A stretch of DNA of 64,000 bases, taken from the NCBI RefSeq assembly GCF_021026315.1, contig NZ_JAJNCX010000016.1, positions 1-64,000 on the forward strand. Reading direction: 5' to 3'. Shown piece by piece: positions 1 through 64,000 of this stretch. Source of the stretch: Rhizobium sp. C4. Lineage in GTDB: Bacteria; Pseudomonadota; Alphaproteobacteria; Rhizobiales; Rhizobiaceae. The position numbers were made by a program, and so were the translations under genes. The notes under the pieces are model-generated. The model had not been told where the DNA came from. It was given only the letters and a program-made list of their open reading frames with translations, and did no database searches. The first letter of the stretch is position 1; the number at the start of each line of letters is the position of its first letter.

Positions 1-31
1 ACCACCCAAAGCCGACAAAGAACAACCCAAA

Positions 32-56
32 AGCCCGGAAAATCAACAACCGGGCT
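32..56 (-). terminator. Possible terminator hairpin
   Basis: AGCCCGG and CCGGGCT face each other across an 11-base loop. Read on the minus strand the second arm is followed by TTTT, so it could end minus-strand transcription coming through the endolysin gene. The stem is only 7 bp, so this is a weak call. Bases 1-249 otherwise hold no gene I can support. Confidence 0.3.
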
Positions 57-249
57 CGAAAAGCTGCGTCTTCAATCCTCAAAATCCCAACAAGTGCGAG
101 TTATGCAATGGTCCCACAAGGGGGGAGACGGATGGGGCACGGGCTTCCTGCAAACAATTGCCATTCACATCTGCAGCCTCAGACTCTTTCGTCTTTAACG
201 ATCCACATCCTGAACAATGTGAAGAAGGGGCGAAGACTTTGCCTCTTGT

Positions 250-294
250 CGTCTCCCCCCTTGTGGGGGAGATGGCCGGCAGGCCAGAGGGGGT
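250..294. repeat. RIME-type palindromic repeat, element A
   Basis: GC-rich element with a CTCCCCC...GGGGGAG hairpin followed by a GGCCGGCAGGCC palindrome and a GAGGGGG tail. The same sequence recurs near 2550, 2767, 2839, 20945, 33656, 35638, 35709, 46950, 52380 and 63506. This copy lies immediately after the stop codon of the endolysin gene. Confidence 0.8.
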
Positions 295-295
295 G

Positions 296-961
296 TTACT
301 CCGCGCCGGCGCAAACCGACTGGGACAAAGTCCGCAACCCCTCCCAAAACACCCGCCCATAGCCCGCCACCAGATCCGCCTTGTCGCGGCCGTTGATGAT
401 GGCGCGGGCCTTGATCCAGTCTTCGCGGCCGGGGCGGAAATAGTCGGAGAGGCGGGCGCCGGAAAAGGTGCCGCTGACCATGCCGTTGATGAGAATGCGG
501 GTGGAGATTGCGGGATCGAGCGCCTTGTCCGGCGCGCCCTCGATGCCGAAACAGCGATAGTTGCGGCGGCCGGTGATCTGCACGAGGCCACGCCCGCGAA
601 AGCGCCAGCCGTCGCCGGAGGCCTCGTCGCCATTGCCCATGCGGCTGGCATAGACGCGATTGGCGATCCGCTCCGGCTGGCGGGCAAGGGCCTTGGCGTC
701 CTCGGCGGAAAACCGGTTCGGAAAGGTCGCCAGCAACCCGCGCGCCGAATAGTTCAGGTTCTCCGTCACCGGCTGCATGCGCCCGCCCGTTTCATGCCAG
801 GCGGTTGCCAGAATATAGGCCTGATGGCGCGGATCGAAGAGATCGCGCCGGGTGGCAAACGCGTCGAGAAGGCGCGCGAGGCCCTGCGTCTGGGCGGCAG
901 AGAGCGCGCCACGTCCGAGTGTGCTGCGGACATGGGTGAAGAAGCCGGTGTGATCGGTCAT
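296..961 (-). CDS. Glycoside hydrolase family 19 endolysin-like protein
   Basis: A 221-residue GH19 (chitinase/lysozyme fold) protein of the size and type used by phages and gene transfer agents to cut cell-wall glycan. Visible features are the catalytic-glutamate motif in AWHETGGRM (about residues 54-62) and the substrate-cleft motif FRGRGLVQITGRRNY, both typical of GH19. There is no signal peptide, so release would need a holin or lysis. It lies downstream of the terminase on the same strand, separated by about 310 bp that holds a repeat element. The assignment to GH19 is firm; that it belongs to the GTA/phage module is inferred from position. Confidence 0.85.
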   Translation of the reverse strand: MTDHTGFFTHVRSTLGRGALSAAQTQGLARLLDAFATRRDLFDPRHQAYILATAWHETGGRMQPVTENLNYSARGLLATFPNRFSAEDAKALARQPERIANRVYASRMGNGDEASGDGWRFRGRGLVQITGRRNYRCFGIEGAPDKALDPAISTRILINGMVSGTFSGARLSDYFRPGREDWIKARAIINGRDKADLVAGYGRVFWEGLRTLSQSVCAGAE

Positions 962-1059
962 GGAGAACTCTGCGTTGGGTCTGGATGGTTGGCTTGCCTC
1001 TGCAAAAGAGGTCGCCGGCCCTGAGAAGTGAAGCCGAACGATAGTGTACGGAGGGCATG

Positions 1060-1243
1060 CCCCCTCTCTTGCAAAATCTACGACTTAGGCTCCGCCTAAG
1101 ACCGTGATTTTGCTTTCTCCCCCACCAGGGGGGAGATGGGGAGGATGTAGCCCCCCCGCACTCCAATCTCCCCCTGGGTAGGGGAGAAAGCGATTTCAAC
1201 ATCTTAGCGCCAGCTAAGTGTTAGAAATCGCAAGAGAGGGGGG
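1060..1243. repeat. MITE-like palindromic element, copy 1
   Basis: An element of about 184 bp whose ends are inverted copies of each other (CCCCCTCTCTTGC at the left, GCAAGAGAGGGGG at the right). It contains a left hairpin (CTTAGGC/GCCTAAG), a central RIME-like G/C-rich hairpin and a right hairpin (TTAGC/GCTAA). A second copy is at 9339-9521. It encodes no protein. It fills most of the gap between the endolysin and terminase genes. Confidence 0.8.
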
Positions 1244-1270
1244 TAGGCCAGCAATTATACGGCGGGGACC

Positions 1271-3070
1271 TCACACCCCCCGCACCCTCGGTTCCCCCTG
1301 CCCCTCCAGCATCAGCGCGGTCAGCGCCCAGACCAGCGCATCGAGCCGGTCGGGTGAGCGGCCGGAGGAGAGGCCGTCGGGGCCGAAGTCGCACATCTGG
1401 TCTTCGAGGCTGGCAAAGCGGCCGGCATGGGTCACGCGCCCCTGTTCGTAGAGTGCTGCCACCGGCTCGGCGCGGGCGACCTTGCCGCGCGCGGCGCGGA
1501 CTGTGGTGATCGGCAGGTTCTCGTCGATGCCGCGGAGCGTCGAGACCACCATGTCGCCGCCCTGGTTGATTTCTGCGACGATGCGGTCGGCCTCGAAGCG
1601 GCGATAGGCGCGTGCCGCGGCCAGCGCCCAGCCGGCCGGCGTTGCGGCTTCCACCGAGCAATCGGCCAGAACCACCGCCCTGCCCTTGCCATCGATACCG
1701 GCCACCACGATGCCGCAGCAGCTTGTCGTGCCATGGCCGACGGGCGGATCGACGCCGACGACGATGCGGGTGAGCGGGCCGATCTCGGCCAGCGTTGCCA
1801 CCGGGATCGCATCGCGCCGCCAGAAGGCGTCCTCGCGATCCTCGATCAGCTCGCCATCCAACTCCTGCCGGCCAAGCCGCGTGCCGCCATAGCGCGCCTC
1901 AAGCGCTGCCATGAAGCCCGGCGCGAGATTGCCGGCATTGGCGCTGGTGGCAATCCGCGTCAGCGCCGTGCCGGGGTCCGCCATCAGGCGTTTCAGGAGC
2001 GGCAGCGGGCGCGGCGTCGTGGTCACGAGCTGGCGCGGATCGTCGCCGAGCCTGAGGCCGAATTGCAGCATGTCGAAGGTTTCGCCGGCATGTTTCCACT
2101 TCGCCAGCTCATCGCACCAGGCAGCGTGAAATTGCGGGCCGCGCAGGCTTTCCGGGTCTTCGGACGAGAAGAGATAGGCGGTCGAGCCATTCGGCCAGAC
2201 GAGCCTTCGGCGCGAGATTTCGAAGACCGGGCGCTCGCGGCCGGCAATGCGCATGATACCCGATTGCCCGTCGATCATCACTTCGCGGGCGTCGGCAAAG
2301 GTCTCCGCCACCAGCGCGATGCGCAGGCCCGCCGCCTTGCGCGCCAGCCCATGCACCCATTCCGCACCCGCCCGCGTCTTGCCGGAACCGCGACCGCCAA
2401 TCAGCAGCCACGTGCGCCAGAGACCCCGCGGCGGCAGCTGTTCGGGGCGGGACAGGATGCGCCAGTCGCGGGCGGCGGCGAGCAGTTCGGCATCGGTGAG
2501 GAGATGCGGGCCGATGCGCCAGCGGGGGGTGATGGGTGGAGCGGTTGGGGCACCCCCCTCTGGCCTGCCGGCCATCTCCCCCGCATGGGGGGAGATTGAC
2601 TCGTGGCGGCCGCCCGGCTCAGCCGAAACGTCCTCAGTCCGCGGCTCGGCAAGGTGAACCGGCTCAGCCGAACCGGCGGTGACGATTGAACCAGACGTAC
2701 CAACCAGCTCGTCCCGACCGTCGGGTTGAACGGGTGCCAGATCAGGCTCGGCGGGTGCGTCTTGCCAATCTCCCCCCTTGCGGGGGAGATGCCTGGCAGG
2801 GCAGAGGGGGGTATCGGCGGCCTCTACGTCCGAGGCAAGTCCCCCTCTGGCCTGCCGGCCATCTCCCCCACAAGGGGGGAGACGACCCGTGGCAACCACC
2901 TGCCCCATCACATCGCAGACGGATGCGGCACCCACCTCGACCAAATCGCGAGCCTCAGACGGCGCGCCACGGTCTCCCTCCCCCTTGTGGGGAGGGTGGG
3001 GTGGGGTCTTCTTGCCAGCGTCCATGACAGCCGCGAGATCCCAACCACCCACAAACGTCTTCCGCGTCAT
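1271..3070 (-). CDS. Phage/GTA terminase large subunit with repeat-derived N-terminus
   Basis: DNA-packaging ATPase/nuclease. The conserved enzyme starts about position 2509 (WRIGPHLLTDAELLAAARDW). It has the Walker A motif GGRGSGKTRAG, a Walker B-like CDE in FHAAWCDELAKW, and nuclease acidic residues in VGVDPP, EINQGGD and the C-terminal DRLDALVWAL, so it looks catalytically intact. Upstream the frame stays open through four or five RIME-type repeats (roughly 2550-3010), giving peptide such as PPHPPHKGEGDRG and SPHAGEMAGRPEGG. The start chosen, ATG at 3070 after AGGATC, gives 599 residues. The nearest in-frame ATG to the conserved domain is 2575, inside a repeat. The frame also extends upstream to 3331, overlapping the neighbouring gene. 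The start is therefore uncertain. Confidence 0.8.
   Translation of the reverse strand: MTRKTFVGGWDLAAVMDAGKKTPPHPPHKGEGDRGAPSEARDLVEVGAASVCDVMGQVVATGRLPPCGGDGRQARGGLASDVEAADTPLCPARHLPRKGGDWQDAPAEPDLAPVQPDGRDELVGTSGSIVTAGSAEPVHLAEPRTEDVSAEPGGRHESISPHAGEMAGRPEGGAPTAPPITPRWRIGPHLLTDAELLAAARDWRILSRPEQLPPRGLWRTWLLIGGRGSGKTRAGAEWVHGLARKAAGLRIALVAETFADAREVMIDGQSGIMRIAGRERPVFEISRRRLVWPNGSTAYLFSSEDPESLRGPQFHAAWCDELAKWKHAGETFDMLQFGLRLGDDPRQLVTTTPRPLPLLKRLMADPGTALTRIATSANAGNLAPGFMAALEARYGGTRLGRQELDGELIEDREDAFWRRDAIPVATLAEIGPLTRIVVGVDPPVGHGTTSCCGIVVAGIDGKGRAVVLADCSVEAATPAGWALAAARAYRRFEADRIVAEINQGGDMVVSTLRGIDENLPITTVRAARGKVARAEPVAALYEQGRVTHAGRFASLEDQMCDFGPDGLSSGRSPDRLDALVWALTALMLEGQGEPRVRGV
2550..3010. 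repeat. Cluster of RIME-type repeats inside the terminase frame
   Basis: Four separate elements: A-type copies at about 2550-2597, 2766-2812 and 2839-2883, and a B-type copy (CTCCCCTTGTGGGGAGGG with a GGGGTGGGGTCTT tail) at about 2972-3010. All are crossed by the open terminase frame. The A copies occur in both orientations. Confidence 0.8.
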
Positions 3071-3140
3071 CACGATCCTGTCGATCTCGTCGGCGAAGGC
3101 CTGTTCAAGCCGGAAAAGCTGTCTCAGACAGACGATGATT

Positions 3141-3713
3141 TCATCCCGGCGCGTCGTCGGGAGGAGGCTCTTCCGGAACAGGTCCGCCTGCGAGACGATC
3201 GCGGGCCAGGGCGTCGGCGCGATCCGCGATATGGCGGTTGAGGCTTTCGCAGAGGTCCGAGAGCGTTGCATCATCGACATGCCGCGCCCGCTCCGCCTCG
3301 CCTGCATCGTCGATCTTCCTCTGCAATTCATCCGTCTTGTCGAGCGTGCGCACGATCAGCGAAATGGCGTCTGTCGCCGCCTTCAGGTCGGCGCGGGCAA
3401 GCTTCTGGTCGCCATCGGGATCGTCGAGAAGACGGGCCGCCTCGCGGCGCAGGCGCTGGAAGAGCAGAAGCTGTTCCTTCAGCTCGCCCGTCGCCTCGTT
3501 GAGCAGCGACCGCAGATCGGCCCCCGCGGCCAGCGCGTCTGCCGACTTGATCTCCAATGCCAGTTCATGAGCCAGCTCTCGCGCCAGATGCCGCGCCCGC
3601 CTCTCCCGTGCGGGATCGGGTGCAGGGCTGAGCGCAGGCGGCGCGCTGCCACCGCAATAGCCGTCATCGCCCCAGGCGCCGTAAAGGCCGGGGTCAAGGT
3701 CTTCGAATGTCAT
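3141..3713 (-). CDS. Putative small terminase / GTA hypothetical protein
   Basis: A 190-residue, highly charged, mostly helical protein. It begins MTFEDLDPGLYGAWGDDGYCGG, has long Arg/Glu/Ala-rich helices (about residues 35-150) and ends PEEPPPDDAPG. I do not recognise a Pfam domain. A gene of this kind directly precedes the large terminase in rhizobial GTA-like clusters, which suggests a TerS-like role; that is inference from position. Its stop (TGA in GGGATGA) lies about 70 bp before the terminase ATG at 3070. Coding is supported by a full-length frame with normal codon bias and by order on the same strand. Confidence 0.65.
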   Translation of the reverse strand: MTFEDLDPGLYGAWGDDGYCGGSAPPALSPAPDPARERRARHLARELAHELALEIKSADALAAGADLRSLLNEATGELKEQLLLFQRLRREAARLLDDPDGDQKLARADLKAATDAISLIVRTLDKTDELQRKIDDAGEAERARHVDDATLSDLCESLNRHIADRADALARDRLAGGPVPEEPPPDDAPG

Positions 3714-3879
3714 GATGGTCTCCAGCCGAAACGAGCCGAAAGAAAGAGCCAGGAGCCGTGCAGCGCGACCGCCCCTCGCAAAGCGCGAAGGCGAATTGCC
3801 GCGCGCCCGCGTCTCCCCGTGGTGAGACGGGGCAACGCAGTGAGGCGATGAGGGGGCTCGCGTGTGGAGGGCATGACCC

Positions 3880-3925
3880 CCTCATCCGGCCCTTCGGGCC
3901 ACCTTTTCCCCAGGGGGAGAAGAGG
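3880..3925. repeat. Short GC-rich palindromic repeat
   Basis: Contains GGCCCTTCGGGCC and a CCCCAGGGGG core, in the style of rhizobial intergenic palindromes. It lies in the 523-bp gap (3714-4236) between two minus-strand genes. No protein-coding gene is supported in that gap. Confidence 0.5.
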
Positions 3926-3955
3926 GAGAAAACCGCTCCGCAAACCGAAAACGCC

Positions 3956-4009
3956 GACGGGCGGCGCGATCAAGGAATAAATTCCTTATTCGATCTGCGA
4001 CCGCCCGTC
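3956..4009. repeat. Long imperfect hairpin
   Basis: Outer arms GACGGGCGG (3956-3964) and CCGCCCGTC (4001-4009) enclose a GATC/GATC pair and an inner AAGGAAT/ATTCCTT stem closed by a two-base loop. It could be a structured RNA, a terminator for the 4237-4599 gene on the minus strand, or a repeat. No U-tract is obvious and no second copy was seen in the window. Confidence 0.4.
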
Positions 4010-4236
4010 ATCTCTTGCGCGTTAAACCCGAATGACCCACGCTGCAGCTTCCATCAGGAAGCCAACGATTCTAGGCCCGGGACGGGGAAACGGGGTTCCC
4101 CTGTAGCGCAGCCACAAATCTGTGACTGTGCCTAATTTGTACCAAACGACCGTATCGCCGTCAAGGCTTATTTTCCTATCTTCGTCGATTCAGGCTAACC
4201 CGTTTCATCGAAAAGGGAATTTTTCGCCACGCCCGC

Positions 4237-4599
4237 TCAGGCCACCGTCCGGCCTTCCGCCGCCGAGAACTGCTCGAACGCCGCAACCGCGTCGGCCGCA
4301 TACATGAGCGACGGGCCACCGCCGAGATAGATGGTCATGCCGAGCACTTCGTTGAATTCTTCAAACGTGCAGCCGAGCTTCACCAGCGCCTCGACATGAT
4401 AGCCGATGCAGCCGTCGCAGCGGGTGGCGATGGCAATCGCCACCGCGATCATTTCCTTGGTTTTCGCCGACAGCGCGCCGTCCTTGCTGGCCTCGCGCGC
4501 CAGCTGCGAAAAGCCGGCCATCGTGTCGGGGATCGCCTTGCGGATCTTGCGGGAATTGGCGGAAATGTCCTTGATGAGCTCGGGATAGTTCTTGGTCAT
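4237..4599 (-). CDS. Carboxymuconolactone decarboxylase / AhpD-like protein
   Basis: A 120-residue member of the CMD/AhpD family. Many relatives are alkylhydroperoxidases using a CxxC pair with a nearby His; here TRCDGCIGYHVEAL (about residues 52-65) supplies Cys-x2-Cys and the His three residues later. The C-terminal FEEFNEVLGMTIYLGGGPSLMYA is typical of the family. The start MTKNYPEL at 4599 was preferred over the upstream in-frame Met at 4620 because it matches usual family length and follows CAGGAGACAC. A perfect palindrome sits just upstream at 4620-4643. A role in antioxidant defence is inferred. Confidence 0.85.
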   Translation of the reverse strand: MTKNYPELIKDISANSRKIRKAIPDTMAGFSQLAREASKDGALSAKTKEMIAVAIAIATRCDGCIGYHVEALVKLGCTFEEFNEVLGMTIYLGGGPSLMYAADAVAAFEQFSAAEGRTVA

Positions 4600-4619
4600 G
4601 GTGTGTCTCCTGTGAGGCA

Positions 4620-4643
4620 ATACATATAATAACTTATATGTAT
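4620..4643 (-). promoter_or_regulatory. Perfect palindrome, likely operator
   Basis: ATACATATAA and TTATATGTAT are exact inverted 10-bp arms around TAAC. It is an AT-rich island in GC-rich DNA, starting about 20 bp upstream of the AhpD-like gene. This is the position and form of a dimeric repressor site overlapping the promoter. No regulator gene is adjacent, so the binding protein is unknown. Confidence 0.6.
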
Positions 4644-4697
4644 ATCAGCAAGAGGGCTCACGCCTTGCTTTGCATCAAATCCCCGATGGAAAATGCA

Positions 4698-5312
4698 TTA
4701 GCGCGCGGTCGAGAATGCGAACCAGATGGCGACCAGCGCGAGCACGGCGGCCAGCGCGCGGCGAACGATGCGCTCGATCTTCGGCCGGGTCAGCACCGGC
4801 CGCAGCGCGCCGGCGGCAATCACGAGGCCCGCATGCACGGCGGTGGCGATCGCCACATAGATTGCGGTCAGCGAGAGCGTTTCCTGGAAGAGGCTGCCGG
4901 CGGGATTGACGAAGGTCGGCAGGACCGAGACGTAGAAGATGAAAGCCTTGGGATTCAGCAGGTTGGACATGAGGCCGCGCAGGAAATAGTTGCGACCCTC
5001 GCCCGCCTCCTCGCCACCCGTTCCGCGCCAGGCGTCGAAGGCAAGCCAGAGCAGAAAGGCGATACCGGCCCAGCGTAGCGCCTCGTAGGCCATGGTCGAC
5101 GAGCGGACGATTTCCGCAACGCCGACGGCCGAAATGGCGCCGACGATGGCAAGCCCCAGCGCCACGCCGCCGACCGCCGGGAAGGCCTTGCGGCGCCCCT
5201 CCTCTGCCGCCACCAGAACAAGCCAGGTCATGTTCGGTCCGGGCGTCAGTTCAATCAGCAGGCTCGCCAACGCAAAAGCGGCAGCCGATTGGGGAAGCAG
5301 GCCATCCAGCAT
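4698..5312 (-). CDS. LysE family amino-acid exporter
   Basis: A 204-residue inner-membrane protein with about six hydrophobic segments. The N-terminal FALASLLIELTPGPNMTWLVLVA contains the TPGPNM signature of LysE/RhtB exporters. Loop RGLMSNLLNPKAFIFYVSVLPTF is the second conserved block (NPK). The family exports amino acids or similar small molecules by proton exchange; the substrate cannot be read here. It follows YcgN on the same strand with a 9-bp gap. Confidence 0.9.
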   Translation of the reverse strand: MLDGLLPQSAAAFALASLLIELTPGPNMTWLVLVAAEEGRRKAFPAVGGVALGLAIVGAISAVGVAEIVRSSTMAYEALRWAGIAFLLWLAFDAWRGTGGEEAGEGRNYFLRGLMSNLLNPKAFIFYVSVLPTFVNPAGSLFQETLSLTAIYVAIATAVHAGLVIAAGALRPVLTRPKIERIVRRALAAVLALVAIWFAFSTAR

Positions 5313-5321
5313 GCGCCGCCC

Positions 5322-5780
5322 TCATTCCGGCCGGTTGATCGGCCAGTCGACGAGGTAGTCCTCGTAATCGTCGATATCGATGCCGTCTTCGCTGATCGTC
5401 TGGCCGCGCACGGAAATGCCGGCCTCGTGCACGGTTTCCGGGTTGCCGGAGACGAGCGGGTGCCACCATTTCAGCTCTTCCCCGTCGCGCACGAGGCGAT
5501 AGGCGCAGGTGGGCGGCAGCCAGGAGATCTCGTTGACCGACTGCGGCGTCAGGCGAATGCAGTCGGGCACGGTCTTCTGGCGATTTTCGTAATCCTTGCA
5601 ACGACATGTGTCGCCGTCGAGCAGCGTGCAGTGGATCGAGGTCCAGGCGATCTCGCCCGTATCCCAGTCCTCCAGCTTGTTGAGACAACAGAGCCCACAG
5701 CCGTCGCACAGGCTCTCCCATTCGGTGTCCGACATTTCGAGAAGCGTCTTCTGTTTCCAGAACGGGGTCGCGGTCATCAT
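5322..5780 (-). CDS. YcgN family cysteine-cluster protein
   Basis: A 152-residue member of the UPF0260/YcgN family, thought from its conserved cysteines to bind zinc or an iron-sulfur cluster. The cysteine motif is visible in [15 protein letters not shown] (about residues 27-41), with further cysteines in [18 protein letters not shown]. The C-terminal WHPLVSGN and [12 protein letters not shown] are also typical. The function is not established. Start could be either of two adjacent Met codons (5780 or 5777). Confidence 0.88.
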
Positions 5781-5892
5781 ATCGCCTGCATTCTTTTCTT
5801 GTGATTTTCGTTCAAATCAACCAAATCTGGCTCTATACGAGAGGTGTCCCGTTTTCGGACACAGATCCCTGCAGAGCCAAAGCGCCAGCGCC

Positions 5893-8082
5893 ATGACTGA
5901 TCCGGAAGACCCTTCAAAGAACGAAAAGCCGCGCATCCGCAAGCGGTTTTTCTTTCTCCAGCTCGACGCGGCGCTCGATTCGGCGCTGTGGACGCTGGGC
6001 GACCGGCTGGCGTCCACCTGGCAGTCGATCACCATCTTCTTCCAGCGTTTCCGCGCGCGGGGCCTGTGGAAGGCGCTGTTCGAGGTCGCCGGCGAGGCGA
6101 TGACGCTCGGCACTGCCGGCTTCGTGCTGCTTCTGGCGCTGGCCCAGCCGGCCTTTCAGGAAACCAAGGACGACTGGCGCAAGCGCGGCGACTATGCCGT
6201 GACCTTCCTCGACCGCTACGGCAACCAGATCGGCCATCGCGGCATCATCCACGAGAAATCCGTCCCCGTCGACGACCTGCCGGATTATTTCGTCAAGGCG
6301 CTGCTTTCGACGGAAGACCGCCGCTTCTTCGACCATTTCGGCATCGACCTGATCGGCCTTTTCCGTGCGATTTCGACCAATGCGCGCGCCGGCGGCGTGG
6401 TTCAGGGCGGCTCGACGCTGACCCAGCAGCTGGCAAAAAATCTGTTCCTGTCGAGCGAGCGGTCCATCGAGCGCAAGATCAAGGAAGCCTTCCTGGCGCT
6501 CTGGCTCGAATCGCATCTGTCGAAGAAGGAAATTCTCCGGCTTTATCTCGATCGCACCTATATGGGCGCCGGGACGTTCGGCGCGGAGGCTGCGGCGCAA
6601 TATTATTTCGGCAAGGACATTACCGATGTCAGCCTCGCCGAAGCTGCGATGATGGCCGGCCTCTTCAAGGCGCCGACCAAGTATTCGCCGACCGTCAACC
6701 TGCCGGCGGCGCGTGCGCGTGCCAATGACGTTTTGACCAATCTCGTGCAATCCGGCTTCATGACCGAAGGTCAGGTCGTGGCGGCGCGGCGCAATCCGGC
6801 GAGCGTCGTCGACCGCGCCGGCTCACAATCGCCCGACTATTTCCTCGACTGGGCCTTTGACGAAGCCAAGCGGCTGGCCGGTCCGAAATCCTCGCACACG
6901 CTTTTCGTCAAGACGACCTTCGATCCGCAGCTGCAGCAGGCGGCCGACGAATCCATGCAGTCGACGCTCAGGCAATATGGCGAGAGCGCCCATATCGGCC
7001 AGGGCGCGCTGGTGCTCATTGAAAATGGTGGTGCGGTGCGCGCCATGGTCGGCGGGCGCGACTATGGCGAAAGCCAGTTCAACCGCGCGACACGGGCGCT
7101 GCGCCAGCCGGGCTCGTCCTTCAAGGTCTACACCTACGCGCTGGCCATGGAGAACGGTTTCACGCCGGAATCGATGATCACCGATGCGCCGATCTCCTGG
7201 GGCAACTGGACGCCGCAGAACTATGAGCGCTCCTATGAGGGCCGCGTGTCGCTGATGACGGGGCTGGCAAAATCGATCAACACCATTCCGGTGCGCCTTG
7301 CGAAAGAACATTTCGGTATCCCGCCGATCATCAAGATGGCGCATGACATGGGCGTCGAGACGCCGATCAAGAACGACGTGACGATCCCCATCGGCACGTC
7401 GGAAGTGACCATCATGGACCAGGCGACCGCCTATGGCGTCTTCATGTCCGGCGGCATGCAGACGCGCCGCCATGGTGTCACCCAGATCACCGACGACACC
7501 GGCAAGATCATCTACGATTTCAACCGCGACGAGCCGCCGGCCAAGCGTGTTCTTTCGGAACAGGCCGCGACCTCGATGAACCGGATTCTCGTGACCATTC
7601 CGGTCAACGGCACGGCGCGGCGCGCGGCGCTCGACAATGCCATTCCGACCGCCGGCAAGACGGGCACGACACAGTCCTATCGCGACGCCTGGTTCGTCGG
7701 CTTCACCGGCAATTTCACCTGCGCGGTGTGGCTGGGCAATGACGACTTCTCGCCGACCAACCGCATCACCGGCGGTTCGCTGCCGGCGGCGACCTTCAAG
7801 AAGCTGATGGATTATGCGCATGAGGGGATACCGCTCAGGCCCATCCCCGGCATCGACAATCCGACACCCGCCATCATCGCCAGCAACGTCTCCAACCAGA
7901 CGACCGGCGAAAAGAAGCCGGGAAGCGAGGAGACGCGTCTTTCGATCGAGCGCCCGCGCATGCTAAGCCCGGCATCGACCAAGCTCATCGAGACGATCGG
8001 CAAGGCGCTTTCGGATGCCGCCCCGCTGTCAGGCGCGAGCGCGGACGGTGTCACGGTTCCGGTGCAGGTTGGCAGCAAGTAG
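5893..8082 (+). CDS. Class A penicillin-binding protein (PBP1 type)
   Basis: Bifunctional peptidoglycan glycosyltransferase/DD-transpeptidase of 729 residues. After a cytoplasmic tail and one membrane anchor (about 75-95), the GT51 domain has the catalytic Glu in STEDRRFFDHFG (about 138-150) and QGGSTLTQQLAKN (about 171). The transpeptidase domain has the active-site Ser in GSSFK (about 408), SIN in GLAKSINT and KTGT (about 589). All are intact. The start MTDPEDPSKNEK is preferred; the frame remains open 99 codons further upstream, but that part overlaps the divergent YcgN gene and does not look coding. It helps build the cell wall. Confidence 0.93.
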   Translation: MTDPEDPSKNEKPRIRKRFFFLQLDAALDSALWTLGDRLASTWQSITIFFQRFRARGLWKALFEVAGEAMTLGTAGFVLLLALAQPAFQETKDDWRKRGDYAVTFLDRYGNQIGHRGIIHEKSVPVDDLPDYFVKALLSTEDRRFFDHFGIDLIGLFRAISTNARAGGVVQGGSTLTQQLAKNLFLSSERSIERKIKEAFLALWLESHLSKKEILRLYLDRTYMGAGTFGAEAAAQYYFGKDITDVSLAEAAMMAGLFKAPTKYSPTVNLPAARARANDVLTNLVQSGFMTEGQVVAARRNPASVVDRAGSQSPDYFLDWAFDEAKRLAGPKSSHTLFVKTTFDPQLQQAADESMQSTLRQYGESAHIGQGALVLIENGGAVRAMVGGRDYGESQFNRATRALRQPGSSFKVYTYALAMENGFTPESMITDAPISWGNWTPQNYERSYEGRVSLMTGLAKSINTIPVRLAKEHFGIPPIIKMAHDMGVETPIKNDVTIPIGTSEVTIMDQATAYGVFMSGGMQTRRHGVTQITDDTGKIIYDFNRDEPPAKRVLSEQAATSMNRILVTIPVNGTARRAALDNAIPTAGKTGTTQSYRDAWFVGFTGNFTCAVWLGNDDFSPTNRITGGSLPAATFKKLMDYAHEGIPLRPIPGIDNPTPAIIASNVSNQTTGEKKPGSEETRLSIERPRMLSPASTKLIETIGKALSDAAPLSGASADGVTVPVQVGSK

Positions 8083-8203
8083 GACGACGGATGAGATACA
8101 CTGGACGACAATCCGACCCTGAGCCCGCGGCGCCACCCTCGCCAAATCCAGAATGAAACCCTACGACGCCAAAAGATAGAACGAGAAAGAAGCAAGCCAG
8201 TTC

Positions 8204-8791
8204 ATGTTCCGGGTTCCCTTTCTCGTCGCCGTTGCTCTGATGATTGCCTTCGGCGTCGGTATCCTCATTACCAAGAGCGCGATCAGCCGCTCGTCCGGCT
8301 TCAGCGCGCTGACGCTCGGTTCCTGGCAGGCCTATCCGAAGGCGCAGACTTCCGAGGCCGACCCTTACGCCCGCAACCATCGCGCCAAGGCCTCGGGGCT
8401 TCTCCTCGGCAGTGCCGAAGGCCTTGTCTTCTATGCCGACAATGACGATGCCGGCGAGGCGCTGACCGGCGGCTGCACCTATCGGCTCTCCGGCAAGGTG
8501 CCGCAGGCGCGTTTCTGGACGCTGACCGTCACCGATCCGGCGAACAACCCGCTCACCAGCCGGCCAGGCCTCCCCTCCGCGCTCAATGCGCAGTCCGTGC
8601 TTTACGGCAATGACGGCACGCTGACCGTCTCGGTGTCGCAGAACCCGCAGCCGGGCAACTGGCTGTCGGTGCCTCCGATCGGTCATTATCGCCTCGCCTT
8701 CACGCTGTTCGACACGCCGGTCGCCGGCAGTTCGGGCCTCATCGACCAGTCGATGCCGTTGATCGTCCGGGAGGGCTGTGGCGATGCGTAG
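8204..8791 (+). CDS. DUF1214 domain membrane-anchored protein
   Basis: A 195-residue protein with an N-terminal membrane anchor (about 5-25) and an extracytoplasmic DUF1214 domain. Family features include AYPKAQTSEADPYARNHRA, GGCTYRLSGKVPQARFWTLTV and the C-terminal IDQSMPLIVREGC. DUF1214 and DUF1254 proteins commonly occur as pairs or fusions of unknown function. Its 3' end overlaps the start of the DUF1254 gene, suggesting translational coupling. Confidence 0.85.
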   Translation: MFRVPFLVAVALMIAFGVGILITKSAISRSSGFSALTLGSWQAYPKAQTSEADPYARNHRAKASGLLLGSAEGLVFYADNDDAGEALTGGCTYRLSGKVPQARFWTLTVTDPANNPLTSRPGLPSALNAQSVLYGNDGTLTVSVSQNPQPGNWLSVPPIGHYRLAFTLFDTPVAGSSGLIDQSMPLIVREGCGDA

Positions 8792-9323
8792 CCTCTTCTA
8801 TGCCGTCGGCGTCGGCCTGCTCGGCGCACTGGTGCTCCACATCACGGTCATTCTGGCGACCCCGGTCTACACGGGCGCCGACATCTATGCGCGCGTGCTC
8901 GATCTCGGTGCCGATGGCGAATTCCGGCCGCTGCCGGACAAGCCAATTGACGGGGGGCTGGCGGTCAGCGGGCCGTTCCTGAAGGAAAGCGTCTGCGCCT
9001 TCTCCGTCGATGACGGGCCGGTCAACTTGACGGCGGAAGGCAGCGTCCCCTTCTGGTCGGCGGCCATCTATGACAGCCGCTCCAACGAGATCTTCAGCAT
9101 GAGCGACCGCACCGCCGTGCGCGGCTCGCTCGACATCATCGCGGGAACGGAAGCGCAGATCACCGCGCTGAAGAACAGCGGCGTCAACGCCACCGAAAAC
9201 CACATCCTCGTCACCATGCCGTCCAACGACGCCTACGTGGTCCTGCGCGCCGTCATGCCGGAGACAAGCATGGCCGCAACGACGCAGGCGTTTCTGGACA
9301 GCGCCAACTGCGACGGGTTGTGA
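8778..9323 (+). CDS. DUF1254 domain membrane-anchored protein
   Basis: A 181-residue partner of the preceding gene. It has an N-terminal membrane segment (LFYAVGVGLLGALVLHITVIL) followed by a DUF1254-type extracytoplasmic domain with SVPFWSAAIYDSRSNEIFSM. A GTG at 8778 and an ATG at 8784 are both possible starts; both overlap the upstream stop. Function is unknown. The gene is followed at once by the second copy of the MITE-like element. Confidence 0.82.
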   Translation: MAMRSLFYAVGVGLLGALVLHITVILATPVYTGADIYARVLDLGADGEFRPLPDKPIDGGLAVSGPFLKESVCAFSVDDGPVNLTAEGSVPFWSAAIYDSRSNEIFSMSDRTAVRGSLDIIAGTEAQITALKNSGVNATENHILVTMPSNDAYVVLRAVMPETSMAATTQAFLDSANCDGL

Positions 9324-9338
9324 CGTGGTGGGGGAATA

Positions 9339-9521
9339 CCCCCTCTCTTGCAAAATCTACGACTTGGGCTGCGCCCAAGACCGTGATTTTGCTTTCTCCC
9401 CCACCGAGGGGGAGACTGGAGTGTGCGGGCGCGTCGCTCTCCCCATCTCCCCACTGGTGGGGGAGAAAGCGATTTCAACATCTTAGCTTTAGCTAAGTGT
9501 TAGAAATCGCAAGAGAGGGGG
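9339..9521. repeat. MITE-like palindromic element, copy 2
   Basis: Second copy of the element at 1060-1243, with the same inverted ends and three-hairpin layout. In the left hairpin the arms are CTTGGGC/GCCCAAG where copy 1 has CTTAGGC/GCCTAAG, so both sides of one base pair have changed together. The right hairpin keeps TTAGC/GCTAA with a different loop. Confidence 0.8.
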
Positions 9522-9569
9522 TGGCCGCCAAGACCAACGCACATCCTCGCCTGAAAGAGGCTCTCGCCT

Positions 9570-9740
9570 TCAATGCCTCACCGGCTCGCCGCGTTCGTCC
9601 AGCTCGACCCGCTCGGGGATCTGGCCGAAACGCTCGTAGCGGATGCCGGTGAAGAGCAGGATCTGCGCGTCCTTTGCGCCCGGCTCAATGCGACGCGGTG
9701 TGCGCGGCATGCGCTCACTGATACTGATTACCTGTGCCAT
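9570..9740 (-). CDS. Small conserved hypothetical protein
   Basis: A 56-residue basic protein (starting MAQVISISERMPRTPRRIEPG, ending GQIPERVELDERGEPVRH). The start at 9740 follows GGAGACGAGA, a good ribosome-binding site; an in-frame Met at 9881 is ignored for that reason. I recognise no domain. A flexible arginine/proline-rich N-terminus precedes a short ILLFTGIRYERFG core. Confidence 0.6.
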   Translation of the reverse strand: MAQVISISERMPRTPRRIEPGAKDAQILLFTGIRYERFGQIPERVELDERGEPVRH

Positions 9741-10280
9741 TCTCGTCTCCTGAAACCTTGAGACGGATGAACGAAGAACAAATTTCACCCTGTCCGCCTG
9801 TCGTTCGCGGACCAGCGCAATTTCCGGATGGCGACGTTTCACGCATCGGCCCGAAAATCGAAATCGATCTTCGGAAAGCACGATGCGTAGATTGAAAATC
9901 CCGAAGCGTCCCTTGTGCGTCCGGATGGACGCAACTCGCTCCAGAACCCCTGGCCGCCGGCCCGGGACATCTGCGCTTTCTCATCACCTGTATGCGGCCG
10001 TTTGAAGGGCCACCTGCCAAACGATGCTTTCCGCGGAGCTTGAACGCTCCACGACGACTGCGGTTCCCCCCGCATCCCGTGTGATCATCAAGCCACAGCG
10101 ATAGTTAATGGGTTGTAAACGGTTTTCCCTTAATTTGAGTGAATAGGGGACAGGCAGCACTGCGGCGCATTTCAGCCGGCCGGTCCGCTGTTGTATTGCG
10201 TAGCGTCAGGTGTGCCCGTGTTGGACAGGTTCAGAGAGTTGGAGAAGCCGCACTCTATCCGCAAGCGAGATGTGGTCTTG
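9741..10280. other. Intergenic region upstream of the DUF2336 gene
   Basis: About 540 bp between divergent genes with no supported protein-coding gene. At 10105-10119 TTAA-N7-TAAA resembles the CtrA box (TTAA-N7-TTAA) with one mismatch, upstream of the DUF2336 gene; this is a weak match only. The frame of the DUF2336 gene is open back to 10191. Confidence 0.4.
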
Positions 10281-11312
10281 ATGGCAACCGTCACCAGTTT
10301 CGAGGCGTTGAGCACTCCCACACGGATGGAGCTGAAGCAGTTTGCCGAACTGTTCCGCCCGCTTTACGAACATTCCACGCCGGAAGCCCGCCGCCAGGCC
10401 GTGGCCGCCCTTTCCAGGCTCGAGACGCTGCCCCAGGCCGTCTGCTTCTTCGTCGGCTCCGAGCCGATCGGCACTGCCGCGATCTTCCTGTCGCAATCGC
10501 CCGCCATTTCCGACGCAACGCTGATCGACATTGCCCGCAGCCAGGGCGAGCCGCATGCCCGCGCGATCGCCACGCGTTCCAATCTCTCGCCCATCGTTGT
10601 CGACGCGCTTGCAGCGCTCCATGACGGCAGCAGCTATCGCCGCAACGCCAAGCCTGCCACCGAAACCGTCCACCTGACCGAGGCGGAAGCCGCGCCCGCG
10701 ATTGCGACAGCGTCGGCGCAGGAAGAAATCCAGTCAGCGCACGCCGAGCCGAGCCATGCCCAGGCCGTTCCGGAGCTTGCCCGGCTTGCCCGCGAAGAAG
10801 CGTTGCGCAACGAATTGCGCCAGCTGGTCGCCGCCAAGGCCCCGGAAGACGTCCGCCCGGCCGTCATGCTGCGCGCCGCCGACGAGATGAGCCAGGCGCT
10901 GCTCGTCCGCTTCGCCCGCGCCCGCCAGATGCCGCTCTTCGCACGGGTGATGACCGACGTTCTCGACGCTTCCGCAGCACTTTCGGAGCGCATCCTGCTC
11001 GACGTCTCCGGCCAGCAGCTTGCCTCGACGCTGATTGCGCTCGGTCTCCGCCCCGCCGATACCCGCCAGATCCTCACCGGCATCTATCCGCATCTGGCGC
11101 AGATCGTCGATGGCCGCAACCGCGCCTTCCAGCTGGTCCGCAGCCTCGATCCGGCCGAATGCGTCGCCCGCGTCATCGCCTGGCGCCGCGCCGATATCTA
11201 CACGCGCACCGGGCTTTACGAAGATGTGGAGGCGGATGTCGCCGCGCAGGCGGTCGCTGCTGCGGGCAATAACAACGACGCTGCCGTCGAAAAGCGGTCG
11301 GCGCGGAGCTAG
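10281..11312 (+). CDS. DUF2336 domain-containing protein
   Basis: A 343-residue cytoplasmic, mainly helical protein of the DUF2336 family, which is largely restricted to Alphaproteobacteria and of unknown function. Recognisable parts are the N-terminal SFEALSTPTRMELKQFAELFRPLY, repeated helical hairpins (IARSQGEPHARAIATRSNLSPIVVDAL) and a DUF2336 tail with RIAWRRADIYTRTGLYEDVEADVAAQAV. The ATG at 10281 gives the usual N-terminus; a TTG at 10191 in the same frame would add 30 residues. Confidence 0.82.
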   Translation: MATVTSFEALSTPTRMELKQFAELFRPLYEHSTPEARRQAVAALSRLETLPQAVCFFVGSEPIGTAAIFLSQSPAISDATLIDIARSQGEPHARAIATRSNLSPIVVDALAALHDGSSYRRNAKPATETVHLTEAEAAPAIATASAQEEIQSAHAEPSHAQAVPELARLAREEALRNELRQLVAAKAPEDVRPAVMLRAADEMSQALLVRFARARQMPLFARVMTDVLDASAALSERILLDVSGQQLASTLIALGLRPADTRQILTGIYPHLAQIVDGRNRAFQLVRSLDPAECVARVIAWRRADIYTRTGLYEDVEADVAAQAVAAAGNNNDAAVEKRSARS

Positions 11313-11317
11313 ATCGC

Positions 11318-11665
11318 CTACCCCTCTTCTGCCATGTCCAGATAATCGGCGATCGGCTTGTCGGTCTCGATCTCGACCACCCAGAGATCCGGATCGAAGC
11401 GGATTTCGCGCGCCAGCGCCTCGCGCACCGCATCCTCCTCGGCCAGAACCAGCCGCGTCTCGAACTTGCGCCCGCGCGCCTCGCCCTCGCCAAAGGCCGA
11501 TTGCGGGGCCGGTGCATAGAGCGACACCGTTCCATCGCGAAAGCGCTGCGTGACGAAGAGCGCGCCGGCCTGTTCCTCGCCCTTGCGCTCCACTGCCGCA
11601 AAGCCGCCTTCCGAAAAGATGCGGCGGACCAGGGCCGAGGCGAAGATTTCGGTTTTCAGGCGCAT
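11318..11665 (-). CDS. DUF1491 family protein
   Basis: A 115-residue protein matching the DUF1491 pattern: MRLKTEIFASALVRRIFSEG at the N-terminus, a glycine-containing GGFAAVERKGEEQAGALFV segment and the TVSLYAPAPQS motif. Function is unknown and it is soluble. The start at 11665 was chosen over an upstream Met at 11749 because MRLK is the family start. It converges with the DUF2336 gene, the two ends 5 bp apart. Confidence 0.85.
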   Translation of the reverse strand: MRLKTEIFASALVRRIFSEGGFAAVERKGEEQAGALFVTQRFRDGTVSLYAPAPQSAFGEGEARGRKFETRLVLAEEDAVREALAREIRFDPDLWVVEIETDKPIADYLDMAEEG

Positions 11666-11809
11666 GGGCGGGGTTCCATCGGGTTTTCGCACTGATGGCG
11701 GAGAACGGTGGGTAACGCAAGTGCGACAACTGGTCCGTATTCGCCACAATTGACGCCGGCCGCGCGCCGGGATAGCGGTTCAACAAAGGGACACTTCGGG
11801 ACAGTTTTC

Positions 11810-12196
11810 ATGCCGCAACGGCTGAACATCTTCATGCGCGTGATGCTCATCGTCGCTCTGACGATGATCGGCTTCGCGCACAAGCCCGTTGAAGCCGCCG
11901 CCCTTCCCGCCTCCGTGCAATATGCCGCCTATACGCTGCCGGACGGCACGCTGCCGGTGCTCTGCGTCACCGTCACGGGCGACGAGGACATGTCGGGTTC
12001 GGCCAAGGGCGCGATGCACAGCTATGGCTGCGATGCCTGCCGGCTGGCGGCCTCGATCCTGGTGCCGGAGCCGCCGGTTCTGCAGGGCAGCGCCATCGAA
12101 TTCCCGCGCAAGCGCTGTGCGCATTGCCGCGATATCCCCAAGCCCGACGTCGCCGAGACATCGCGGGCGCTTCCGCGGGCGCCGCCCGCCGCCTGA
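11810..12196 (+). CDS. Small secreted protein of copper locus (DUF2946-like)
   Basis: A 128-residue protein with an N-terminal signal peptide (RVMLIVALTMIGFAHKPVEAAA). The mature part has YTLPDGTLPVLCVTV, a GCDACRL cysteine pair and a second KRCAHCRDIP pair. These cysteines, the secretion signal and the position just before YcnI and CopC-CopD suggest a periplasmic metal-binding role, loosely like DUF2946 proteins; this is inference. A paralog with the same LPDG-LP-LCVT block is at 23834-24223, beside another metal locus. Start ATG at 11810 gives the signal peptide directly. Confidence 0.65.
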   Translation: MPQRLNIFMRVMLIVALTMIGFAHKPVEAAALPASVQYAAYTLPDGTLPVLCVTVTGDEDMSGSAKGAMHSYGCDACRLAASILVPEPPVLQGSAIEFPRKRCAHCRDIPKPDVAETSRALPRAPPAA

Positions 12197-12360
12197 GAGC
12201 GGGCCTGCAGGGCCGGCGGGGCAATTGCGCCTTTCGCTCCGGACTTGCGGTACATCAAGCAGCACAAGATTTCCCAACCTACAGTGACGGCCAGATGCCG
12301 AGAGCGACGCGTGAGATCGCGCGCGGGCCTGCCGTCATTCGAACCGAACAAGGAACACCC

Positions 12361-12882
12361 ATGTCCCATATTCTGAAGACATCGCTTGCGCTGGCGCTCG
12401 CCTCCGTGATCGCCGGACCGGCCTTTGCGCATGTCACGCTGGAAAGCCGAGAAGCCGCCGTCGGCAGCGGCTACAAGGCCGTCCTGCGCGTGCCGCATGG
12501 CTGCAAGGGCCAGGCAACCACCTCCATCCGCGTGCAGATCCCGGAAGGCGTCGTCAATGCCAAGCCGATGCCGAAGGCCGGCTGGACGCTCAACAAGGTG
12601 AAGGGCAAATATGCCAATACCTACAAGCCCTACGGCCATGAAGTCTCCGAAGGCGTGAAGGAAATCGAGTGGAAGGGCGGAAACCTGCCGGATGACGAAT
12701 ACGAGGAATTCGTGGTATCGACCTATCTCGACGCCAGCCTGAAAGCCGGCACGACGCTCTATTTCCCCGTCGTCCAGTCCTGCGTCGATGGTTCGTCGAC
12801 ACGCTGGATCGAAATCCCCGTCGAAGGCAAGGCTGAACCGGAAGCACCGGCTCCGGGGCTCAAGCTCATCGAGAAGAAGTAA
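12361..12882 (+). CDS. YcnI family copper-associated protein (DUF1775)
   Basis: A 173-residue periplasmic protein: signal peptide LKTSLALALASVIAGPAFAHV, then a YcnI/DUF1775 domain. The mature N-terminus begins with His (AHVTLESREA), which coordinates copper with a conserved Glu in characterised YcnI; both are present. Further matches are YKAVLRVPHGCKGQATTSIRVQIPEGV and YFPVVQSC. YcnI usually lies beside CopC/CopD, as here. It probably delivers or buffers copper in the periplasm. Confidence 0.9.
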   Translation: MSHILKTSLALALASVIAGPAFAHVTLESREAAVGSGYKAVLRVPHGCKGQATTSIRVQIPEGVVNAKPMPKAGWTLNKVKGKYANTYKPYGHEVSEGVKEIEWKGGNLPDDEYEEFVVSTYLDASLKAGTTLYFPVVQSCVDGSSTRWIEIPVEGKAEPEAPAPGLKLIEKK

Positions 12883-12929
12883 GTATGGCACGGCCCCTTC
12901 ATCCTTCGCGTCCGCCCAGGCGGCGATTT

Positions 12930-13070
12930 CTCGTCGGCAGCAGCCTCCCCTTCCCCCCCGCCGGGGAGGCATGTTGGGCTGTGCGTGGCGATGAAGGGGT
13001 GGCCTGCTCCGGTGGTGGCCCCGAAAGCCGCCGCCGGCAGCCACCGTCTCCCCCACAACGGGGGAGACGG
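12930..13070. repeat. RIME-type repeat remnants upstream of CopC-CopD
   Basis: A degenerate copy around 12940-12972 and a clearer one at about 13034-13070 (GTCTCCCCCACAACGGGGGAGAC). The second ends GGGAGACGG directly before ATG at 13071, so it places a Shine-Dalgarno-like GGAG six bases before that codon. Confidence 0.65.
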
Positions 13071-14795
13071 ATGTGGCAACCCGGTCGCTCTGTCTCCGCG
13101 TCACACAAGGGGGCGCAGCTTTTCGATCTCTGCCTCACACATATTGGCGTGCTCAGCCGGCGCGGGTTGGCCGTGGCGGCGGCGTTTCTTGCCCTGCTCT
13201 TTCTGCCGACGCTGGCGCTCGCCCATTCCCAGCTCATTTCCTCCAATCCCCGCGACGGCGCGGTCGTGGCCGCAGCACCCGAAGCCTTTACCCTGACATT
13301 CAATGAGCCCGTGTCGCCGATTGCCATCAAGCTGGCGCGGCCGGACGGGTCGGTCATGCTGATCGAGACCGTGAAGGTGGCGGGCGAGACGGTGGTTCTG
13401 ACGCCGCCGGCCGGCCTTGCCAACGGCAGCTATGCGCTGAGCTATCGCGTCATTTCCGAAGACGGGCATCCGGTCGGCGGAACAATCGTGTTTTCGATCG
13501 GCGCGCCGAGTGCGGGTGCTTCGCGCGTCATGGACGATGCCACGCCGCAGGCAAGCCGGCTGATGATCCTGGCGCAGCGCGTGGCGCTCTATCTCGGGCT
13601 TTTCCTCGGCGTTGGCGGCGCCTTCGCGGTGAACTGGATTGGCGCCGGGCAGCGCGAAGGGGTGGCCGCGGTCCGGGTGTTTCTCGGGCTCGGGCTTGTC
13701 GCATCCGTTCTCGGCATCGGGCTGCAGGGGCTCGACATGCTCGCCGTTTCCCCCGCCGCCCTGCTGAGCTCCGCGCCCTGGCGGGAGGGGTTGAAGGCAA
13801 CCTATGCGGTGACGCTGGGGCTCGCGGCACTGGCGATGTTCACCGCACTTCTTGCCCTGTCGACCCGCGGCGGGCTTGCCAGGGCGCTGGCGCTTCCGGC
13901 GCTTCTCCTTGTCGGCCTGTCGGTTGCAGCCAGCGGCCATGCCAGCGCTGCGGACCCGCAATGGCTGATGCGGCCGGCGGTGTTTGCCCATGCGGTCTCA
14001 GTGGCGATCTGGATCGGCGCGCTGCTGCCGCTCGGCCGGGCCTTGCGGCGCGGCGGCGTGGAGAGTGCCGCCATGCTGGCGCGGTTTTCGCGGGCCATCC
14101 TGCCGGTGATCGCGCTGCTGATTGCCTCCGGCGTGGTGCTGGCAGTTGTGCAGGTGCGCAAGGTCGAGGCGCTCTGGACGACCGACTACGGCATCGTGTT
14201 TGCCGCCAAGCTCGTCATGCTGGTGGGGCTCTTTGCAGCGGGTGCGGTCAACCGCGCATTCCTGACCGCGCCGGCGCTCAGCGGACTGGAGGGGCGCCTG
14301 ACCTCAGACCCGCTGACGGCGGAGGATGCCGCGGTCTCCCTGCCCAGAAAGGCAAAGGCGCTCCGGGTCTCGATTGTGCTGGAAGTCCTGCTTGTGCTGG
14401 CCATTCTCGTGACGGTGGCCAACTGGCGGTTCACCGCGCCGCCGCGCGCGCTGCAGCTCGCCGCGCGTCAGGCCGTCGCTGTCGAGGTCATGTCGGACAA
14501 GGCGATGGCGAACGTGACCATCTTCCCGGCCACGACCGGCCCGGTAATGGTGACCGTCGCGCCGATGGCGCATGGGACGGGCGAACTGACGGTGAAGGAA
14601 CTTTCCGTCATCATGTCCAACCCCGCCGCCGGCATCGAGCCGATCCGGCGCAAGGCGGAACTGGATGACGATGGCGACTATGTCGTCGAGGGCGTGCGGC
14701 TGCCGGTGCCGGGCCGCTGGCATATCCGCATCGAAATCCTGATCTCGGATTTCGAGATGACCACGCCGGAAGGCGAGGTGCAAATCAGGCAGTGA
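13071..14795 (+). CDS. CopC-CopD fusion copper resistance protein
   Basis: A 574-residue fusion. After a hydrophobic export segment (about 30-47, LAVAAAFLALLFLPTLALA) comes a CopC domain beginning AHSQLISSNPRDGAVV, with the N-terminal His and the EDGHPVGG motif that bind copper. It is followed by a CopD-type membrane domain of about eight helices and a C-terminal extracytoplasmic domain. It moves or buffers copper across the inner membrane. The start is uncertain: ATG 13071 has a repeat-supplied GGAG; GTG 13149 would begin closer to the signal segment but lacks a ribosome-binding site; the frame is open back to 12885. Confidence 0.85.
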   Translation: MWQPGRSVSASHKGAQLFDLCLTHIGVLSRRGLAVAAAFLALLFLPTLALAHSQLISSNPRDGAVVAAAPEAFTLTFNEPVSPIAIKLARPDGSVMLIETVKVAGETVVLTPPAGLANGSYALSYRVISEDGHPVGGTIVFSIGAPSAGASRVMDDATPQASRLMILAQRVALYLGLFLGVGGAFAVNWIGAGQREGVAAVRVFLGLGLVASVLGIGLQGLDMLAVSPAALLSSAPWREGLKATYAVTLGLAALAMFTALLALSTRGGLARALALPALLLVGLSVAASGHASAADPQWLMRPAVFAHAVSVAIWIGALLPLGRALRRGGVESAAMLARFSRAILPVIALLIASGVVLAVVQVRKVEALWTTDYGIVFAAKLVMLVGLFAAGAVNRAFLTAPALSGLEGRLTSDPLTAEDAAVSLPRKAKALRVSIVLEVLLVLAILVTVANWRFTAPPRALQLAARQAVAVEVMSDKAMANVTIFPATTGPVMVTVAPMAHGTGELTVKELSVIMSNPAAGIEPIRRKAELDDDGDYVVEGVRLPVPGRWHIRIEILISDFEMTTPEGEVQIRQ

Positions 14796-14866
14796 CCGGG
14801 CGGCCTGCGGCGGCGAGCAGGAAGCGGCGCGCCCCGGAGGGCTTCATCCGGCGGAATATCTCAAGG

Positions 14867-16321
14867 CTACACCTTCGCCGCCAGCCGCACACCGCCCCAG
14901 TGTCGTCCATTCACCACGATCGGGGCGGAGATGTCCTTCATGATGATGAAGGTGCCGGCGCCCATGTCGCGGCGGTAGGTCTGGACCAGGAAGGGCTGCG
15001 TGTTGCGGCCGGCGCCCAGGCCCGTGCGGTCGTTGAAGATGCGGCGGTTGCGGCTGTTGGCGGTGTTCCATTCCACGTCGCCCGGACGCTGCGCCTGAGA
15101 GAACTTCCGGTTATGCGTCGGCAGATAGCCGTTTTCGTCGACGCAGGCGCAGAAGGCGAGCGACGGGTCGGCCTCGATCACGCTTTCCTGGATCGGAGTG
15201 AGAACCCGGTCGGCGAAATCGAGATAGCGGGTGGAGAACTGTTTCGGGTTCGTGCCGGGGATTTCCCGGTAGCTGCGGTCGAAGAGGTCGGACATGGAAA
15301 CGCGGCCGGAAGCGATGCCCTCTTCGAAGGCGGCGGAAATGGCGGCAGCCACGTCCTGCACCTTGACGATCAGGCGATGATCGGGCGTTTCGATGCCGGC
15401 GGTGGCTGCGACCTGGATGATGCGCTCGGACATGTCGACGAGACTGTCGACGCGCTCGGCCGCCCCCTGCAGGTGCTTGTTGGAGGAGAGCATCTCGTCG
15501 AGCGCGGACTCGAGCTGGCTGACGAAGCCCGTGCAGCGCGTCTCGACGCCGGCGGTCGTGCTGGAAAGCTGCTGCGAATTGTCGAGGATGCGGGTGAAGA
15601 CCTCTTCCATCAGGCGGAAGGAGGCATCCATGGCGCTGGTGATTTCCTTGATGTCGCCGGCCGAGCGGGCAGCGCCCTCGCCGGCCTCGCCGAGCCGCAG
15701 GATGCGGTTGCGGATGTCGGACAGGGTCTTCTGGATGGTCGCCGTCACCGTCGAGGTCTGCAGCGACAGCGAGCGGATTTCGGCGGCGACCACGGCAAAG
15801 CCCTTGCCGGCCTCGCCGGCACGCGCGGCCTCGATGGCGGCGTTGAGCGCCAGAAGGTTGGTCTGGCGGGCAATCGAGCCGATCTCGCCGGCAAACTTGT
15901 CGACATCGTTGAGCGAGACGGCAAACTGCGAAATTTCGCCGGTGATCTCGGCGCTGACATCCACCATGGCGTCGATGCCGGTGGAGGAGCGCTTCAGGTC
16001 CTCGGCAGAGCGCTGCAGGGCATCGCGGGCGCGCCCGGCCATCTGGTCGGTACCGCGCAGCGCCTCGGCGATGCTGCGGTTTGCGTCGGCGATCTCATGC
16101 GCGGTGCCGGTCAGCTGGCGGAAGACCTGCGTGTGTTTCGACGAGGAGGCCGCCACCGTCTGGATGGCACCCGCGATATCCACGAGATCGATGCCAAGCC
16201 GCGACGCATCCTGCGACAGCCGGACGATCACCTCGCGCAGCACCTCCGGCGCCGGCGGCGCCTTGCGCGCAGGCTCGTCTTCGATCATGTCTTCCGACAC
16301 CCGATAGGCCGCCGTATTCAT
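14867..16321 (-). CDS. Soluble methyl-accepting chemotaxis protein
   Basis: A 484-residue chemoreceptor without transmembrane segments. The signalling domain lies in the N-terminal half, with the hairpin-tip motif [20 protein letters not shown] (about residues 148-167) that contacts CheA/CheW. The C-terminal half (about 310-484) is a separate sensor-like domain ending [20 protein letters not shown] and [11 protein letters not shown], similar to the end of Cache/PAS-like sensor modules. The order is the reverse of classical receptors. It presumably senses an intracellular signal; no che genes are nearby. Confidence 0.9.
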
Positions 16322-17650
16322 TTCACCCCCCTATGGTTGATCAACAAAGGGTGAATGAACGAAGTTAAGAATTCTCTAAATCGACCGCCTATAGAAAGGG
16401 ACCCAGACTTAAGTCTACGGTTTGCCACCCCGCCCTTGACGGACGGCAAGTCCGGGTGGGGCGGGTCAGACCTCGCGACGGCTCAGAGTGCGCCGATCTT
16501 CTTCAGCTTTTCCAGCACCGCCTCGTCCGGCTCGCCGGTGACGGGGAGACGATAGTGTTTCTGGAAGTGGCGGATCGCTTCCTTGGTCTGTTCGCCGGGC
16601 ACGCCGTCGACGGTGACGTCGCGATAGGCGAGGTTCGACAGGCCCTTCTGGATGGCCATCGTCAGGTTGGATGGCGTGGCGGCCGAGGTCGATTTTCCGG
16701 GCACCTCGGCCTTTGCCGGGATGGCGGCGGGGCGCTGGTTCGTCGCCACGATCTTCTGGGCCGGCAGCTTGTCGCGCGCAGCCTTTTCAGCCGGCTTGTG
16801 GGCGGGCTTCTGCGCCGGCTTCTCTGCGGATTTCTGGGCACCCTTGGCAGCCGGCGTCTTTGCCGCGGCATTGGGGATGGGGGCCGGCGGAACGGGCGGA
16901 GCCGCGGCCGGACGGGAGACCTTCGCAGTCTCGGTCTGGGCCTTGGCGGGCTGGGCGGCGGGGGCCTGCGGGCGCGGCGCCTTGGAAATCAGGGCGGCGA
17001 CCGGATCGGCAGCCTTCTGCGCCGGCTTTTCGACCGGCTTCTGCGGGGCCCTGGCGACGATCGCGCCGGTCACGTCGGCGGGGCGATCCGGCGGCACGAC
17101 GTTGAATTCGGCATTGTCCTTCTTCAGGAGATCGAGCACGGCGGGATCTGCCGCCCCCGTCTGCGGCAGGCCGCGGGTTTCCTGATAGAACATGATGGCG
17201 GCTTCGGTCTTCGAGCCCATCATGCCATCGACCGGACCTTCATAAAGACCGCGGCGGAGGAGATTGGCCTGAATGTCGGCGACGAGCGGATTGGCGGCGG
17301 GGGCCGGCTCGTCCTGCACGACGACGCCGTCGACCGGCTTCGGCTGAGCAGCGGTCGAGCCAGCCTGCGCCCCTGCCTGAGCACTGGCATCGCGCTCGAT
17401 GCGGAAGGTCGTGGCCGTGTCGCCGCCCGGATGCATGGCCTTGGAGGCGTAGTCGCGGAAGGCATCGCGGGTGTCGAGCCAGGGATGCGGATGCGAGCTC
17501 GGCTGATACCAGAGCGCATTGGCGGCAACGAACGAGAAGACGATGGCAAAGGCCGTCGTCCCGCCGGTCGCAACCGGATTGCGCATGGCGGCTTGACCGA
17601 TCATCGCCGCGCCGCCCGCAATCATCCGCGAGACGCGCCCGGCCTGCCTC

Positions 17651-19222
<1,572 letters not shown>

Positions 19223-19692
19223 CGCGATTTACCCTGTGACTCATATTCTTATATGGGACGACATTGGCGCACCCGGCTTAAGGAAAGTCTAAAAACGGAA
19301 GCCCAAGCCTTGCGATTTTCTGTCGCAATCCCGTTTTGGAACGATTTCCGAGGGGCTTTGGATATCGTGGTTAACGCCACGTAAGCGCCTGAAAAGGCTC
19401 GATTTGCCGCAAGCGTTAACATTTGGCCGGGTGGCCCTTGCCGCAAAGCCCTGTATCTCCTGGACTTGCGCTGCAGCAGGATTAACGAAGATCGCTCAAA
19501 TGCGGCTCAAATGCTCCAAAAGACAAAATCGATAAAATTTGAGACAAATTTGCCTCGAAAGCGCGCATTTTTTGAAAAGCGGCTTTTGCAACTTCAGGCC
19601 TAATGTCTTCTCAAGCCGGACGGAAAGCGAACCGGCGGACCACAACCGGCGAAAAGACCGGGACCGAAGCAAAGAGACAGGAACCTGAAACC
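19223..19692. other. Divergent promoter region
   Basis: 470 bp between the divergent kinase and DUF5330 genes. It is more AT-rich than the flanks (notably 19480-19580) and contains several GTTAAC/TTAAC half-sites. It presumably holds both promoters. No coding gene is supported. Confidence 0.5.
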
Positions 19693-20124
19693 ATGGGCAT
19701 GCTGATCAAAGGAACCTTCTGGTTTTGCGCCGTGCTCGTCGTGCTGCCCTTCTTCGACGGGGAAGCCCAGAAGAAGCTGGAAGGCGCACCGCAGATCGAG
19801 GCCGCAGACGCCGTGACCGCCGCCACCGGCGCACTCTCCTATATCGGCGAGATGTGCGCCAAGCGCCCGGATGTCTGCGTCAAGGGAGCCGAAACCGTTT
19901 CGGCGCTGGGCAACCGCGCCAAGGAAGGCGCGCTCGTCGCCTACAAGCTTCTCGACAAGAATTTCTCGGACAAGCCGCCCGCCGGCTCTGCCGACAACAA
20001 CACCGCCGCCCCGAACGTGGCGGAAGCCACCAAGTCCATTCCCGCCGCCGCCGAGCAGCCGATGCCCGACGCCGTCGTCACCGGAACCGTCATCCCCGTG
20101 CCCTCGGCCCGCCCGAAGCACTAA
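19693..20124 (+). CDS. DUF5330 domain-containing protein
   Basis: A 143-residue protein with an N-terminal hydrophobic segment (LIKGTFWFCAVLVVLPFF) and a conserved IGEMCAKRPDVCVKGAETVSA block (about 50-70) with two cysteines, as in DUF5330 proteins of Rhizobiales. The C-terminal third is low-complexity Pro/Ala. Function is unknown; it is probably envelope-attached. The start at 19693 was chosen because it begins just before the hydrophobic segment; the frame is open upstream to 19603. A strong terminator follows. Confidence 0.8.
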   Translation: MGMLIKGTFWFCAVLVVLPFFDGEAQKKLEGAPQIEAADAVTAATGALSYIGEMCAKRPDVCVKGAETVSALGNRAKEGALVAYKLLDKNFSDKPPAGSADNNTAAPNVAEATKSIPAAAEQPMPDAVVTGTVIPVPSARPKH

Positions 20125-20197
20125 AGTCCGCAAGACCGAAATACCACCTGCCTGAACATCTGACTTTCTGATCCTGCCTGAACTTGCGATTTTCGCG

Positions 20198-20236
20198 AAC
20201 GCCGCAAACCTCGTGTTTGCGGCGTTTTCTTTTTCT
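20198..20236 (+). terminator. Rho-independent terminator
   Basis: AACGCCGCAAAC and GTTTGCGGCGTT form a 12-bp perfect stem with a four-base loop, followed by TTCTTTTTC. It closes the DUF5330 gene before sufE. Confidence 0.88.
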
Positions 20237-20312
20237 GCAGCCCCGAATGGTTCCCTTCCCGCGCATTTCCGCCTATATGCGGGCCAACACAGATCAGGAC
20301 GGTTCAGGACAT

Positions 20313-20729
20313 ATGGCGAGCATCGAGCAGATCATCGAGGACTTTTCCTTTCTCGACGAATGGGAAGACCGCTATCGCTACGTGATTGAACTCGGCAAAG
20401 CGCTGCCCGACCTGCCGGAGAGCGAAAAGACGGCGGAAAACAAGGTGCAGGGGTGCGCCAGCCAGGTCTGGCTCGTCAGCCACAGGGGCGAAGGCCCCGA
20501 CCCGGTCATGACCTTCGAGGGCGACAGCGACGCCCACATCGTGCGCGGCCTCGTCGCCATCGTGCTCTCCATCTATTCCGGCCGCAAAGCCTCCGACATC
20601 GCCGCCACCGACGCCATCGACACATTCAACACGATCGGCCTGGTGGAACACCTGTCGTCGCAGCGGGCCAATGGGCTGAGATCGATGATCAAGCGGATCC
20701 GGGCCGAGGCGGTGGTGGCTGCGGGGTGA
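20313..20729 (+). CDS. sufE: SufE-type sulfur acceptor protein
   Basis: A 138-residue SufE protein, which takes persulfide sulfur from a cysteine desulfurase for iron-sulfur cluster assembly. The active-site Cys lies in KVQGCASQVWLV (about residue 48), with preceding LPDLPESEKTAENKV and the C-terminal GLRSMIKRIRA typical of the family. The start MASIEQIIEDF at 20313 matches relatives; an upstream Met at 20184 lies in the terminator. The suf operon itself is not in this window. Confidence 0.93.
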   Translation: MASIEQIIEDFSFLDEWEDRYRYVIELGKALPDLPESEKTAENKVQGCASQVWLVSHRGEGPDPVMTFEGDSDAHIVRGLVAIVLSIYSGRKASDIAATDAIDTFNTIGLVEHLSSQRANGLRSMIKRIRAEAVVAAG

Positions 20730-20800
20730 TGGGCTTTTCGGCTCGGTGAAACGGCGGCGGATTTGAGACGGCGTTTGCCCAGCCGTTGGTGGATTTGAAA

Positions 20801-20838
20801 AGGCCCCTCCCCACCCTCCCCACAAGGGGGAGGGAGAC
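20801..20838. repeat. RIME-type repeat, element B
   Basis: CCTCCCCACCCTCCCCACAAGGGGGAGGG, same family as near 2972, 35785, 46858 and 52450. It lies between sufE and the convergent DUF6456 gene. Confidence 0.8.
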
Positions 20839-20944
20839 GATACCGCACGGGTTTCCCGCCTCAAGATCGCCAGCCATTAGAAGCAATGATCATATTGATA
20901 AGACGAGATGACAACGTTGCGGCTGACCGCAACGGCGCCACGAG

Positions 20945-20992
20945 TCGTCTCCCCCCTTGTGGGGGAGATGGCCGGCAGGCCAGAGGGGGTCT
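20945..20992. repeat. RIME-type repeat, element A
   Basis: CTCCCCCCTTGTGGGGGAG hairpin followed by GGCCGGCAGGCC and GAGGGGGT. It ends about 20 bp before the DUF6456 stop codon. The 20730-21012 gap holds only these two repeats. Confidence 0.85.
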
Positions 20993-21012
20993 TCTCTCTC
21001 CTCTATCCCCCC

Positions 21013-22044
21013 TCACATCTCCGGCCTGAACCCCTCCTCGCCCCAATGCCTTGTCTCCCGCCTTGCCGGCGGCGTGTAGTGCCTGTGGAGCGCCAGAAGT
21101 GCTGTTTTCAGCATCAGCTTGGCGGAGCGTGGGGGCCATTGGCGTTCGCGTTCGACGGTTTCGAGGCCCTTCATGAAGCAGCAGATGTCGAGTGCCACGC
21201 CGGAGAGTTCGGGGCCGAGGGCTGCGAGCGCGCGGTTGACGCGGAGGCGTGCGGCGATGGCGGTGTCGGAGAGATCGGCGATGCCGCCGCGGGCGCCCTT
21301 GATGCTGGCGCCGAGGCGCGGCTCGAAGCGCATGGTGATCTGCGGCTGGAGCAGTCCGCGGGTGAAATCGGCGTGCAGGCGCTCGCCGGCGGCCATCGCC
21401 TCGCGGGGGAAATAGGTCTCACCGGCCCTGCCCTTCAGCCGTTCCAGCGCCGAGAGCGGCGATTCGGACTGGTTGCGGGTGACGCGGGCGGTCTCGCCAT
21501 CGACGCTGAGCATGGTTTCCTCAAGATCGCGATGCGGGCGGGCGAAATCGGGTTCCGCCGTGGCGTGGCGGGCGATGAAGCCTGCCGCCTCCGGCAGCGG
21601 GCGGATGCGCGCGCCCTCGCGGGCGATCAGGCCCTCGCGGGCGGCCAGAACCAGAATGCGGGTTTCGACGCGCAGCCGGGCCGTGGGCGTGGCGAGCTCG
21701 ACCACGGCTCCCGAAGCGGTGCCGGCCGAGCCGCTGCCTTGCGGGCCGGCATTCTGCGGGCAGATTTGCGCGCCGGCGGGCGACAGGGATTTGAGGAAGC
21801 GCAGCAGCAGGGACCTGAGGCGGTCGGCCTCCTGGTTCGGGCGGGGTGCGGGCTTGCCTCCTCTGCCGGGGACCGACTTGCCGGGGCTGGCTTTTGTGCT
21901 GACGGAAGCCGCATGGCCGGGGGCGGCCTGGACGCTGGCGGCGGGTTTCCTGGTGCCGGAGCTCTGGGGCGGCGCTGCGGGGCCCGGCTTTCCCGTGGTG
22001 TCGGCTGTCGTGCCGGGCCTCTTGCCGGTCGTTTCCTCAGTCAT
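21013..22044 (-). CDS. DUF6456 protein, GafZ-like
   Basis: A 343-residue protein. The N-terminal 70 residues are a Thr/Pro/Gly/Lys-rich disordered region. The rest includes ATPTARLRVETRILVLAAREGLI and a C-terminal DUF6456 region with SPLSALERLKGRAGETYFPREAMAAGERLHADF and ALGPELSGVALDICCFMKGLE. DUF6456 is the C-terminal part of GafA, the direct GTA activator of Rhodobacter, and of GafZ in Caulobacter, where it contacts RNA polymerase; the role here is inferred. It overlaps the upstream DnaA-like gene by 8 bp. Start ATG at 22044. Confidence 0.75.
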   Translation of the reverse strand: MTEETTGKRPGTTADTTGKPGPAAPPQSSGTRKPAASVQAAPGHAASVSTKASPGKSVPGRGGKPAPRPNQEADRLRSLLLRFLKSLSPAGAQICPQNAGPQGSGSAGTASGAVVELATPTARLRVETRILVLAAREGLIAREGARIRPLPEAAGFIARHATAEPDFARPHRDLEETMLSVDGETARVTRNQSESPLSALERLKGRAGETYFPREAMAAGERLHADFTRGLLQPQITMRFEPRLGASIKGARGGIADLSDTAIAARLRVNRALAALGPELSGVALDICCFMKGLETVERERQWPPRSAKLMLKTALLALHRHYTPPARRETRHWGEEGFRPEM

Positions 22045-22462
22045 GGGCCACCTCGCTGAAATGGCCGAAGGCGAGAACCACGATGCGTTCAATGGCCGAG
22101 ACGAATTCGTCGAAGTCGCGGTCGTCGCGGCGGTCCTCGACCACGGCGCAGGCATGGGCGACCGTCGAGCGGTCGCGGCCGAAGCCCTCGCCGATCGTCG
22201 TCATGCGCATCTGCAGCGCGACATGGCAGACATACATGGCGATCTGGCGGATGTGGCAGGCGAGCCGGCGGCGCTCGCGGCGCATGCCGATCCGGTCGCC
22301 GGAAACGAAGAGAAATTCCGCCGTCATCAGCCGGACGGACTGGCAGATGACGCGCTCGGGCCGCGTTTCCCGCAGCGCCGAAAGGGGCGGACGTCGGTCC
22401 CTGGCGCGGTCCGATCCACGTCCGGAGCGCACTTCACGCTCCTGGTCTTTGCTGGCAATCAT
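22037..22462 (-). CDS. DnaA domain IV-like DNA-binding protein, GafY-like
   Basis: A 141-residue protein whose central part (about 50-125) matches the C-terminal DNA-binding domain of DnaA. RERRRLACHIRQIAMYVCHVALQMRMTTIGEGFGRDRSTVAHA has the DnaA helix-turn-helix and the signature-like GRDRSTVAHA. It has no AAA+ ATPase domain, so it is a regulator rather than an initiator. Followed by a DUF6456 gene overlapping by 8 bp, it forms a split version of GafA, as in Caulobacter GafYZ. A role in switching on GTA genes is inferred. Confidence 0.78.
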   Translation of the reverse strand: MIASKDQEREVRSGRGSDRARDRRPPLSALRETRPERVICQSVRLMTAEFLFVSGDRIGMRRERRRLACHIRQIAMYVCHVALQMRMTTIGEGFGRDRSTVAHACAVVEDRRDDRDFDEFVSAIERIVVLAFGHFSEVAHD

Positions 22463-22623
22463 GAAAACCTCCTATGTAATAGGAATTTATTCATACACCC
22501 TAGAGGCATTTCGTGGATGTTTGGAAGCGCCTCACGACAATCTATGATTGTTTTTTCTTAAGTTTTCGGAAAATTCCGCCCCAATTTTGGGATTTTTTTC
22601 CTCGTTTATCAAAACCGTGCATG

Positions 22624-22656
22624 CAAAAAGGCGGGCCCCGAGGGACCCGCCTTTCA
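22624..22656 (-). terminator. Terminator of the cbiM gene
   Basis: AAAAAGGCGGGTCC-type stem (AAAGGCGGG and CCCGCCTTT arms, short loop), with an A-run on the plus strand that reads as T-run on the minus strand. It is placed correctly to end the minus-strand cbiM transcript 30 bp after its stop codon. Confidence 0.85.
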
Positions 22657-22686
22657 TGTCTTGATGATGGATGTTGCCGGAGCCGG

Positions 22687-23340
22687 TCAGGCGAAGGTCA
22701 GGCGACCGATTTCGGTGAAGCGCGAGAGCGCACCGGAATTGCGCCAGGTCTCCATCACCGTCACCGTCGTGAAGGTGATCAGCGCCTCGATACCGAAGAC
22801 CGGCATGTAGGCGAGCGCCCAGCGGCCCCAGTCGGCCAGGGCGAAGCCGTCATTGGAGATCATCAGCCAGAAGCCGACCATGGCGGAGACACCGGCATAA
22901 TAGACCGCATCGATGCGCAGCACGCGGGCGAAGCTGAAGCGCTCGGCCGCATGCGCCGCAAAGAGCCGCTTGCCGAAGGTTTCATGCACGGCGATGAGCG
23001 GCAGCATCAGCGACAGCGAGTTGACGCCGAGATGGACGAGATCCTGCGGCTCGAAGAAGAAGCCCTGCAGGAAAAGGCCAAGCGCGAAGCCCACCATCGA
23101 CGGCGCAAAGCCGAAGAGGAGATAGACGGTTGTTGCGCCGATGAGGTGCAGTTCCGACGGGCCGACCGGCAGGTGCCAGGCCTGCATGAGGACCGAGAAG
23201 ACGACGGCCGCAAGGCCTGCCTTGACGATGTTGAGCGGCGCGCGGACGAGCGCCGGGATCTGTGTGGCGACAACGGCGAGTGCTGCGGCATTGGCTGCCG
23301 TCACGCGCAGGGGATCAATGAGTCCGGGTTCGATATGCAT
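22687..23340 (-). CDS. cbiM: CbiM family energy-coupling factor permease
   Basis: A 217-residue membrane protein of the CbiM family, the substrate-specific part of cobalt/nickel ECF transporters. It starts MHIEPG; Met1-His2 is the N-terminal metal-binding pair of CbiM. Helices follow, with LPVGPSELHLIGATTVYLLFG and FFEPQDLVHLGVNSLSLMLP typical of the family. It stands alone, without N, Q or O partners, and is preceded by a cobalamin riboswitch, so cobalt uptake is the likely job. It may work alone or share the Q/O pair of the nickel system at 46-49 kb. Confidence 0.88.
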   Translation of the reverse strand: MHIEPGLIDPLRVTAANAAALAVVATQIPALVRAPLNIVKAGLAAVVFSVLMQAWHLPVGPSELHLIGATTVYLLFGFAPSMVGFALGLFLQGFFFEPQDLVHLGVNSLSLMLPLIAVHETFGKRLFAAHAAERFSFARVLRIDAVYYAGVSAMVGFWLMISNDGFALADWGRWALAYMPVFGIEALITFTTVTVMETWRNSGALSRFTEIGRLTFA

Positions 23341-23409
23341 GTTCGTCTCCTTTTTAAGCGCCCACCGCGCAAAAGGTGTTTGTTTGAACCGCAACCTTGC
23401 GGCTGCGGC

Positions 23410-23640
23410 GGTCCATGGCAGGTCTCCTGGCTCGCGGGTCTTTGCCTTGTCCTTCGCCTTATCGGTCTCATTTCCGGCCTGTCGTGTTGACGCGACATGC
23501 CGCAAGACCAATGGCATCCGAAGGAGGCTCTCCGCTTACAGTTGCGGGGGCAGCCACGGTTTCGGGTCCTGATGGATACGCCTCACCGTGTTCCCTTTTA
23601 ATCCTCGCGCCTGAGGCACGATGGAACCACTGAAGGTAGA
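23410..23640 (-). ncRNA. Cobalamin riboswitch
   Basis: On the minus strand the expected blocks occur in order: GGATTAAAAGGGAA, the core GCCCCCGCAACTGTAAGCGG, and the B12 box AGCCAGGAGACCTGCC (plus-strand 23415-23430). The gap from the box to the cbiM start codon is about 75 bp, leaving room for the kissing-loop hairpin and a translation-blocking structure. Cobalamin binding should turn off cbiM. Confidence 0.95.
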
Positions 23641-23833
23641 GCTAGCCGGTTCGGCGCGCGGCGGCAAGTGTCAAGATCAACCGACTTGCGCTAGCGCAAA
23701 GTGTCAGGCGCGCAGCCTGTGTATGGAGGAGCATCAGAGGCGGGGACCACCCGCTTCACCGACCAGAATGCCGCATTGACGTTTCAGGCCGCCCGGCCTA
23801 TCCGTGATGAAGGACGAGGGAAATTTTGAACTG

Positions 23834-24223
23834 ATGCAGCCGAAACGGGCGACATGGATGGGTATCGTGACGCGCTTCTTTTGCGCGATCGCTCTCCTGT
23901 CGCTGGCGCTCTCGGCCCCGGCAGAGGCGAATTCCCGGGCGCTGTCGACTGAGGAAGTCGCGGCCTACATGCTGCCGGACGGCTCGCTGCCGTCGCTCTG
24001 CGTCACCATTCCCGATGGCTCCGGCCAGGGCAAGATCGTCAAGCTCGGGGCTGATTCGCTGGGGCTGCATCATCACCATGTGATACTTCCGGTGCCTGCA
24101 GAGGCCGCCGGCGCACGGCTGGTGATCGTTTCCGGCACGCTTCTGCCCGCCGGACCCGACGCGCTTCACCATCGTCTCTATCCGCCCGGCGCCGGCCCGC
24201 GCGCGCCACCCGCATCCGCCTGA
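23834..24223 (+). CDS. Small secreted protein, paralog of the copper-locus protein
   Basis: A 129-residue protein with a signal peptide (GIVTRFFCAIALLSLALSAPAEA). The mature part contains AYMLPDGSLPSLCVTIPDGSG, which matches YTLPDGTLPVLCVTV of the 11810-12196 protein. Instead of cysteine pairs it has a LGLHHHHVILP histidine cluster and a second DALHHRLYP, also suited to metal binding. It heads a cluster with a Crp-type regulator, ABC transporter and PCu(A)C chaperone. Starts at 23804 (GTG) and 23807 (ATG) are in frame; 23834 is preferred because it leads directly into the signal peptide. Confidence 0.6.
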   Translation: MQPKRATWMGIVTRFFCAIALLSLALSAPAEANSRALSTEEVAAYMLPDGSLPSLCVTIPDGSGQGKIVKLGADSLGLHHHHVILPVPAEAAGARLVIVSGTLLPAGPDALHHRLYPPGAGPRAPPASA

Positions 24224-24332
24224 CAGACCGAACCGGCGTCGCGACTTCGCGTCCGGCGTCTTCTGTCACGCGCGGACCCATGCCCTGCCCGTTTGAGGCC
24301 GGGCTGGTCCGCCGAGCAAGCGGATATCTTCC

Positions 24333-25031
24333 ATGCTACATGTCAACACACGGCAGGCCTTGCTGCCGCATCCTGTCCTCATTCATCCCGGGCATGTCCC
24401 GATCGCTTTGGACAAGCCCCTTCTCCAGTTCATCGCGCCTGGCGACGATGTGGATTGCACGCCGGCAAGCCCCAGGCTTTACCGCGTCATCGACGGCTGC
24501 CTCGCCGTCTATCATCTGCTCGCCGACGGCCGCCGGCAGATCACCGATATTGTCGGTCCCGGGCGCACGATTGCCCAGCAGCCGGACCGCGACATTGGCG
24601 GCGCGATCAAGGCGCTGACCTTTACCGAGGTCGAAGTTCTTGATCCCACCGCAAACCCGGATCTCGCCACGGAAGCCTCGCTTGATTCGCTCGACCGGCT
24701 GGTGCGCCACGCCACGCTGCTCGGCCGCATGAACGCGGCGGAAAAGGTGGCCAACGGGCTCCTCGACCTTGCGGCACAATTTCCCCGCAAGCTGCGCCAG
24801 GGGCGGCCGGTGCTGACGCTTTATCTCACCCGCGGCGACCTTGCCGACTGGCTCGGCCTGACGGTGGAAACCGTCAGCCGCACGCTCAACCAGTTCAAGC
24901 GCGACGGCGTGATCGACTATGCGCATGCCGAAATCGTGACACTGACCAAAACGGAGCGACTGAAGGAGATCGCCTCCGGCAACAATCCGGCCACCTCGGC
25001 CCGCAACAACGGCAAGGGAAAAGCACAATGA
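24333..25031 (+). CDS. Crp/Fnr family transcriptional regulator
   Basis: A 232-residue regulator with an N-terminal cyclic-nucleotide-binding-like beta-barrel (about 25-115) and a C-terminal winged helix with the recognition motif LADWLGLTVETVSRTLNQFKRDGVIDY (about 172-198). It lacks the N-terminal cysteine cluster of oxygen-sensing FNR/FnrN, so the signal is not an FNR-type iron-sulfur switch. It overlaps the binding-protein gene by 4 bp (ATGA), so it is in the ABC-transporter operon and may regulate it. Confidence 0.88.
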   Translation: MLHVNTRQALLPHPVLIHPGHVPIALDKPLLQFIAPGDDVDCTPASPRLYRVIDGCLAVYHLLADGRRQITDIVGPGRTIAQQPDRDIGGAIKALTFTEVEVLDPTANPDLATEASLDSLDRLVRHATLLGRMNAAEKVANGLLDLAAQFPRKLRQGRPVLTLYLTRGDLADWLGLTVETVSRTLNQFKRDGVIDYAHAEIVTLTKTERLKEIASGNNPATSARNNGKGKAQ

Positions 25032-26146
25032 AGATCTTCAAGTCACTGGCGCTTTCCGCTGCCGCCCTTCTTCTCGGCGCAGGTGCCGCGCTTTCGTCCA
25101 CGATCACCGACGTTCTCGACCGCAAGGTCGAGATCGCCGCGCCGCCGCAGCGCATCCTGCTCGGCTTCAACTTCGAGGACTTCATGGCCGTTGGCGGGCC
25201 CGGCTCGATCGACCGTGTCGTTGCCGTTTCCGCCCCGGTCTGGCGCGACTGGCGGCCGGCGCAATATGCGGCCTATGTGAAGGCCATCCCCTCCATTGCC
25301 GACAAGGTGGATGTGGGCGATGCCGAGGCCGGCACGTTCTCGGTCGAAAAGGCGATTTCGGCCCGGCCCGATCTCGTCATCCTCGCCGCCTGGCAGTTCA
25401 AGGCGCTGGGCGAAGCGGTGAAACAGTTCGAGGCGGCGGGCGTTCCGGTCGTCGTCATCGACTATAATGCGCAGACGCTCGACAAACATCTGCGCTCGAC
25501 GACGGTGCTGGGCGATGTGCTCGGCCAGCCGGAGCGGGCGAAGCAGCTCGGCGATTTTTACAAGGGCTCTGTCGAGGACACGATTGCCCGCGTGAAGGCC
25601 GCGCAGGCGTCCGAAAGCGGCCCGCCGAAGAAGGTCTATGTGGAGCTGGCCCAGAAGGGTCCGGGCGAGTTCGGCAATTCCTATGGCGACACGATGTGGG
25701 CCGGCGTGATCGACATGGCGGGCGGCACCAATATCGCCAAGGGTCAGGTCGGCAATTGGGGGCCGCTCCGGCCTGAATATGTTCTCGCCGCCGCACCTGA
25801 CGCCATTTTCCTCTCCGGTTCCGAATGGCTGAACAAGCCACAGGCTGTCTCCGTCGGCTTCGGCGCGGACCCGGCGGTCGTCAACCAGCGGATTGCTGCC
25901 TATCTGAAGCGACCCGGCTGGGACCAGCTGCCGGCGGTGAAGATGGGCGAGGTTCACGCCGTCTATCACGGCGGCACGCGCACGCTCTCCGATTTCGTCT
26001 ATGTGCGCTACATGGCGAAGGTTCTGCATCCGAAGGCCTTTGCGGATGTCGATCCCAATGCGGAAATCCGCGCCTTCTACAAGACCTGGCTGCCGATCGA
26101 GGCCAAGGGCGTGTTCATCGAGCAATACAAGGCTGCCGTCCAATGA
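25028..26146 (+). CDS. Periplasmic binding protein of FecB/BtuF-type ABC transporter
   Basis: A 372-residue substrate-binding protein with a signal peptide (KSLALSAAALLLGAGAALSS) and a class III fold. Family features are ITDVLDRKVEIAAPPQRILLGFNFEDFM near the N-terminus, ARPDLVILAAWQFKALGEA in the middle and a C-terminal FYKTWLPIEAKGVF. Relatives bind iron-siderophore, haem, cobalamin or similar metal complexes; the ligand cannot be read. Its stop overlaps the permease start (ATGA), and the permease and ATPase follow directly. Confidence 0.87.
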   Translation: MKIFKSLALSAAALLLGAGAALSSTITDVLDRKVEIAAPPQRILLGFNFEDFMAVGGPGSIDRVVAVSAPVWRDWRPAQYAAYVKAIPSIADKVDVGDAEAGTFSVEKAISARPDLVILAAWQFKALGEAVKQFEAAGVPVVVIDYNAQTLDKHLRSTTVLGDVLGQPERAKQLGDFYKGSVEDTIARVKAAQASESGPPKKVYVELAQKGPGEFGNSYGDTMWAGVIDMAGGTNIAKGQVGNWGPLRPEYVLAAAPDAIFLSGSEWLNKPQAVSVGFGADPAVVNQRIAAYLKRPGWDQLPAVKMGEVHAVYHGGTRTLSDFVYVRYMAKVLHPKAFADVDPNAEIRAFYKTWLPIEAKGVFIEQYKAAVQ

Positions 26147-27207
26147 GCGATGCCGCCGTTCTTGCAAGCCCGGCTTCAGGAACCGCGCGGTCCGGCGCGA
26201 CGGGGAAACTCGTCGCGCTGGCGCTTTGCGGGCTGGCGCTGGTCGCGGCCCTTGCCGTCGATCTGTCCACCGGGCCATCCGGCATGCCGTTCGAGACGCT
26301 GGTGCCGACGCTTCTTGCCGGGCCGCACGGGGCCGACCGCATGGCCGCCACGATCCTCTGGCAGCTTCGCATGCCGGAGGCGGCGATGGCGACACTGGTC
26401 GGGGCCTGCCTTGGCCTTTCGGGATTGCAGATGCAGACGATCCTCGACAATCCGCTGGCAAGCCCGTTTACGCTCGGCTTTTCCGCTGCGGCCGGCTTTG
26501 GCGCGGCGGTGGCGATCCTGTTCGAACTCAGCCTGCCGCTGCCGGCGCTCTATGCCATCCCGGTGGCTGCCTTTGCGATGACGCTGCTGGCGGCGGCCAT
26601 CGTCTACCTGATTGCGCGGATGACGGGCGCAAGCCCGGAGGTGCTGGTTCTGGCCGGCATTGCGGTTCTCTTCTTCTTCCAGTCGCTGCAATCCTTCCTG
26701 CAATATATGGCCTCGCCGGAAGTGTTGCAGCAGATCGTCTTTTGGCTGTTCGGCAGCCTGCAGAAGGCGACATGGAGCGGGGTGCTGACCGTTTCGGTCA
26801 TCCTCGCACTCACCCTCCCCTTCATCATCCGCGATTGCTGGCAGATGACGGCGCTGCGGCTTGGCGAGGACAACGCGGCAAGCCTGGGCGTGAAGACCTG
26901 GGCGCTGCGCCGCCGCACCTTCGTGCTGACCGCGCTGCTGACGGCGGCGGCCGTCTCCTTTACCGGCACGATCGGCTTTATCGGCCTGATTGCGCCGCAT
27001 GCGGCGCGCGCGCTGGTGGGCGAGGATCACCGCTTTGCGCTGCCGATGTCGGCGCTGGCGGGCGCGGCGATGCTGGCCGGCGCGTCCGCCTTCGGCAAGG
27101 CCGTGTCGCCCGGCGGGGTCATCCCGGTCGGCATTGTCACGGCGGTGATCGGCGTGCCGGTGCTTTTCGCCATACTCATCTTCGCAAAGAAGGGGCGACT
27201 GGCATGA
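26143..27207 (+). CDS. FecCD-type ABC transporter permease
   Basis: A 354-residue inner-membrane permease with about ten helices. Signatures are LRMPEAAMATLVGACLGLSGLQMQTILDNPLASPFTLG (the RLPR...G..Q.....NPLA.P..LG pattern of FecCD) and GTIGFIGLIAPHAARALVGEDHR near the C-terminus (the ATPase-coupling region). The start at 26143 overlaps the binding-protein stop. It would form a homodimer with two copies of the following ATPase. Confidence 0.92.
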   Translation: MSDAAVLASPASGTARSGATGKLVALALCGLALVAALAVDLSTGPSGMPFETLVPTLLAGPHGADRMAATILWQLRMPEAAMATLVGACLGLSGLQMQTILDNPLASPFTLGFSAAAGFGAAVAILFELSLPLPALYAIPVAAFAMTLLAAAIVYLIARMTGASPEVLVLAGIAVLFFFQSLQSFLQYMASPEVLQQIVFWLFGSLQKATWSGVLTVSVILALTLPFIIRDCWQMTALRLGEDNAASLGVKTWALRRRTFVLTALLTAAAVSFTGTIGFIGLIAPHAARALVGEDHRFALPMSALAGAAMLAGASAFGKAVSPGGVIPVGIVTAVIGVPVLFAILIFAKKGRLA

Positions 27208-27962
27208 GCCTTGAGATCCGCAACATGAATGTGACGCGCGGAGCGCGGAAGACGCTGGCCGATGTCTCGCTGTCGCTTGCCGGCGGCGGGGTGACGGCGG
27301 TTGTCGGGCCGAATGGCGCGGGGAAGTCCACCTTCCTCTCGGCCCTCGCCGGCCTGCTGCCGCATGATGGCGCGATAACCTGGAAGGGGGCGGCGCTCGA
27401 CCGCCGGGCTCTTGCCTATATGCCGCAGAATACCGATGTGCGCTCGGCGCTGACCGTGCTGGAAGTCATGCTGCTCGGGCGACTGGAGCGGCTGGGCGTG
27501 CGCGTCGGCGACGAGGATATTGCCGATGCGATGGCGCTGCTTTCCCGTTTCGGCTTATCCGATCTGGCGCCGCGCACCATGCCGACGCTGTCGGGCGGGC
27601 AGCGCCAGCTGGTCATGCTGTCGCAACGGCTGATGCGGCGGCCGGAGGTGCTGATCATGGACGAGCCGACCAGCGCGCTCGACATCCGCCACCAGATGGA
27701 GGCGCTTGGCCATGTCGAGGCCTATGCGCGCGAAAGCGGCGCGCTGGTTCTCGTTGCGCTGCACGACATCAACCTTGCCGCCCGCTTCTGCGGGCAGATG
27801 CTGCTCTTCGCGCGCGGCCGCCTGATCAAGGCCGGCGCGCATGAGGATGTGCTGACGACCGCCACCATTCGCGGGGCCTATGGCGTGGTGGCGGAATTCG
27901 TCGCCTCGCCGGCCGGCCACCGGGTCTTCATTCCCACCGGGCTTGCCCCGGCGGGCTTCTGA
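27204..27962 (+). CDS. ABC transporter ATP-binding protein (FecE type)
   Basis: A 252-residue ATPase with Walker A GPNGAGKST (about 35-43), Q-loop in AYMPQNT, signature LSGGQRQLVMLSQRL, Walker B VLIMDEPTSALD and switch His in LVALHDINLAARF. All are intact. The start ATG at 27204 overlaps the permease stop by 4 bp. It powers uptake of the unknown metal complex. Confidence 0.92.
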   Translation: MSLEIRNMNVTRGARKTLADVSLSLAGGGVTAVVGPNGAGKSTFLSALAGLLPHDGAITWKGAALDRRALAYMPQNTDVRSALTVLEVMLLGRLERLGVRVGDEDIADAMALLSRFGLSDLAPRTMPTLSGGQRQLVMLSQRLMRRPEVLIMDEPTSALDIRHQMEALGHVEAYARESGALVLVALHDINLAARFCGQMLLFARGRLIKAGAHEDVLTTATIRGAYGVVAEFVASPAGHRVFIPTGLAPAGF

Positions 27963-27998
27963 CAACGGAAACACCTGTTTACAAAAGGAGAATACCCC

Positions 27999-28502
27999 AT
28001 GAACCTCATCAAGACACTCGGCCTGACACTGGCCGCCGGCCTGCTTGCAACGGCCACCTTCGCCCATGAATACAAGGTCGGCGAACTCGAAGTCGTGCAT
28101 CCGGCCAGCCGCGCCATGGTGCCGGGCGCAGCCGTCGGCGGCGGCTTCATGGAAATCACCAATCACGGCAAGACCGACGACACGCTCGTCTCCATCACCT
28201 CGCCCGCCACGCCGAATGTGCAGCTTCATGAAATGGCCGTGACCGACGGCGTGATGAAGATGCGCCAGCTGAAGGACGGCATTCCGGTTCCGGCCGGCAA
28301 GACGGTCGAACTGAAGAAGGGCGGCCTGCATGTGATGTTCATGGACGTGAAGACGCCCTTCAAGGAAGGCGACAAGATCCCGGCCGTGCTGCATTTCCAG
28401 AAGGCCGGCGACGTCAAGGTCGAATTCCAGGTCGGCCCGGCCAATGGCGGCGAGATGAAGCACGACATGAAGGACATGAACGGCCAGAAGCCGAAGCAGT
28501 AA
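27999..28502 (+). CDS. Copper chaperone PCu(A)C family protein
   Basis: A 167-residue periplasmic protein with a signal peptide (TLGLTLAAGLLATATFAHE). It has the PCu(A)C copper site H-x-M...H-x-M: LHEMAVTDGVMKMRQL and GGLHVMFMDV, spaced as in the family. A second His/Met-rich tail (GGEMKHDMKDMNG) could hold another copper. Characterised relatives load Cu(I) into cytochrome c oxidase. It starts 36 bp after the ATPase gene and so probably shares its transcript, linking the ABC transporter to copper. Confidence 0.92.
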   Translation: MNLIKTLGLTLAAGLLATATFAHEYKVGELEVVHPASRAMVPGAAVGGGFMEITNHGKTDDTLVSITSPATPNVQLHEMAVTDGVMKMRQLKDGIPVPAGKTVELKKGGLHVMFMDVKTPFKEGDKIPAVLHFQKAGDVKVEFQVGPANGGEMKHDMKDMNGQKPKQ

Positions 28503-28590
28503 GCGCTTTTACGCAAAGCTCGGAGGCAGGCCGGTTGGCCTGTCTCATCTTCGCGGCCCAGCTCATTCGGGAAGGCGGGTGCAGGCGGCG

Positions 28591-28899
28591 CTATTGCGGT
28601 CGATCTTCCAGAGCGTTCACTCTCCGGACCACATCACCAACGGTCTCTTCGATCCGCGCCAGAGATCCTTCAAGCGTCGTATGAATATTGGCGAGCGAAC
28701 CGCCGATCTCCATCTTGATCATCAGCTCGATGTCGTCGCGCAACTCACCCTCCCGGCGCTCGACCCGACGGGTGAGCTCGTACGTGGCGTTCAGGAGGCG
28801 CATCATGTCGGAGACGTCTTTGCGGGGAAGCCGCAATTCGTCCATGTTGACCTTGGCCTGCTTTGCGAGAAATTCGATGCTGACTGTTTCTGTCGACAT
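28591..28899 (-). CDS. Coiled-coil hypothetical protein
   Basis: A 102-residue, charged, alpha-helical protein starting MSTETVSIEFLAKQAKVNMDE, with a likely coiled coil through RLLNATYELTRRVERREGELRDDIELM and GSLANIHTTLEGSLARIEETVGDV. No known domain recognised. The start at 28899 was taken as the beginning of the compositionally protein-like part; the frame continues upstream to 28974. Confidence 0.6.
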   Translation of the reverse strand: MSTETVSIEFLAKQAKVNMDELRLPRKDVSDMMRLLNATYELTRRVERREGELRDDIELMIKMEIGGSLANIHTTLEGSLARIEETVGDVVRRVNALEDRPQ

Positions 28900-29166
28900 G
28901 GCGAACGAACCCGGTTCTTCACGGATGGATGAAGTGTAACCCCTACCCGCCTGGATGACAAATGGCGTTGTCACGGAAGGCGCTGGCCCGACACAAGGAC
29001 GAGAGCCACGCTGCGGCAGAATGCTGCACTGCGCATTCTTTGCTTTACCACAAATATCGTCCGATTTACTGCGCTACTGGTAAATTGACGAACATCACGG
29101 GCAAGACGAAATCCAGGCCAAGCGGCACGATTTCTTCGACCATCTCGCTTTGCATTTCGTCAATTC

Positions 29167-29180
29167 TTGATCAAACGCAA
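29167..29180 (+). promoter_or_regulatory. Candidate FNR/FixK-type box
   Basis: TTGATCAAACGCAA has the TTGA-N6-TCAA form with one mismatch. It lies 45 bp before the start codon of the small membrane protein at 29225. Confidence 0.4.
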
Positions 29181-29224
29181 TTCTCGGAAGCCTCCGGCTT
29201 TCGGAGCGCTGAAAGGACCGTGTC

Positions 29225-29449
29225 ATGCAGGCTGTCATCTACAATATCCCCGTCTTCGGCTGGATGCTCCGCGAAGCAGCGGACGGACCGGTTGCAGCCA
29301 AGCTGCTCTTCGTCATCAACTGCCTGCTGCTCTGGGCGCTTGCCATCACCGTCTTCGGATTTCCGGCGATCATCATTCCGGCATTGGCCGCCGTTGCCGG
29401 CATGTTCGTCGTGCTGATCGTGCTCTCCTGGCCCTACCTGCCCGACTGA
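29225..29449 (+). CDS. Small inner-membrane protein
   Basis: A 74-residue protein with two hydrophobic helices (about 26-46 and 48-68) after an amphipathic N-terminus (YNIPVFGWMLREAADG). It has no recognised domain. It starts a short plus-strand group with a universal stress protein and a DksA-type zinc-finger protein, each with FNR-like boxes nearby, suggesting expression under low oxygen. Confidence 0.65.
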   Translation: MQAVIYNIPVFGWMLREAADGPVAAKLLFVINCLLLWALAITVFGFPAIIIPALAAVAGMFVVLIVLSWPYLPD

Positions 29450-29462
29450 ACGGAGATTCGCC

Positions 29463-29476
29463 TTGCTCTGGATCAA
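29463..29476 (+). promoter_or_regulatory. Candidate FNR/FixK-type box
   Basis: TTGCTCTGGATCAA differs by one base from TTGATCTGGATCAA, a typical FixK box of rhizobia. It lies upstream of the universal stress protein gene. Confidence 0.5.
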
Positions 29477-29484
29477 CTGCCGGA

Positions 29485-29520
29485 TTGACAGAGATCAAGC
29501 TAAATCTTGATCTCTGTCAA
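29485..29520 (+). promoter_or_regulatory. Perfect palindrome made of two FNR/FixK-type boxes
   Basis: The left arm TTGACAGAGATCAAG and right arm CTTGATCTCTGTCAA are exact inverted copies around the loop CTAAAT. Each arm itself contains a TTGA-N6-TCAA box. It could be a regulatory double site about 100 bp upstream of the universal stress protein, or, as RNA, a terminator-like hairpin for the small membrane protein gene. Confidence 0.6.
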
Positions 29521-29618
29521 TGCGGGATGTGCCGAAAAGGCGGAACCTCCATCTCAAGACGGATGCATTGAAGCGAGGCCTGGAAGCCCCATGATGCATC
29601 CGCCCGATGGAGACCATC

Positions 29619-30029
29619 ATGTTCAAGAAAATCATCGTTGCCGTCGATCTGGCACAGGTCGACAAGGGCGTGAAAATTCTGAAGAAGGCCGAAGCGCTGG
29701 CCGATGATGGCGGCGAGATCGTGCTTCTGAACGTCGTCGAGGACGTTCCGGGATACCTTACCATCGATGTGCCAGGCCATGTCATCGAGCGGAACCGCCA
29801 GCAGGCGCTGGAAACGCTCGACAAGCTGCGTGCCGAGATCAAGGTGCGCACCCGCGCCGAACTGCGCAGCGGACAGGCCGCGAGCAACATTCTGGCCGCC
29901 GCCGAGGCGCATCAGGCAGACCTGATCATGGTCGCCTCCCACCGGCCCGACATATCCAACTATTTCCTCGGCTCGACCGCCGACCGCGTGGTGCGACACG
30001 CCGACATTTCGGTGCTGGTCGATCGCTGA
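29619..30029 (+). CDS. Universal stress protein (UspA family)
   Basis: A 136-residue single-domain Usp: N-terminal KKIIVAVDLAQVDKGVKILKKA, central ADLIMVASHRPDISNYFLGSTADRVVRHADISVLV. The expected G-x2-G-x9-G(S/T) ATP motif appears only in part (FLGSTADRV retained), so nucleotide binding is uncertain. The start at 29619 has GGAG nine bases upstream; an in-frame ATG at 29607 would add four residues. FixK/FNR-regulated Usp genes are common in rhizobia, which fits the boxes upstream. Confidence 0.9.
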   Translation: MFKKIIVAVDLAQVDKGVKILKKAEALADDGGEIVLLNVVEDVPGYLTIDVPGHVIERNRQQALETLDKLRAEIKVRTRAELRSGQAASNILAAAEAHQADLIMVASHRPDISNYFLGSTADRVVRHADISVLVDR

Positions 30030-30059
30030 GCTGTGACAAAGAAACCCGGAGAGAGGGCG

Positions 30060-30377
30060 ATGAACGCCATGAACACGAACGAAGCCAGGTTGCTGGCGCG
30101 CAAGGCCGAACTGACCCATCGGCTGGGCAAGATCGAGACCGATCTCGATACGACGCCCAACCCGGACAGCGCGGAGCGCGCCACCGAGCGGGAGAATGAC
30201 GAGGTTCTGGAAGAACTGGGCCTGCAGGGGCAGATGGAGCTGAAGGCCATCGAGGCCGCGCTGAAGAGGATCGAAGACGGGACCTATGGCACCTGCGTGC
30301 GCTGTGGCGGGCAGATCAGCGCCGAGCGGCTGGAAGCCGTGCCGCATGCGGCCCTGTGCCGCGAATGCATGGGGTGA
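30060..30377 (+). CDS. TraR/DksA family zinc-finger protein
   Basis: A 105-residue member of the DksA/TraR family: coiled-coil N-terminal part (LARKAELTHRLGKIETDL), then a C-terminal C4 zinc finger with YGTCVRCGGQIS and ALCRECMG. Such proteins bind the RNA polymerase secondary channel. The start ATG at 30060 has GGAGAGAGGG directly upstream; a GTG at 30033 is possible. It follows the Usp gene by 30 bp and probably shares its transcript. Confidence 0.88.
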   Translation: MNAMNTNEARLLARKAELTHRLGKIETDLDTTPNPDSAERATERENDEVLEELGLQGQMELKAIEAALKRIEDGTYGTCVRCGGQISAERLEAVPHAALCRECMG

Positions 30378-30495
30378 GATCACGGCAGGTCCGACATGGG
30401 CTGGGGCGCCTGACATCGGGAACTGCCGAAGAGGAAAACGATGCGCGGGCCGTTTCGGGGGTGAGGCGGTTCAACCCAAATTACCGCGCAACGTC

Positions 30496-30536
30496 GAGGC
30501 CGGGTGTTCACGGGGGCCACCCGGCCTCAATATTTT
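30496..30536 (+). terminator. Rho-independent terminator
   Basis: GAGGCCGGGTG and CACCCGGCCTC form a perfect 11-bp stem followed by AATATTTTT. It lies about 120 bp after the DksA-like gene. Confidence 0.85.
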
Positions 30537-30575
30537 TGGACTGAGCTGGCGACAGTCTGATGCGACGGAAGCCAG

Positions 30576-30628
30576 CTCGGCAATCCTTCGAGGCCGCCCC
30601 TGCGGGCGGCGCCTCAGGATGAGGACGA
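30576..30628. repeat. Palindromic intergenic repeat
   Basis: Contains CCTTCGAGG...CCTCAGGATGAGG around GCCGCCCCTGCGGGCGGC, a common style of dispersed palindrome in alphaproteobacteria. Only one clear copy was seen in this window. Confidence 0.45.
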
Positions 30629-30643
30629 GCGGGAGGCCCGACC

Positions 30644-31063
30644 TTACTTGTCCGGCGTGAAATTCATCGCCGTGCCGTTCAGGCAATAGCGCAGGCCGGT
30701 CGGCGGCGGGCCGTCGGGGAAGACGTGGCCGAGATGGGCGTCGCAGCGGGCGCAGCGGATTTCGGTGCGCACCATGAAATGCGAGCGATCCTCGATCTCG
30801 GTGATCGCATCCTCCGATATCGCCTTGAAAAAGCTCGGCCATCCGCAGCCGGCATCGAATTTAGTGTCCGACACGAAGAGCGGCGCATCACAGCAGACGC
30901 AGGAATAGGTGCCGCGCTCGAACGTGTTCCAGAACGGCCCGGTAAACGGCCGCTCCGTGCCATGCTTGCGCGTTACATGAAACTGTTCCGGCGTGAGCTG
31001 GTCGCGCCATTCTTCGTCCGACTTGGTGATGACGGGGACTATGCGTGCCATATGCGCCTCCAT
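30644..31063 (-). CDS. msrB: Peptide-methionine (R)-S-oxide reductase MsrB
   Basis: A 139-residue MsrB, which repairs R-methionine sulfoxide in proteins. Zinc-binding CxxC pairs are present ([10 protein letters not shown] and [12 protein letters not shown]), as are the SelR signature GCGWPSFF and the catalytic Cys in [12 protein letters not shown]. The N-terminal [26 protein letters not shown] is typical. Both ATG codons at 31063 and 31051 have GGAGG upstream. Confidence 0.96.
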
Positions 31064-31264
31064 GCGACTTGCCTCCCCCGTTTCAGAGCCTGAGCGACCT
31101 CAGAAACTGATTCAGCGGGCGGCGTTTTGCCAATTGATTTCGTTGAAGTTACGCGACGTCAGATGGGGATGTCGAGAGCGGATGGCAACGGGGCCAGCGA
31201 TCAAGCGGGATCAACTTGGTGTGAGGAGCGTGAGGGCAGATGAACGTTCTCCCGGCTTCGACGG

Positions 31265-31747
31265 TCACTTCGTTGCCTGGTCCAGCCGCGCTATCGCCTT
31301 CCCGTCCGACGCCGCGCGCATGAGAGCGTCCCAGTCATCCGGCGGATTGCCGTCGTTCAACATGCCCTTGAAGACGGCATAGGCATCGGTTTTCGAGCCA
31401 TAGGTTCGAAGCGAGTTCTCGTCGTTGACCCATGCGAAAATGATGATCCTCGATCGGCTGCTATAGCGAAAGAAGAGGCGGAAGCGCCCTGCCCCGAACT
31501 TGGCGCGAAACCAGTGACGACGATCTGGGCCAAGTGTGTTGCCTTGCACATAGGCGGTAGATGTCGGGTCGCTCGGGATCTTCGAAAACATCAGCGAGAG
31601 CAAGGCCGCCAGCAGCTTGGCATTCGCGTGATCGCCATAGCCATCCGGGTCCTTGCGCTTCAGCGCTTCAACGGCGGCGGTCAGTTTCTCAAGCTGATCA
31701 AGCAGAAGCGGATGGGCGTAGACGTTCCAGCCGTTGATGACCGGCAT
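31265..31747 (-). CDS. yhaV: Type II toxin YhaV
   Basis: A 160-residue YhaV-type ribonuclease toxin: N-terminal INGWNVYAHPLLLDQLEKL, central PSDPTSTAYVQGNTLGPDRRHWFRAKFGAGRFRLFFRYSS and IIIFAWVNDENSLRTYGSKTDAYAVFKGML. It follows the PrlF antitoxin gene with a 3-bp gap. Overproduction of family members stops growth by RNA cleavage; PrlF neutralises it. Confidence 0.95.
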   Translation of the reverse strand: MPVINGWNVYAHPLLLDQLEKLTAAVEALKRKDPDGYGDHANAKLLAALLSLMFSKIPSDPTSTAYVQGNTLGPDRRHWFRAKFGAGRFRLFFRYSSRSRIIIFAWVNDENSLRTYGSKTDAYAVFKGMLNDGNPPDDWDALMRAASDGKAIARLDQATK

Positions 31748-31750
31748 CGC

Positions 31751-32083
31751 TCAGAGCGCCACGTCGCCGAGGATCGGCGCATCCGGATCGATCTCCAGGC
31801 CCTTGGTCGCCTCCACCATGCGCGCGACAAGCTCGGGCGGAAATTCGCGCACATGTTCAGGATGTTTTGCCATGTCTTCGGCCAGAAAGTTCAGGAAGCC
31901 GCCGATGACAGGATCATCCTCTTGGTCCTCCGCCTCCTTCTGGATCGAAACCACCCGGTTTTCGTCCACATAGAAGGCGATACGGCCGCCATATTCGACG
32001 CCCAGCGCCTCGCGCACGGACTTGGGGATCGTGACCTGACCCTTTTCGGTAATCGCACTGATCTTCTTGAGCAGAGCCGGCAT
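31751..32083 (-). CDS. prlF: Type II antitoxin PrlF (SpoVT/AbrB type)
   Basis: A 110-residue antitoxin with an N-terminal AbrB-like DNA-binding fold: SAITEKGQVTIPKSVREALGVEYGGRIAFYV. The C-terminal half (DDPVIGGFLNFLAEDMAKHPE) is the toxin-binding part. It has an AAGGAG ribosome-binding site and a perfect palindrome 21 bp upstream that is the probable autorepression operator. Confidence 0.95.
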   Translation of the reverse strand: MPALLKKISAITEKGQVTIPKSVREALGVEYGGRIAFYVDENRVVSIQKEAEDQEDDPVIGGFLNFLAEDMAKHPEHVREFPPELVARMVEATKGLEIDPDAPILGDVAL

Positions 32084-32104
32084 GGCGAAACTCCTTCAAG
32101 GCCA

Positions 32105-32128
32105 AAAGTAAGGAAAAATCCTTACTTT
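32105..32128 (-). promoter_or_regulatory. PrlF-YhaV operator palindrome
   Basis: Arms AAAGTAAGGA and TCCTTACTTT are perfect inverted copies around AAAA, just upstream of prlF. This is where a type II antitoxin binds to repress its own operon. Confidence 0.75.
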
Positions 32129-32281
32129 GTCAAGGACGGCATCGATCAACGCCTCCGCGCTGTCCGCCCTCACCATGTCTGCTGTCATGAACAGCCCTCC
32201 CCCGAAAAATCCCCTTCGAAGCTTGAGCCTGCCGCCGCATTGCCCTATCCCTTCTCTCCCCGAGGCTGAAATGGAGAGATC

Positions 32282-34744
32282 ATGGCGGCGAGCGATGCGC
32301 CATTCATTTTCATAGCCCTGATCGCGCCGTTTCTGGCGGCGGTGGCAGCGCCTGCCTTGACGCGGGTGCTGGGGCATTGGGCGGCGTTGCCGCTGGCGCT
32401 GGTGCCGGCCGGGATCTTTGCGTTCTTCTGCCGTGCGCTCGGCGATGTTGCGGGCGGACAGGCGTTCACGGGCGGGTATCTCTGGGTGCCGTCCTTCAAT
32501 GTCAGCTATTCGTGGCTGATCGACGGACTGTCGCTCACCTTCGTTCTTCTGATCTCGGGCATCGGCGCGCTGATCCTTCTCTATGCCGGCGGCTATCTGA
32601 AGGGACATCCGCAGCAGGGGCGGTTCTTTTCCTTCATCCTGATGTTCATGGGATCGATGCTCGGCGTTGTCGTCTCCGACAGTTTCCTCATGCTCTTCAT
32701 CTACTGGGAGCTGACCTCGATCACCTCGTTCCTGCTGATCGGCTTCGATCATTCGCGCGAGGCGTCGCGCCGCGCGGCGATCCAGGCGCTGGTGGTGACG
32801 GGCGGTGGCGGGCTGGCGCTGCTGGCAGGACTGATCCTCGTCTGGAACGTCACGGGGGTGAGCACCATTTCGCTGCTCATCGAATATGCCCCGGCGCTGA
32901 AGGCGAGCCCGTATTACTTTGCGGCCCTGCTCCTGATCCTCGGCGGCGCATTCACCAAGTCGGCGCAGTTTCCGTTCCATTTCTGGCTGCCCAACGCGAT
33001 GGAGGCCCCGACCCCGGTCTCTGCCTATCTGCATTCGGCGACCATGGTGAAGGCAGGCGTGTTCCTGCTCATGCGGCTGCAGCCGGCCTTTGGCGACACC
33101 GCCCCCTGGGAGACGATCCTGCCGGTCTTCGGCGGCGCGACGCTGCTCGCCGGGACAGTGATCGGCCTGCGCCAGACAGACCTCAAGCTGATGCTTGCCT
33201 ATACGACGGTCGCCTCGCTCGGGCTTCTCGTCATGATGACCGGCTTCGGCACGCCGCATGCGCTGGAAAGTGCGGCGCTCTATCTCGTCGCCCATGCGCT
33301 GTTCAAGGGCGCCCTTTTCATGGTGGCGGGCGCGGTCGATCATGAGGCCGGCACGCGCGACATCACGCGGCTTGGCGGGCTCTGGCGGGCGATGCCGGTG
33401 ACCTTTGCGGCAGCGATGCTGGCGGCGCTTTCCATGGGCGGGTTGCCGCCGTTCCTCGGGTTTCTCGCCAAGGAAGAGGTCTATGAGGCGCTTGCCGGGG
33501 GCAATCCGCGCGCCATCGCCTTCACACTTGCGGCGGTGATCGGCAACGGGTTGATGTTCGCGCTTGCCTTCGCCGTGGCGCTGAAACCGTTTGTCGGGGC
33601 GGAACGCCCGCTGCCGGGGCCACATCATGGGTCGGAGGCTGGCACGGAGGCTGGGGCACCCCCCTCTGCCCTGCCGGGCACCTCCCCCGCAAGGGGGGAG
33701 ATCGGCCAGAGGCACCCGCCCCATATCCACGAGGCCCCGTTCCTTATGCTCATCGGCCCGGTCGTGCTGGCGATTTCAGGCCTGATGGCCGGCATCTTTT
33801 CCGGCGCGTTCCACGCAGCGATCTCCGCGCCCATGGCCTCGGCGATTGCGCATGAGGCGCGGGAGATCACCATTTCGGCGATCCCGCATCTCTCCCTGCC
33901 CTTCGCTCTCTCGCTGGCGACGATTGCGCTTGGCGTCATCGTCTATCTTCTCCTCGACCGGGCGCGCGAGGCTGCGGCTGCGGCGCTGGAATCGATCGGC
34001 TGGGGGCCGGACCAGGGCTTCGACCAGGCCATGCGCGGCCTGATCCGGGGCGCGCATCTTGTCACCACGCGCATCCAGGCCGGACGGCTGGAAACCTATA
34101 TCATGGTGGTCTTCATCACCATTGCCGCAGCACTGCTGCTGCCGATGGCGATCTTTTCGGAATGGCCGACCTGGCCCGCCTGGCCCGCGGATGCGGGCTT
34201 CCATGAGCTCGTCATCTTCGCGATTGCGGTGATCGGCCTCTTCGCGGTCGTCGTCGCCGGCGACCGGCTGACGGCGATCGTGTCGCTCGGCATCCAGGGC
34301 TTTTCCGTCGCCGTGATCTTCATGCTCTATGGCGCGCCGGATCTCGCCTTCACGCAGTTCATGGTGGAGACGCTGTCGGTCGTCATTCTGGCGCTGGTCA
34401 TGACACGGCTGGACCTGCAGCCGAGCGATCACCGGCATGGGCGCGAACTCGTCAAGGATGCCATCATCGCGCTTGCCTGCGGCGTCGGTTTCGCCGCGCT
34501 CCTGCTGCGGGCCGTGCAGGCGCCGTTCAACACCTCGCTGACCGATTTCTTCAATGCATGGTCCAAGGTGGTCGCGCATGGGTCGAACGTCGTCAACGTC
34601 ATCATCGTCGACTTCCGCGGCACGGATACGCTGGGCGAAATCGCGGTGGTGACGATCACCGGGCTTGCGATCCTCGCGCTGATCCGCATTCGCGGGACCG
34701 GCACCGTGAAGCCGGCGGACAACGATCCGGAAAGGAGCGCCTGA
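32282..34744 (+). CDS. mrpA: Na+/H+ antiporter subunit MrpA (PhaA)
   Basis: An 820-residue, multi-helix protein, the largest Mrp subunit, related to NADH dehydrogenase proton channels. Conserved features are [20 protein letters not shown], the ion-path segment [20 protein letters not shown] (about 221-240) and [12 protein letters not shown]. The C-terminal part carries the MrpB-like/MrpE-like helices ([34 protein letters not shown]). About residues 458-475 ([17 protein letters not shown]) are encoded by a RIME-type repeat in a loop. It has a GGAGAG site before the ATG. Its stop overlaps the mrpB start. Confidence 0.95.
33656..33706. repeat. RIME-type repeat inside mrpA
   Basis: Element A (GCACCCCCCTCTG, CCTGCCGGGCA, CTCCCCCGCAAGGGGGGAG) within the mrpA reading frame, no stop or frame change. 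Conserved antiporter sequence lies on both sides ([13 protein letters not shown] before, [13 protein letters not shown] after). Confidence 0.9.
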
Positions 34745-35202
34745 TGGACACGTCCGGCACGGGACGCAGCGCAAGACGCGGCATGGACACGCTGATCTTC
34801 CGCACCATGGCGCCCTATCTCACGGCGCTGATGGTGCTGTTTTCCGTCTTCGTGCTGCTGCGCGGCCATAACGAACCGGGCGGCGGCTTCATCGGCGGGC
34901 TGATCGCGGCCTCGGCCTTTGCCATTCTCGGCATTGCCAGCGGCGTTTCGGCGGTCCGGCGGGCGCTGTGGTTCGATCCGATCACCATTGCGGCGGCCGG
35001 GCTTGCGGCATCGGCGCTGGCGGGCATCGTCTCGCTGTTTGCCGATGTGCCGTTCATGACCGCACTCTGGGTGTTTCCCAACATTTTTGGCACGGAAGTC
35101 GCGCTATCGACGCCGATGCTCTTCGATATCGGCGTCTATCTGGTGGTGACGGGGGCGATCACCGCGATCGCGCTGGCGCTTGAAGAACGGGAGGATGACT
35201 GA
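34744..35202 (+). CDS. mrpB: Na+/H+ antiporter subunit MrpB
   Basis: A 152-residue membrane protein with the MnhB domain: [40 protein letters not shown] is the family signature. About four helices. It overlaps mrpA by one base (TGATG), so translation is coupled. Some rhizobial operons have mrpA and mrpB fused; here they are separate genes. Confidence 0.93.
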
Positions 35203-35204
35203 TC

Positions 35205-35582
35205 ATGGAAGGGTTCATGGCCATCGTCGTCGGGATTTTCTTCACCGTCGCGATCTATCTCATGCTGTCGCAATACATCATCCGCATCCTGCTGGGCGTC
35301 GCAATCCTCGGCAATGCGGTGAACATGCTGCTCTTCATCGCTGGCCGGGTGACGCGCGAGGCGCCGCCGATCATCGGCAAGGGCATGGAAACGCTCCCCG
35401 CGAGCGCCGCCAATCCGCTGCCGCAGGCGCTGATCCTGACGGCCATCGTCATCTCGTTTTCCTTCTTCGCCTTCCTGCTGGTGCTGGCCTATCGCGCCTA
35501 CCAGACGCTGAAGACCGACGACACGCAGCAGATGCGTCTCGCCGAGCCGGAAGACGCAAGCCCGCCGCCGCTCGGCTATTGA
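35205..35582 (+). CDS. mrpC: Na+/H+ antiporter subunit MrpC
   Basis: A 125-residue, three-helix protein homologous to NuoK. Conserved features are RILLGVAILGNAVNMLLFIAG (about 24-44) with the NuoK-like Gly/Asn pattern, and DPLPQALILTAIVI-like NPLPQALILTAIVISFSFFA. It starts 2 bp after mrpB. Confidence 0.94.
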   Translation: MEGFMAIVVGIFFTVAIYLMLSQYIIRILLGVAILGNAVNMLLFIAGRVTREAPPIIGKGMETLPASAANPLPQALILTAIVISFSFFAFLLVLAYRAYQTLKTDDTQQMRLAEPEDASPPPLGY

Positions 35583-35637
35583 GTGGGAGGGGACAGGATG
35601 AACTTGAATCGGACTAGCAACAGGCAGCGGAGGTCTT

Positions 35638-35825
35638 GGCACCCCCCTCTGGCCTGCCGGCCATCTCCCCCGCAAGGGGGGAGATTGGACTGTAGCAAGC
35701 GCCGCATGTCGTCTCCCCCCTTGTGGGGGAGATGGCGGCAGCCAGAGGGGGTCTTCGCCACAAGCGCAGGTGCCAGCTTGGCCAAAGTCCCCTCCCCAAC
35801 CCTCCCCACAAGGGGGAGGGAGAGT
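35638..35825. repeat. Three RIME-type repeats between mrpC and mrpD
   Basis: Two A-type elements in opposite orientation (35638-35688, 35709-35755) and one B-type (35785-35825). They fill most of the 302-bp gap inside an otherwise tightly packed operon, so they are presumably transcribed. Confidence 0.88.
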
Positions 35826-35884
35826 GACCGTCGTGCCCGACACGCAATCCAGAACCAATACAAACCGCGGCAAGGAAACTGCTG

Positions 35885-37447
35885 ATGGCCACCAGCAGCA
35901 TTCCCCTTGAAGCGCTTGAAAAGTCGATGACGCTCGCGTCGGTTCCGGCAGCGCATTGGCTGGTCATCGCGCCGCCCGTCTGGTGCCTGCTGCTGGGCGC
36001 GATCCTCATCATGACGCGCAAGCGCATGGACCTGCAGGCATGGCTCGCGATCCCGGCGCTGGCGGGCCTCGTGCTGATCGATGCGGGCCTGCTCGCGGCC
36101 GTCATCCGCGAGGGGCCAATCACCATGGTCATGGGCCGCTGGCTGCCGCCCTTCGGCATCGCCTTCACGGTCGACCCGACCGGCGCGCTGTTCAACCTGA
36201 CGGCGGGCATTGCCGCCCTGGCCGGCGGCATCGCGGCGCTGGGCGATATCGACCGGACGCGGCGGGCCTATGGCTTCTTCCCCTTCCTGTTCCTCATGGT
36301 CGGCGGGGTTTCGGGCGCGTTTCTGACCGGCGACATCTTCAACCTCTATGTCTGGTTCGAGGTGCTGCTGATCTCCTCCTTCGGCCTGATCATCCTCGGA
36401 TCGGAGCGCGAGCAGCTGGACGGCGCGACGAAATACGCGATCCTCAATCTCATCGGCACGACGCTGTTCCTGATTGCGGTCGGCATTCTCTATGCGGTCT
36501 TCGGCACGCTCAACATGGCCGACATTGCGGCCCGCGCGCCCACACTCGGCGCCTCGGCACCGATGATGACGCTGAGCCTCGTCTTCATCACCGCCTTCCT
36601 GATGAAGGCGGCTGCCTTCCCGGTGAATTCCTGGCTGCCGGCCTCCTATCACACGCCGCGCATCGTGGTGGCCGGGCTCTTTGCCGGGCTGCTCACCAAG
36701 GTTGGCGTCTATGCGCTGATCCGCGTGATGGTCATGCTGCTTCCGCAGGAGGCCAATGCCTATTCGACGCTCATCGGCGTGATCGCCGCGCTCACCATGA
36801 TCACCGGCGCGCTCGGTGCGCTGGCGCAGGCGGATCTGCGGCGCATGCTGGGCTACATGGTGATCACCGGCATCGGCATCATGCTGGCGGGCATTTCGTT
36901 CGGCGCCCAGACGGCGATTTCGGCGACGCTCTTCTATGCGCTGCATTCGATGATCGTCATGCTGGCGCTCTATCTGATGGTGGGCGTTGCCGGGCGGATG
37001 GGCGGGTCCTTCTCGCTCCACGATCTTTCGGGACTTTATGCGAAGAGCCCGCTGCTCTCGGCAATCGCGCTGGCGCTGTTCTTCTCGGTTTCCGGCCTGC
37101 CGCCCTTCTCGGGCTTCTGGCCGAAGGCGATGCTGATCAAGGCCGCATTCGATTTCGGCGCCTGGTGGCAGGGCGCGGTAATCCTCGTTTCGGGCCTCCT
37201 GACCACCATTGCCGCGACGCGCGCCTTCGCGCTCGGCTGGTGGCGGATGCCGGCTTCCGGCACGGTCGAACCGGCGCGGATGCTGGCGAGCGAACTCATC
37301 CCGCTTTCAGCCCTCACCCTCCTGTCGCTCGGCATCGGGCTTTATCCCGAGCCGCTGCTGGCGCTGGCGCAGACTGCAGCCGCCGGCCTGCTCGAGCCGA
37401 CGGCCTATCTCCATTCCGTCTTCCCGCAGGGAGCGCCCACGCCATGA
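35885..37447 (+). CDS. mrpD: Na+/H+ antiporter subunit MrpD
   Basis: A 520-residue proton-channel-like subunit with about 14 helices. Signatures are [18 protein letters not shown] (glutamate in a helix), [22 protein letters not shown] (about 238-259) and [16 protein letters not shown]. It overlaps mrpE by 4 bp (ATGA). Confidence 0.95.
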
Positions 37448-37917
37448 CGCGACTGGTAGTCCTTCTCCTCTTCACGCTGGTCTGGGCGGCTATCACCGGC
37501 TCGTTCACCGCGCTCAATCTCGGTTTCGGGCTGGTGCTGTCCGGTCTCGCGCTCTTCCTGATCCGCGAAAACGTGCAGCCGAGCGGGATCGCCATCCGTC
37601 CGCTCAAGGTGGTGGCGCTCATCCTCCTCTTCCTCAGGGAACTGGCGCTTTCGGCCTTCAAGGTGGCGGTTCTGGTGACGAGACCGAAGATGAACCTGAA
37701 GCCCGGCATCTTCGCCTTTCCGCTGCGGGTGAACCGCGATTTCGAGATCACGCTGCTGGCCAATCTCATCACGCTGACCCCGGGCACGCTCTCCGTCGAT
37801 GTTTCCGACGACCGGCGCTTTCTCTATGTCCACGCGCTCGACTGCGCCGATGCCGAGGCGGCCATCCGCGACATCGCGGACGGGTTCGAGGCGAAGATCC
37901 TGGAGGCGTTTCGATGA
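37444..37917 (+). CDS. mrpE: Na+/H+ antiporter subunit MrpE
   Basis: A 157-residue protein with two or three N-terminal helices and a cytoplasmic domain. [39 protein letters not shown] is the MNHE signature. It overlaps both neighbours by 4 bp. Confidence 0.94.
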
Positions 37918-38279
37918 CGGCGGGCGACCAGATCCTGCAAGCGGCCATCTGGTTTGCGCTGATCGCGCTGCCGATCGCCTTCCTGATGACCGTCATCCGC
38001 GTCATCCGCGGCCCGAGCCTGCCCGACCGGGTCGTGGCGCTCGACATGCTGGTGGCGATCGCCATCGGCTTCATTGCCGTGATCGCGCTGAAGACCGGTT
38101 TCCACCTCTATATCGATATCGCCATGGCGCTCGGCCTCGTCGGCTTCCTGGCGACCATCGCGTTTGCACGCTTCCTGCTGACGACGGCTGGCAAGGTGAA
38201 GGCGGGCACGCCGAAGCCCGGCGTCGAAAAGTCCGGCAAGGTGAAGCGCAGGTCGGTGACCGGGAGGAAAAGACGATGA
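37914..38279 (+). CDS. mrpF: Na+/H+ antiporter subunit MrpF
   Basis: A 121-residue, three-helix protein: [58 protein letters not shown] covers the MrpF core. The C-terminal tail is lysine/arginine-rich. It overlaps mrpE and mrpG by 4 bp each. Confidence 0.93.
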
Positions 38280-38626
38280 CGCTCTGGCTTGCCATTCCGG
38301 TCAGCATTCTCCTGGTCGCGGGGTCGACATTTTCGGTTCTCGCGGCACTCGGTCTCCTCCGCCTGCCCGACGTCTATACGCGGATGCATGCGGCCTCCAA
38401 GGCGGGCACGGTCGGCTCGGGGCTGCTTCTGATGGCCGCCGGCCTCGGCTCGCAGGATCCGGCGATCCTCGTGCGGGCGTTTGCCGGTTTCATCTTCTTC
38501 ATCCTGACGGCGCCCGTCTCCGCGCATCTGCTGGCGCGTGCGGCGCATCTTGCGCAGGTGCCGCTGACGAAGGCGAGCGTGCGCGACGACTACGGGCGCG
38601 ACGCGAACGGGGATCGGTTGAAATAG
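38276..38626 (+). CDS. mrpG: Na+/H+ antiporter subunit MrpG
   Basis: A 116-residue, three-helix protein with the family block [31 protein letters not shown] and [18 protein letters not shown]. Last gene of the operon. The seven subunits form one complex exchanging Na+ or K+ for protons, needed for alkaline pH and cation tolerance. No clear hairpin terminator follows. Confidence 0.94.
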
Positions 38627-39020
38627 TTACACCGGCTGCACAACTGGCAAGACACAATGTCCTATCGCGGGACGTGGATGTTGCCTGCATTAACATTCTG
38701 CCTGTTCTATTCGTGTATCGTCAGGGTCAATTGTTACGGATTGGTTAGAATTGATAAAATCCCCTTATTTCCATATGGACTTTTACTGAAACGGTGGTAA
38801 TCACGACAACTGTAAAGGTTGTGCTTCGCCGGAATTTCCTCTCCGTGCCTTTGCGCCCAGAGGATTATGCAAGAACTAAAGTGGACATAGACTTCGATGC
38901 GTCCCCTGGTCAGCATCGGCGACACGATACTTTTTTCGCAACTATCCTTCGAATGACGGATAGATCTAGCTTTGTGAGAGGCGCGCTTCGGGCGTTTCGC
39001 ACCATCTCTAGGAGAATCAT
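38627..39020 (+). promoter_or_regulatory. AT-rich upstream region of mucR
   Basis: About 390 bp without a supported gene, clearly more AT-rich than its surroundings (especially 38690-38830). MucR/Ros proteins bind AT-rich DNA with T-A steps and repress their own genes, so this is the probable promoter and autoregulatory region. No single site can be assigned with certainty. Confidence 0.5.
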
Positions 39021-39452
39021 ATGACAGAAAACGTCAAAACCCCGGATCAGGGACTTCTTGTCGAGCTGACCTCGGATATCGTATCCGCCTATGTCGGCAA
39101 TCATGTCGTTCCCGCGAGCGACCTTCCCAACCTGATCGCAGAGGTCTTCACCGCCCTGTCGAACACGTCTTCGCCCGCTCCCGCTGTAGCCGTTGTCGAA
39201 AAGCCGAAGCCGGCCGTTTCCGTCCGCCGTTCCGTGCAGGACGACCAGATCACGTGTCTGGAATGCGGTGGCTCGTTCAAGTCGCTGAAGCGCCACCTGA
39301 TGACGCATCACAACCTGACCCCCGAACAGTACCGCGAAAAGTGGGATCTGGCCTCCGACTATCCGATGGTCGCTCCCGCCTACGCACAGGCCCGCTCGCG
39401 CCTTGCCAAGGAAATGGGCCTCGGCCAGAGCCGCAAGGGTCGCGGCCGCTAA
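39021..39452 (+). CDS. mucR: MucR/Ros family transcriptional regulator
   Basis: A 143-residue zinc-finger regulator. The N-terminal helical part ([34 protein letters not shown]) is the oligomerisation region. The C2H2-like finger is [22 protein letters not shown] (Cys-x2-Cys-x9-His-x3-His) followed by [12 protein letters not shown], as in Ros/MucR. These proteins control exopolysaccharide, motility and symbiosis or virulence genes by binding AT-rich promoters. An AGGAG site precedes the ATG. Confidence 0.95.
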
Positions 39453-39582
39453 GATTTGCGCAAGCCGCGTCGGACCCTGATGGGTCTTGCAGTCGATGCT
39501 TGCGATGACGACAATGAAGCGTGGACGCGATTCTTCGAGGTCGCGACACGCTTTCTCTATTTGTACCTGGGGGCGGGACGAA

Positions 39583-40260
39583 ATGCTGACGATCTATGGT
39601 GTCTATCTGTCCCGGGCGTCGCGGGTTTACTGGACCGCCGAGGAACTCGGCCTTCCCTTCAAATCGGTCAAGGTGACGCAGGCGCGCTACCTGAAGGACC
39701 CGTTTGCCGAAGACGCGCCGTTCAACACGCGCTCGTCGGACTTTCTCGCGGTCAATCCGTCCGCGCAGATCCCGGCCATCGACGATGACGGCCTGGTGCT
39801 GACCGAGTCGCTCGCCATCACCATGTATCTCGCCAAGAAGCATGGCGGCCCGCTGGCGCCGGCCAATATTGCCGAGGAAGGCCAGATGCTGCAGTGGACG
39901 CTCTGGGCGGCGACCGAGCTCGAGCCGCAGACCGTGCAGATCGTGCTTGTGCACGACGCCGGACAGGAGATGAGCGAAGGCGGACGCAAGACGATTGCGG
40001 TGGCCAGCCGCATGCTGAAAATGCCGCTCTCGGTTCTGGAACTGCATCTCGCCGGCCGCGACTTTCTCGTCGGCGACCGCTTCACCGTCGCCGACCTCAA
40101 CGTCGCGGAAGTGATGCGCTACGCCATGGGCGAACCGAAGCTCTTCGAGGACAAGCCCCATATCCGCGCCTGGTACGAGAACTGCCAGAAGCGCCCGGCC
40201 TTCGAGAAGATGATGGCGGGCCGACGGGCCGAAGCGGCGGCGCTGAGCGTTACGGAGTGA
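39583..40260 (+). CDS. Glutathione S-transferase family protein
   Basis: A 225-residue GST: N-terminal thioredoxin-like domain with [20 protein letters not shown] (Ser rather than Cys/Tyr near the active site), [26 protein letters not shown] (cis-Pro and glutathione-binding ES), and C-terminal helical domain with [21 protein letters not shown] (N-capping box). Substrate unknown. The start at 39583 begins the family N-terminus. Confidence 0.92.
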
Positions 40261-40303
40261 ACCGCCGACGAGAGAGTTCGTCGTCCGCTCACTCGCTTTC
40301 CCC

Positions 40304-42208
40304 TCACATGAACGGCACCTGCCGCGCAGGTAACGGCTCGACGTCGATGTGATCGGGCGCAAGGCCTGCCCTTGCGCGCTGCGCCATCGCCTCATAGGCA
40401 CGTTCGAGATGACGGGTGAAGCGTTCGCTGTCGAAGAGCGGCATGATGCGGGCGTTTGCCTTGAGCCTTTCCCTGATTTCCGCGAGCAGGTCCCGGTCGT
40501 CGTGCAGCGCCACGGCGAGGTCGGCATAGGCGGCGCGGTCGTTCACGGCAATTTCGGGAAGGCCGACGGCATGGAGCAGGCTCTCGGCGACGCGGGAAGC
40601 GAAGCTGTTGCCGGAGAGCGCCACCAGCGGCACGCCGCCCCAGAGCGCATCCGATGTCGTCGTGTGGCCATTATAGGGAAAGCTGTCGAGGACGAGATCG
40701 GCGAGCGCCAGGCGATCCATATGCTTCTCGTAGGACGTGGCCTCGGCAAAGACGAGGCGGTCGGCGACAATGCCATCCTGTGCGAAGGCGCGAAGGAGAT
40801 TGCCGCGGGCGGCGACGGGCGCAAGGCACCAGAAGATGCTGCCAGGCGTGCGGGCGAGGATCTGCGCCCAGATCCCCACCATCTCGCGGCTGATCTTGGT
40901 GACATTGTTGAACGAGGCAAAGACGAAGGCTGATTCCGGCAGGCCATGGTCGGCGCGCCGCGCGCCGCGGGGGCGTGCCCGCGAGACGCTGTCGTTCGAC
41001 TGGTAGCATTCCGGCAGACGGCAGAGCTTTTCCTCGTAGAACGGCCTGGAACTCTCCGGCGTCACGATGGGATCGGAGATGCAATAGTCGAGGCCGATGC
41101 CCGTGACGGTGCCGGGATAGCCGAGCCATGTCGCCTTGACCGGCGCATCCGAGAGCGCGACGATGCCGAGCCGGTTGCCGCCGGTGAAGCCCTTGAGATC
41201 GACCAGGATGTCGGCGCGCCAGTCGGAAATCGCGCGCGCCGCCGCCGCGTCATCGAGATCGCGCAGGGGCACGATGGCATCCTTGAGGACCGGCGGCCAG
41301 CTTTCCTGTTCCACGGCGCGGTCCGCACTGGTGTAGCAGAAGAGGCCGATGTCGAAGCGGGTGCGATCATGGGCCATCAGCACCTCGCGGGCGAGGATCA
41401 TGGTGGCGTGGCTGTAGAAATCGCTGGAGAGATAGGCAATGCGGATCTTTCCACCCGCCGGGCCGAAGCGGCGGCGCGGCGGCGCAAAGCCGTTGATCTG
41501 GCGGGAGATGAGGAACTGGTCGAGCCCCGGCCGGCTGTTGGCCGCCTCGTCGTCGGACCACATGAGACGGCGATGCATCGACTGCGCGGCAAACATGTTC
41601 CGCCCGCCATCGTCGCCTTCGTCCATGATGCGGCGCAGACATTCGGCCTGGATGTCAAAATCACAGAGGTCGAGGGCGGCGCTGAAGCGCTCCGCGTTCA
41701 GCATGCCGTCGGTCGGGAAGTTCTGGAGTGCCGCGTCGAGCAGCGGCAGCATCCGCTCGATGCGGTTGGCGCTGCGCAGCACGGTGACGCCGAGCATGAC
41801 CTGCCCCGGATCGGCCGTGTCGAGACGGGAGACGAAATCGGCAGCCTCCGTCGCCCGGCCGGCATTCAGCAGCGCGCCGATGATGGCGCTTGCCAGAGCC
41901 GGGTCTTCGGTGACCGATTGCAGGATCTCGACGCCGGCACCGGCCAGCAATTCGGTCTCGCCTGCCTGGTCCAGCATGCGGCCGGCAAGCCGCAGCAGGA
42001 GAACCCTGTCGGCGCCGGGCATGCGCGCCGCCTTGAGGAAGGTTTCTCCAGCGGCGCGGGCCTCGCCGCGCCTGGCAAAGATATTGGCCTTGAGCGCCAG
42101 CGCCTGCAGCGGCATGGCGCCATCCGGCATGCGCGACAGGAGTTGGAGCGCGCGCTCGAAGTCGCCCGCCTGATAGGCCGCCACCGCCTCGACCAGATAT
42201 TGCTGCAT
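40304..42208 (-). CDS. SPINDLY-type O-GlcNAc transferase-like protein (TPR + GT41)
   Basis: A 634-residue protein. The N-terminal half is helical with TPR-like repeats (AVAAYQAGDFERALQLLSRMPDG; LALKANIFARRGEARAAGETFL). The C-terminal half matches the GT41/SPINDLY catalytic region: KIRIAYLSSDFYSHATMILA, KATWLGYPGTVTGIGLDYCISD, FASFNNVTKISREMVGIWAQIL, DSFPYNGHTTTSDALWGGVPLVAL. Bacterial members modify proteins or surface glycans; the target here is unknown. No signal peptide. Confidence 0.9.
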   Translation of the reverse strand: MQQYLVEAVAAYQAGDFERALQLLSRMPDGAMPLQALALKANIFARRGEARAAGETFLKAARMPGADRVLLLRLAGRMLDQAGETELLAGAGVEILQSVTEDPALASAIIGALLNAGRATEAADFVSRLDTADPGQVMLGVTVLRSANRIERMLPLLDAALQNFPTDGMLNAERFSAALDLCDFDIQAECLRRIMDEGDDGGRNMFAAQSMHRRLMWSDDEAANSRPGLDQFLISRQINGFAPPRRRFGPAGGKIRIAYLSSDFYSHATMILAREVLMAHDRTRFDIGLFCYTSADRAVEQESWPPVLKDAIVPLRDLDDAAAARAISDWRADILVDLKGFTGGNRLGIVALSDAPVKATWLGYPGTVTGIGLDYCISDPIVTPESSRPFYEEKLCRLPECYQSNDSVSRARPRGARRADHGLPESAFVFASFNNVTKISREMVGIWAQILARTPGSIFWCLAPVAARGNLLRAFAQDGIVADRLVFAEATSYEKHMDRLALADLVLDSFPYNGHTTTSDALWGGVPLVALSGNSFASRVAESLLHAVGLPEIAVNDRAAYADLAVALHDDRDLLAEIRERLKANARIMPLFDSERFTRHLERAYEAMAQRARAGLAPDHIDVEPLPARQVPFM

Positions 42209-42286
42209 GCGCCCCGCCCGTGATGAATTGCAGCGAAATTACCCCCCGCTGCTTGCCCGAAACGGGCGGGCAAAAGGCATCGCGGC

Positions 42287-42901
42287 TCAGGCCGTGACGG
42301 CAAGGGCCTTCTTCACGGCCGGGCGTTCGTTCATGCGCCGGAAATGGTCCTGCACACGCGGGAAGTTCGCGATGTCGACGCCATCGCCGGCGAGCCAGGT
42401 GGAGAGCGTGTAGAGATAGGGATCGGCGATCGTGTAGGTGTCGCCCATGACCCAGGGGCCCTTGAAGCCCGCCTCGATGAGGTTGAAGCACTCGGTCATG
42501 TTGCCGGGAACGCGGCGCTTCATGTCTTCGATCGAGCTTTCCTCGTCCGCCCAGCGGCTGCCGCGCGGGCGATGCGCATGGGCGACATGGACGGTGGAGG
42601 CGAGATAGGTATTGAAGGCCTGCAGCTCGCCGAGCGCAAACGGATCGGAGAGCGGCGCGAGACCGGCCTGCGGGGCGATCTGGGCGAGATAGAGCAGGAT
42701 CGCCGGCGTTTCGGTCAGGACGCCGCGCTCGGTCTTCAGCGCCGGCACGCGGCCCTTGGGGTTGAGGGCGAGATATTCGGGCGAGCGCTGCTCGCTGTTG
42801 GCGAACTTCACGACATGAACATCATGCTCGATATCGGCTTCATTCAGCGTGATCAGCGAGGCGAGCGAGCAGGTTCCGGGCGCGTGAAAGAGGGTGAGCA
42901 T
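42287..42901 (-). CDS. Glutathione S-transferase family protein
   Basis: A 204-residue GST. N-terminal LTLFHAPGTCSLASLITLNEADI carries the Ser/Cys active-site region of beta-type bacterial GSTs (PGTCS). RVPALKTERGVLTETPAILLYLA has the cis-Pro and TE glutathione-binding pair; C-terminal YTIADPYLYTLSTWLAGD has the N-capping motif. Start at 42901 chosen for the canonical MLTLF beginning. Confidence 0.92.
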   Translation of the reverse strand: MLTLFHAPGTCSLASLITLNEADIEHDVHVVKFANSEQRSPEYLALNPKGRVPALKTERGVLTETPAILLYLAQIAPQAGLAPLSDPFALGELQAFNTYLASTVHVAHAHRPRGSRWADEESSIEDMKRRVPGNMTECFNLIEAGFKGPWVMGDTYTIADPYLYTLSTWLAGDGVDIANFPRVQDHFRRMNERPAVKKALAVTA

Positions 42902-43039
42902 GCGTGTCTCCATCAATGGCAATGCAAGGCGCAGAGCCTTGCCGGAAAGCGCGGCGGGAGCAAGTGAGTTTTGGTGATCAGTCCATCAAGAGCGTTTGCA
43001 CGAAGCGTTTGCGACAGAGCGGGACTGCTTTTTCCGCAA

Positions 43040-44959
43040 TCAGCCAGCCAGCCGGTTCAGCCCCTCGGCCGGGACATTCAGATAGGTCACGACATCCTGT
43101 TCGCTCATCGGCTTGGCGAAGAAATAGCCCTGTATCGAATGGCAGCCGAGTTCGCGCAGCGCTTCGACCTGCGCATTCGTCTCCGCACCTTCGACGACGC
43201 AGCTGATGCCGATGCCGCGGCAGAGCGTGATCAGCGAGCGGACGATCATCTGGTTCGTCTGGTTGTTTTCGATATCGGCGACGAAGCGCTGGTCGATCTT
43301 CAGCTTGTCGAGCGGCAGGTTCTGGACATGGCTGAGGCTGGAATAGCCGGTGCCGAAATCGTCCAGCGCCACATGAATGCCGGCGCGGCGCAACAGTTCG
43401 ATATTCTCGCGCGCCAGCGAAAAGTCCTGCAGAAGTGCGGTTTCCGTCAGTTCGAAGACGATCCGGCGCGGATTGACGCCGCTCTGTTCCACTTCGGTGA
43501 TCAACCGCATGATCATGACGCTGTTGATGATGTCACAGGCGGAGAGGTTAAACGAGAGGCCGACATGGTCCGGCCAGTGCCGCATGGCCGCCGTGGACTT
43601 GCGCAGCATGACCAGCGTGATGGCCGAGATGAGGCCCGCGCGCTCGGCCACCGGTACGAACTGGCTGGGCGACACCGCGCCGAGGACCGGGCTGTTCCAC
43701 CGCGCCAGCGCTTCCAGATGCTGCGTGGTGCCGGTCTCGGTATCCACGATGGGCTGAAACATGGGGTAGAATTCGGCGTCCATGTCGGCAACGCGGATCG
43801 CCTGCTCGATCGCCCCTTGCGCCCGCAATTCCTCACGATGCACGGGGGAGAAGACTTCGGCACGCGCCCTGCCCGTCCGCTTGGCGTGATAGAGAGCAAA
43901 ATCGGCATATTCGAACAGCCTGTCGGCGGCCTCCGCCATATCGGGGCATACGGCCATGCCCACCGAACCGCTGACGGCGACCGTGACGTCGCCGAATGTC
44001 ATCGGCGCCTCGATGAGGCTGATCATCGTCTGACCGAGTTCCTTCAGCGGCGCATCGTCGCCTTTCAGGATCACGATGAAGGCATATTCGTCGCCACCGA
44101 GGCGATAGAAGGAGACGGCCTTGCCGAGGCTGGATGTGAGACGATTGGCAACCTCGCAAAGCACCAGGTCGCCGACGCGGTGGCCGTAGGAATCATTGAC
44201 CGGCTTGAAGCCATCGAGATCCAGAATGCCGACGGCAAAGCGCCGCGACTTCATGCGCGCCCGCTCCAGCACCCGATCGAGCATGGCAAAGAAGTGCCGC
44301 CGGTTGGGCAGGCCCGTCAGCATGTCGCTGCTGGCAAGGGCGGCGTTCCGGCTGCTCAGCCTCTGGGCTTCGCGGCGGGCCTGTTCCAGCATCTTGAAGT
44401 CGTTGTAATAGCTGATCACGCAGGCATGCAGGACGGCCAGAAACAGAACGGCAATGGCGGCAGACAGAGAGGCATAGAAATCATTCATGCTCCAGCAGAC
44501 ATAGAGCATGGCCAGATTGACGACGCCGGCGACGAGATTGGCGTAGTGGCGCAGATGAATGAGCGAAACGCAGCTGACGACCGAGAGAACCAGCAGCTCT
44601 ACCACCAGGTAGTATTTGCCATGCAGATCCAGATAGGGAACGGCCATGTAATCCATGAGCGCCACGACGAGGGCGGCGGCAAACAGGAGCCGCGTCGCCC
44701 GCTGCAGCCGGCTCTGCGCAACATCACTGGCGGCAGGCGTGTTCCTGTGGCGAAACCACCAGATGCCACGGACCATGGCCCCGGCCATCAGAAGAGACGG
44801 ACACAGAACCGACCAGACCCAGGGAACAATCGACCAGAAGGAATAGATGTGGCAGGCCATCGCCAAAGACAGGCCGGCATAAATCGGCGGCATCTTCTGG
44901 GCAAAGGAGCGATATTGCGCCACAATTAAATTATTGTCTTCTGAAATAGAACTTGACAT
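43040..44959 (-). CDS. Membrane-bound GGDEF-EAL cyclic-di-GMP protein
   Basis: A 639-residue protein. The N-terminal ~180 residues form five or six membrane helices. The GGDEF domain follows with SSDMLTGLPNRRHFFAMLD and the active-site variant GGDEY (about residue 288). The EAL domain has EALARW (about 415), ELTETALLQD, DDFGTGYSSLSH and LKIDQRFV, all catalytic features of a phosphodiesterase. It may make, break or sense cyclic-di-GMP; the EAL half looks fully active. Confidence 0.95.
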   Translation of the reverse strand: MSSSISEDNNLIVAQYRSFAQKMPPIYAGLSLAMACHIYSFWSIVPWVWSVLCPSLLMAGAMVRGIWWFRHRNTPAASDVAQSRLQRATRLLFAAALVVALMDYMAVPYLDLHGKYYLVVELLVLSVVSCVSLIHLRHYANLVAGVVNLAMLYVCWSMNDFYASLSAAIAVLFLAVLHACVISYYNDFKMLEQARREAQRLSSRNAALASSDMLTGLPNRRHFFAMLDRVLERARMKSRRFAVGILDLDGFKPVNDSYGHRVGDLVLCEVANRLTSSLGKAVSFYRLGGDEYAFIVILKGDDAPLKELGQTMISLIEAPMTFGDVTVAVSGSVGMAVCPDMAEAADRLFEYADFALYHAKRTGRARAEVFSPVHREELRAQGAIEQAIRVADMDAEFYPMFQPIVDTETGTTQHLEALARWNSPVLGAVSPSQFVPVAERAGLISAITLVMLRKSTAAMRHWPDHVGLSFNLSACDIINSVMIMRLITEVEQSGVNPRRIVFELTETALLQDFSLARENIELLRRAGIHVALDDFGTGYSSLSHVQNLPLDKLKIDQRFVADIENNQTNQMIVRSLITLCRGIGISCVVEGAETNAQVEALRELGCHSIQGYFFAKPMSEQDVVTYLNVPAEGLNRLAG

Positions 44960-45135
44960 CCGGACCTCTCACCGGAGTCAAATTCGGATTCAATCCTTAA
45001 ATAAAGTCTAACCGCAACGCAAAATTGCGCTTTATCAAGAATTTTTACATCATATTAGAGATTTGTTTTTGAACTATACTCAATATACGCAACAGCGCAT
45101 ATGAAGTAAAACCGGCATCCGAGCGACGACCCGCC
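44960..45135. other. AT-rich promoter region of the GGDEF-EAL gene
   Basis: About 175 bp, strongly AT-rich between 44995 and 45105, lying between the GGDEF-EAL start and the nikR stop. It presumably holds the GGDEF-EAL promoter. No gene is supported. Confidence 0.45.
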
Positions 45136-45534
45136 TCACGACGGGATGATCGCGAGCTCCCCATGGGTGACATTGCGCTCGGCCGTCACATGTTCGGCGA
45201 AATGGCGGACCTCGTTGGCCGAGCCCTTCAGGATGCTCACCTCCAGGCAGCGGTCATGGTCCAGATGGACATGCATGCTGGCGACCGAAATGTCGTGATG
45301 GTCGTGGAAGGTGTTGGTCAGGCGGCGCGCAAGGTCGCGGGCCTTGTGGTCGTAGGTATAGGAGAGCACGCCGACGCAATGGGCCATGTCACCTGAGTCC
45401 ACGCGGGCCTGCTTGAGCCCGGCACGCGCAAGATCGCGGATCGCCTCCGAGCGGTTCTGATAGCCGCGTTCGCTCATGACGCGGTCCAGCTCGGCCATCA
45501 GGTCGTCGTCGAGTGTCACGGTCACACGCTGCAT
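45136..45534 (-). CDS. nikR: Nickel-responsive regulator NikR
   Basis: A 132-residue ribbon-helix-helix repressor: [20 protein letters not shown] is the DNA-binding ribbon. The C-terminal ACT-like metal domain has the nickel ligands in [21 protein letters not shown] (His, His-x-His, Cys). It represses nickel uptake when nickel is plentiful. It is divergent from the nickel ECF transporter, with a NikR-like operator between. Start at 45534 follows the family; the frame is open upstream. Confidence 0.96.
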
Positions 45535-45616
45535 CGGGCTTCTCCTCACGTCGTTTTCACATCGCCAGATACCATAGGCCCGCGCCGCATTCGAGTGTGA
45601 GAAATGTCGAAATCGG

Positions 45617-45644
45617 TGATGACAAATTTTCAGAAAGATCATAC
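45617..45644. promoter_or_regulatory. Candidate NikR operator
   Basis: TGATGA-N16-TCATAC lies between divergent nikR and the nickel permease gene. The known E. coli operator is GTATGA-N16-TCATAC: the right half is identical, the left matches in ATGA, and the spacing is exact. Confidence 0.6.
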
Positions 45645-45700
45645 TTTCCCTTCACCAAAAGATGCAGGACCCAAACCGGGCTGCGAAGGGAGACCGACCG

Positions 45701-46786
45701 ATGCACATTCCTGACGGATATCTTTCACCCAGCACCTGCGCTGCGACCTTCGCGGCGGCCGCACCCTTCTGGTATGTCGCCTCGCGCAAGGTGGGACGCA
45801 TGCTGAACACCAAGGCGGTTCCGCTGATTTCCGTCGTCTCGGCCTTTTCCTTCACCGTCATGATGTTCAACCTGCCGCTTCCGGGCGGCACGACCGGCCA
45901 TGCCGTCGGCATGGGGATTGCGGCGATCGTGCTCGGGCCATGGGCGGCGATGCTGGCGATCTCGATTGCGCTTCTGGTGCAGGCCGTGTTCTTCGGCGAT
46001 GGCGGCATTCTCGCCTTCGGCGCCAATGCGCTCAACATGGCAGTGGTCGGCTCGCTGGTTGCCTATGGGCTCTATCGGCTGATTGCCGGCGCCTCGCCGC
46101 TCGCCTCGACGCGGCGCGTGGTGGCGGGCGCAATTGCGGGCTATGCCGCGATCAATGTCTCGGCCCTGATGGCGGCGATCGAATTCGGCATCCAGCCGAT
46201 GCTCTTCCACGATGCCTCCGGCGCGCCGCTTTATGCGCCCTACCCGCTGTCGATCGCCATTCCGGCGATGATGATCGGGCACATCACCTTTGCCGGTCTT
46301 GCGGAACTCATCATCACCGGCGGCCTTGTCGCCTATCTGCAGCGCTATGACGTGGACCTCCTGAAGGCGACCGCTCCGGGGGCTGCAACGGGTGTGGCCA
46401 AGGGCTTTGCGAGCACCTGGCGAACGACGCGCAAACACTGGGCGGGGCTCGCCGCATTGATGATTGCAAGCCCGCTCGGGCTGCTAGCCGCCGGCACGGC
46501 CTGGGGCGAATGGGGGGCCGAGGCCTTCCAGCATCCCGAAGGCCGCGCCGAGATTGCCGCCGCCTCGCACAACATCGCGCCGCCGGAAACGGTGCCCGCC
46601 GGGCTTGAAAAGCTTTCGAGCTTCTGGACCGCGCCCATTCCGGATTACGCACCCGCCTTCATGCATAGCCACGCCTTCGGCTATATCCTCTCCGCCCTTG
46701 TCGGCGGCGGCCTGATCATCCTCACCTTCCTCGCCCTTTCGGCCCTCGCCGCCCGCCTGCGGCCCGAGACGCCGGACGCGGCGTGA
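45701..46786 (+). CDS. nikMN: Nickel ECF transporter substrate subunit (CbiM/NikM with NikN-like tail)
   Basis: A 361-residue permease. It begins MHIPDGYLSPSTC, with the Met1-His2 metal pair and the PDGYLSP signature of CbiM/NikM. Core helices include LPGGTTGHAVGMGIAAIVLGPWAAML and GDGGILAFGANALNMAVVG. The last 110 residues (PAGLEKLSSFWTAPIPDY plus a C-terminal helix) are the NikN/PDGLE-type part fused on. Nickel specificity is inferred from divergent nikR and its operator. Start at 45701 is fixed by the Met-His N-terminus. Confidence 0.93.
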   Translation: MHIPDGYLSPSTCAATFAAAAPFWYVASRKVGRMLNTKAVPLISVVSAFSFTVMMFNLPLPGGTTGHAVGMGIAAIVLGPWAAMLAISIALLVQAVFFGDGGILAFGANALNMAVVGSLVAYGLYRLIAGASPLASTRRVVAGAIAGYAAINVSALMAAIEFGIQPMLFHDASGAPLYAPYPLSIAIPAMMIGHITFAGLAELIITGGLVAYLQRYDVDLLKATAPGAATGVAKGFASTWRTTRKHWAGLAALMIASPLGLLAAGTAWGEWGAEAFQHPEGRAEIAAASHNIAPPETVPAGLEKLSSFWTAPIPDYAPAFMHSHAFGYILSALVGGGLIILTFLALSALAARLRPETPDAA

Positions 46787-47991
46787 TGGGGGAGGACAAG
46801 GGGCATTCGGAGGCGGCAGAAGGACTTGGCGCGTCATCTGCGGAGGCAGATGTTGCCAAGACCCCTCCCCAACCCTCCCCACAAGGGGGAGGGAGAGCGA
46901 ACGCAGAACCCTCCTCACCTGGTGACTCGAGCGGAACGGTGCCCCCATCCGTCTCCCCCCTTGTGGGGGAGATGGCGGCAGCCAGAGGGGGACTGCCCGA
47001 AGAGGCCGGATTGGTTTCCCGTCATCCCGGACTTGATCCGGGATCCAGCCGCGCGATGTCCATCGCGCGAGAGGACTCCTCATTCGGTCGAACCGGCTCT
47101 CTCAGCGCGCAGACGCGCGCTGGCTGGATGCCGGATCAAGTCCGGCATGACGGAGAGAATGGCGGGATCGCCCGCAAACGAGGCAGACGCATCTTCACCA
47201 CCCCCACCCACCTCCTCCACGCGCTCACCCATGCGATAGAGGCGGAAGATCTGGCGAACCGCGACGGGTTGCTGCAAAGCCTCGACCCGCGCGCCAAGCT
47301 GGCCGGCGCGCTGCTCTTGATCATCGCTGCGACCATGCTGCATTCGCTGATCGGGCTTGGCCTTCTCTTCGCCCTTGCCGTCATGCTGGCGCTTGCCTCG
47401 CGCATTCCGTTGACGCGGCTGTTCAGGCAGGTGTGGCTCGGCGTGCTCGCCTTCACCGGCGTCATTGCGCTCCCCTCGCCCTTTCTCGTTCCCGGCAAGG
47501 TGATCGCGACGCTCCCCGTCCTCAACTGGACGGTCAGCGAGCAAGGATTGCGCAGCGCCACATTCCTCATCGGCCGGGCCGAGACGGCGGCGACCTTTGC
47601 GGCCCTTCTCGTTCTGACCACTAGCTGGCCGCATGTGATGAAGGCGATGCGGTCGCTCGGCGTGCCGGTCGCGGTTGTCGCGGTGCTGGGCATGACGCAT
47701 CGCTACATCTTCGTGCTGATGACGACGGCGGCGCAGATGATGGAGGCGCGGCGCGCGCGGCAGCTGGGGCCGCTGAAAGCCGCCGACCAGCGCCGGCTGA
47801 TTGCGTCGAGCGCCGGCGTGCTGCTCGGCAAGACGCTGGCCATGGCGGGCGATGTGCATATGGCCATGATCGCGCGCGGCTATCGCGGCGAGGTGCGGCT
47901 GATCGACGATTTCCGGTTTCGCGCCCGCGACGGCGTGGGCCTTCTCCTGGCCGCGACCATTCCGGCCGCCATTTTCTGGATGCAACGATGA
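46783..47991 (+). CDS. nikQ: Nickel ECF transporter transmembrane subunit (CbiQ/NikQ) with repeat-encoded N-terminus
   Basis: The conserved CbiQ protein begins about residue 145 (LTHAIEAEDLANRDGLLQSLDPRAKLAG) and has the usual helices plus the ATPase-coupling motifs MMEARRARQLG and MAMIARGYRGEVR. The frame upstream is open to GTG 46783/ATG 46786, which overlaps the nikMN stop (GTGATG), a normal coupling arrangement. The intervening ~140 codons are made of three repeat families. An internal ATG at 47128, itself in a repeat, would give a near-normal length of 287 residues. Which start is used is unknown. Confidence 0.88.
   Translation: MMGEDKGHSEAAEGLGASSAEADVAKTPPQPSPQGGGRANAEPSSPGDSSGTVPPSVSPLVGEMAAARGGLPEEAGLVSRHPGLDPGSSRAMSIAREDSSFGRTGSLSAQTRAGWMPDQVRHDGENGGIARKRGRRIFTTPTHLLHALTHAIEAEDLANRDGLLQSLDPRAKLAGALLLIIAATMLHSLIGLGLLFALAVMLALASRIPLTRLFRQVWLGVLAFTGVIALPSPFLVPGKVIATLPVLNWTVSEQGLRSATFLIGRAETAATFAALLVLTTSWPHVMKAMRSLGVPVAVVAVLGMTHRYIFVLMTTAAQMMEARRARQLGPLKAADQRRLIASSAGVLLGKTLAMAGDVHMAMIARGYRGEVRLIDDFRFRARDGVGLLLAATIPAAIFWMQR
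46858..47155. repeat. Repeat cluster within the nikQ reading frame
   Basis: Element B at 46858-46898, element A at 46950-46993, and element C at 47021-47155. Element C consists of GTCATCCCGGACTTGATCC and its inverse near 47130-47150, around a GCGCGATG/CATCGCGC hairpin and a CGCGCAGACGCGCG hairpin. Related C copies are at 61210-61266 and 63579-63707. Confidence 0.85.
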
Positions 47992-48809
47992 CCGAACCCG
48001 TCTTCGCGCTCACTGACATCGATTATACCTATCGCGACCAGCCGGCGCTTTCGGGCCTCAGCCTCAGCGTCCATTCCGGCGAACGCATTGCGCTGATCGG
48101 GCCGAACGGGTCCGGCAAATCGACGCTGCTGCGCCTGCTTTCCGGCCTCACCTTTGCGGGAAGCGGCACAAGCCAGGCCTTCGGCACGCCGCTGACCGAG
48201 GCGCGCTTCGAAGACGAAGCCGCACATTACGCCTTCCGCCGCCGCGTCGGGCTCGTGTTCCAGAACCCGGATATCCAGCTCTTCAACCCGACTGTCTTTG
48301 ATGAAATCGCCTTCGGTCCGTTGCAACTCGGCTGGGACAAGCCGCGTATCCGCACAGCCATCGAGGAACAGCTGGAGCGTTTTGAGCTCACACACCTCAA
48401 AGATCGCGCGCCGCACCGGCTTTCGGGCGGGGAAAAGAAGCGCGTGGCGCTCGCCTCCGTTCTGGTGACGGAACCGGATGTGCTGCTGCTGGACGAGCCG
48501 ACCGCAGCGCTCGACCCGCAAAGCCGTGACAAGCTGGTGCATTTTCTCGCCGGCCATCTGGGCGAAACCCGCACCGTGATCACCGCCACGCATGATCTCG
48601 ACATCCTGACCGCCATTGCCACCCGCGCCGTCGTCATGGCCGGCGGCCATGTGGTGGGCGACGGGGCCGTGCATGACATCCTGCACGACACCGATCTCCT
48701 GCGCCGCGCCCGCCTGACACATGCCCATGTCCACCACCACGCCAATGGCAGCCCGCATGCGCATCACCATGTCCATGCGCTGGACAGGGATGGGCATGTG
48801 CATGGGTGA
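47988..48809 (+). CDS. nikO: Nickel ECF transporter ATPase (CbiO/NikO) with His-rich tail
   Basis: A 273-residue ABC ATPase: Walker A GPNGSGKST, Q-loop VFQNPDIQLFNPTVFDEIAFGP (typical ECF), signature RLSGGEKKRVALA, Walker B VLLLDEPTAALD and switch His in ITATHDLDIL. The last 30 residues are very histidine-rich (AHVHHHANGSPHAHHHVHA), likely to bind nickel. It overlaps nikQ by 4 bp. Confidence 0.94.
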   Translation: MTEPVFALTDIDYTYRDQPALSGLSLSVHSGERIALIGPNGSGKSTLLRLLSGLTFAGSGTSQAFGTPLTEARFEDEAAHYAFRRRVGLVFQNPDIQLFNPTVFDEIAFGPLQLGWDKPRIRTAIEEQLERFELTHLKDRAPHRLSGGEKKRVALASVLVTEPDVLLLDEPTAALDPQSRDKLVHFLAGHLGETRTVITATHDLDILTAIATRAVVMAGGHVVGDGAVHDILHDTDLLRRARLTHAHVHHHANGSPHAHHHVHALDRDGHVHG

Positions 48810-48811
48810 TG

Positions 48812-48831
48812 ATCTAGACAAAAGTCTAGAT
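48812..48831 (+). promoter_or_regulatory. BrnTA operator palindrome
   Basis: ATCTAGAC and GTCTAGAT are exact inverted arms around AAAA, 40 bp before the brnT start. BrnA represses its own operon from such a site. Confidence 0.7.
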
Positions 48832-48871
48832 TTGAACTTGACGACATTGCGTTCTGTTTCCATCTTAAGCC

Positions 48872-49141
48872 ATGGAATTCGAGTGGGACGAGACGAAGCG
48901 GCAAACGAACCTCCATCAGCACAAGGTGGATTTCGTTCGCGTGCTCGCCGCCTTTTCCGACCCGGAGCGGAAGACCGTGGTCGATGATCGCAGGGACTAT
49001 GGCGAGATGCGGTTCAACATGCTGGCCAAGGTCGGCGAGCGCGTTTTCCACGTGACCTATACGCTTCGCGGCGATGTGATCCGGATCATCTCGGCGCGCA
49101 AGGCAAATGAACGGGAGCAGAAACGTTATGAACGCCAATGA
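48872..49141 (+). CDS. brnT: Type II toxin BrnT
   Basis: An 89-residue BrnT ribonuclease toxin: MEFEWDETKRQTNLHQHKVDF at the N-terminus, DPERKTVVDDRRDYGEMRFNMLAKVGERVFHVTYTLRGDVIRIISARKANEREQKRYE for the RelE-like core with the C-terminal ARKAN..E...Y motif. Its end overlaps the brnA start by 14 bp. Confidence 0.95.
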   Translation: MEFEWDETKRQTNLHQHKVDFVRVLAAFSDPERKTVVDDRRDYGEMRFNMLAKVGERVFHVTYTLRGDVIRIISARKANEREQKRYERQ

Positions 49142-49475
49142 GATGACACGTGTTGTCCTGATCGAGGGAAAGGCCTATCAGCGGCATGCCGATGGCACGC
49201 TGACGCCCCTCACCGACCTGACGGATGATGCGAGCCTGGATGCATTGTCGTCCCGTGACATCGATGCGCGAGCGCATGCCGATCCTGACGCCACCCCGAT
49301 GAGCGACGAGGCATGGCTCAATGCCAGCCTCGACAAGCCCGACAAGATGCCGGTCGGGATCAAGCTCGATCGCGACGTGGTGGAATGGTTCAAGGCGCAA
49401 GGCGGGCGTGGCTATCAGACGCGCATCAACGCCGTGCTGCGCAAATATATGGAAGCCAACCGGAAGGCTTCATGA
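49128..49475 (+). CDS. brnA: Type II antitoxin BrnA
   Basis: A 115-residue antitoxin. The C-terminal VGIKLDRDVVEWFKAQGGRGYQTRINAVLRKYMEAN is the BrnA ribbon-helix-helix DNA-binding part; the N-terminal acidic segment (SDEAWLNASLDKPDK) binds toxin. Starts at 49128 or 49143 are possible; both overlap or abut brnT. Confidence 0.93.
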   Translation: MNANEMTRVVLIEGKAYQRHADGTLTPLTDLTDDASLDALSSRDIDARAHADPDATPMSDEAWLNASLDKPDKMPVGIKLDRDVVEWFKAQGGRGYQTRINAVLRKYMEANRKAS

Positions 49476-49524
49476 AAGCCTGCCGGGGTCTTGCACGTCG
49501 TCCTCCCTCAGGCAAGGCAGCGCC

Positions 49525-49959
49525 TTAATGGGTCGGAGCACCGTATAAAGCCGGGGAGCCGGGCGGGCCGACGAACACGCCGCAGGGAACAAAGAGGCCA
49601 GTCTTGGGGCGAGTGAAGCCGGACTGGCTCACCAGCTTCCAGCCCTTGGGCACGAGGTAATGGGTGTAATGGCCCATCATGGTGCCCCAGACCCATTTCC
49701 AGGGGCGATGGTCGGTGTCCGGTGCGAAGGTGACATTGAGCATGATGCTTTCGCGAATAATGGTGCTGCCGGAGTCCCCCTTGCATGCGATGCTGACCGG
49801 CATCATCCCGCGTGCCTTCATCTTATTGCTCATGGCCTTGAAATCATCCGCGCTGACCCAGCCGGTGGACTGCTGTTGTCCGGCGGCCATGGCCGCGACC
49901 GGCAAGAGCGTCGTTACGGCGAGAAAGAGCATGGCTTGGATAGACCGCGATGGGCGCAT
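49525..49959 (-). CDS. Secreted hypothetical protein
   Basis: A 144-residue protein with a signal peptide (AMLFLAVTTLLPVAAMAAG). The mature part has WVSADDFKAMSNKMKARGMMPVSIACKG, a tryptophan-rich WKWVWGTMMGHYTHYLVPKGW and a second Cys in GLFVPCGVF, so one disulfide is possible. I do not recognise the family. It has normal codon use and a start that gives a clean signal peptide. Confidence 0.65.
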   Translation of the reverse strand: MRPSRSIQAMLFLAVTTLLPVAAMAAGQQQSTGWVSADDFKAMSNKMKARGMMPVSIACKGDSGSTIIRESIMLNVTFAPDTDHRPWKWVWGTMMGHYTHYLVPKGWKLVSQSGFTRPKTGLFVPCGVFVGPPGSPALYGAPTH

Positions 49960-50157
49960 GAGAAAGCTCCAGGGGATGGCATCGGACGGGATCGACCCCG
50001 CGCCTGAATGCGCGGAGGCGGCAGTTCCCTGAACCTAGCAGCCGCGGCGCTCGCTGCGCAATCAGGGCGCGAAACATGTCCGAAATTTAATGTTTTGCGA
50101 TTGGCCGTGCGCCTGGTTGATCATCGGCGACGGCTCATCCCCCTTTGCACGAACGAA

Positions 50158-50184
50158 ACAAGCCGGCTTACAAGGCCGGCTTGT
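50158..50184 (-). terminator. Terminator hairpin
   Basis: ACAAGCCGGC and GCCGGCTTGT arms around a seven-base loop, followed on the minus strand by TTTCG. It lies 26 bp after the stop of the 50210-50647 gene. Confidence 0.7.
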
Positions 50185-50209
50185 CAAATGGCTGACGAGG
50201 GCATGACGC

Positions 50210-50647
50210 TCATTCGCAGACAAGAACCTTCTTGAAGTAGGCCTTGCCGCTCTTCTTGTAGCGGAGCTGCTTTTCGTACCAGCACTCGTCGTCATAGGCG
50301 CTATGCTGGCTGGCGGCAGCGGCAGCAATGACGCCGACAGTGGCGAGGCCGAGGCCGAGAGCGAGCGCATCACCATTGCTCATGCCGCCCTTCGGGCCAG
50401 GAGCAGGAGCCGGAGCCGGACCACCCGACATCGGCGGCAGCTTGAACTTCGGGCCGGGGGACTTCGGGTTCTTGAAGACGCCCGGATTGATCTGGCCGAC
50501 CTGCAGCGGACCCTTCGGCGTCTTGAAGCCCGGATCGACCTTCTGGCCAATCGGCGGGATCTTGAAGCCGTCAGCACGAGCGGCGACGGAGGTGAACGAG
50601 AAGGCTGCGGTTGCGATGACGAGCGTTGCGATGGCGAAGGTTTTCAT
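50210..50647 (-). CDS. Secreted Pro/Gly-rich hypothetical protein
   Basis: A 145-residue protein: signal peptide (TFAIATLVIATAAFSFTSVAARA), a proline/glycine/lysine-rich repetitive middle (PGFKTPKGPLQVGQINPGVFKNPKSPGPKFKLPP), a hydrophobic Gly/Ala segment (LALGLGLATVGVIAAAAAS) and a C-terminal ECWYEKQLRYKKSGKAYFKKVLVCE with two cysteines. Similar short proteins with a terminal Cys-Tyr/Lys-rich tail are common in Rhizobiales; function unknown. Confidence 0.68.
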   Translation of the reverse strand: MKTFAIATLVIATAAFSFTSVAARADGFKIPPIGQKVDPGFKTPKGPLQVGQINPGVFKNPKSPGPKFKLPPMSGGPAPAPAPGPKGGMSNGDALALGLGLATVGVIAAAAASQHSAYDDECWYEKQLRYKKSGKAYFKKVLVCE

Positions 50648-50779
50648 GGCGGTATCCCCTGTTTGTTTGAAGTTTCAGCACCGTGTCTGGCGGTTGCGGT
50701 GAATGAGCCGTCTCATTCAGTGACTTCAATTTCTCACAAGACCGGGGGCCGCGCTGTTTCGTGGGGAACAGGGGGAAAC

Positions 50780-50812
50780 AAAAAGGGGCGCTCTTTCGGC
50801 GCCCCTCTTCGT
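50780..50812 (-). terminator. Terminator of the cysHDN operon
   Basis: AAAAAGGGGCGC and GCGCCCCTCTT arms with a short loop; on the minus strand the stem is followed by a T-run. It lies 22 bp after the cysN stop codon. Confidence 0.88.
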
Positions 50813-50833
50813 TCAGTCCTGGGAGTAAACTCT

Positions 50834-52309
50834 TCAGCTGTCCAGCTCGCCGAGCAGTTCGGCGGCGCGGCCGGGGTTGGTGCGGCGGATGTCGATCTCG
50901 TCGCGGCGTTCGGAGAGCAGGCCGCTGGCGAGGATCTTGTCGGCGAGGTCGGCGGGGAGCGACAGGATCACGCGTTCGGCCTCGTTGTTGAGGCCGCCGA
51001 GATCGCCGCGCTTGGCCGAAATCATGCCGCCGGCCACCGTGTTGTTGGTGTCCGGATCGATCAGGATGAAGGCGCCGGTCGTGCGGTTCAGCTCATAGGC
51101 GTCGAAGATTGCGGCTTCGTCGAAGGAGAGATGCACCTTGCCGATGGCGTTCATCGGCAGCGCGCCGTCGTGGCGGTTCCACTTGCCGGATTTCAGGTCG
51201 AGCAGGCTCGAAGGCTGGACCGAAACGCGCTGGCGGCGCGAGCCGGATTTCAGCCAGTAGCGCTTGCCGGGTTCGATGCCGCCGGGCTGCAGGGCGACAA
51301 GCTGCGCGTCGAAGGCGAGGCCGACCTGCGGCTGGGCGTCGATGGTGGCGATCATGTCGCCGCGCGCCACGTCGACCTGACGGTCGAGAACGAGCGTGAT
51401 CGCGTCACCGGCGACGGCCGCGTTGCGGACGAGGTCGAAGGTGACGATCTGCTTGACGTTTGCCACCATGCCGGAGGGCAGGATGACGACGCTGTCGCCG
51501 GGCTTGACGGCGCCGCCGGCGACCGTGCCCTGATAGCCACGGAAGCTTTCGCCCGGACGCGAGACGCGCTGGACGGGAAGACGGAAGCCGACCGTCTGGG
51601 CGGAACGCACCGTTGCCAGTTCCAGCACCTCGACCAGCGTCGGGCCGTCATACCAGGGCATGGAGGCCTTGCCGTCGTAAACGACGTTTTCGCCCTTCAG
51701 TGCCGAGACCGGGATGGCCGTGACCTGCTTGACGCCGAGCGAGAGCGCGATTTCCTTGAACTCCAGCGACAGCTCGTCGAAGCGGGCCTTGTCATAGCCG
51801 ATAAGGTCGATCTTGTTGACGGCCAGCACGAACTGCTTGATGCCCATCAGCGTCGCGATCGTCGCGTGGCGGCGGGTCTGTTCGAGAATGCCGGCGCGGG
51901 CATCGACCAGGAGCACGGCGAGATCGGCCGTCGAAGCGCCCGTTGCCATGTTGCGGGTGTACTGCTCGTGGCCGGGCGTGTCGGCAACGATGAAGGAGCG
52001 GTTGGCGGTGGCGAAATAGCGGTAGGCCACGTCGATGGTGATGCCCTGCTCGCGCTCGGCCTGGAGACCGTCGAGCAGCAGCGCGAAGTCCGGCAGGCCG
52101 AGATCGTTCTGCTTGCCGCTATCGCGGTTGAGGGCTGCGGCCTGGTCTTCCTTGACCGCCTTGGTGTCCCAAAGCAGACGGCCGATCAGCGTCGACTTGC
52201 CGTCATCGACGGAGCCGCAGGTGATGAGGCGGAGCGGACGCGTGTCGCGGAGAGCCGGGGCGGCTTCGGCAGCGGGGGCGATGACGGCGGCGGTGGCAGT
52301 GGCGGTCAT
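50834..52309 (-). CDS. cysN: Sulfate adenylyltransferase subunit 1 (CysN)
   Basis: A 491-residue EF-Tu-like GTPase that drives ATP sulfurylase. G1 is GSVDDGKSTLIGRLL, the DxxG motif ADTPGHEQYTRN, and the guanine motif AVNKIDL. Domain II/III follow. There is no APS kinase extension, so this is CysN rather than the fused CysNC/NodQ found in many rhizobia. ATG at 52309 preceded by AAGG is preferred; the frame stays open upstream into a repeat. Confidence 0.94.
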   Translation of the reverse strand: MTATATAAVIAPAAEAAPALRDTRPLRLITCGSVDDGKSTLIGRLLWDTKAVKEDQAAALNRDSGKQNDLGLPDFALLLDGLQAEREQGITIDVAYRYFATANRSFIVADTPGHEQYTRNMATGASTADLAVLLVDARAGILEQTRRHATIATLMGIKQFVLAVNKIDLIGYDKARFDELSLEFKEIALSLGVKQVTAIPVSALKGENVVYDGKASMPWYDGPTLVEVLELATVRSAQTVGFRLPVQRVSRPGESFRGYQGTVAGGAVKPGDSVVILPSGMVANVKQIVTFDLVRNAAVAGDAITLVLDRQVDVARGDMIATIDAQPQVGLAFDAQLVALQPGGIEPGKRYWLKSGSRRQRVSVQPSSLLDLKSGKWNRHDGALPMNAIGKVHLSFDEAAIFDAYELNRTTGAFILIDPDTNNTVAGGMISAKRGDLGGLNNEAERVILSLPADLADKILASGLLSERRDEIDIRRTNPGRAAELLGELDS

Positions 52310-52379
52310 GTCGTTATTACCTTTCGGCGGAAATCTTTGCTTCATGCGTATCCCGGAACAACGAAGCTCCGGTGGACTT

Positions 52380-52492
52380 GGCTCCCCCTCTGGCTGCCGC
52401 CATCTCCCCCACAAGGGGGGAGACGGAATGCGGCGAGCGCTGCGGGCTTCTCTCCCTCCCCGCTTCATGGGGAGGGTTGGGGTGGGGTCTTC
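52380..52492. repeat. RIME-type repeats between cysD and cysN
   Basis: Element A at 52380-52425 and element B at 52450-52492, in the 203-bp gap between two cotranscribed genes. Confidence 0.85.
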
Positions 52493-52512
52493 GCGTCAGC
52501 GAAGAAAAGCCA

Positions 52513-53463
52513 TCAGAAATATCCTTCGCGCTTCTTCTTCTCCATCGAGCCGGCCTGATCCTTGTCGATGGCGCGGCCCTGGCGTTCGGAGACGGTGGCG
52601 ATTTCGAGTTCGGCGATCACGTCGTCGAGCGTGGTGGCGCGGCTGGGTATGGCGCCGGTCAGCGGCCAGCAGCCGAGCGTGCGGAAGCGGATGTAGTCTT
52701 CCCTCACCTGCTCGTCCGGCAGCGCTTCAAAGCGCGGGTCTTCGGCCCAGATCATCATGCCGTCGCGCTCGACGAACTTGCGCTTGGCGGCATAGTAGAG
52801 CGGGGTGAGCGGAATGTTTTCCGCCTGGATGTAGCGCCAGATGTCGACTTCGGTCCAGTTCGACAGCGGGAAGGCGCGCACGCTTTCGCCGCGACGGATC
52901 ATCCCGTTATAGACGTTCCAGAGTTCCGGGCGCTGGTTGCGCGGGTCCCACTTATGGTCGGGCGTGCGGAAGGAATAGATGCGTTCCTTGGCGCGGCTCG
53001 CCTCCTCGTCGCGGCGCGCGCCGCCGAAGGCTGCGTCATACTGGCCGGCGTCGAGCGCCTGGCGCAGCGCTTCCGTCTTCATGATGTCGGTGTAGAGCGC
53101 CGAACCATGCGTGTAGGGCGTGATGTTTTCCTTCAGCCCACGCGGGTTCGTATGAACCAACAGATCGAGGTCGTAGCGCTTGGCCATCTCGTCGCGGAAG
53201 GTGATCATTTCCGGGAACTTCCAGCCGGTGTCGATATGCAGCAGCGGGAACGGGATGCGGCCCGGATAGAAGGCCTTGCGCGCCAGATGCAGAAGGACGG
53301 ACGAATCCTTGCCGATCGAATAGAGCATGACCGGGCGCTCGAACTCGGCGGCCACTTCACGGAAAATGTGGATCGCCTCGTTTTCCAGCGCCTTCAGATG
53401 CGGATCAAGCGGCGGCTTCGACTGCTTGTCCTGTGTGTGGGCGTCGAATTCGGAAATGTGCAT
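52513..53463 (-). CDS. cysD: Sulfate adenylyltransferase subunit 2 (CysD)
   Basis: A 316-residue catalytic subunit of ATP sulfurylase. The PP-loop is [20 protein letters not shown] (SGGKDS variant SIGKDS), with [12 protein letters not shown] and [20 protein letters not shown] further along. With CysN it makes adenylyl sulfate from sulfate. The start MHISEF at 53463 has AGGAAAG upstream. Confidence 0.95.
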
Positions 53464-53534
53464 TTTGTCTTTCCTTGTGGGCGGTTGCCCCTGGTCGTTC
53501 AATTCGTTGCGCGAGGAAGAAGACCTCCACTCCG

Positions 53535-53570
53535 GCGGCCGCCACCTCCCCCTTGTGGAGAGGGGTCTTT
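53535..53570. repeat. Partial RIME-type repeat between cysH and cysD
   Basis: CTCCCCCTTGTGGAGAGGGGTCTTT is a shortened B-type element, in the 110-bp gap between cysH and cysD. Confidence 0.6.
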
Positions 53571-53573
53571 ACC

Positions 53574-54338
53574 TCAAGCTCCAGCGGTCGCGGCAGGAAG
53601 TGCCGAGGCCTCCGGCACATGCAGGCCGCATTCGCGCTTTTCGTCATTTTCCCACCACCAGCGGCCGGCGCGTTCCGGTTCGCCGGGGCGGATGGCGCGG
53701 GTGCAGGGTTCGCAGCCGATGGACGGGTAGCCCCTGTCGTGCATCGGGTTGTAGGGGATCGCATCCGCCTTCACATGGGCGCGGATCTGATCGATGTCCC
53801 AGTCGGCCAGCGGGTTGATCTTGATCAGGCCACGCTCGGCATCGAACTCGGCAAACGGGATCGAGGCGCGGTTTCCCGACTGACCGCGGCGCAGGCCGGT
53901 GATCCAGAAGAAGGCGCCGGACAGCGCGCGGGCAAGCGGCTTCAGCTTGCGCACGCCGCAGCAGGCGTGGCGGGCCTCGACGCTTTCATAAAAGCCGTGC
54001 TTCCCATATTGCCGGATATAGGCCTCGACATCGGCATCGTCCGGATGGAAGCGCTGGATTTCCAACCCGTAGCGCGCTTCCGTCTCGCCGATGAGATCGA
54101 GCGTTTCCTTGAAGAGCATGCCGGTTTCCAGCGTTACCACTTCAATCTCGGGACAGTGCGTGCCGATGGCGGCGGTGATCACCTGATCCTCGATGCCGAG
54201 CGAGGTCGTGAACACGGCGCGGCCGCCGAGCGATGCCACCAGCTTGAGACGACCCGCAAGGTCGAGCTTGGAAAGTTCTGCGTCGAGCGAGGATGCGGCT
54301 TCGATGCCGGGCGTGAGGCCCGCGATGTTCAAGGTCAT
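53574..54338 (-). CDS. cysH: Adenylyl-sulfate reductase (CysH)
   Basis: A 254-residue thioredoxin-dependent reductase giving sulfite. FTTSLGIEDQVIT is the PAPS/APS reductase N-terminal loop. HACCGVRK and IGCEPCTRA provide the two cysteine pairs for a [4Fe-4S] cluster, marking it as the APS-using type; the catalytic Cys is in KRECGLH near the C-terminus. First gene of cysH-cysD-cysN. Confidence 0.95.
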   Translation of the reverse strand: MTLNIAGLTPGIEAASSLDAELSKLDLAGRLKLVASLGGRAVFTTSLGIEDQVITAAIGTHCPEIEVVTLETGMLFKETLDLIGETEARYGLEIQRFHPDDADVEAYIRQYGKHGFYESVEARHACCGVRKLKPLARALSGAFFWITGLRRGQSGNRASIPFAEFDAERGLIKINPLADWDIDQIRAHVKADAIPYNPMHDRGYPSIGCEPCTRAIRPGEPERAGRWWWENDEKRECGLHVPEASALPAATAGA

Positions 54339-54677
54339 TGCGATTTCCCGAGGGGTGTTGCGATGTTGGGGCCAATATCGCAGCCGGATAGAACAAATGA
54401 CAGGAACAGGGATTTAAAGCGGCGACGGAACAGAAGAAATATCTCTCCAGAAACCCGATTTGGCGAAAAACATCCCCAAAGTAAGTTTCTGAATATCCAC
54501 TATATTACTAGATATTTTCTTCATGAGCAGAGACGGCCAGGGGCGTGAATGCCGCTCGTCGCCATCGCCGTTTCAAGTGCATGGCGGCAGCCAGGGGGGC
54601 TTTGCAGCAACCTCTGGGCATGCGCAAAAATGCCCCTCACCAAGAGCGGAATGGAGAGTGACCGCCCTGCCCCAGTC
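54339..54677. other. Intergenic region upstream of cysH
   Basis: 340 bp holding the minus-strand cysH promoter. It is AT-rich around 54480-54525. Near 54585-54615 a degenerate RIME-like stretch occurs. No gene is supported. Confidence 0.4.
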
Positions 54678-56003
54678 TCAGTCGGTGAATTCGATATAGG
54701 TGGCGGTGTCCTTCAGTGCCGGATCATAACGACCGACGATCGTCTCGCCGTTGAAGACCGCCGTCACGCTTTCCGGCTTGTCACCGGCAACCGGCACATT
54801 GGCGCTGGCGACATGCGGAACCGGGTCGTTCGGGTCGATGCCGGGCAGGATGAGGCCATTGGCAGTCGCCTGGTCATCGGGGCCGAAATAGCCGCGCGGG
54901 CGCTTCACGAAGATGAAGTTGCCCTGTGCGGGCGCCGGCTGCAGGCGCAGATCCATGTAGCGGAACGAGCGCGGCAGCAGGCCGCGGAAATAGCGGGTTT
55001 CCGGATAGCCGTCGGCCTTGATGTCGAATTCGTAGGTCTGGCTTGGCCGGGCATGGAAATCGCCCCAGACGCCATCGGCACCCACTGTCTTTTCATAGAC
55101 CGCCGGGCCGAAGCGTTCGCCGGTCTTGGGATCGGTCGCGTAGATCGACAGCTTTGCGCCGGGCACGGGCAGATTGGTCGGGCCGCCATTTTCATAGCCG
55201 GTGATCATGCCGGAGAGAACCGGGTTCTCCTCCGCGACGATCGCATGGGTGCCGGCCTTCTCGCCGGTGATGGCCTGATAGATGATCTCGAAGGCGAGCT
55301 TCGAATAGGCCGTCTCACGGTGGTCGGCGCCGGGAATGACGCGGTTGTCCGCGCCCTTGAGCTCCTGGGACTCATAGTTGATCCCCGTGGGCTTGCCGGC
55401 CATGCCGACATATTTGCCCTCAGGCTGGGTATAGAGGTCGAACTTGTCGGAGCGGATGAGCGTGACCGGAATACCCGGCAGCACTTCCGGTTCGGCAGAG
55501 AGATTTTTCAGGAACGGGGCCGCGCCGTTGAATTCGGAACCCTGCGCCGCATTCGGCAGCACGAAGACGCCGTGATGGACGCAGCCGCCGAGCACCATGC
55601 GCTCGACCTTGGCGGCACCGCCGAAATTCTTCACATAATTGCGCGCCGTCTGGCAGCCGCGGGAATTGGCAACGATCACCACCTTTTCGGCGCCGGTCGC
55701 CTTCAGCGCTTCGTCGACTTCGGCGGCCACCGCCTGTGCGGCATCCGTCGTCGATGAGCGGTTGACTTCCTGCGCATTGTCATCGGCGCGGGCGCTCGGA
55801 TGCGGGATATCGACGGCGAAGAGATGATCTGCCGGATAGCCGTTGCTCTCGAAACGCCAGAACTGCGTCATCCAGAGCGCGGCGGTGTCGCCGTTGCCAT
55901 GGACGAAGACGACGGGCGGGAATTTGGCATCGGCGGATTGGGCAGCGGTCATGGAAGCAAGCGAGGCGATGGAAGCAAGGAGAAGGCGCGGCAGTATGGA
56001 CAT
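54678..56003 (-). CDS. Secreted alpha/beta-hydrolase (lipase-like)
   Basis: A 441-residue exported protein with a signal peptide (PRLLLASIASLASMTAAQSA). The hydrolase part has FVHGNGDTAALW (oxyanion region) and a nucleophile elbow in VIVANSRGCQTARNYV, i.e. N-S-R-G in place of the usual G-x-S-x-G. ADHRETAYSKLAFEII supplies a likely catalytic His. A C-terminal domain (about 260-441, PNLPVPGAKLSIYATD and FDIKADGYPETRYF) looks like a beta-sandwich. Substrate unknown. Confidence 0.78.
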   Translation of the reverse strand: MSILPRLLLASIASLASMTAAQSADAKFPPVVFVHGNGDTAALWMTQFWRFESNGYPADHLFAVDIPHPSARADDNAQEVNRSSTTDAAQAVAAEVDEALKATGAEKVVIVANSRGCQTARNYVKNFGGAAKVERMVLGGCVHHGVFVLPNAAQGSEFNGAAPFLKNLSAEPEVLPGIPVTLIRSDKFDLYTQPEGKYVGMAGKPTGINYESQELKGADNRVIPGADHRETAYSKLAFEIIYQAITGEKAGTHAIVAEENPVLSGMITGYENGGPTNLPVPGAKLSIYATDPKTGERFGPAVYEKTVGADGVWGDFHARPSQTYEFDIKADGYPETRYFRGLLPRSFRYMDLRLQPAPAQGNFIFVKRPRGYFGPDDQATANGLILPGIDPNDPVPHVASANVPVAGDKPESVTAVFNGETIVGRYDPALKDTATYIEFTD

Positions 56004-56098
56004 GACATCTCTTCCAGAGTGGCGGGCGGATTGCCGAGATCAGCCCTCCTCCCATGCGATCATGACATGATCATGTCGGTCTTATATTCAAGCAAAAT

Positions 56099-57469
56099 TC
56101 ACATATGCGCGCTCTTCTCCATGGCCGTACCGTCGCCGCGCTCCTGATTGCGCTGGTGGCGGATCGTTTCGGCCATGAAGGCGCGCGAGAGGCCATGGTA
56201 GAGCGGTTCGCGGTTAATGAGGCGCGAGGTGATGTAGCCGAGCATGGCGGTTGCCATGAGCGCAATGACATTCTGGTGGCTGTCGGTCATTTCCAGGATG
56301 ATGACGAAAGCGGTCATCGGCGCCTGCACGACGCCGGCGAAGTAGCCGGCCATGCCGAGCAGTGCCGCAATGCCGGCATTGGTGCCGAGGATGAGGCCGA
56401 TGGTCGAGCCGATGCCGGCGCCGACGGCGAGCGACGGCGCGAAGAGGCCACCGGGAATGCCCGACATGGTGCAGAGGAACGTGGCGGCCAGCTTCTCGAC
56501 AAAGAAGAGCGGCGGCAGCGGCGTGCCCTGCAGGGCTCCGCGCGCCTGGCTGTAGCCGGTGCCGAAGGTGAGCCCGCCCGAGACGATGCCGATGACGGCC
56601 ACGAGGAACCCGAAGCCGGCGGCAATGGCGAGAAGCCGCGGCAGGGGGGCGGCCTGCCGCCAGCGCTTGAGCCGGATCGTCAGCCGGAGCACGGCGGTGG
56701 AAAAAAGGGCCCCGAAGGCGCCGCCGCCAATGCCGCAGAGCAGGACCAGCCACCAGTCGCGAAGCCCGTTCATCACGTCATGCGTCGAGCCGAAATAGGT
56801 ATTGTAGTCGCCAAGCAGCCCCATGGCGGCAAGGCCGGACAGGATGACGGCGGTGAGCACCGCGCCATTGGCACGGATCTCGAAATTGCGGCTCATTTCC
56901 TCGATCGCGAAGACGATGCCGGCCAGCGGCGTGTTGAAGGCCGCCGCAATCCCCGCCGCCGAGCCGGCGAGAATCAGTCCCCTCGCCTGCACGACGCCGC
57001 CGATGCGGGCGGCCTGCAGCATGATCGACGCGCCGACCTGCACCGTCGGCCCCTCGCGGCCGATCGAGCCGCCACAGAAGATGCCGAAGATGGTGAGTAC
57101 GATCTTGGCGGCCGCCAGCTTCAGCGAGAGCAGGAAGCTCCGGCTTTCCGCATCGTGGAAATGGCGCGCGGCAATCGCCTGCGGGATGCCCGAACCTTGC
57201 GAATTGGGAAAATAGCGGAAGGCGAGCCAGGCCGAGAGCGCAAAGCCTGCGGGCGTCAGCGCCAGCGGAATGAGGAAGCTGTAGGCGCCCGAATGGGTGA
57301 CATGATGAAAGGCGTCGCTCGCCCAGTCGGATGCCTTGGCGAAGACGACGCTGACGAGGCCGATGGCCAGCGCGCCGATCCAGAAGACCAGCCTCGCCTG
57401 CCACATGTTGCGTCTGCCGCGCATGACCTTGATGCGGCGGAGGAGTTTCAGCTTGCGGGGATTTGGCAT
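56099..57469 (-). CDS. ClC family chloride channel/transporter
   Basis: A 456-residue membrane protein with the three ClC selectivity motifs: GSGIPQA, GREGPTVQVG and GGLFAPSLAVGAGIG. About 12 helices. The glutamate of GREGP that gates and couples protons is present, so it may be a Cl-/H+ exchanger. Divergent from the DUF2156 gene. Confidence 0.94.
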   Translation of the reverse strand: MPNPRKLKLLRRIKVMRGRRNMWQARLVFWIGALAIGLVSVVFAKASDWASDAFHHVTHSGAYSFLIPLALTPAGFALSAWLAFRYFPNSQGSGIPQAIAARHFHDAESRSFLLSLKLAAAKIVLTIFGIFCGGSIGREGPTVQVGASIMLQAARIGGVVQARGLILAGSAAGIAAAFNTPLAGIVFAIEEMSRNFEIRANGAVLTAVILSGLAAMGLLGDYNTYFGSTHDVMNGLRDWWLVLLCGIGGGAFGALFSTAVLRLTIRLKRWRQAAPLPRLLAIAAGFGFLVAVIGIVSGGLTFGTGYSQARGALQGTPLPPLFFVEKLAATFLCTMSGIPGGLFAPSLAVGAGIGSTIGLILGTNAGIAALLGMAGYFAGVVQAPMTAFVIILEMTDSHQNVIALMATAMLGYITSRLINREPLYHGLSRAFMAETIRHQRNQERGDGTAMEKSAHM

Positions 57470-57846
57470 GGGGGGACGCGCTCTGGGGACGGAATTGTCG
57501 TGTGCCTGGGGTTAGACGCCCTTGTTTTGACAATTTCAAGGTCTTATGCAGCGCGGCGGCGTCATCTTCAGGGTGGCTCGGGTTCCGGACCCGACTGCGG
57601 GCCAGTTTGTGCATCCTATAAAGCAATGCCCAAGCATTGTGCACTTTAAGGCAGATGCCCCATGAACTGCTAAGCGAGCCGTAGCATTTCATTTCCTCGA
57701 AAGAGCTAAAACAATGCGCACATTCCTGCGAATTTGATGAATTTTCTTGGGATAGACTTTAAAACTCCATTCAGCTGTCATGTTTATATAGCCAAAGCCA
57801 TGATAAGCGCCGCGAACGGCGTCCGGTTGAGACCTCAGGAACAAAC
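57470..57846. other. Divergent promoter region
   Basis: 377 bp between the divergent ClC and DUF2156 genes, AT-rich at 57690-57800. It presumably holds both promoters. No gene is supported. An AGGAAC ribosome-binding site precedes the ATG at 57847. Confidence 0.45.
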
Positions 57847-59151
57847 ATGCTCGACATAACGGCCTTGTCTGCAACGAACACGGCAACCGAGATTGGCCAT
57901 GCCGCGGAGACGGCGGTGGTGGCTATTCGGCAGAAACATCGCACGTCACGATGGGCTGCGCCGGCAGCCGTCTCGGCGCTCGCCTTCTATGCCGGCGTCA
58001 GCACCGCCTTCGACGGCGCGATCGTCGGACCGCTGATGCGGCAGGCGATGAAGCACGTCTTCTACCAGCCGGTCGGCGGCGGCGTGGCGCTTGCCGCAAC
58101 GATCAGCGTGCTGGCCGGACGCCGCGCCATGCGCGCCTGGCGCCAGCGCGGCCCGGCCCCCGCCCGCGACGAACTCCGCCGGGCAAGCGACATCGCGATC
58201 CGCCACGACAATGCGGCTGCCGGTCTTGTCCGCCTCGGCGACAAGAAGCTTCTCTTCTCCGATTGCGGCCAGGCCTTCATCATGTTTGGCTGCCGCGGCC
58301 GCTCGATGGTGGCCCTCTTCGACCCTGTCGGTCCGCGCCACCTCTGGCCGTCGCTGGTTCTGAAGTTCCGCGCCGAAGCCGAGCGCCTGATGCTTCGCCC
58401 CGTCTTCTACCAGGTCTCCTCCGATTTCCTGCCGGTGGCAGTGGAAACAGGCATGAAGCCCTACAAGATCGGCGAAGAAGCGGTGCTCGACCTCACCGCA
58501 TTTTCGCTCGCCGGCGGCGACTGGCTGAAGCTGCGCCGCTCGATCAACCGGGCGGAGCGCGACGGGCTTTCCTTCGAAATGCTGGTGCCGGAGGCTGTCC
58601 CGGCCGTGATGGGCGAACTTGCCCGCGTTTCCGACCTGTGGCTTTCCACCCAGAACGCCAGCGAAAAGGGTTTCTCCCTCGGCACGTTCCGCAACGACTA
58701 TGTCGCCTCGACGCCCGTCGCGGTGATCCGGGTCGATGGCCACATCGTCGCCTTCGCGAATATCCTGACGACCGAGAGCGGTCATGCCTTCATCGACCTG
58801 ATGCGCTCTCTGCCGGGCGTTCACCGCGGCGCGATGGACCTGCTCTTCGTGCGGATCATGGAACACCTGAAACAGGCCGGCTATTTCCGCCTGAACCTCG
58901 GCATGGCACCGCTTTCCGGCCTTTCCGACCATGCCAGCGCACCGCTCTGGAACCGCATCGGCAACCAGGTCTTCGAAAAGGGCGAGCGCTTCTACAATTT
59001 CAAGGGCGTGAAGACCTTCAAGTCGAAGTTCGACCCCGAATGGCAGCCGCGCTACCTGATTGCCGGCGGCCTCGGCCTGCCTGTCTCCGCCATGCTCGAC
59101 GTCACGCTGCTGATCGGCGGCGGCCTGCGCGGGGTCTTCCGGCGGTCATAA
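57847..59151 (+). CDS. DUF2156 (MprF-type aminoacyl-phosphatidylglycerol synthase domain) protein
   Basis: A 434-residue protein: short N-terminus with one or two hydrophobic segments (about 40-90), then a DUF2156/LPG-synthase domain of tandem GNAT folds. Features are FIMFGCRGRSMVALFDPVGP, LKLRRSINRAERDGLSFE, EKGFSLGTFRNDYV and FYNFKGVKTFKSKFDPEWQPRYL, the last matching the MprF catalytic C-terminus. It lacks the large flippase domain of MprF/LpiA. A role in adding amino acids to phosphatidylglycerol is inferred. Confidence 0.85.
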   Translation: MLDITALSATNTATEIGHAAETAVVAIRQKHRTSRWAAPAAVSALAFYAGVSTAFDGAIVGPLMRQAMKHVFYQPVGGGVALAATISVLAGRRAMRAWRQRGPAPARDELRRASDIAIRHDNAAAGLVRLGDKKLLFSDCGQAFIMFGCRGRSMVALFDPVGPRHLWPSLVLKFRAEAERLMLRPVFYQVSSDFLPVAVETGMKPYKIGEEAVLDLTAFSLAGGDWLKLRRSINRAERDGLSFEMLVPEAVPAVMGELARVSDLWLSTQNASEKGFSLGTFRNDYVASTPVAVIRVDGHIVAFANILTTESGHAFIDLMRSLPGVHRGAMDLLFVRIMEHLKQAGYFRLNLGMAPLSGLSDHASAPLWNRIGNQVFEKGERFYNFKGVKTFKSKFDPEWQPRYLIAGGLGLPVSAMLDVTLLIGGGLRGVFRRS

Positions 59152-59199
59152 GGCCGGGTGATACGGCGGCAGACAATCTGCCGCCGCACCCACGTTTTC

Positions 59200-60054
59200 C
59201 TACTTCGAACCGAAAAAGTCGCGGACGGCCTTCGTATAGCCTGCCGGATCCTGCAGCATGGCGAAGTGGCTGACATCCTTGAGGATGATGAGCTTGGCGC
59301 CCGGAACCATGCTGGCAATATAGTCCGTGTGCCCACGGTCGACCGCCTCGTCATGATCGCCCAAGACAATTGCCGTCGGGACCTTGATCGACTTCAGGTC
59401 GCTGTCCGGCCAGTTCGGCTGGGTTGCCCACATGTCGCTGATCTGCTTGACGAAGGCGTCATATTCGGTCGGCGTCGGGGAGATCTTCTTGTAGACCTCG
59501 CCGCTGCGGTCGATATAGGCGGCAAACGTCTTGTTCTCCATCACGTCGGACTTGACGCCCTCGACCTTGGTGTTGGCGGCCTGGGCGAAGAGCTTTTCGA
59601 GCCGTTCGGGATGATGGATGGCGATGTCGAGGCCGATAATGCCGCCATCGCTCCAGCCGACGAGATCGACCTTCTGGACCTTCAGATAGTCGAGCAGCGC
59701 CAGATAGTCCGACGACATCAGATCATAGCCATAGGGCTCGGCATTGCGCGTGGAGCGGCCATGGCCGCGGCTGTCTGCAACGATGACCGTATGGTCTTTG
59801 GCAAGATCCGCCACCTGATTGGCCCAGATATCGCCATAGCCGAGACCGCCATGGATCATCAGGATCGGTGTGCCGGGGGCGGTGCCATAGACGGCATAAT
59901 ACATCTGGATGCCGTTGACTGGTGCCGTGCCGGACTTGACGGCGGCGGGCATGGCCGGCGGTTCCGGCAGCTCGGTCCAGCGATCGGCAGCCTGAGCGAC
60001 CGATGCGGCGAGAACGGCAAGCGCGCAGCCTGCCGCAACAATCCATTTTCTCAT
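59200..60054 (-). CDS. Secreted alpha/beta-hydrolase
   Basis: A 284-residue exported hydrolase: signal peptide (WIVAAGCALAVLAASVAQAA), oxyanion HGG in ILMIHGGLGYGD, nucleophile elbow LVGWSDGGIIGLD (G-x-S-x-G), acid in VLGDHDEAV and catalytic His in DVSHFAML. All three triad residues are visible. It is convergent with the DUF2156 gene, the ends 48 bp apart. Substrate unknown. Start at 60054 chosen for the signal peptide. Confidence 0.87.
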   Translation of the reverse strand: MRKWIVAAGCALAVLAASVAQAADRWTELPEPPAMPAAVKSGTAPVNGIQMYYAVYGTAPGTPILMIHGGLGYGDIWANQVADLAKDHTVIVADSRGHGRSTRNAEPYGYDLMSSDYLALLDYLKVQKVDLVGWSDGGIIGLDIAIHHPERLEKLFAQAANTKVEGVKSDVMENKTFAAYIDRSGEVYKKISPTPTEYDAFVKQISDMWATQPNWPDSDLKSIKVPTAIVLGDHDEAVDRGHTDYIASMVPGAKLIILKDVSHFAMLQDPAGYTKAVRDFFGSK

Positions 60055-60172
60055 GTCATTCCCCTTTTTGCTCGTTTGTGACGAATTTGCGAAGACGGCT
60101 TGAATGCCGGCTTTCGGGCCATCATAATCGTCCCGCCCCACGCCCGTTATCCGTTTTACGCAAGAGGCGGCG

Positions 60173-61129
60173 ATGCCCACGGAACCCGAACGCTCCGGCC
60201 TGACCATCCATCGCGATCGCTTCGCCGATATCGACCGGCAGGCGGCGCAGCTGAGCGGCTATGACCAGATCTATCGCCAGCTGAGCCGGGGTGCCTTTGC
60301 CGGCAGCTTCACCACCGTGGAAGGCCGGGGAGGCGCGGGTGTCTATGTCGAGACGGTCAATCAGGTGATCGAGCAGTTCAGCAGCGTGCCGGCCGACCAG
60401 ACGAGCCTTGTGTTTCTGTGTGGCGACCAGCCATCGGCGCGGTTCGGCGCAAGGGCATTTGCGCCCGGCACAGCCATGCTTCTCGGACCGGGCGCGGAGA
60501 TCGATTTCCAGAGTACGCCCGGGACGCATGTCTGCGTCGTGACATTCGGCGGCGAGGCCCTGCGGCAGGCGGGCGAGGCAAGTGGCATGCTGCCGCCGGC
60601 GCGCGGCGAAACGCGGCTCATCGACAATCCAGCCGCGACCGGCCGCCTCGTCCAGACGGTCAACGCGCTTCTGCATTGCGCGCTTCTGGCCGCCGGCATG
60701 GGGCCGGAGGCGCTCGACCCTGACGGCTTCAGCGCCGAGATCGCGGCGATCATGGTGGCGATGAGCGGATTTGCGGGTGCGGGACTGGCGCACCGCCTCC
60801 CCTCGCCCGACCGCCGCGCAGCACTTTTCCGGGAAGCGCGCGCGACGATCCACGACAGCCTCGACACCGTCTCGGTGCCGCGGCTGCAAAGCCGGCTCAA
60901 TGTCAGCCGCCGCACGCTCGAATATGCCTTCCACGAGGCCGTGGGCATGAGCCCCCACGCCTATATCGCCGCCCTCCGGCTGGACGCAGTGCGCCGCGCA
61001 CTGAAATCGAACAGCGACAGCATCGGCGACATCGCCGCCCGCTACGGCATCTGGCATCTCGGCCGGCTGGCGGGGCAGTTCCGCGAGGCATTCGGGGTGC
61101 TGCCATCGGAGACGCGGCGGGGGACATAA
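60173..61129 (+). CDS. AraC family transcriptional regulator
   Basis: A 318-residue regulator. N-terminal ~200 residues are a sensing domain with RGAFAGSFTTVEGRGGAGVYVE and LVFLCGDQPSARFGARAF. C-terminal AraC helix-turn-helix pair: SVPRLQSRLNVSRRTLEYAFHEAVGMSPHAYIAALRLDAVRRAL and IGDIAARYGIWHLGRLAGQFREAFGVLPS. Divergent from the secreted hydrolase, which may be its target. Confidence 0.92.
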   Translation: MPTEPERSGLTIHRDRFADIDRQAAQLSGYDQIYRQLSRGAFAGSFTTVEGRGGAGVYVETVNQVIEQFSSVPADQTSLVFLCGDQPSARFGARAFAPGTAMLLGPGAEIDFQSTPGTHVCVVTFGGEALRQAGEASGMLPPARGETRLIDNPAATGRLVQTVNALLHCALLAAGMGPEALDPDGFSAEIAAIMVAMSGFAGAGLAHRLPSPDRRAALFREARATIHDSLDTVSVPRLQSRLNVSRRTLEYAFHEAVGMSPHAYIAALRLDAVRRALKSNSDSIGDIAARYGIWHLGRLAGQFREAFGVLPSETRRGT

Positions 61130-61209
61130 GCGCTGACAATGGGTTCAGGTAATTTGCCTGAAATTTCAACGGCAATTGCCGCGCCAGCGGGCTCTTCTAT
61201 CTATTAGTC

Positions 61210-61266
61210 TTCTCAGCCCGCAGACGCGGGCTGGCTGGATGCCGGCTCGAGGCCGGCATGACGGAG
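61210..61266. repeat. Element C palindromic repeat (half copy)
   Basis: CAGCCCGCAGACGCGGGCTGGCTGGATGCCGG...CCGGCATGACGGAG, the right half of element C as at 47090-47155. It lies between the AraC and betA ends. Confidence 0.75.
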
Positions 61267-61298
61267 TTGGATTATACCTTGCGCAGACAAGAGCCCCC

Positions 61299-62954
61299 TC
61301 ACCGATCACTCACCTCCCAGCGCGGATTGATCCACGGCGCCTGGTTCGAGCGTGCCAGTCTGGGCTTGCCCAGGATATGATCGGCGGCTTTTTCGCCGGT
61401 CATGATGGAGGGGCCGTTGAGGTTGCCGTAGGTGAGGCGCGGGAAGATGGAGCTGTCGGCGACGCGGAGGCCTTCGACGCCGATGACCTTGGTGTCGGGA
61501 TCGACGACGGCCATGGGGTCGTCCTTGGAGCCCATCTTGCAGGTGCCGCAGGGGTGATAGGCGCTTTCGAGATGTTCCTTCAGGAAGGCATCGATCTGTT
61601 CATCCGTCTGGACGTCCTCGCCCGGCTGGATTTCCGGGCCGCGATAGGGGTCGAAGGCCTTCTGGCCGAAGATTTCGCGGGTGAGGCGCACGCAATGGCG
61701 GAACTTCACCCAGTCTTCCTCGTGGCTCATGTAGTTGAACTTGATGACCGGATCGGCCATCGGGTCGGGCGAGCGGAGCGTGACGGCGCCGCGCGACTTG
61801 GAATGATTGTAGCCGACATGGACCTGGAAGCCATGGCTCTTCGCCGCCGCCCGCCCGTCATAGGAAATGGCGACGGGGAGGAAATGGAACTGGATGTCCG
61901 GCTGTTTGACGCCCGGTGCGGAACGGACGAAGGCGCAGGATTCGAACTGGTTGGAGGTGCCGAGACCCTGCTTGGTGAAGAGCCATTGCGCGCCGGCAAC
62001 GCCCTGCCAGAACCATGGCAGCCAGGAATAGAGCGAGACCGGCTTAGTGGCGATCTGCTGGAAATAGAATTCCATATGGTCCATCAGGTTGGCGCCGACG
62101 CCGGGGCGATCGGCCACGACCTCGATGCCCATCTCCTTCAGATGGGCTGCCGGGCCGATGCCGGAGAGCATCAGCAGCTTGGGCGAATTGAACGACGAGG
62201 CCGAGACGATGACCTCCCGGTTGGCGCGGATCACCTCGATCTTGCCACCGCGATCCACTTCCACGCCGATGGCGCGCTTGCCTTCGAAGACGACGCGACG
62301 GGCAAAGCAGCGCACCAGATCGACATTCGGCCGCTTCAGCGCCGGCTTCAGATAGGCAGACGCCGCCGACCAGCGATGGCCGTTATGGATCGTCTGCTCC
62401 ATCAGGCCGAAGCCTTCCTGCTTCTCGCCGTTATAGTCTTCCGTCGTCTCGAACCCGGCCTGCCGGCCCGCCTCCACGAAGGCGCGCACCAGCGGGTTCT
62501 TCGCCGGCCCGCGCTGGACATGCAGTGGCCCATCGGTGCCGCGCCAGCCGGCCTGCCCGCCCTTCGAGTTTTCCTGCCGCTTGAAATAGGGCAGCACATC
62601 GGCATAGGACCAGCCGGTCGCGCCGAGCTCGTCCCAGGTGTCGAAGTCTTCCGCCGAGCCACGCACATAGACCATGCCGTTGATCGAGGACGAGCCGCCG
62701 ATGACCTTGCCGCGCGGCGCGGTGATGCGGCGATTGTTGAGGTTCGGCTCGGGCTCGGAGAGATAGCCCCAATTGTAGCGCTTCATGCTCATCGGCCAGG
62801 CCAGTGCCGCCGGCATCTGGATGAACGGGCCGACGTCGGAGCCTCCGTATTCGAGGACGAGGACGGTATGCTTGCCGTCTTCGGAGAGGCGGGAGGCGAG
62901 CGCCGAGCCGGCGGAGCCGGAGCCGACGATGACGTAATCAGCTTGCATGGTCAT
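61299..62954 (-). CDS. betA: Choline dehydrogenase BetA
   Basis: A 551-residue GMC flavoprotein oxidising choline to betaine aldehyde. N-terminal [20 protein letters not shown] binds FAD; GMC signatures [18 protein letters not shown] and [16 protein letters not shown] follow; the C-terminal catalytic region has [11 protein letters not shown] and [15 protein letters not shown]. With BetB it makes the osmoprotectant glycine betaine. It is about 780 bp downstream of betB on the same strand, unusually far for this operon. Confidence 0.95.
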
Positions 62955-62992
62955 GAGGAGAGACCTTTGGATGGGGAGTGTGGAAACTTGTC

Positions 62993-63079
62993 GTCATGCT
63001 CGGGCCTGTCCCGAGCATCTGCTCCGTTGCAACTGCGGTGACGTGCGTAGATCCTCGGGACAAGCCCGAGGATGACGGC
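62993..63079. repeat. Palindromic repeats upstream of betA
   Basis: GTCATGCTCGGG...CCCGAGCAT and CCTCGGGACAAGCCCGAGGATGACGG hairpins, related to element C. They occupy the gap between betA and the XRE gene. Confidence 0.75.
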
Positions 63080-63143
63080 GTTTGGGACACCTCGGAAGCA
63101 CGCAAAAGTTGCCGTTGACGCGACCTTCTGCTAATGTCGCACC

Positions 63144-63497
63144 ATGGAAATCGACATTCAGAGAATTACCCTCGACGGCAAGAACTACGTCATGCTCAGC
63201 GAGGATGACTTTGAAGACCTGATCGATGGCTTGAAGGCTCAGGCTATTCTGGCGCGTGTCGAGGCTGGCGAGGAAACCTGGCCGATGGAGCTTGTCGAAG
63301 AGCTTTGCGAAACCGACAGCCGCATCCGCACCTATCGCAAGTATCGCGGCTTGACCATGACCGAACTGGCGACCGCCGCCGGCATTTCGCAGCCGCATCT
63401 CTCCGATATCGAGAACGGCAAGAAGACGGGCTCGGTGGATGTGCTGAAGCGCATCGCCACTGCGTTGAAGGTCGATCTGGACGATCTGGTGGTTTGA
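63144..63497 (+). CDS. XRE family helix-turn-helix regulator
   Basis: A 117-residue DNA-binding protein. N-terminal 50 residues (LDGKNYVMLSEDDFEDLIDGLKAQAILARVEAGEETWP) resemble an antitoxin-type dimerisation segment. The C-terminal HTH_3 is YRKYRGLTMTELATAAGISQPHLSDIENGKKTGSVDVLKRIATALKVDLDDLV. No toxin gene is adjacent. It lies on the opposite strand between betB and betA, with repeats on both sides, suggesting it was inserted into the bet operon. Confidence 0.88.
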   Translation: MEIDIQRITLDGKNYVMLSEDDFEDLIDGLKAQAILARVEAGEETWPMELVEELCETDSRIRTYRKYRGLTMTELATAAGISQPHLSDIENGKKTGSVDVLKRIATALKVDLDDLVV

Positions 63498-63505
63498 GCG
63501 GCAAA

Positions 63506-63707
63506 GTCCCCCTCTGGCCTGCCGGCCATCTCCCCCACAAGGGGGGAGACGACGGGAGGCGAGCACGGCAAACTCCTCCGTCATGCCGGACTTGATCCGG
63601 CATCCAGCCAGCCCGCGTCTGCGGGCTGAATGACCTGACGACGAAAGAGTCCTCTCGCGCGACGGACGTCGCGCGGCTGGATCCCGGATCAAGTCCGGGA
63701 TGACGGC
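63506..63707. repeat. Element A and element C repeats between the XRE gene and betB
   Basis: Element A at 63506-63553 and a full element C at 63579-63707 (GTCATGCCGGACTTGATCC... inverse GGATCAAGTCCGGGATGAC). Confidence 0.88.
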
Positions 63708-63733
63708 CAGTGAGAGGGATCGTCCTGTCATCA

Positions 63734-64000
<267 letters not shown>

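Follow-up and report, generated by a model that had tools for sequence, protein, structure and literature searches.

The window analysed, the whole 64,000-nt stretch of Rhizobium sp. C4 DNA, harbors a nickel-type ECF transporter operon made of nikR, nikMN, nikQ and nikO. The nikR-like regulator gene (45136-45642, minus strand) is divergently oriented, scores above the cut-off with the TIGR02793 nikR model and matches PF08753 and PF01402. The nikMN-like gene (45662-46786, plus strand) combines CbiM and PDGLE moieties (PF01891, PF13190; NF008873 above cut-off), and the family matches of this ORF run from aa 14 on, i.e. from ATG 45701. The conserved core of nikQ and its stop occupy positions 47212-47991 of the plus strand (PF02361; TIGR02454 above cut-off), and the start of the nikO-like ATPase gene (47988-48809, plus strand, PF00005) overlaps the nikQ stop. 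The CbiQ domain, scoring above cut-off, and the residence in an operon with M/N and O subunits identify NikQ as the ECF T component CbiQ/NikQ. The adjacent nikR suggests that nickel is the substrate; the matching family models are named for cobalt. The NikQ core is under purifying selection, with dN/dS values ranging from 0.09 to 0.13 against each of four congeners, and the nikQ gene therefore works. No Rfam family reached the gathering score within the region 45000-48800.

Two repeat units in the nikQ leader

An uninterrupted nikQ frame extends from GTG46783/ATG46786 (46783-46788, plus strand) to the stop at 47991. The start overlaps the nikMN stop (TGA 46784-46786, in the context TGATG), and the frame reaches the CbiQ domain (match at aa 164-369, numbered from 46783, E 5e-29), as had been noticed in an earlier sequence-only reading of the locus. 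The same reading assigned to the leader about 140 codons of three different repeats. The leader indeed contains repeats, and measures 142 codons before the motif LLHALTHA (47212), the point where the proteins of the congeners become closely alike. The repeat-derived part, however, is 273 nt, or about 91 codons, and the composite units are two, B+A and C, because B and A are found joined at other sites of the genome. Of the codons outside the repeats, 24 precede B+A (46786-46857, plus strand, delimited by sequence and alignments), 8 separate the two units and 19 follow C. The leader end (47176-47211, plus strand) reads K..RR.F..P.H, and is partly conserved in alignments of the genus.

Unit B+A (137 nt, 46858-46994, plus strand) recurs genome-wide as one unit, and is found also in the nikQ leader of another species of the genus. 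It is predicted to fold, with hairpins at about 46873-46893 (B) and 46949-46975 (A). Unit C (47019-47154, plus strand), of which dispersed copies exist, consists of two CGTC-tagged REPs in inverted orientation; its arms (47019-47050 and 47122-47153) form a 32-nt inverted repeat with the CGTC tags at the outer ends. It begins with CGTC-ATCCCGGA-CTTGA-TCCGGGAT-CCA, and thus shows the features by which CGTC REPs are defined in the accessible text of the survey by Di Nocera et al. 2013 (PMC3733652), namely the CGTC tag, a stem of 8-9 bp starting with AT (8 bp in C), a loop of 4-5 nt (5 nt in C) and a CCA tail. The likeness extends to the inverted-dimer form, both arms being present at most C sites. 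Element A differs from the CGTC REPs so defined. Its CGTC is followed by TCCCCC, without the AT-based stem, and belongs to the predicted 11-bp stem at 46949-46975.

The leader is free of hydrophobic segments (max KD19 0.63), as would suit a cytoplasmic location of the encoded stretch. An AlphaFold2 model built with four sequences (mean pLDDT 39, pTM 0.23) was too poor for use. The NikQ core can be aligned, from aa 160-187 to aa 370-396, to the ECF T components CbiQ/EcfT of known structure (5x3x, 5x41, 4huq, 4hzu). The alignable part of the solved chains starts at residues 13-36, and nothing like the 140-residue leader of NikQ precedes it.

The nikQ leader across the genus

NikQ was found in 7 of the 61 genomes searched (own included), five of which belong to the genus, namely the own genome (G000), G001, G003, G004 and G005. 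The sixth genome of the genus (G002) gave no NikQ match. Identity to the proteins of the congeners is 88-90%. The TGATG overlap, and an open, stop-free frame running to the conserved domain, are present in all five congeners with nikQ. The leader spans 90 nt in G001 and 102 nt in G005, with no repeat in either; 171 nt in G003, with one 64-nt near-palindrome in an arrangement unlike the others; 273 nt in G004, with B+A; and 426 nt in G000, the longest of the five, with B+A and C. All five lengths are divisible by three. In G001 and G005 no in-frame start other than the overlap ATG (in G001 also the GTG next to it) precedes LLHALTHA, and the overlap codon is therefore most likely the native start. 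In a more distant homologue (G007, 56% identity), an ATG directly follows the nikMN stop (TGAATG). The residues directly upstream of LLHALTHA are conserved among the congeners.

The comparison with repeat-free relatives had been proposed along with the claims above, and in such relatives the nikQ frame continues without interruption from the nikMN stop through 30-34 leader codons. Two observations had been named in advance as arguing against a coding leader. One, a separate nikQ start well downstream in relatives devoid of repeats, was seen neither in G001 nor in G005. The other, stop codons in the stretch, was absent from all four congeners, which are other species of the genus rather than the sister strains originally indicated.

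The history of the repeats can be followed on a tree of three other proteins (1685 columns), in which the topology is ((G000,(G005,G004)),(G003,G001)), with G002 branching off outside. G004 with G005 is supported at 100, these with G000 at 89, and G001 with G003 at 76. A tree of the nik operon was set aside (supports 52 and 65; nikO rows were untrimmed open frames). B+A resides in G000 and G004, and is missing in G005. The unit was consequently either gained before the group arose and lost in G005, or gained twice; within a comparison of five species, B+A may be shared by G000 and G004 through descent. The short stretch found in G004 in place of C could be either an empty site or the scar of a lost C.

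An open frame is of little value when taken alone. Of 5000 dinucleotide shuffles of region 46858-47154, 1096 are stop-free in the nikQ frame, and 13 of 38 gene-repeat pairs of the own genome (pairs in which the 5' end of a gene is turned towards a repeat no more than 400 nt away; nikQ left out) are open through the repeat. The open frame was accordingly rejected as stand-alone evidence. Codon usage was likewise rejected as a support for coding, the leader scoring non-coding, with negative log odds in the first six 20-codon blocks. For the conservation of the frame among species, the chance from length phase alone is (1/3)^4 = 0.012. If each element is given its own open-frame rate, divided by 3, the chance over three events is about 0.005; the rates used are 81/126 for A/B sites (a class comprising all 21 A/B sites of at least 90 nt without C, and not strict B+A copies), 34/138 for C sites and 5/6 for the G003 element. 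With the empirical per-event rate of 13/38, three events give about 0.04. The evidence from frame conservation is good but not overwhelming.

The reading that in our opinion most likely accounts for these data is that the repeats are translated as an N-terminal tail of NikQ from the overlap start, and represent neutral insertions that kept the frame. Translation of nikQ would begin, by translational coupling, at the codon overlapping the nikMN stop, and the short, poorly conserved, hydrophilic leader would have served as a tolerant landing site for dispersed palindromes, B+A and the C dimer. Only insertions, losses and indels leaving the frame open and in phase would have survived, because the only native start lies upstream. 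The NikQ protein would thus bear a tail of 142 codons ahead of LLHALTHA, about 91 of them contributed by repeats. We infer that the tail is translated, and that it is probably cytoplasmic and functionally neutral.

Neutrality is also what a comparison of B+A in G000 and G004 points to. Differences at codon positions 1, 2 and 3 are 4, 10 and 7, respectively, with no third-position excess, and the values obtained (dN 0.18, dS 0.25) are no better than those of shifted frames. Purifying selection on the tail peptide, tested on this pair, was not found. The frame is kept and the peptide is not, and a neutral tail is the simplest reading. In the same pair B+A diverged less (dS 0.25) than the synonymous sites of the NikQ core (0.54), which could reflect later insertion, gene conversion, or constraint at the DNA or RNA level.

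Candidate start codons and RNA structure

The sequence-only reading had left two options, a translated leader or a new start at ATG47128. According to the second, the repeats cut the old start off, and NikQ is made from ATG47128. In a wider form of this alternative ATG46972 is another candidate start, and the stretch before the internal start would be an untranslated, or separately translated, spacer. ATG47128 (47128-47130, plus strand) does sit inside element C, as stated at the time, in its 3' arm, and a product initiated there would have 28 codons ahead of LLHALTHA, similar to the 30-34 of the repeat-free relatives. Its pairing with the anti-SD is weak (-2.7), however, its mean unpaired probability is as low as 0.16, and it lies within the 32-nt inverted repeat; ATG47056 (anti-SD -4.1, accessibility 0.12) is no better placed. 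ATG46972 has a strong anti-SD match (-8.4), and an in-frame ATG provided by an A-type hairpin is found in G003 and G004 as well as in G000. Yet the SD-like run abuts the ATG without spacing, the codon lies in the stem of the A hairpin, and element C would still be translated from it. The overlap start, too, is poorly accessible (0.30), with a weak anti-SD match (-3.7) and strong structure downstream, and accessibility is therefore a mild argument only; the values for the nikO overlap start are -3.1 and 0.46.

G004, which lacks C, has no in-frame start between the A hairpin and LLHALTHA, and the conservation of the frame across five species is not predicted by internal initiation. Though many N-terminal REPs are suspected to be non-coding in the accessible part of the 2013 survey (PMC3733652), an internal start in nikQ looks improbable, and of the two original options the congener comparison favours the translated leader and disfavours ATG47128.

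In the four relatives LLHALTHA is directly followed by an in-frame Met codon (HALTHAMEAED), which could in principle start a shorter product; yet the residues upstream are conserved. In the window the corresponding codon (47236-47238) is ATA (Ile), a change that removes a possible internal start. This change, and a leader longer than in any of the other four species, might suggest that nikQ is decaying in the own strain, the repeats being a symptom of it. Decay is hardly credible for a gene which contains no stop or frameshift, retains 88-90% identity to its homologues as well as the overlap with nikO, and has core dN/dS values of 0.09-0.13.

A further possibility is that the repeats act mainly as RNA, hairpins at the junction tuning translation or decay of the message to keep NikQ below NikMN in amount; translation of the repeats would then be incidental. 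The RNA fold of region 46840-47175 (336 nt) has a z-score of -8.15, none of 100 shuffles being equally stable, and the repeats reside at the junction of coupled subunits of one transporter. Transcriptional activity has been reported for REPs of S. meliloti, according to the accessible text of PMC2873474, and the lower divergence of B+A (dS 0.25 against 0.54 in the core) would fit RNA constraint as well as later insertion or gene conversion. Any palindrome of this type should fold strongly, however, and copies of both units are dispersed through the genome. Nor is the feature conserved, two of the five species being repeat-free, and the other three being found in three different states. A main role as RNA, compatible with a translated tail, seems unlikely.

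Dispersal of the repeats and copies inside other genes

B and A are co-linear at at least seven other sites of the genome (108-151 bp; 40 of 130 candidates scored). Allowing up to 3 mismatches, 45 matches to the C arm and 27 to the A hairpin were counted in the own genome, and none to the reversed pattern. In the other genomes of the genus C-arm matches are 36 in G003, 24 in G005, 6 in G004, 5 in G001 and 4 in G002. A-hairpin matches are 37 in G001, 25 in G003 (a few of which are single sites matched on both strands), 21 in G004, 14 in G005 and none in G002. The reversed patterns gave no match in either search. The C arm was detected in 9 of 61 genomes drawn from the family, among which the own genome and one congener. 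A match as long as B+A (136 nt, 78%) occurs on one replicon of Allorhizobium pseudoryzae, and matches of 37-40 nt to B or A occur on Rhizobium and Sinorhizobium replicons (best 10 of 12 records). Rhizobium-specific intergenic mosaic elements (RIME), reportedly described by Osteras in 1995, are dispersed palindromic repeats of rhizobia, which the nikQ repeats may resemble. The Y1 tyrosine transposase (PF01797) was found in none of the six genomes of the genus, the control search being positive in 5 of 14 named genomes, and was on these grounds rejected as the mover of the repeats. In this respect element C agrees with the CGTC REPs, for which a dedicated tyrosine transposase is not known.

Among 66 repeat sites surveyed in the own genome, 61 are intergenic, 3 partial and 2 inside genes. 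The survey covered the 40 of 130 candidates scored plus the sites retrieved by the C-arm and A-hairpin pattern searches; classes rest on our own codon-score gene calls, and some adjoining half-elements were counted as separate sites. nikQ is one of the three partial sites, the gene caller having placed its start downstream. The other four partial or intragenic sites include one more N-terminal case, in a terminase gene, and three genes with in-frame repeats in the middle of the coding region. Mid-gene repeats (blastn, E 1e-3) are carried by five of the six congeners in a carboxylase (all but G002), by four in an antiporter and by four in a reductase, and none of the carriers' matches was reported to contain a stop. 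Mid-gene repeats cannot be skipped by initiation further inside the gene, which supports the notion that the genus translates such sequences.

The carboxylase repeat is a 114-nt inverted pair of A type, located in frame in mid-gene (L050:2907-3020, G000:C11:30606-30719; L079-L083). The only domain matches in the fragment scanned are Biotin_lipoyl and a weaker HlyD_3, and we take the product to be an MCC-alpha-like biotin-dependent carboxylase. The insert DNA of G000 is 94-96% identical to that of G005, G001 and G004, the flanking coding DNA 78-80%; against G003 the insert is 78% identical and reads differently. The likeness could result from repeated recent insertion, gene conversion or constraint. 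In the MrpA-like antiporter subunit gene (32282-34741, plus strand), an A-type repeat lies in frame at 33660-33716 of the window; by blastn it is also present in G003, G004 and G005, and not in G001 and G002. In a FAD/NAD/2Fe-2S reductase, B+A lies in frame in the linker between the reductase and 2Fe-2S parts (L046; G000:C8:79343-79448). A shorter A-like piece occupies this linker in G003-G005, and none is found in G001 and G002; the match of the G001 homologue held one TGA.

The genus might have a protein-coding palindrome system of its own. A/B palindromes, as one family, would spread between genes and would also enter proteins in frame, repeatedly at sites that tolerate them (a coupled gene's leader, the linker between two domains, a loop of a membrane protein, the mid-part of a carboxylase), and would be homogenised, as suggested by the carboxylase insert, which is 94-96% identical in three of four comparisons against 78-80% of the flanks. 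At the nikMN-nikQ junction they would have built up stepwise a translated, structured spacer setting the subunit ratio. This broader scenario is to be regarded as unlikely.

Rickettsia palindromic elements (RPEs), as described in the accessible text of PMC2229807 and PMC10969869, measure 105-146 bp, and are found in frame in otherwise conserved genes as well as in intergenic regions; according to the same texts, an RPE-carrying guanylate kinase is both translated and active. The repeats studied here are similarly palindromic, similar in size, and located both in frame in conserved genes and between genes. They differ from RPEs in occurring in a rhizobium-related genus, and in being intergenic at 61 of the 66 sites surveyed; the two are likened by description. 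A palindromic repeat lying in frame inside a conserved gene, and missing in relatives, is found in nikQ and in the reductase, antiporter and carboxylase genes. Intragenic and N-terminal REPs of several species are reported in the accessible text of Di Nocera et al. (PMC3733652), which warns that many N-terminal REPs may be non-coding, and mentions that Rickettsia proteins with an N-terminal RPE-1 are expressed. The clusters of that survey encode 43 to 82 aa, as far as its accessible text goes, whereas about 91 codons derive here from two units. The case of nikQ would join, as a new member, the already known protein-coding palindromes, i.e. Rickettsia RPEs and intragenic REPs. A limited search, conducted mostly outside subscription journals, found no publications dealing with NikQ leaders encoded by repeats, or with comparable insertions in genes of rhizobia. 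Across close relatives a single site holds no repeat, one palindrome, B+A, or B+A and C, and the frame from the overlap-fixed start is kept in every case. A series leading from no repeat to B+A and C argues that the N-terminal repeats of nikQ are coding, and makes the coding or non-coding nature of such repeats testable by comparison. The conserved in-frame repeats in other genes of the genus are further test cases.

Other observations concern leaders and neighbouring repeats. The open gene-repeat pairs are 13 of the 30 with a co-directional upstream gene, and none of the other 8 (5 with a divergent upstream gene, 3 for which the gene calls gave none upstream); on these small numbers, other leaders too may be translated. 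Adjacent A and C repeats are found at 63505-63706 of the window, and at G000 C3:95308-95605, C45:47666-47852 and C47:104679-104878. At such sites the spacing between A and C is 6 nt, or, as deduced from co-linear matches, about 24 nt, as in nikQ. The vicinity suggests that one repeat guides the other, or that both move together. In the terminase frame (1271-3355 of the window, minus strand) repeats are located at 2554-2620 and 2769-3010, upstream of the Terminase_6 large-subunit domain (aa 318 on), and may represent a second N-terminal case.
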